A stretch of 15,826 bases of DNA from an uncultured Aliarcobacter sp. (lineage in GTDB: Bacteria; Campylobacterota; Campylobacteria; Campylobacterales; Arcobacteraceae): the NCBI GenBank assembly GCA_947629065.1, contig CANRCH010000025.1:1-15826 (forward strand), read 5' to 3'. The notes beneath the pieces were generated by a model. It was given only the letters and a program-made list of their open reading frames with translations, was not told where the DNA came from and ran no database searches. Shown one piece after another: positions 1 to 15,826 of this stretch. Both the position numbers and the translations under genes were made by a program. Each line of letters opens with the position of its first letter. Position 1 is the first letter of the stretch.

Positions 1-285
1 ATTACTGATGGAAGATTTAGTGGAGCAACAAGAGGGGCATCTATTGGGCATGTAAGTCCAGAAGCTGCTGAAGGTGGAATGATTGGACTTCTTAAAGATG
101 GTGATATAATTAATATTGATGTTGATAAATATATTTTAAGTGTTGATTTAAGCCCTGAAGAGATTGCAAAAAGAAAAGCAGAGTTTACTCCACTTAAAAA
201 ACCAATTAAATCTTCTTGGTTAGGTCAATATAGAGCACTTGTTACAAATGCAAGTAGTGGTGCAGTTTTAAGAACTGATTTATAA
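1..285 (+). CDS. ilvD: Dihydroxy-acid dehydratase, C-terminal end (partial)
   Basis: The reading frame is open from base 1 and ends at TAA 283-285, giving the last 94 residues of the protein. It begins [12 protein letters not shown], followed by [13 protein letters not shown], both conserved C-terminal signatures of the IlvD/Edd dehydratase family. IlvD is a cytoplasmic iron-sulfur enzyme that converts dihydroxy-acids to 2-keto acids in isoleucine, valine and leucine synthesis. The [13 protein letters not shown] form favours IlvD over the related sugar-acid dehydratase Edd. An ATG at 79 lies inside the gene and is not its start. The 5' part lies outside the window, and a hairpin terminator follows directly. 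Confidence 0.95.
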
Positions 286-287
286 TA

Positions 288-319
288 AATTTAAACAAAG
301 ATTCTTCTTTGTTTAAATT
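288..319 (+). terminator. Rho-independent terminator of ilvD
   Basis: A perfect 14-bp inverted repeat (AATTTAAACAAAGA at 288-301 and its complement at 306-319) encloses a 4-base TTCT loop. It starts two bases after the ilvD stop. The stem is AT-rich and is followed by GTGTTTGCATTATTTT, a loose T-rich tract rather than a clean one. It separates ilvD from the htrA operon. Confidence 0.75.
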
Positions 320-337
320 GTGTTTGCATTATTTTAA

Positions 338-356
338 ATTAACCTCGCATTAACCT
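338..356 (+). promoter_or_regulatory. Direct repeat, likely response-regulator operator of htrA
   Basis: ATTAACCT occurs twice, at 338-345 and 349-356, with exactly 11 bases between starts, about one helical turn. Tandem half-sites with this phasing are the usual DNA target of OmpR-type regulators, and such a regulator is encoded in the same operon. The site covers roughly -48 to -30 if transcription starts about 7 bases after the proposed -10 box at 374-379. Binding by this regulator is inferred from position and spacing. Confidence 0.55.
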
Positions 357-373
357 TTGATTTTTTAATAGTT

Positions 374-379
374 TACAAT
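374..379 (+). promoter_or_regulatory. Probable -10 box of the htrA operon
   Basis: TACAAT preceded by TT matches the extended, T-rich -10 element of the main sigma factor in this group. No convincing -35 hexamer is visible, which is usual here and leaves room for an activator at the direct repeat just upstream. The predicted leader is about 45 bases. The ribosome site AAGGA at 418-422 sits 8 bases before the htrA ATG. Confidence 0.5.
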
Positions 380-430
380 GAAACTCTACAATTACAAGAT
401 ATAAATATTCTAAATTTAAGGACAAATTAA

Positions 431-1852
431 ATGAATAAAAAACTTTTATTACTTTCAGCTTTATTAGCAAGTTCACTTTATGCAAAAAATATTGAGTTTG
501 AACAAATGGATAGAAATCCAGAAAGAATTACTCCAAACTCTAGTTCTCAAATACTATCTTTTAGTAATAGTATAAAAGATTCGGTTGATGCTATTGTTAA
601 TATATCAGCAAAAAAAAGTGTAAGTGCAAATATAAATAATCTTCCTTTTCAGATGTTTGATGATCCTTTTTTCAAAAAATTCTTTGGAGATGAGTTTTCT
701 AATCAATTTAAAAAAGATAGAATCCAACAATCTTTAGGTTCAGGTGTGATTGTAACAAAAGATGGATATATCATTACAAATAACCATGTTGTTGAAAATG
801 CGGAAGAGATAAGCGTAACAATTGGAGAAGATTTAACAGAATATAGTGCAAAACTAATTGGAAAAGATAGTGATAGCGATTTAGCTGTAATTAAAATTGA
901 TTCAAATAAAACTCTAAAACCAATAAAACTTGGTGATTCGACTACACTTTTAGTTGGAGATATTACTTTTGCTATTGGAAATCCTTTTGGAGTTGGAAAT
1001 ACTGTAACTCAAGGAATTATTTCAGCACTAAATAAAAATAAAGTTGGAATAAATAGATATGAAAACTATATTCAAACAGATGCTTCTATAAATCCTGGAA
1101 ATAGTGGTGGAGCTTTAGTAGATAGTAGAGGAGCATTAATAGGAATTAATACTGCAATTTTATCAAAAAGTGGTGGAAATGATGGTATTGGTTTTGCAAT
1201 TCCAGTTGAGATGGTAAAAGATGTTGTAAGCAAACTTGTAAGTGATGGAAAAGTTGTAAGAGGTTATCTTGGAGTTATGATTGCTGATTTAGATAAAGAT
1301 ACTCAACAAGTATATAAACGAAAAGAAGGTGGTTTGATTTTGGATATTTCAAACGATACACCAGCTGCTAAATATGGTTTAAAAAGAGGAGATTTAATCT
1401 ACTCAATAAATGGAAAAGCGGTTAAAGATAGAAATGATTTACAAAATAGTATTGCATCTTTTAAGCCAAATGATAAAGTAAAACTACAACTTGAAAGAGA
1501 TAAAAAAGATATGACTTTAGAGATAGTTTTAGGAGATAGAAGCTTAATTACAGGTGCACAATCAGATGGTGATAGCTATTTAGGTGGGCTAAAGTTAAGT
1601 AATATTACAAACGAAACTATAAAGAAATATAGACTTACAAATGACTCAAGTGGAATTTTAATTACAGATGTAGAACCTAAATCTAAAGCTGAAAAAGCAG
1701 GTTTCCAACCAGGAGATGTGATTGTACAAATTGAAGATATTGAGATTAAAAACTTTTCAAACATTCAAACAGCTTTAAGTAGATATAATGATAAACACAA
1801 AAGAGTATATATAAATAGATATGGACAAACTTTAATGTTTGTAATTCAATAA
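431..1852 (+). CDS. htrA: Periplasmic serine protease/chaperone, HtrA/DegP-DegQ family
   Basis: This 473-residue protein is a Do-type protease that degrades or refolds damaged periplasmic proteins. A signal peptide covers residues 1 to about 18 (MNKK, hydrophobic LLLLSALLASS, then SLYA before the likely cut). The trypsin-like domain has its catalytic triad at His119 (TNNHVVENA), Asp150 (DSDSDLAVIK) and Ser225 (NPGNSGGA). Two PDZ domains follow at about 278-365 and 385-470, marked by RGYLGV and by two GD(L/V)I loops (KRGDLI, QPGDVI). Length and layout are those of the C. jejuni and other epsilonproteobacterial HtrA proteins. AAGGA at 418-422 supports this ATG. The gene heads an operon with a response regulator starting about 11 bases downstream, the same order as the C. 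jejuni htrA-cprRS locus, so it is probably induced by envelope stress through that system. Confidence 0.96.
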   Translation: MNKKLLLLSALLASSLYAKNIEFEQMDRNPERITPNSSSQILSFSNSIKDSVDAIVNISAKKSVSANINNLPFQMFDDPFFKKFFGDEFSNQFKKDRIQQSLGSGVIVTKDGYIITNNHVVENAEEISVTIGEDLTEYSAKLIGKDSDSDLAVIKIDSNKTLKPIKLGDSTTLLVGDITFAIGNPFGVGNTVTQGIISALNKNKVGINRYENYIQTDASINPGNSGGALVDSRGALIGINTAILSKSGGNDGIGFAIPVEMVKDVVSKLVSDGKVVRGYLGVMIADLDKDTQQVYKRKEGGLILDISNDTPAAKYGLKRGDLIYSINGKAVKDRNDLQNSIASFKPNDKVKLQLERDKKDMTLEIVLGDRSLITGAQSDGDSYLGGLKLSNITNETIKKYRLTNDSSGILITDVEPKSKAEKAGFQPGDVIVQIEDIEIKNFSNIQTALSRYNDKHKRVYINRYGQTLMFVIQ

Positions 1853-1863
1853 AAGGATACGCT

Positions 1864-2541
1864 ATTATTAAGATATTAATGATTGAAGATGATTTAGAGT
1901 TAGCACAGATTATAGTTGATTATTTAGCATCATTTGATATAGAAGTTACTACAACAGATAGCCCATATAATGGACTAGCTATGCTAGATGTAAATAAAGA
2001 TTATCAACTTATTATTCTTGATTTAACTCTACCTGAAATTGATGGACTTGAACTAATTCCAAAAATTAGAGAAAAAAGTGAAATTCCAATAATAATAAGT
2101 TCAGCTAGAGATGATATTTTGGATAAAGTTATGGGACTTGAAAGAGGTGCTGATGATTATCTACCAAAACCATATAATCCAAGAGAACTTCAAGCTAGAA
2201 TTAAAACTATTTTAAAAAGAGTTGATATTCAAAGTATCTCAAAAAAAGATGAACCTGAAAAAGTATTTGAATTAAAAGAGAATGATTTTCAAATACTTTT
2301 TAAAGGTGAACATCTAAATCTAACTTTGGCTGAATATGATATTTTAAAACTATTAATTCAAAGAAATCATGGTGTGGTTTCAAGAGAAGATTTTATCTAT
2401 ACAAGTGATAATATTGAAGATGATTCATCTTTAAAAAATATAGATGTAATGATTTCAAGAATTAGATCAAAAATATCAAAGATAGATAATACAAAACAGT
2501 ATATTAAATCAATTAGAGGTATTGGTTATCAATTAATATGA
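1864..2541 (+). CDS. cprR: OmpR/PhoB-type response regulator (CprR-like), probable ATT start
   Basis: This DNA-binding response regulator has a receiver domain followed by a winged-helix domain. Counting from the ATG at 1879, the acidic pocket is Glu3-Asp4-Asp5, the phosphorylated Asp is Asp48 (IILDLTLPEIDG), the Ser/Thr switch is near Ser75 and the conserved Lys is Lys97 (LPKPYNP). The C-terminal domain at about 130-220 ends IRGIGYQLI, typical of OmpR-type helix-turn-helix proteins. The first ATG would remove most of beta strand 1 and has no ribosome site. The frame is open upstream and reads IIKILMIEDD, the normal N-terminus of the family. AAGGA at 1853-1857 lies 6 bases before an ATT at 1864 and 9 before one at 1867, so I place the start at 1864 (226 codons including the stop). 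The gene follows htrA and overlaps the kinase gene by 4 bases. The CprR name rests on the shared htrA-regulator-kinase order and is not proven. Confidence 0.85.
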   Translation: MIKILMIEDDLELAQIIVDYLASFDIEVTTTDSPYNGLAMLDVNKDYQLIILDLTLPEIDGLELIPKIREKSEIPIIISSARDDILDKVMGLERGADDYLPKPYNPRELQARIKTILKRVDIQSISKKDEPEKVFELKENDFQILFKGEHLNLTLAEYDILKLLIQRNHGVVSREDFIYTSDNIEDDSSLKNIDVMISRIRSKISKIDNTKQYIKSIRGIGYQLI

Positions 2542-3764
2542 TAAGAAATACCTCTATTTCAAGCTTCATAAATCTGATTTTTGCACTTGCATTTTTGTCA
2601 ATATTTTTGACTTTTGCAATGTTTATAAAATATGACAAAGAAAAACACGATCAAAACTTACAAAATAGATATGAGCTTATTGCTGAAAACTTTTTAATTC
2701 TTTTTCAAGATAATCCAGATCAAAATAGATTAAACCAACTATTTAAAAAATTCAATGTAAGACCGATTGAAAGTAGAGATAGAAGATTAGAGATTATAAA
2801 TCATGCCGAAGAATTGACAATTACTCAAAACTATCTTGGAACTTATAGAGTTTATAAATATGATGACACTTACTATATTTACGTACAGCAATATGGTTAC
2901 AATATTATGCTAAAAGATACAAATCATCATAGCTATAATATGGCATTTATAACTATTGGTTTTATATTAGCTTTACTTGTATTTTTATTTTTATATGAGA
3001 TTTTAAATAGAAAACTAAGACCTCTTAAAATATTAAATAGACAAATAATCGAGTTTTCAAAAGGTAATAAAGATATAAAATTAAATTACACTGGAAATGA
3101 TGAAATTGGAACAATTGCAAGAAACTTCAATGAAGCAATAAATATTATAAATAATCAATCAAAATCAAAAGATTTGTTTATGAGAAATATGATGCATGAA
3201 TTAAAAACTCCTATTACAAAAGCTATGTTTATAGCTGAAACTTTGGATAATGAAAAAACAAGAGATAATCTTCAAAGAGCTTTTAGAAGAATGGATGATA
3301 TTATAAAAGAGCTTGCAACTGTTGAAAAACTAACTTCACACAACACTATGATTTATAAAGAGAAATCTGATTTTATATTTATCTATGAAAAAGCTTTGGA
3401 TTTAATGCTAATTTCAAAAGAAAAAATAGTTGAAGATATAGAAAATTTTGAGCTAGAAGTAGATATTTATATGCTTTCAATTGCTTTAAAAAACCTAATT
3501 GATAATGCTTTAAAATTTAGCACCAATAAAAAAGCAACCATTGTTGCAAATGAAGATTTTATTGATGTAATATCAAAAGGTGAAGCTTTAAGTAACTCTT
3601 TGGATTACTATACAGACGCATTTTGTCAAGAAGAGAAAAGAAGCAGTGGTTTTGGGCTTGGGCTTTATATTGTAAAAACTATTGTAAATTTACATAAATT
3701 CAAACTTGAATATAGCTACAAAGATGGAGCAAATCACTTTACAATAAATCTAAAAGCAAATTAA
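2538..3764 (+). CDS. cprS: Sensor histidine kinase, partner of the upstream regulator (CprS-like)
   Basis: This 408-residue inner-membrane kinase has TM1 at about 10-30, a periplasmic sensing region of about 100 residues, and TM2 at about 135-155. A HAMP linker at about 156-208 follows (RKLRPLKILN, then GNDEIGTIARNFN). The dimerisation domain carries the phosphorylated His220 (MMHELKTPITKA). The ATPase domain has its N box at Asn319-Asn323 (NLIDNALKFS) and a clear G2 box at 370-376 (SGFGLGL). The G1 region (about 341-350, DVISKGEA) is weak, as in several epsilonproteobacterial kinases. ATGA overlaps the regulator stop by 4 bases, implying translational coupling. The pair probably senses an envelope signal and controls htrA. 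The stop overlaps the stop of the convergent gene. Confidence 0.9.
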   Translation: MIRNTSISSFINLIFALAFLSIFLTFAMFIKYDKEKHDQNLQNRYELIAENFLILFQDNPDQNRLNQLFKKFNVRPIESRDRRLEIINHAEELTITQNYLGTYRVYKYDDTYYIYVQQYGYNIMLKDTNHHSYNMAFITIGFILALLVFLFLYEILNRKLRPLKILNRQIIEFSKGNKDIKLNYTGNDEIGTIARNFNEAINIINNQSKSKDLFMRNMMHELKTPITKAMFIAETLDNEKTRDNLQRAFRRMDDIIKELATVEKLTSHNTMIYKEKSDFIFIYEKALDLMLISKEKIVEDIENFELEVDIYMLSIALKNLIDNALKFSTNKKATIVANEDFIDVISKGEALSNSLDYYTDAFCQEEKRSSGFGLGLYIVKTIVNLHKFKLEYSYKDGANHFTINLKAN

Positions 3765-4186
3765 TTTTCTACTTCAACATCTTTCATAATAAAAAACCAA
3801 TCTTTTGAAAACTCTTTTTTTATATAGTTCTTTTTGTGTGGAATTACACAAGAAGTACAATCATGATGAATATAATCATCTCCTTCAAATGTAGAGCCTT
3901 TTTTAGAATTTATACTACATTTTGAAAATAGAGTTTTGTTTTCTATTTTTTCTAATCCATTATCATCGAATCTAAAATATGGACAAGCACATAAATAGCA
4001 GTTTAAATCCTCTATATCGTGGCACTTTTTATTCTCTTTATAAAGTAAACAAAAATCAGGTTCATTTTTTTGCATATTTTCAAATCTAAAATAATCAATT
4101 ATCTCATCATTACTTAAATTTTGCAGTTTTTCTACTATCTTTTTATGCTTATTTCCATGATTTATAAACCACTCTTTATATGTCAT
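3761..4186 (-). CDS. Cysteine-rich small-domain protein (zf-like, PF04071 type)
   Basis: This 141-residue soluble protein carries clustered cysteines at 46, 55, 63, 66, 68, 90, 110 and 113, and His117. The pattern LNCYLCACPYF, then HHDCTSCVIPH and NYIKK, matches from memory the cysteine-rich small domain (C-x2-C-x-CP followed by C-x2-C-x3-H). That domain is known mainly from archaea and anaerobes, sometimes beside or fused to cobalamin-synthesis genes. Metal binding is likely, but its biochemical role is unknown. Residues 1-40 form an extra helical N-terminus. It is last in a three-gene operon: its ATG shares one base with the upstream stop (TAATG). Its own stop overlaps the convergent kinase stop by 4 bases. 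No cobalamin gene is visible nearby. Confidence 0.75.
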   Translation of the reverse strand: MTYKEWFINHGNKHKKIVEKLQNLSNDEIIDYFRFENMQKNEPDFCLLYKENKKCHDIEDLNCYLCACPYFRFDDNGLEKIENKTLFSKCSINSKKGSTFEGDDYIHHDCTSCVIPHKKNYIKKEFSKDWFFIMKDVEVEN

Positions 4187-4788
4187 TATCTATAATCCAA
4201 AGAAGAAATTTTTAATTTTTTATTTATAAATGGATCAATAACTGCTTCAATTTCATCTAATTTATATTTTAAAGGAAAACCTATAGAAGAGCCTTTTGCT
4301 GTGCTTTCAAGAATATAAAATCTTTTACTATTTACATAAAGTGCATTTTTATTTAAATTATTTTTTAAGTCTATAATCACAAAAATATGTTCAGGAACAA
4401 GCACAAAATATGCTTCATAGCCTTTTTGTTTAAGTAGTGAAATAAGTAAATTTGATTTATCATCACAATCTCCAAAATTTTGTTCAACCACAGTTTTTGG
4501 ATTTTTTGCAGTGCTAGGATTTATTTTATATGGAATATTTGTAACAAAATCTAGCATCTTTTGAACTTCACAAATTGAGTCTTGTTTGCAAGTTTGTGTT
4601 AAAAAATCACTTAGCTTTTTTGTATAATCATCAACTCTTACTTGATTTACATAAGTTGAAGATCCAATATCTGTAAATCTTGTTTTTATAACAAAAAAAG
4701 ATGTATAGATTAAATATATAAGATATAAAACAAATAAAATTGAGATAATTAGCGAAAAATTTTTTAAACTTTTACTATTTATTAGCAC
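4186..4788 (-). CDS. Membrane-anchored transglutaminase-like cysteine protein
   Basis: This 200-residue protein has one N-terminal membrane segment at about 10-33 (SLIISILFVLYLIYLIY) and an exported domain. The core looks like a transglutaminase/papain-like fold: Cys108 in FGDCDDKSNLLISLL, His134 in VPEHIFVIID, and an acidic third residue at Glu161 in YILESTAKG. The GDCDDKS motif is typical of the bacterial members. Proteins of this type act as proteases or amide-forming enzymes at the envelope, and the actual substrate is unknown. The start overlaps the upstream SGNH hydrolase gene by 14 bases, and the stop overlaps the next ATG by one base, so the three genes are almost certainly co-translated. 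Glu in place of the usual Asp could mean altered activity. Confidence 0.75.
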   Translation of the reverse strand: MLINSKSLKNFSLIISILFVLYLIYLIYTSFFVIKTRFTDIGSSTYVNQVRVDDYTKKLSDFLTQTCKQDSICEVQKMLDFVTNIPYKINPSTAKNPKTVVEQNFGDCDDKSNLLISLLKQKGYEAYFVLVPEHIFVIIDLKNNLNKNALYVNSKRFYILESTAKGSSIGFPLKYKLDEIEAVIDPFINKKLKISSLDYR

Positions 4789-5401
4789 TTTTTATCTCAT
4801 CTGCCCAAATTTCATAAGCTTTTGAATTTAAGTGTAAAGAATCTTGTGAAAACTTTTCTAAAAGAACTCTATTTGGTGCAAGAATTGGATTTAAATCTAT
4901 AAATTTAATTGAGTGTTTTGTTGTATAGCTTTTTAATCTTTTGTTTAACTCTTCAACTTTTTCATTAAAATCTTTTTTTCTCTTTTCACCAATATATAGC
5001 GTTGCTTGAACTACAACTTCAATATTTTTTGCTTTTAAACTCTCAATAATTTTTATGTAGTTTGAGTAAATCTCTTCAAAATCGAAATTTCTCATAATAT
5101 CATTTACACCTATCATTAAATATACTTTTTTAACGCTTGGACTTAAAGTATACAATCTATCCAACACACCTTGAGTTGTATCACCACTAATTCCCCTATT
5201 TTCAACCATAAATCCTAAAAGTTCACTCCATCTTCCTTCATCTGTAATAGAATCACCAAGCATCATAATTTCAAGTTTTGAGCTATTTTTTAGCATATTA
5301 AATTGATCAACCTTATGTTTATAATATGGGTCATTTTGTATTTTCCATTCACTTGAATTTAAAAAACTAAAAAATAGTATAAAAAATAACAGAGCTTTCA
5401 T
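4775..5401 (-). CDS. Exported SGNH/GDSL-family hydrolase
   Basis: This 208-residue hydrolase has a short hydrophobic N-terminus (residues 2-14, FFILFFSFL) that acts as a signal peptide or anchor. The four SGNH blocks are all present: nucleophile Ser51 in MLGDSITDEG, Gly in the NRGISGDTT loop (70-75), Asn100 in IGVNDI, and Asp187/His190 in DSLHLN. This closely resembles the lysophospholipase/acetylhydrolase branch (TesA- and PAF-acetylhydrolase-like), which removes acyl or acetyl groups from lipids or sugars. The periplasmic location and the transglutaminase-like partner suggest work on an envelope polymer or lipoprotein, which is inference. AGAGGA just upstream supports the ATG at 5401. It is the first gene of the operon. 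Confidence 0.88.
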   Translation of the reverse strand: MKALLFFILFFSFLNSSEWKIQNDPYYKHKVDQFNMLKNSSKLEIMMLGDSITDEGRWSELLGFMVENRGISGDTTQGVLDRLYTLSPSVKKVYLMIGVNDIMRNFDFEEIYSNYIKIIESLKAKNIEVVVQATLYIGEKRKKDFNEKVEELNKRLKSYTTKHSIKFIDLNPILAPNRVLLEKFSQDSLHLNSKAYEIWADEIKSANK

Positions 5402-5427
5402 GTCGTCCTCTTTAATAAAATGTCGAT

Positions 5428-5433
5428 ATTATA
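5428..5433 (-). promoter_or_regulatory. -10 box for the SGNH hydrolase operon
   Basis: Read on the minus strand, GGCTATAATATCG contains a perfect TATAAT, 26 bases before the ATG at 5401. The spacing gives a short leader of about 20 bases with an AGAGGA ribosome site. No clear -35 box is visible. Confidence 0.6.
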
Positions 5434-5497
5434 GCCAATTTTAATAAAATTATATTTTTTAAACTATTCTTAAATAATAATTTTAATATATTTACAT

Positions 5498-5503
5498 TAT
5501 AAT
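5498..5503 (+). promoter_or_regulatory. -10 box for the anion transporter gene
   Basis: A perfect TATAAT within ACATTATAATTC lies 26 bases before the ATG at 5530. GGAGGA at 5521-5526 is a strong ribosome site. The 128-base region between 5402 and 5529 is thus a divergent promoter region serving both flanking genes. Apart from its AT-rich runs I see no operator in it. Confidence 0.6.
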
Positions 5504-5529
5504 TCTTTTAAATTTTAATTGGAGGATTT

Positions 5530-6936
5530 ATGTCGTCAAAAGGAAAAAAACTACTTAGTATAGTTTTAGTTGCTCTTGTTTTATGGTTTATTCCAGCTCC
5601 AGCTGGACTTACTCCTGAAGCTTGGCGCTATTTAGCAATCTTTTTAGCAGTTGTTGTAGGACTTATCTTAGAGCCAGTTCCAGCAGCTTTAATAGGGTTT
5701 GCGGGAATTTCACTAATTGCTGTTTTAGGACTTGTAGGAAATTCAGGTGAGAGTATAAAATGGGCTTTAAGTGGATTTTCAAATAGTGTTATTTGGCTTA
5801 TTTTTGCAGCATTTATGTTTGCTTTAGGGTACAAAAAAACAGGTCTTGGAAAAAGAGTTTCACTAATTATGGTTAAATATATGGGAAAAAGTACTTTAGG
5901 TTTGGGATATGCGGTTGCAATTTCAGATTTAATTTTAGCTCCTTTTATGCCATCAAACACTGCAAGAAGTGGAGGTACAATCTACCCAGTAGCAATTAAT
6001 ATTCCACAAATTTTTGGCTCACTTCCAGATAATGAACCACGAAAGATTGGTGCTTATATCTCTTGGGTTGCAATTGCATCAACTTGTGTTACAAGCTCAA
6101 TGTTTCTAACAGCACTTGCACCAAACCTACTTGCAGTTGATTTAATAGCAAAAGGAACAGGACACACAATAGCTTGGATGGAGTGGGCAAAAATTATGCT
6201 TCCACTTATGATTCCACTATTTTTACTTACTCCTTGGCTTACTTATGTAATCTATCCACCAACACAAAAGAAATCTCCAGAAGCACCAGCTTGGGCAGCA
6301 GAAGAGCTTAAAAAATTAGGGAGCATTACTTTTAAAGAGTATTTAATGGCAGGACTTGCGGTTTTAGCACTTGTATTATGGATTTTTGGAAAAGAGATAG
6401 GAATAAATGCAACTACAACGGCAATTAGTATTGTATCAATTATGGTTTTAACAGGAGTTATTACATGGGATGATTTACTAAGCGATAAGGCTGCTTTTAA
6501 TGTATTTATCTGGTTTGCTACTTTAGTTGCTCTTGCAGATGGATTAAAAAAAGTTGGAATTTTGGACTTTATAGGGCAAAACTCTGAAGCTATGCTTTCA
6601 GGATTAAGTACAACTTCACTAATAATTGCACTTATAGTTCTGTTTTATGTACTTCACTACTTTTTTGCTAGTACAACAGCCCATGTGACAGCACTTGTGC
6701 CACTATTTATGGTAATTGCTACTACATTTATTCCAGCTGAGCAGATTTTACCTTTTGTTATACTATTTGCAGGAAGTTTGGGAGTTATGGGAATTATCAC
6801 ACCTTATGGATGTGGACCTTCACCTATTTGGTATGGAGCTGGATATATTTCACAAGCTAGATGGTGGGCTTTGGGAGCTATATTTGGAACTATATATCTA
6901 ATTCCAATTTTAATTGGGGTTTTTATATTTATATAA
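5530..6936 (+). CDS. DASS-family anion transporter (CitT-like di/tricarboxylate carrier)
   Basis: This 468-residue inner-membrane protein has about a dozen hydrophobic segments. It fits the divalent anion:Na+ symporter family (SLC13/CitT/DASS). The first substrate-binding hairpin tip has the signature SNT at 142-144 (PFMPSNTARSGGTIYP). The second half has the matching STTAH at 381-385 (FASTTAHVTALVPL), and ITPYGCGPSPIWYGAGY at 423-439 is typical of the CitT branch. Members take up or exchange succinate, malate, 2-oxoglutarate, citrate or tartrate, and the substrate cannot be set from sequence. Na+ coupling versus antiport is also open, since CitT-like proteins exchange. The length is normal. 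It is a single-gene unit with its own promoter and a hairpin terminator at 6945-6970. Confidence 0.9.
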   Translation: MSSKGKKLLSIVLVALVLWFIPAPAGLTPEAWRYLAIFLAVVVGLILEPVPAALIGFAGISLIAVLGLVGNSGESIKWALSGFSNSVIWLIFAAFMFALGYKKTGLGKRVSLIMVKYMGKSTLGLGYAVAISDLILAPFMPSNTARSGGTIYPVAINIPQIFGSLPDNEPRKIGAYISWVAIASTCVTSSMFLTALAPNLLAVDLIAKGTGHTIAWMEWAKIMLPLMIPLFLLTPWLTYVIYPPTQKKSPEAPAWAAEELKKLGSITFKEYLMAGLAVLALVLWIFGKEIGINATTTAISIVSIMVLTGVITWDDLLSDKAAFNVFIWFATLVALADGLKKVGILDFIGQNSEAMLSGLSTTSLIIALIVLFYVLHYFFASTTAHVTALVPLFMVIATTFIPAEQILPFVILFAGSLGVMGIITPYGCGPSPIWYGAGYISQARWWALGAIFGTIYLIPILIGVFIFI

Positions 6937-6943
6937 AACTAAA

Positions 6944-6985
6944 GGCTAAGAGTTTTACTCTTGGCTTTTTAACTTTTCTAAAATC
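6944..6985 (-). pseudogene. Detached copy of the rhuM 3' end (left 42-bp repeat)
   Basis: These 42 bases match 9794-9835 at 40 of 42 positions. The right copy is the genuine 3' end of the RhuM-family gene on the minus strand. In the same frame this left copy still reads ILEKLKSQE, but one change at 6957 turns the Gln codon into TAA, and the other difference at 6976 is silent (Glu). No body of a gene lies upstream, so it is a gene-end remnant or a copy of a dispersed repeat. The codon before Ile reads ATG, which is probably chance. Confidence 0.6.
6945..6970 (+). terminator. Hairpin terminator after the anion transporter
   Basis: GCTAAGAG (6945-6952), loop TTTTA and CTCTTGGC (6958-6965) form an 8-bp stem with one T-G pair, followed by TTTTT. 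It lies 8 bases after the transporter stop and sits inside the left copy of the 42-bp repeat. Confidence 0.7.
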
Positions 6986-6990
6986 ATTTT

Positions 6991-7013
6991 GGAACTAAGG
7001 TTTTAACCTTAGC
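6991..7013 (+). repeat. 23-bp hairpin repeat, left copy
   Basis: This copy is identical over 23 bases to 9757-9779, on the other side of the restriction-modification gene and in the same orientation. Its core CTAAGGTT (6995-7002), TT, AACCTTAG (7005-7012) is a near-perfect palindrome. It lies between the transporter terminator and the promoter of the restriction gene. Confidence 0.9.
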
Positions 7014-7028
7014 AAAAAATATATTTGT

Positions 7029-7034
7029 TATAAT
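7029..7034 (+). promoter_or_regulatory. -10 box of the restriction-modification gene
   Basis: TATAAT within TTTGTTATAATC lies 41 bases before the ATG at 7076. AGGG at 7066-7069 is the ribosome site, 6 bases from the start. The gene therefore has its own promoter inside the repeat-bounded segment. Confidence 0.6.
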
Positions 7035-7075
7035 CAAAACTTCAACACACTAAACAAATCTAAACAGGGTACAAA

Positions 7076-9772
7076 ATGAAATTAAGCTGGAATGAGATAA
7101 AAAACAGAGCAATAAACTTTTCAAAAGAGTGGGAAAAAGAAGAGAAAGAACATGCCGAATCCCAAAGCTTTTGGAATGACTTTTTTAATATTTTTGGAGT
7201 TAGTAGAAGAAGAGTTGCTTCATTTGAAGAGCCTGTAAAAAAATTAGGGGATAAAAGAGGTAGAATTGACCTTTTTTGGAAGGGCACACTTTTGGTTGAG
7301 CATAAATCAAGAGGCAAAGATTTAGAAAAAGCCTACACTCAAGCACTTGATTATTTTCCAGGGCTAAAAGATGCAGAACTTCCAAAATACATACTTATCT
7401 CAGATTTTGAAACTTTCAAGCTATATGATTTGGAAGAAAACACAAACCACGAATTTTTACTAAGTGATTTGTACAAAAATGTTCATCTTTTTGGATTTAT
7501 TGCTGGTTATGTAAAATACAAAGTTGTAGAAGAAGACCCAATAAACATAGAAGCTGCCCAAATTATGGGAAAACTTCACGACAAATTAAAAGATATTGGC
7601 TACACAAACCACCCTTTGGAGCTATTTTTAGTAAGACTTCTTTTTTTATGTTTTGCAGAAGATACCTCTATTTTTGAAAAAAGAAGTTTCATAGAGTTTA
7701 TAGAAAACCGCACAAATGAAGATGGTAGCGATTTAGGAAGCCGTCTTACAGAACTTTTTCAAGTTTTAAACACACCTTTTGAAAAAAGATTAAAAAATCT
7801 TGATGAAACTTTGGCAAGTTTTCCCTATGTAAATGGAAAGCTTTTTGAAGAATTTTTGCCAATTGCTTCATTTGATAGCCAAATGCGACAAACTTTGCTT
7901 GATTGTTGTAACCTTGATTGGAGCAAAATCTCTCCAGCTATTTTTGGTTCACTTTTTCAATCTATTATGGACAAAGAGCATAGAAGAAATTTAGGGGCTC
8001 ACTATACAAGTGAAGCAAATATTTTAAAGCTAATCCGCCCACTTTTTTTAGATGAGTTATATGAGAAATTTGAAAAGGTAAAGAAAAATAAAAAACAATT
8101 AACAGAGTTTCACAAAGAGTTATCAACTTTGCATTTTCTCGACCCTGCTTGTGGAAGTGGAAATTTTTTAATCATTGCATATAGAGAGCTTAGAGTTTTG
8201 GAACTAGAGATTTTAAAAGCTCTTTATAGTGAAAATGTACTTGATATTTCTTCAATAGTTTGGTGCGATGTTGATCAATTTCACGGAATTGAAATAGAAG
8301 AGTTTCCAGCACAAATTGCACAAGTTGCAATGTGGCTAATAGACCACCAAATGAATATGATGATAAGCGAACATTTTGGGCAATATTTTGTAAGGTTGCC
8401 ACTTAAAAAATCAGCAAATATCGTAAATGCAAACTCTTTGCAAATATCTTGGGAAGATGTGATAAGCAAGGATAAATTAACTTATATTTTTGGTAATCCA
8501 CCGTTTATTGGAAAACAGCTTCAAAACAAAGAACAAAAAGAAGATATGGCAAAAGTCTTTAATAAAGTTAAAGGTGCTGGAGTTTTAGACTTTGTAACAG
8601 CTTGGTATTTAAAAGCTTCAAAATATATTCAAAACAGAAAAATAAAAGTAGCTTTTGTATCTACAAACTCAATATCTCAAGGAGAGCAAGTAGGAGTTTT
8701 ATGGAAAGAACTTTTTACAAACTATGGAATAAAAATCCACTTTGCACACCAAACATTTAACTGGAGCAATGAAGCAAAATCAAATGCAGCAGTGCATGTG
8801 GTAATAGTAGGATTTGCCTCTTTTGATATAACAAATAAAAAAATATTTGAATATGAAAATATCAAAGGTGATGCTTTGGAAAAAAGCGTAAAAAATATAA
8901 ATCCTTATTTAGTAGAAGGTGATGATATTGTAATAGAAAAAAGAAGAAAACCACTTTGTAATGTTCCAAATATCTCTTTTGGAAGTATGCCAAATGATGG
9001 TGGTAATTTTTTATTAACAGATGAAGAAAAAGAAGAACTGATTTTAAAAGAGCCATTTTGTGAAAAATATATAAAACCACTTTTAAGTGCAAATGAATTT
9101 TTAAATGGAAAAAATAGATGGTGTTTATGGCTTGAAGATTTAAACCCAAATGATTTAAAACAAATGCCACTTGTAAAACAAAGAGTAGAAAATGTAAAAA
9201 AATTAAGAGAAGAAAGCACAAGAGAAGCTACAAAAAAACTTGCACAATTTCCCACACTTTTTGGAGAAATAAGACAGCCAAATAGTGAATACATTGCAGT
9301 TCCACTAACTACATCTGAAAATAGAGATTATATTCCATTTGGATATTTTTCAAAAGATGTAATTTCAAATAATACAATGAGTGTTATAGCTAACTCATCT
9401 TTATTTTATTTTGGAGTTTTAACATCTATTATGCATATGACTTGGGTTAAATATACTTGTGGAAGACTAGAAAGTCGTTATAGATATTCAAATGAATTAG
9501 TTTATAACAATTTTCCATTTCCAAAAGATGTTAGTGAAAAACAAAAAAATATAGTGGAAGAGAAAGCAAAAAAAGTTTTGGATATTAGAGCTAGTTTTGA
9601 AGATTGTAGTTTAGCTGACCTTTATAACCCGCTTTCTATGCCACCAATTTTGAAAAAAGCTCATCAAGATTTGGATAAAGCTGTGGATAGTTGCTATGGC
9701 TTGAAATCTTTTAAAAATGATAAAGAAAGAATTGAATTTTTATTTGGATTGTATTCGGAACTAAGGTTTTAA
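7076..9772 (+). CDS. MmeI-like type II restriction-modification enzyme (type IIG/IIL)
   Basis: This single 898-residue polypeptide combines DNA cleavage, adenine methylation and sequence recognition. The N-terminal nuclease domain (about 1-150) has Asp65, Glu75 and Lys77, in GRIDLFWKG and LVEHKSRGK. This D-x9-E-x-K spacing is that of MmeI-type enzymes. A helical spacer follows at about 155-300. The methyltransferase has the cofactor motif DPACGSGNF at 356-364 and the catalytic NPPF at 474-477, which indicates N6-adenine methylation. The target-recognition domain is at about 620-815 and a helical C-terminus ends the protein. No separate restriction or specificity gene is present, as expected for this class, whose enzymes usually methylate one strand and cut about 20 bases away. 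The frame and all motifs are intact, so it is probably active. The last four residues ELRF and the TAA stop are encoded within a repeat that also occurs at 6991-7013, a sign of cassette-like acquisition. Confidence 0.93.
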   Translation: MKLSWNEIKNRAINFSKEWEKEEKEHAESQSFWNDFFNIFGVSRRRVASFEEPVKKLGDKRGRIDLFWKGTLLVEHKSRGKDLEKAYTQALDYFPGLKDAELPKYILISDFETFKLYDLEENTNHEFLLSDLYKNVHLFGFIAGYVKYKVVEEDPINIEAAQIMGKLHDKLKDIGYTNHPLELFLVRLLFLCFAEDTSIFEKRSFIEFIENRTNEDGSDLGSRLTELFQVLNTPFEKRLKNLDETLASFPYVNGKLFEEFLPIASFDSQMRQTLLDCCNLDWSKISPAIFGSLFQSIMDKEHRRNLGAHYTSEANILKLIRPLFLDELYEKFEKVKKNKKQLTEFHKELSTLHFLDPACGSGNFLIIAYRELRVLELEILKALYSENVLDISSIVWCDVDQFHGIEIEEFPAQIAQVAMWLIDHQMNMMISEHFGQYFVRLPLKKSANIVNANSLQISWEDVISKDKLTYIFGNPPFIGKQLQNKEQKEDMAKVFNKVKGAGVLDFVTAWYLKASKYIQNRKIKVAFVSTNSISQGEQVGVLWKELFTNYGIKIHFAHQTFNWSNEAKSNAAVHVVIVGFASFDITNKKIFEYENIKGDALEKSVKNINPYLVEGDDIVIEKRRKPLCNVPNISFGSMPNDGGNFLLTDEEKEELILKEPFCEKYIKPLLSANEFLNGKNRWCLWLEDLNPNDLKQMPLVKQRVENVKKLREESTREATKKLAQFPTLFGEIRQPNSEYIAVPLTTSENRDYIPFGYFSKDVISNNTMSVIANSSLFYFGVLTSIMHMTWVKYTCGRLESRYRYSNELVYNNFPFPKDVSEKQKNIVEEKAKKVLDIRASFEDCSLADLYNPLSMPPILKKAHQDLDKAVDSCYGLKSFKNDKERIEFLFGLYSELRF

Positions 9773-9779
9773 CCTTAGC
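9757..9779 (+). repeat. 23-bp hairpin repeat, right copy, overlapping the gene end
   Basis: This copy is identical to 6991-7013. It supplies the last codons GAA CTA AGG TTT TAA of the restriction-modification gene. The palindromic core (9761-9768, 9771-9778) may also serve as a weak terminator for this gene, though no T-run follows. Confidence 0.9.
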
Positions 9780-9793
9780 TCTTAAAAGAATTT

Positions 9794-9835
9794 GGCTAAG
9801 AGTTTTGCTCTTGGCTTTTTAACTTCTCTAAAATC
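9794..9835 (-). repeat. 42-bp hairpin repeat, right copy, forming the rhuM 3' end
   Basis: This copy is 40/42 identical to 6944-6985. On the minus strand it encodes the last 12 or so residues of the RhuM-family protein, ILEKLKSQEQNS, and its TAG stop at 9796-9798. The hairpin GCTAAGAG/CTCTTGGC (9795-9802, 9808-9815) with TTTTT on its plus-strand side would also terminate plus-strand transcripts leaving the restriction gene. Confidence 0.85.
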
Positions 9836-10659
9836 TCACCTATATCTAAACTCATCTTTGAAAATGCGAACCACTTTTTACCTAAATCTTTAAGACTAGC
9901 TCCAATATGATATATCTCTTTTTTATCAATTATCAAAAACCTATCGTGGCTTTCTTTAAAAGTTTTTAGAGTTATATTTTTGTATTGTTTTTGGTATTTT
10001 TCAAAATCTAGGTTTAGTTGTTTTGAAATATTTGAAGTATAGATTATAAAACTAATATTTGGGTATTTAGAAAAAAGAGTAAAAACTGTATCATCTATAT
10101 AATTGTCTATCAAAATTATTTCACTTTTTGCTAGTTTTAGCAAATCATTTATAAAAGAGTAGCTATCAAAAACTTGTCCATCATAAAATATATTTTCTTT
10201 TAACTCTAATCTATTGTTTTTTATTTTGGATTTTATAAATTGCATATCATTTTCAAGAGATAAAAGTCTTTGTTCTGTTATTTTATGAGAGTTTATCGCA
10301 TAGCCATTTTGTATATAATTTTTCAAAATAGAAGTTGCCCATTGTCGAAACTTTGTGGCTTTTATTGAGTTTACCCTATATCCAATAGAAATAATCATAT
10401 CAAGATTATAGTGTTCAACATTTCTCTCTACTTCTCTATTTCCCTCTTTTTGAACTATTAAGAAATTCTGAATAGTTCGATTTTTTATAAGCTCTACATC
10501 TTTATAAATAGCTTTTATGTGCATATTTATATTAGGAACAGTTACATTAAACAGTTCTGCTAGTTGCCTTTGAGTTAGCCAAATTGTTTCACTATCTACT
10601 GAAACTTTTAGTTCTAATTCTCCATCATTATAAACAACAAGATTTGACAAGCTTTGCAT
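9796..10659 (-). CDS. RhuM-family protein with phospholipase-D-like C-terminal domain
   Basis: This 287-residue soluble protein has an N-terminal RhuM domain at about 5-120. WLTQRQLAELFNVTVPNINMHI resembles a helix-turn-helix, followed by KEGNREVERNVEHYNLDMIISIGYRVNS and FRQWATSIL, both diagnostic of the family. A short helical linker leads to a second domain (about 155-275) with KSEIILIDNYID, then HDRFLIID at 238-245, an H-x-R-x4-D variant of the phospholipase D motif, and IYHIGASLKDLGKKWFAF. The same C-terminal domain occurs in phage-type ORF6N proteins. RhuM was named as a Salmonella pathogenicity-island protein, its function is unsettled, and homologues often sit beside restriction systems. 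AAGGA at 10666-10670 supports the ATG. It is convergent with the restriction gene. The extreme C-terminus derives from a repeat also found at 6944-6985. Confidence 0.85.
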   Translation of the reverse strand: MQSLSNLVVYNDGELELKVSVDSETIWLTQRQLAELFNVTVPNINMHIKAIYKDVELIKNRTIQNFLIVQKEGNREVERNVEHYNLDMIISIGYRVNSIKATKFRQWATSILKNYIQNGYAINSHKITEQRLLSLENDMQFIKSKIKNNRLELKENIFYDGQVFDSYSFINDLLKLAKSEIILIDNYIDDTVFTLFSKYPNISFIIYTSNISKQLNLDFEKYQKQYKNITLKTFKESHDRFLIIDKKEIYHIGASLKDLGKKWFAFSKMSLDIGEILEKLKSQEQNS

Positions 10660-10687
10660 TTTATTTCCTTTAGAAAAAAGATATAAA

Positions 10688-10693
10688 ATTGTA
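10688..10693 (-). promoter_or_regulatory. Probable -10 box of the RhuM-family gene
   Basis: The minus strand reads TTTTTGCTACAATTTT, an extended -10 (TACAAT) 28 bases before the ATG at 10659. The rest of the 95-base gap to the next gene (10660-10754) is AT-rich without a clear terminator. Confidence 0.5.
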
Positions 10694-10754
10694 GCAAAAA
10701 AATAAAATAACTCTAAAAAATATTACAAAATGAAATAAAATTAATTATTTTAAA

Positions 10755-11501
10755 CTATATAAACACTTCAATAATTAAAATTAATGCAATTAAAAACAAA
10801 AATGCTTTTATAACTTTATTATATAGTTCTTGAGAGATTTTATCTTTTATTTTAAATCCTAAATACATAAAAACAACTATTGTAAATACTGTAAAAATAG
10901 ATGTACTTACAACTTCACTTGAGATATATCCATAATATGAAAATAGTATTAACTGTATAATTTTACTAGATAAAAAGCACATATTCGCAGCTTGAATAGT
11001 CTCTTTTTTTGAGAATTTTGACTCCAAAGAGTAGATTAAAAGTGTAACAGACATAACATTTGTAAGCCCACCAAGAAGCCCTGTTCCTGTACCAAAAATA
11101 GCTCTGCTTAAAGATTTTTTTCTATAAACCCAAGATAGTTTTATATTTAATTTATTAAAAAATAGATAAAAAAGAATAGAAAATGCAAGTAATATTTTAA
11201 AAATTTCAGAGTTTGAGTAGATTAAAATATATGTTCCAATTGCACTTCCAATAAGCGAGAAAAAGGCCAGTTTATAAAACTTTTTAAATGCTTCAAGAAA
11301 ACTTCCCTCTTTTTTTATAGACATCAAATTTACTACAATTGCAGGAAACAAAAGATATATTATTGCTGTTTTTATATCTGTAAAAGTGGCTAAAATAGGA
11401 GTTGCAAGCATTAAAAAACCAACTCCAATACTTCCTTGAACAAGAGCTGCAATAGTAATTGCAAGTGTTAAAGCTAGTGTAAAAGTAGAAAGTAGTTCCA
11501 T
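10755..11501 (-). CDS. TauE/SafE-family membrane permease
   Basis: This 248-residue integral membrane protein has about eight hydrophobic segments in two halves. The first opens with ALVQGSIGVGFLMLATPIL (residues 20-38), the second with GTGTGLLGGLTNVMSVTLLIYSL. These glycine-rich entries are the hallmark of the TauE/SafE family, which moves sulfite, sulfoacetate, sulfolactate or related small anions, and some members move other substrates. The substrate is not assignable here. It follows dsbD by 15 bases on the same strand, which could reflect a joint role in sulfur or redox chemistry, although a hairpin lies between. No clear ribosome site precedes the ATG at 11501, and starting later would cut the first membrane segment. 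Confidence 0.82.
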   Translation of the reverse strand: MELLSTFTLALTLAITIAALVQGSIGVGFLMLATPILATFTDIKTAIIYLLFPAIVVNLMSIKKEGSFLEAFKKFYKLAFFSLIGSAIGTYILIYSNSEIFKILLAFSILFYLFFNKLNIKLSWVYRKKSLSRAIFGTGTGLLGGLTNVMSVTLLIYSLESKFSKKETIQAANMCFLSSKIIQLILFSYYGYISSEVVSTSIFTVFTIVVFMYLGFKIKDKISQELYNKVIKAFLFLIALILIIEVFI

Positions 11502-11508
11502 ATTAAAA

Positions 11509-11530
11509 ATAGAAGCCTAGAAGCTTCTAT
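11509..11530 (-). terminator. Hairpin between dsbD and the TauE-like gene
   Basis: ATAGAAGC (11509-11516) and GCTTCTAT (11523-11530) form an 8-bp stem with a 6-base loop, followed on the minus strand by TTTTAAT. The dsbD stop (11517-11519) lies in the loop. It could terminate or attenuate transcription into the TauE-like gene, or occlude its start. Confidence 0.5.
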
Positions 11531-13319
11531 TTACAATTTCCAAAAACTCTTTTGGATTTTTATATCCAACAATTTTAGAACTTTTTACCTCTTGTTTATT
11601 TTCATCCCAAAAAATAAGTGCTGGAGGACCAACTACGCCAAAAGCTTTTTGTAAAGCTTTATCATCATCACTATTTGCTGTAACATCAGCTTTTAAAAGT
11701 GTGAAGTTTTGAAGCTTTGAAACTACTTCACTATTTTTAAAAGTAATCTCATCTAACTCTTTACAAGATACACACCATGATGCCCAAAAATCAAGCATTA
11801 CAGGTTTTGAAGAGTTTTTAATTGCTTCATCTAATTCATCTAGATTTTTGATATATGTAAAGTTTAATGTAGCTTCTTCTTTAACTGCAACACCACTTGT
11901 AAATTTTTCAAGTGGTTTTAGTGGATTTGTAGCTCCACTTATTGCACCAACTAGTAAAATTGCTCCTAAAATATATAAAACATTTGTTATTAGTTGTGCA
12001 ATTATATGAGTATAAACTCTTAAATAAATTGCAGCTCCAATAAACAGAAGTGACCATAAAACCATTGAAACACTTGCATCTAAAACTCTATCAAGAAGCC
12101 AAATAGCAACTCCTAGCATAATTATTCCGAAGATTTTTGTAACACCTTCCATCCAACCACCTGGTTTTGGCATAAATTTACCAGCTCCAAGCCCTATTAA
12201 AAGAAGTGGAACTCCCATTCCAAGGCTCATTACAAAAAGTGCCATTCCACCAAGAACTGCATCACCTGTTTGTCCAATATATACTAAAGCACCTGCAAGT
12301 GGAGGGGCTACACAAGGTCCAACAATAAGTGCTGATAGGAATCCCATAATAGCAATTCCTAGCATTCCTTGCTGCTCTTTTCCTTCACTTGTTTTATTTA
12401 TTCTTGTTTGTAAAGCATTTGGAAGTTTTATTTCAAAATATCCAAACATTGAAAACGCAAGTGCTATAAATACAAAGGCAAAAACCACTAAAACATAAGG
12501 ATTTTGTAAAGAAGCTTGTAAATTTGCTCCAAAAACTCCTGCAATAATACCTGCAAGTGAATAAGCAAAACTCATAGCAAGTACATAAACTAAAGACATT
12601 GTAAAGCCTTTTCTTGCACTCATTGTTTCATTTTGTGATGCTTTTACAATAATTGAAGATAGTATTGGAATCATTGGAAACACACAAGGTGTAAACGCTA
12701 GAAGTAATCCAAATCCAAAAAATGTAGCAAGAACGATTAAAGTACTTGAATCTTTAAAAGTGTTTGCAATCGTGTCTGTTTCACTTAAAACTTCAGCTTC
12801 ACTACTTTCTTGATTTTGAAGGTTTTTTGCAGCATCTTTTATAAGTTTTTCACTATTCTCTACTTTTTCTTCTACAGTTTCATTTGCTGCTGTTGAAGAA
12901 TCTGCTTCAAAAAATACTAACTCTTTTTTGCTCATAGGTGCATAACAAAGTCCCGCTTTTGAACAACCTTGAAATTTCAGTTCAATCTCATATCTATTTG
13001 AATCTAGTTTATCTTTTAATAAACTATATGGAACTTCAAATTTTAGATCATCTAAATGAACTATAAATCCATCATATTCAACTGGTTTTGGAAGTTCCAA
13101 AAACTCTCTAAGTGCCATTTTTTTAGGCTTTGTAATATTTAACTCTATCTTATCATCATAAAGATAGATATCTTTTCCTAAAACTATTTCTACACTTAAA
13201 CTTTCTTCATTTTTAGTGATACTTGGTTGAAAAGCCTCTTCTGGCTCTAAAACTTTGTTTCCTAACTCCAAAGAAAAAGAGTAAACAAATAAAAATAGTA
13301 AAACTAATATTTTTCTCAA
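11517..13319 (-). CDS. dsbD: Thiol:disulfide interchange protein DsbD
   Basis: This 600-residue protein carries reducing power from cytoplasmic thioredoxin across the inner membrane to periplasmic thiol proteins. A signal peptide (about 1-16) precedes the periplasmic alpha domain with Cys119 and Cys125 (FQGCSKAGLCYAP). The central eight-helix domain (about 193-460) has Cys212 in FTPCVFPMIP and Cys336 in VGPCVAPPLAG. The C-terminal thioredoxin domain has WCVSC, Cys516 and Cys519. All three cysteine pairs are present, so the full relay is intact. A charged, low-complexity linker (about 140-190) separates the alpha and membrane domains. The start is TTG, with AGGAG at 13326-13330 six bases upstream and no ATG near. 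The ribosome site overlaps the stop of the preceding thioredoxin gene, indicating coupled translation. It probably serves cytochrome c maturation or periplasmic disulfide repair. Confidence 0.95.
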   Translation of the reverse strand: MRKILVLLFLFVYSFSLELGNKVLEPEEAFQPSITKNEESLSVEIVLGKDIYLYDDKIELNITKPKKMALREFLELPKPVEYDGFIVHLDDLKFEVPYSLLKDKLDSNRYEIELKFQGCSKAGLCYAPMSKKELVFFEADSSTAANETVEEKVENSEKLIKDAAKNLQNQESSEAEVLSETDTIANTFKDSSTLIVLATFFGFGLLLAFTPCVFPMIPILSSIIVKASQNETMSARKGFTMSLVYVLAMSFAYSLAGIIAGVFGANLQASLQNPYVLVVFAFVFIALAFSMFGYFEIKLPNALQTRINKTSEGKEQQGMLGIAIMGFLSALIVGPCVAPPLAGALVYIGQTGDAVLGGMALFVMSLGMGVPLLLIGLGAGKFMPKPGGWMEGVTKIFGIIMLGVAIWLLDRVLDASVSMVLWSLLFIGAAIYLRVYTHIIAQLITNVLYILGAILLVGAISGATNPLKPLEKFTSGVAVKEEATLNFTYIKNLDELDEAIKNSSKPVMLDFWASWCVSCKELDEITFKNSEVVSKLQNFTLLKADVTANSDDDKALQKAFGVVGPPALIFWDENKQEVKSSKIVGYKNPKEFLEIVNRSF

Positions 13320-13328
13320 TTCTCTCTC

Positions 13329-13688
13329 CTATTTAAAATCATTTTGTGAAATCTCTAAAAGTTGGTCTTTACTTTTGATTCCAACATACTCCTTGATCTG
13401 TTTTCCATCTTTAAAAAGTAAAAGCGTAGGAAGTTTTTTAACTCCATATTTTTTTGCTAAAACTAGTTCATTATCTATATTAACTTTAAATATTTCAACA
13501 TCTTCAGGTTTTTCAATCTCAAAATCTTCCAGATTTACAGCTAATATTTTACAAGGTGGACACCAAGGCGCATAAAAATCAATAATGGCATTTTTTCCCT
13601 TTATTTTGCTATCAAAATCATCTATTGTTAGCTCATCATAAGAAAAAAGGCTCAAAGTAAACACAAAAATTAAAAATAACTTTTTCAA
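13329..13688 (-). CDS. Periplasmic thioredoxin-fold protein
   Basis: This 119-residue exported thioredoxin has a signal peptide at about 1-16 (MKKLFLIFVFTLSLFS). The active site is WCPPC with Cys43 and Cys46 (YAPWCPPCKIL), and the conserved cis-proline is Pro87 (KKLPTLLLF). The WCPPC motif is found in several periplasmic thiol reductases. Lying 9 bases upstream of dsbD, it is most likely an electron acceptor or partner of DsbD in reducing periplasmic cysteines. The start codon is TTG, with AAGGA at 13694-13698 five bases upstream, and no nearby ATG would keep the signal peptide. Confidence 0.9.
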   Translation of the reverse strand: MKKLFLIFVFTLSLFSYDELTIDDFDSKIKGKNAIIDFYAPWCPPCKILAVNLEDFEIEKPEDVEIFKVNIDNELVLAKKYGVKKLPTLLLFKDGKQIKEYVGIKSKDQLLEISQNDFK

Positions 13689-13714
13689 AATAATCCTTTT
13701 TTTAAATTTCTACT

Positions 13715-13720
13715 ATTATA
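13715..13720 (-). promoter_or_regulatory. -10 box of the thioredoxin-dsbD operon
   Basis: The minus strand reads TTATATAATAGTAG, with TATAAT 26 bases ahead of the TTG start. The 134-base divergent region 13689-13822 holds this and the rhodanese promoter and is otherwise AT-rich. Confidence 0.5.
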
Positions 13721-13793
13721 TAAAAGATATGTAAATAGTTTGTTTATTAGTTTTTCTTTTCTACACATTATTAATTTTTATTATATTTTATGT

Positions 13794-13799
13794 TACTAT
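13794..13799 (+). promoter_or_regulatory. Possible -10 box of the rhodanese gene
   Basis: TTATGTTACTATTTT contains TACTAT with an upstream TG, 23 bases before the ATG at 13823. AGGAGAG just upstream of the start is the ribosome site. The -10 match is weaker than the others, and the TTATATTTTA run before it is an alternative. Confidence 0.35.
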
Positions 13800-13822
13800 T
13801 TTGCTTTTAAATAGGAGAGAAA

Positions 13823-14176
13823 ATGAGTAGCTTACAAAATCTTTTACCAAAACAAGTTGAAGAGTTAATTTCACAAAATACAATAATGTTTGATATAAGA
13901 AGACCATCTGAGTGGCAAATGACAGGTATTATTAAAAATGCAATACCTTTAACTTTTTTTGATGATTATGGTTATTATGATATTGAAGCTTGGATGAGTG
14001 AATTTGAAAAAAGCGTAAAATCAAAAGATGATTTAGTTGTTTTAATTTGTGCTCACGCAAATAGAACAAGAAGTGTTGGGAATTTTTTAATAGAACAAGG
14101 CTATACAAATATAGCACATCTATTTGGAGGAATGGCACTTTGGAATGATGAGAATAGAGAAGTAGTTTTTCTCTAA
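13823..14176 (+). CDS. Single-domain rhodanese-like protein
   Basis: This 117-residue cytoplasmic protein is a single rhodanese domain. MFDIRRPSEWQMTGIIKNAIPL (22-43) carries the conserved Asp24 and Arg26. Cys76 in LICAHANRTRS is the expected sulfur-carrying cysteine, and GYTNIAHLFGGMALW is the typical C-terminal strand-helix. Single-domain rhodaneses hand persulfide sulfur to acceptors in sulfide detoxification, tRNA thiolation or thiosulfate use. The active loop CAHANRT is neutral to basic, suiting a thiosulfate or persulfide substrate, but specificity is not settled. It stands alone, divergent from the periplasmic thiol operon. Confidence 0.9.
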   Translation: MSSLQNLLPKQVEELISQNTIMFDIRRPSEWQMTGIIKNAIPLTFFDDYGYYDIEAWMSEFEKSVKSKDDLVVLICAHANRTRSVGNFLIEQGYTNIAHLFGGMALWNDENREVVFL

Positions 14177-14188
14177 ATCCTCATCATT
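14144..14188. terminator. Hairpin between the convergent rhodanese and 74-residue genes
   Basis: Nested inverted repeats AATGATGAG (14144-14152) with CTCATCATT (14180-14188) and AGAGAA (14156-14161) with TTCTCT (14169-14174) can form an interrupted stem. TTTATTTTTT follows within a few bases on the plus strand. It overlaps the last rhodanese codons and may serve both converging genes. Confidence 0.45.
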
Positions 14189-14195
14189 TAAAGAT

Positions 14196-14420
14196 TTATT
14201 TTTTAAGCTCTTTTGCTTTTTGTAATAGTTCAATAACTCCATCTATATTGTCATAAGGAATGTGTGCTTTCCACTGAATATCTTCACCATTTAAAGCAAT
14301 TCCAACACTTACAATATCTTCTGTATCTTTTCCATAAGGTTCACTTACATTTGAAACAGTGATTTTTCCTTTTTTTGTACCAATTAAATCTAATTCACCA
14401 ATTTTTGTAATATTTGACAT
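14196..14420 (-). CDS. Small conserved-looking protein of unknown function (74 aa)
   Basis: I do not recognise this 74-residue protein. It is acidic to neutral, without cysteines, signal peptide or membrane segment. The order of strands looks like a small beta domain (ELDLIGTKKGKITVSNV, then DIVSVGIALNG and IQWKAHIPYD), followed by a C-terminal helix, IDGVIELLQKAKELKK. A strong ribosome site AAGGAGAG just before the ATG supports translation. It is convergent with the rhodanese and lies 61 bases downstream of the GGDEF-EAL gene on the same strand. It is too well formed, and too well placed, to be a chance frame. Confidence 0.75.
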   Translation of the reverse strand: MSNITKIGELDLIGTKKGKITVSNVSEPYGKDTEDIVSVGIALNGEDIQWKAHIPYDNIDGVIELLQKAKELKK

Positions 14421-14481
14421 TTTTCTCTCCTTAAATTAATTTGTTCTATTCTTACTAAAATATTCTTTTTTTTATATTAAA

Positions 14482-15826
14482 TTACTCAATTTTAGGCTCT
14501 GGTCTTCCTAAATAGAAACCTTGGAACTCATCTACATCTAAATCGATAAGTTTTTCTAGCACTTCTTTAGAGTGAACAAACTCTGCAACTAATTTAATAT
14601 TCAGTGCTTTTGAGAAATCAATTATTGATTTAACCATCTCAAGTGCATTTTTATCATCTGTAATATTTTTGATTAAAGATCCATCAATTTTTATGTAATC
14701 AGGTTTTATCTTTAAAATATGTGCAAAATTTGAATACCCTGAACCAAAATCATCAATTGCTATTTGAATACCTTGTTTTCTATATCTATTTACAAAATCT
14801 TCAAGTATTTCATACTCAGAAATAGAGTCTGTTTCAAGAACTTCAAAAACAAGCTTTGATCTGTTTTCAATATCAAGTGTATCAAGATTTTTATCTATCA
14901 TCTCCATAAATTCATAATTCAAAATATCATCGAAACTAATATTAAATGAAATCATTTTATCTGTATTTGGGAGAATTGATACAATTTTACTAAACATTAA
15001 TGATGCTAGTGCTAAGTACTGTTTTGTTTTAAATGCTGTATCTAAAAACAAATAAGGAAGATAAAAAATCTCTTTTCCATTTTCATCAAAATCTTTAATC
15101 CTAATTAAAGCTTCATACTTAATAACATCTAGTTCTCTATTGTAAATTGCTTGAAAGAATGGAACTACATTTTTATTTAATATAGCTTCTTTAATTTTTT
15201 CTCTCCAATAAATAGAGTTTTTAATACTCTCTTGCGTATCAATTTCTGTGTTATAAACAAAAAGTCTTGTATTTGTTTTTTTAGCTTTATTTAGTGCAAT
15301 AATTGATGTTTTAATGGGGTCTTCTTGAGCTATAGAAATACCCAAAGTTACACTCACATATAGCTCTAAATTCTCTTTTTCTACAAATATACTTTTTTCT
15401 TTAAATAGTTTTAAACTTTCACTTATAAAATAATCAAATTTTGTAAAATTCATCATTGAAAAATTCACTAATGCAAAAACATTTCCATATAATCTATATG
15501 GAGAAACTTCATATTTTTCTGAGAAATCTATTAAAATATTTGCAATCTCTTTTAAAACTAAATCCCCTGTATGAAAACCATAAAGCTCATTTATATCTGA
15601 AAATGATTCAATATCAATCAAAACTATTGAAACAAACTCCTTATCTTTTATCTCATCTTCAAGTGCTGTTCTATTTTTAATCCCAGTTAATGAATCAATA
15701 TATAATCTATTTTTAAAAAGTTTTTCTTGAATTTCAAGAGTTTTTCTATTTAATTCAACTTCATCTATAAGATTGTTAAATTGTTTAGAAAAATATACAA
15801 CTTTATCTTTATTTTTTATACTATTT
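14482..15826 (-). CDS. GGDEF-EAL protein, probable c-di-GMP phosphodiesterase (partial, N-terminus missing)
   Basis: The frame is open to the right window edge, giving 447 visible residues. The internal Met at 15621 is not the start. The visible part begins with a coiled linker resembling the end of a HAMP domain (KVVYFSKQFNNLIDEVE), then the GGDEF-domain entry LYIDSLTGIKNR. The signature itself is YGNVF at 15475-15489 instead of GGDEF, so cyclase activity is unlikely. The EAL domain is intact. Counting from Met at 15621 it has EAL 170-172 (YEALIRIKD), Asn227, Glu260, Asp290-Asp291 (IDDFGSGYS), Lys311, Glu347 (VAEFVHS) and Gln367. This predicts c-di-GMP hydrolysis, with the dead GGDEF perhaps acting as a GTP sensor. 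The missing N-terminus probably holds a sensor and membrane segment. No terminator is evident after the stop. Confidence 0.9.
   Translation of the reverse strand, partial: NSIKNKDKVVYFSKQFNNLIDEVELNRKTLEIQEKLFKNRLYIDSLTGIKNRTALEDEIKDKEFVSIVLIDIESFSDINELYGFHTGDLVLKEIANILIDFSEKYEVSPYRLYGNVFALVNFSMMNFTKFDYFISESLKLFKEKSIFVEKENLELYVSVTLGISIAQEDPIKTSIIALNKAKKTNTRLFVYNTEIDTQESIKNSIYWREKIKEAILNKNVVPFFQAIYNRELDVIKYEALIRIKDFDENGKEIFYLPYLFLDTAFKTKQYLALASLMFSKIVSILPNTDKMISFNISFDDILNYEFMEMIDKNLDTLDIENRSKLVFEVLETDSISEYEILEDFVNRYRKQGIQIAIDDFGSGYSNFAHILKIKPDYIKIDGSLIKNITDDKNALEMVKSIIDFSKALNIKLVAEFVHSKEVLEKLIDLDVDEFQGFYLGRPEPKIE

Follow-up and report, generated by a model that had tools for sequence, protein, structure and literature searches.

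The window, a stretch of 15,826 nucleotides from an uncultured Aliarcobacter sp. (assembly GCA_947629065.1, contig CANRCH010000025.1), carries an MmeI-like gene and a rhuM gene as cargo between a DASS-family symporter gene and a TauE/SafE-family gene (Table 1). The MmeI-like protein has the N-terminal, helical, methyltransferase, target-recognition and C-terminal domains of MmeI-type Type IIG enzymes, with all five Pfam models above cut-off, and its reading frame is intact through to the stop. No integrase was recognised among the window ORFs as read or by Pfam on four proteins, and reading the ORFs revealed no transposase in the window. The assembly is a draft of 206 contigs and 1.72 Mb, 88% complete.

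Table 1. Features of the locus between the DASS and tauE genes, with positions in the window
Feature	Position	Strand	Basis or remark
DASS-family sodium:anion symporter gene, left border	5530..6936	+	PF00939 E 1.8e-149, TIGR00785
Left A	6944..6985	.	hairpin and final codons of second rhuM; 40/42 to 9794-9835
rhuM relic	6955..6990	-	K-M-I-L-E-K-L-K-S-Q-E-stop (three-frame translation); preceding S overlaps B
Left B	6991..7013	+	GGAA-tagged palindrome, left joint of MmeI segment
MmeI-like Type IIG restriction-modification gene, 898 aa	7076..9772	+	PF20464, PF20465, PF20473, PF20466, PF20467; PADLOC REase_MTase_IIG
Right B	9757..9779	+	palindrome identical to left B, replacing the enzyme's usual ...YEEYL tail
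Spacer, right B to right A	9780..9793	.	14 bp
Right A	9794..9835	.	3' end of intact rhuM including hairpin
RhuM-family gene, 287 aa	9796..10659	-	PF13310; PADLOC PDC-S05; convergent with MmeI
TauE/SafE-family gene, right border	10755..11501	-	PF01925

Two pairs of repeats surround the MmeI-like gene, with the positions and identities given in the original prediction: the copies of the 42-bp repeat A agree at 40/42 positions and those of the 23-bp repeat B at 23/23 (25/26 when counted from 6988 and 9754). The prediction was also correct that all four copies are direct with their order swapped on the two sides (A-B ... B-A, with A and B 5 bp apart on the left and 14 bp on the right), and that the right copies are coding, right B for the terminal residues and stop of the MmeI-like enzyme (SELRF-stop) and right A for the C-terminal residues of RhuM (EILEKLKSQEQNS-stop). 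By sequence logic, recombination between either pair would excise the MmeI gene, as had been suggested; no deletion was observed. In 200 dinucleotide shuffles of the window the longest exact direct repeat measured 13-19 nt; in the actual sequence it measures 23 nt. Both pairs are real, and A and B are two different kinds of sequence. The first 27 bases of A occur in 2 copies at up to 3 mismatches in the 1.72-Mb assembly, where A is present only at the window locus; B has 34 relatives in the same genome (hairpin model, E 0.01). The suggestion that the four hairpins form one family therefore holds for the letters that it named, which are common to all, but a single family is ruled out because A has 2 copies and B 34. 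Confinement of the repeats to this locus likewise applies to A but not to B.

Read in frame, left A gives SKM-ILEKLKSQE-stop and abuts B, and it is therefore the relic of a second rhuM. The relic lacks the SLDIGE found in intact rhuM, 18 nt being missing, and its stop comes earlier. On the evidence of these translations, repeat A is the 3' end of rhuM, and its left copy is what remains of a further rhuM. The ending EILEKLK(S/N)QEQ(N/S)S is shared by 5 of the 120 RhuM homologues listed (P0001-P0003, P0035 and P0045, the window's own counted; P0002 and P0003 are 99% identical to it), and hairpin A is thus inherited within this rhuM lineage. The + strand of left A reads as a hairpin followed by TTTTT, which is terminator-like, and the region 6938-6975 folds at -14.8 kcal/mol; with this T run, hairpin A is probably a terminator for the DASS transcript and the MmeI transcript alike.

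Repeat B sits at both joints of the MmeI segment. The SELRF ending occurs in 0/120 listed MmeI homologues, of which 69/120 end in FGLYEEYLNTQK; this listing holds nothing above 88% and the window's own protein is missing from it too, so absence from the same species is uninformative. The hairpin is missing from all 15 further close MmeI loci that were searched, a set from which weaker matches such as L099 and L101 (Eco57I-like, E 1e-9 to 1e-7), both with in-frame hairpins, were excluded. A plasmid- or phage-borne origin of MmeI or rhuM was dropped, since neither had a close match among 20 and 22 plasmid records, all at 60-80% identity over less than 80% of the query, and 4 phage records.

The DASS and tauE genes are adjacent in nine of the ten relatives showing both, and the tenth has a different gene between them. 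The empty or alternative site that the original prediction envisaged in relatives is thus found, in other species, and this comparison of gene orders supports the reading of the MmeI gene as an insert relative to them. The proposal of a cassette with a hairpin of its own at the 3' end is not supported: B is dispersed genome-wide and was absent from those 15 MmeI loci, and A is a rhuM 3' end of which one copy is a relic. Of the predicted layout as a whole, the insert and its excisability are supported and the cassette and the single hairpin family are not; what remains looks like a patched-together defence-gene site.

Repeat B belongs to a family of dispersed, GGAA-tagged palindromes. The hairpin model has 34 matches in this genome (G000) and 36, 26 and 45 in three others, with few or none elsewhere; G000, G009, G028 and G101 are the hairpin-rich genomes. 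The tag is present in 18/18 aligned hairpins, which had been picked by it. In the 23-nt stem-loop, 5 of 7 stem pairs vary on both sides, with a covariation of 0.627 compared with 0.220 when shuffled (0/500 shuffles), a pairing that is partly by construction in that the 18 sequences were chosen as hairpins. No Rfam family reaches its gathering score in 14 sources. The hairpins are often intergenic and often in inverted pairs, and in this genome they form 25 clusters in 1.72 Mb. Of 105 model matches from 52 sources, which were picked rather than sampled, 100 were examined for ORF location, those omitted being five of low significance (E 0.00039 to 0.0024), and 36 of the 100 lie within ORFs of at least 100 aa; 22 host ORFs were counted, one 107-aa ORF (L029) being left out. 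In-frame hosts in related bacteria include Eco57I-like restriction, sugar-nucleotide and fdhD genes, and an Eco57I-like enzyme of G028 has an 8-residue hairpin insertion at one site where 6 homologues are without it. We discounted codon phase as a sign of selection: 30/35 in-ORF hairpins share a phase, but this is largely the only stop-free one and the hairpins were preselected for ORFs. A cognate RAYT was sought and none was found; nor was a classical RAYT gene detected in G000, G009 and G028, the three hairpin-rich genomes searched. Y1_Tnp (PF01797) has no match in G028 or G009 and only a Y1-SapC fusion in G000, and a GGAAC hairpin with a 7-bp stem is absent from the 7 Y1 loci.

Several other rhuM loci also have hairpins close by. 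In the four hairpin-rich genomes, 6 of 15 rhuM places lie within 200 bp of a hairpin where 0.2 would be expected, a post hoc count that includes the window rhuM and uses 15 of the 22 rhuM places tallied and listed hairpins only. In G028, two long-form hairpins flank a rhuM relic that itself contains a further pair, and another rhuM of the present genome, near a pglZ gene, is enclosed by direct repeats of 53 and 28 bp, with the hairpin lying in the 28-bp repeat. We see no general tie of the hairpin to MmeI or rhuM outside the hairpin-rich genomes, because it is found at 0/15 close MmeI loci and in 1/38 rhuM sources, that one (L120) being from hairpin-rich G028. Boxing by direct repeats was not upheld as a general rhuM rule: among 23 near-full-length rhuM places in larger loci, clear flanking repeats of at least 50 bp outside rhuM runs occur only in L163, L153 and L150. 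L149 and L144 are rhuM runs, and the L153 repeat corresponds to sequence upstream of two ORFs resembling antitoxins.

With slightly better than even confidence, we propose that this locus is a defence-gene exchange site whose recombination joints are marked, and were perhaps provided, by short hairpins. The DASS-tauE gap would have been a gene-acquisition site into which rhuM came first, apparently as two tandem copies as in several relatives, with hairpin A at its 3' end. Palindrome B would then have lain within the tail of the first rhuM copy, whose body the MmeI-like gene would have come to replace, with B bounding it at either end. Recombination at B, homologous or illegitimate, would be the most economical way to this arrangement, with dispersed 23-nt palindromes acting as short portable homologies that swap a rhuM body for MmeI, perhaps during uptake of foreign DNA. 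Repeats of 23-26 bp are short for RecA recombination, which counts against exchange at B, as does the fact that two independent hairpin insertions would give an identical picture.

Alternatively, ordinary recombination, homologous or illegitimate, may have brought MmeI in, and each copy of B may have been a later, independent insertion at one end of it, with no role in its arrival. The dispersal of the family, its frequent intergenic and inverted-pair positions and the 15 other close MmeI loci without B are in keeping with this history, which we nevertheless consider rather unlikely: the two copies are identical, direct and exactly at both joints, and with 25 clusters in 1.72 Mb a chance pair round one gene seems improbable, although this was not formally tested. 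It is also conceivable, but quite improbable, that the rhuM 3' end holds an attachment core, namely A, which a small island duplicated under an integrase acting from elsewhere. A 42-bp direct repeat with dyad symmetry at a gene 3' end, and an intact rhuM that retains its end, would suit such an integration; against it are the lack of a recognised integrase in the ORF reading and four-protein Pfam search, the presence of only two A copies in the assembly, and a left A that is decayed by its 18-nt loss and earlier stop and interrupted by B. Because repeated sequence stands at both joints in a 206-contig, short-read draft, unrelated contigs could have been joined at B, but we regard misassembly as very improbable given that MmeI is in frame up to its stop, that the spacers next to B are unlike those of other B copies, and that usual final assembly k-mers are longer than repeats of 23-26 bp. 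Least probable of all is a composite B-MmeI-B element that moved as a unit, with A as its target-site duplication: the direct B pair does nest within the direct A pair, but the A-B intervals are unequal, 15 other close MmeI loci are without B, no transposase was recognised in the window, and the sole Y1 transposase domain detected in this genome belongs to a SapC fusion whose locus has no GGAA hairpin.

We also offer a broader and more tentative proposal, which we hold at well under even confidence: in Arcobacteraceae, transposase-orphan GGAA coding palindromes may jump into genes for restriction-modification and surface sugars, where they add an in-frame loop of 8 residues, gather at rhuM defence loci, and act as portable joints that swap whole defence genes such as the window MmeI. 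For the window, this would account for the hairpins on either side of a restriction gene. In a group with cultured strains, some species have a 24-nt version at a fixed site of a restriction enzyme and others do not, which would allow tests of whether these insertions are tolerated, useful or selfish, and of what mobilises them without a known transposase.

Three known systems bear comparison. The GTAG and CGTC superfamilies of REPs are described as 20-40 bp stem-loops with an unpaired end tetranucleotide, compensating stem changes, inverted pairs and tens of copies, some of them within genes, with the CGTC repeats likewise without a RAYT gene (PMC3733652). The B family, a 23-nt palindrome present 34, 36, 26 and 45 times in the four genomes, agrees with these in size and copy number, in its end tetranucleotide and compensating stem changes, and in its inverted pairs; it differs in its tag, which is GGAA rather than GTAG or CGTC, in the 36/100 hairpins within ORFs of at least 100 aa and, from the GTAG class, in having no dedicated RAYT in the three genomes searched. 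Rickettsia palindromic elements also lie in frame within a variety of unrelated coding genes, and orthologues from several species can carry one at the same position (PMC10969869), but they are about 150 bp long, compared with a 23-nt unit, single or in inverted pairs, and the hosts here are Campylobacterota, with mainly restriction, sugar-nucleotide and fdhD genes affected. This likeness is one of description. Restriction genes are frequent cargo of minimal mobile elements. In Neisseria, these are described as variable cargo between conserved genes, exchanged by homologous recombination, with short repeats nearby of which some form terminators (PMC3388099); the window site similarly has variable cargo between conserved genes, empty in 9/10 relatives and different in 1/10, and no mobility genes on ORF reading, although its hairpin is not a known uptake sequence. 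The single gene between direct repeats with dyad symmetry resembles an integron cassette, but the window has no recognised integrase among the ORFs read and no array, and of its two repeats one is the end of rhuM and the other a dispersed palindrome.

We propose that the MmeI-like gene would most likely have been exchanged into a copy of rhuM at hairpin joints, either through illegitimate joining or through recombination relying on 23-26 bp of identity. The two pairs of flanking direct repeats described in the original prediction, A (42 bp) and B (23 bp), were borne out on re-measuring in their places, identities and orientation, as was the claim that the right copies form the C-terminal ends of the MmeI-like protein and of RhuM. 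In 200 dinucleotide shuffles, no exact repeat was longer than 19 nt, against the 23 nt observed here. The window, 15.8 kb long, constitutes one contig of the draft genome G000 (1.72 Mb, 206 contigs, 88% complete), and the nearest named relatives of its DASS symporter gene are Aliarcobacter and Arcobacter records. An empty site where the restriction gene is absent, also anticipated, is found in 9 of the 10 relatives that have both border genes. Specifically, tauE is also present at 10 of 31 DASS loci, and at nine of these (L048, L050-L054, L056, L057, L078) the two genes are adjacent, with <100 bp between matches; the empty sites include those of G028 (L050) and G009 (L052), both hairpin-rich genomes. 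At the tenth locus, L055, a 348-aa ORF lies between them. A terminator-like hairpin adjoins the DASS gene of L055.

Coordinates and carriers of the features discussed
Feature	Place or carrier	Remark
DASS symporter gene	5530..6936 (+)	border gene
Repeat A	6944-6985, 9794-9835	42 bp, direct
Repeat B	6991-7013, 9757-9779	23 bp, direct
MmeI-like gene	7076..9772 (+)	Type IIG
rhuM	9796..10659 (-)	convergent with MmeI-like gene
tauE	10755..11501 (-)	border gene
Gene at DASS-tauE site	L055:9440-10486	348 aa; RelA/SpoT-like by eye
Y1 transposase-SapC fusion	L043:565-1866	433 aa; adjacent ORF looks like ABC transporter
Another Type IIG-like gene, in-frame GGAA hairpin	G000:C20:15739-15761 (L258)	IGSEVLTSP
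Hairpin cluster	G009 L246 (C54:83214-87617)	at least 11 GGAA hairpins in 4.4 kb, 4 inside shikimate kinase ORF
RhuM with hairpin tail	P0002, P0003	99% to window's
RhuM with hairpin tail	P0035, P0045	83% to window's; N-terminal part differs
Eco57I-like host enzymes	G000, G006, G008, G009, G015, G016, G027, G028	8
Type ISP host enzyme	G009	1
Sugar-nucleotide epimerase, dehydratase or RmlD host proteins		7
FdhD host proteins		3
Other hosts		1 shikimate kinase, 1 ORF6N, 1 without family

Based on comparison with homologues, right B occupies the place of the usual MmeI tail, since homologues mostly end ...FLFGLYEEYL.. and none of the 120 listed ends in SELRF; relatives' DNA at the MmeI 3' end was also read for this comparison. 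Left B abuts a rhuM relic, so that the foreign gene has B at each end. On the minus strand, left A translates as S-K-M-I-L-E-K-L-K-S-Q-E-stop, and the intact rhuM ends S-K-M-S-L-D-I-G-E-I-L-E-K-L-K-S-Q-E-Q-N-S; left A is therefore the tail of a second rhuM, minus 18 nt. B directly adjoins this relic, whose S-K stretch is partly ambiguous because B copies are often preceded by T runs. Among the relatives' ends compared, RhuM usually terminates in ...DEILEKLK-stop or a variant of it (LDDILHKLEV, for example), and the window's RhuM extends past this common end by the hairpin-encoded SQEQNS. Because four other homologues among the 120 listed end in (S/N)QEQ(N/S)S, hairpin A is part of this rhuM lineage. 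Across P0001, P0035, P0045 and the rhuM of L145, the C-terminal part is near-constant and the N-terminal part (~residues 28-100) differs, as if the latter had been exchanged. Within the family, rhuM often occurs in tandem or as fragments: matches are present in 76 of 104 genomes, several in runs, and tails separate from a full gene are found in G030 (L145) and G028 (L209).

The expectation of further copies across the genome held for B, which is dispersed, and failed for A, which has no other copy in the assembly (first 27 bases, up to three mismatches); one other genome, G088 (L207), shares 26 nt with the hairpin part of A alone. B belongs to a family of hairpins in which a GGAA tag leads into a 7-bp stem with a 4-nt loop, and the second arm is usually followed by C. 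In G000, six copies match the 18-nt core of B exactly; a further copy differs at a single position, and another, without the GGAA tag, at two. A looser pattern matches six of the 31 genus genomes, with 23 matches in G000 (reversed control 0), 14 in G028, two in G009 and one each in G026, G014 and G019, those in G014 and G019 being without a regular stem; the reversed control over all 31 gives one each in G011, G017 and G019. A structure model built from 18 members finds, at E 0.01, at least 34 hairpins in G000, 36 in G028 and 26 in G009 and, among the matches listed, one to five in 13 other genus genomes and none in 15 of the 31. At E 0.001 it matches at least 20 of 104 family genomes, with at least 45 hairpins in G101, of another genus. 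Inverted pairs with tags outward lie on contigs C10, C17, C21, C63 and C81 of G000.

A longer hairpin form carries an inserted motif of ~27 nt in its loop. This motif, TTTCTCANAGAGAGTGC-N-GCACAAGA, consists of two mini-hairpins (L164-L193 and others; in G000 at C7, C21 and C85) and occurs in 36 of 104 family genomes, at most nine times per genome (reversed control 0). It lies in GGAA hairpin loops, between genes and within a broken rhuM (L166/L219); some copies fall in open frames, which span 120 codons or more for 10 of 31 checked places. The sources searched hold no Rfam family for it.

Among picked loci, 36 of 100 hairpins lie wholly within ORFs of at least 100 aa; the figure for G000 is 2 of 28, one being a doubtful 107-aa ORF. 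Nine of the 22 host ORFs scanned are restriction-modification enzymes. In the Eco57I-like enzymes (G014_L105 gave no alignment and stands outside this comparison), site 1 holds a hairpin in G028, where it amounts to eight residues more than homologues have, in G009 (a pair), G008 and G015; G000 has an insert there without a model match, and G006, G013, G016, G027, G048 and G100 have none. At site 2, a hairpin is present in 8 of 11 comparable proteins, and may represent replacement rather than insertion. Shared inheritance and enzyme-gene transfer could explain part of this spread. One codon phase is common to 30 of 35 in-ORF hairpins, mostly because the palindrome has stops in other phases; right B of the window uses a different phase and so encodes SELRF-stop.

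The hairpins are most likely small mobile palindromes, their mobility being inferred from dispersal and from occupied versus empty sites. A Y1 transposase domain is present in 6 of the 31 genus genomes, G000 having it solely fused to SapC; a genome search found none in G028 or G009, and none of seven Y1 loci holds a GGAAC hairpin whose 7-bp stem pairs perfectly. The hairpin is not tied to close MmeI relatives elsewhere: the model found two hairpins in 67 sources (13 DASS, 16 spanning 15 MmeI-type loci counted at E 5e-109 or better, 38 rhuM), both hits coming from a single rhuM source in G028. Two weaker MmeI-search matches, L099 and L101, are Eco57I-like enzymes, both with hairpins. In the four hairpin-rich genomes, a hairpin lies within 200 bp of 6 of 15 listed rhuM places versus 0.2 expected, in a post hoc test for which examples had been seen first and in which the window's rhuM is one of the six. 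Another rhuM of G000 (L163, on C85), close to a gene with a pglZ domain, is enclosed by direct repeats of 53 and 28 bp, and the 28-bp repeat includes a GGAA hairpin.

In the portions of the open-licence literature covered, nothing on such a palindromic element in Arcobacter or Campylobacterota was found. Published accounts report RhuM with restriction genes and propose a toxin role (PMC3710099), place some GTAG and CGTC repeats within genes (PMC3733652), and treat the HuH and RAYT classes (PMC6006769), minimal mobile elements (PMC3388099), and the elements of Rickettsia together with in-frame fusions of MITEs more generally (PMC10969869).
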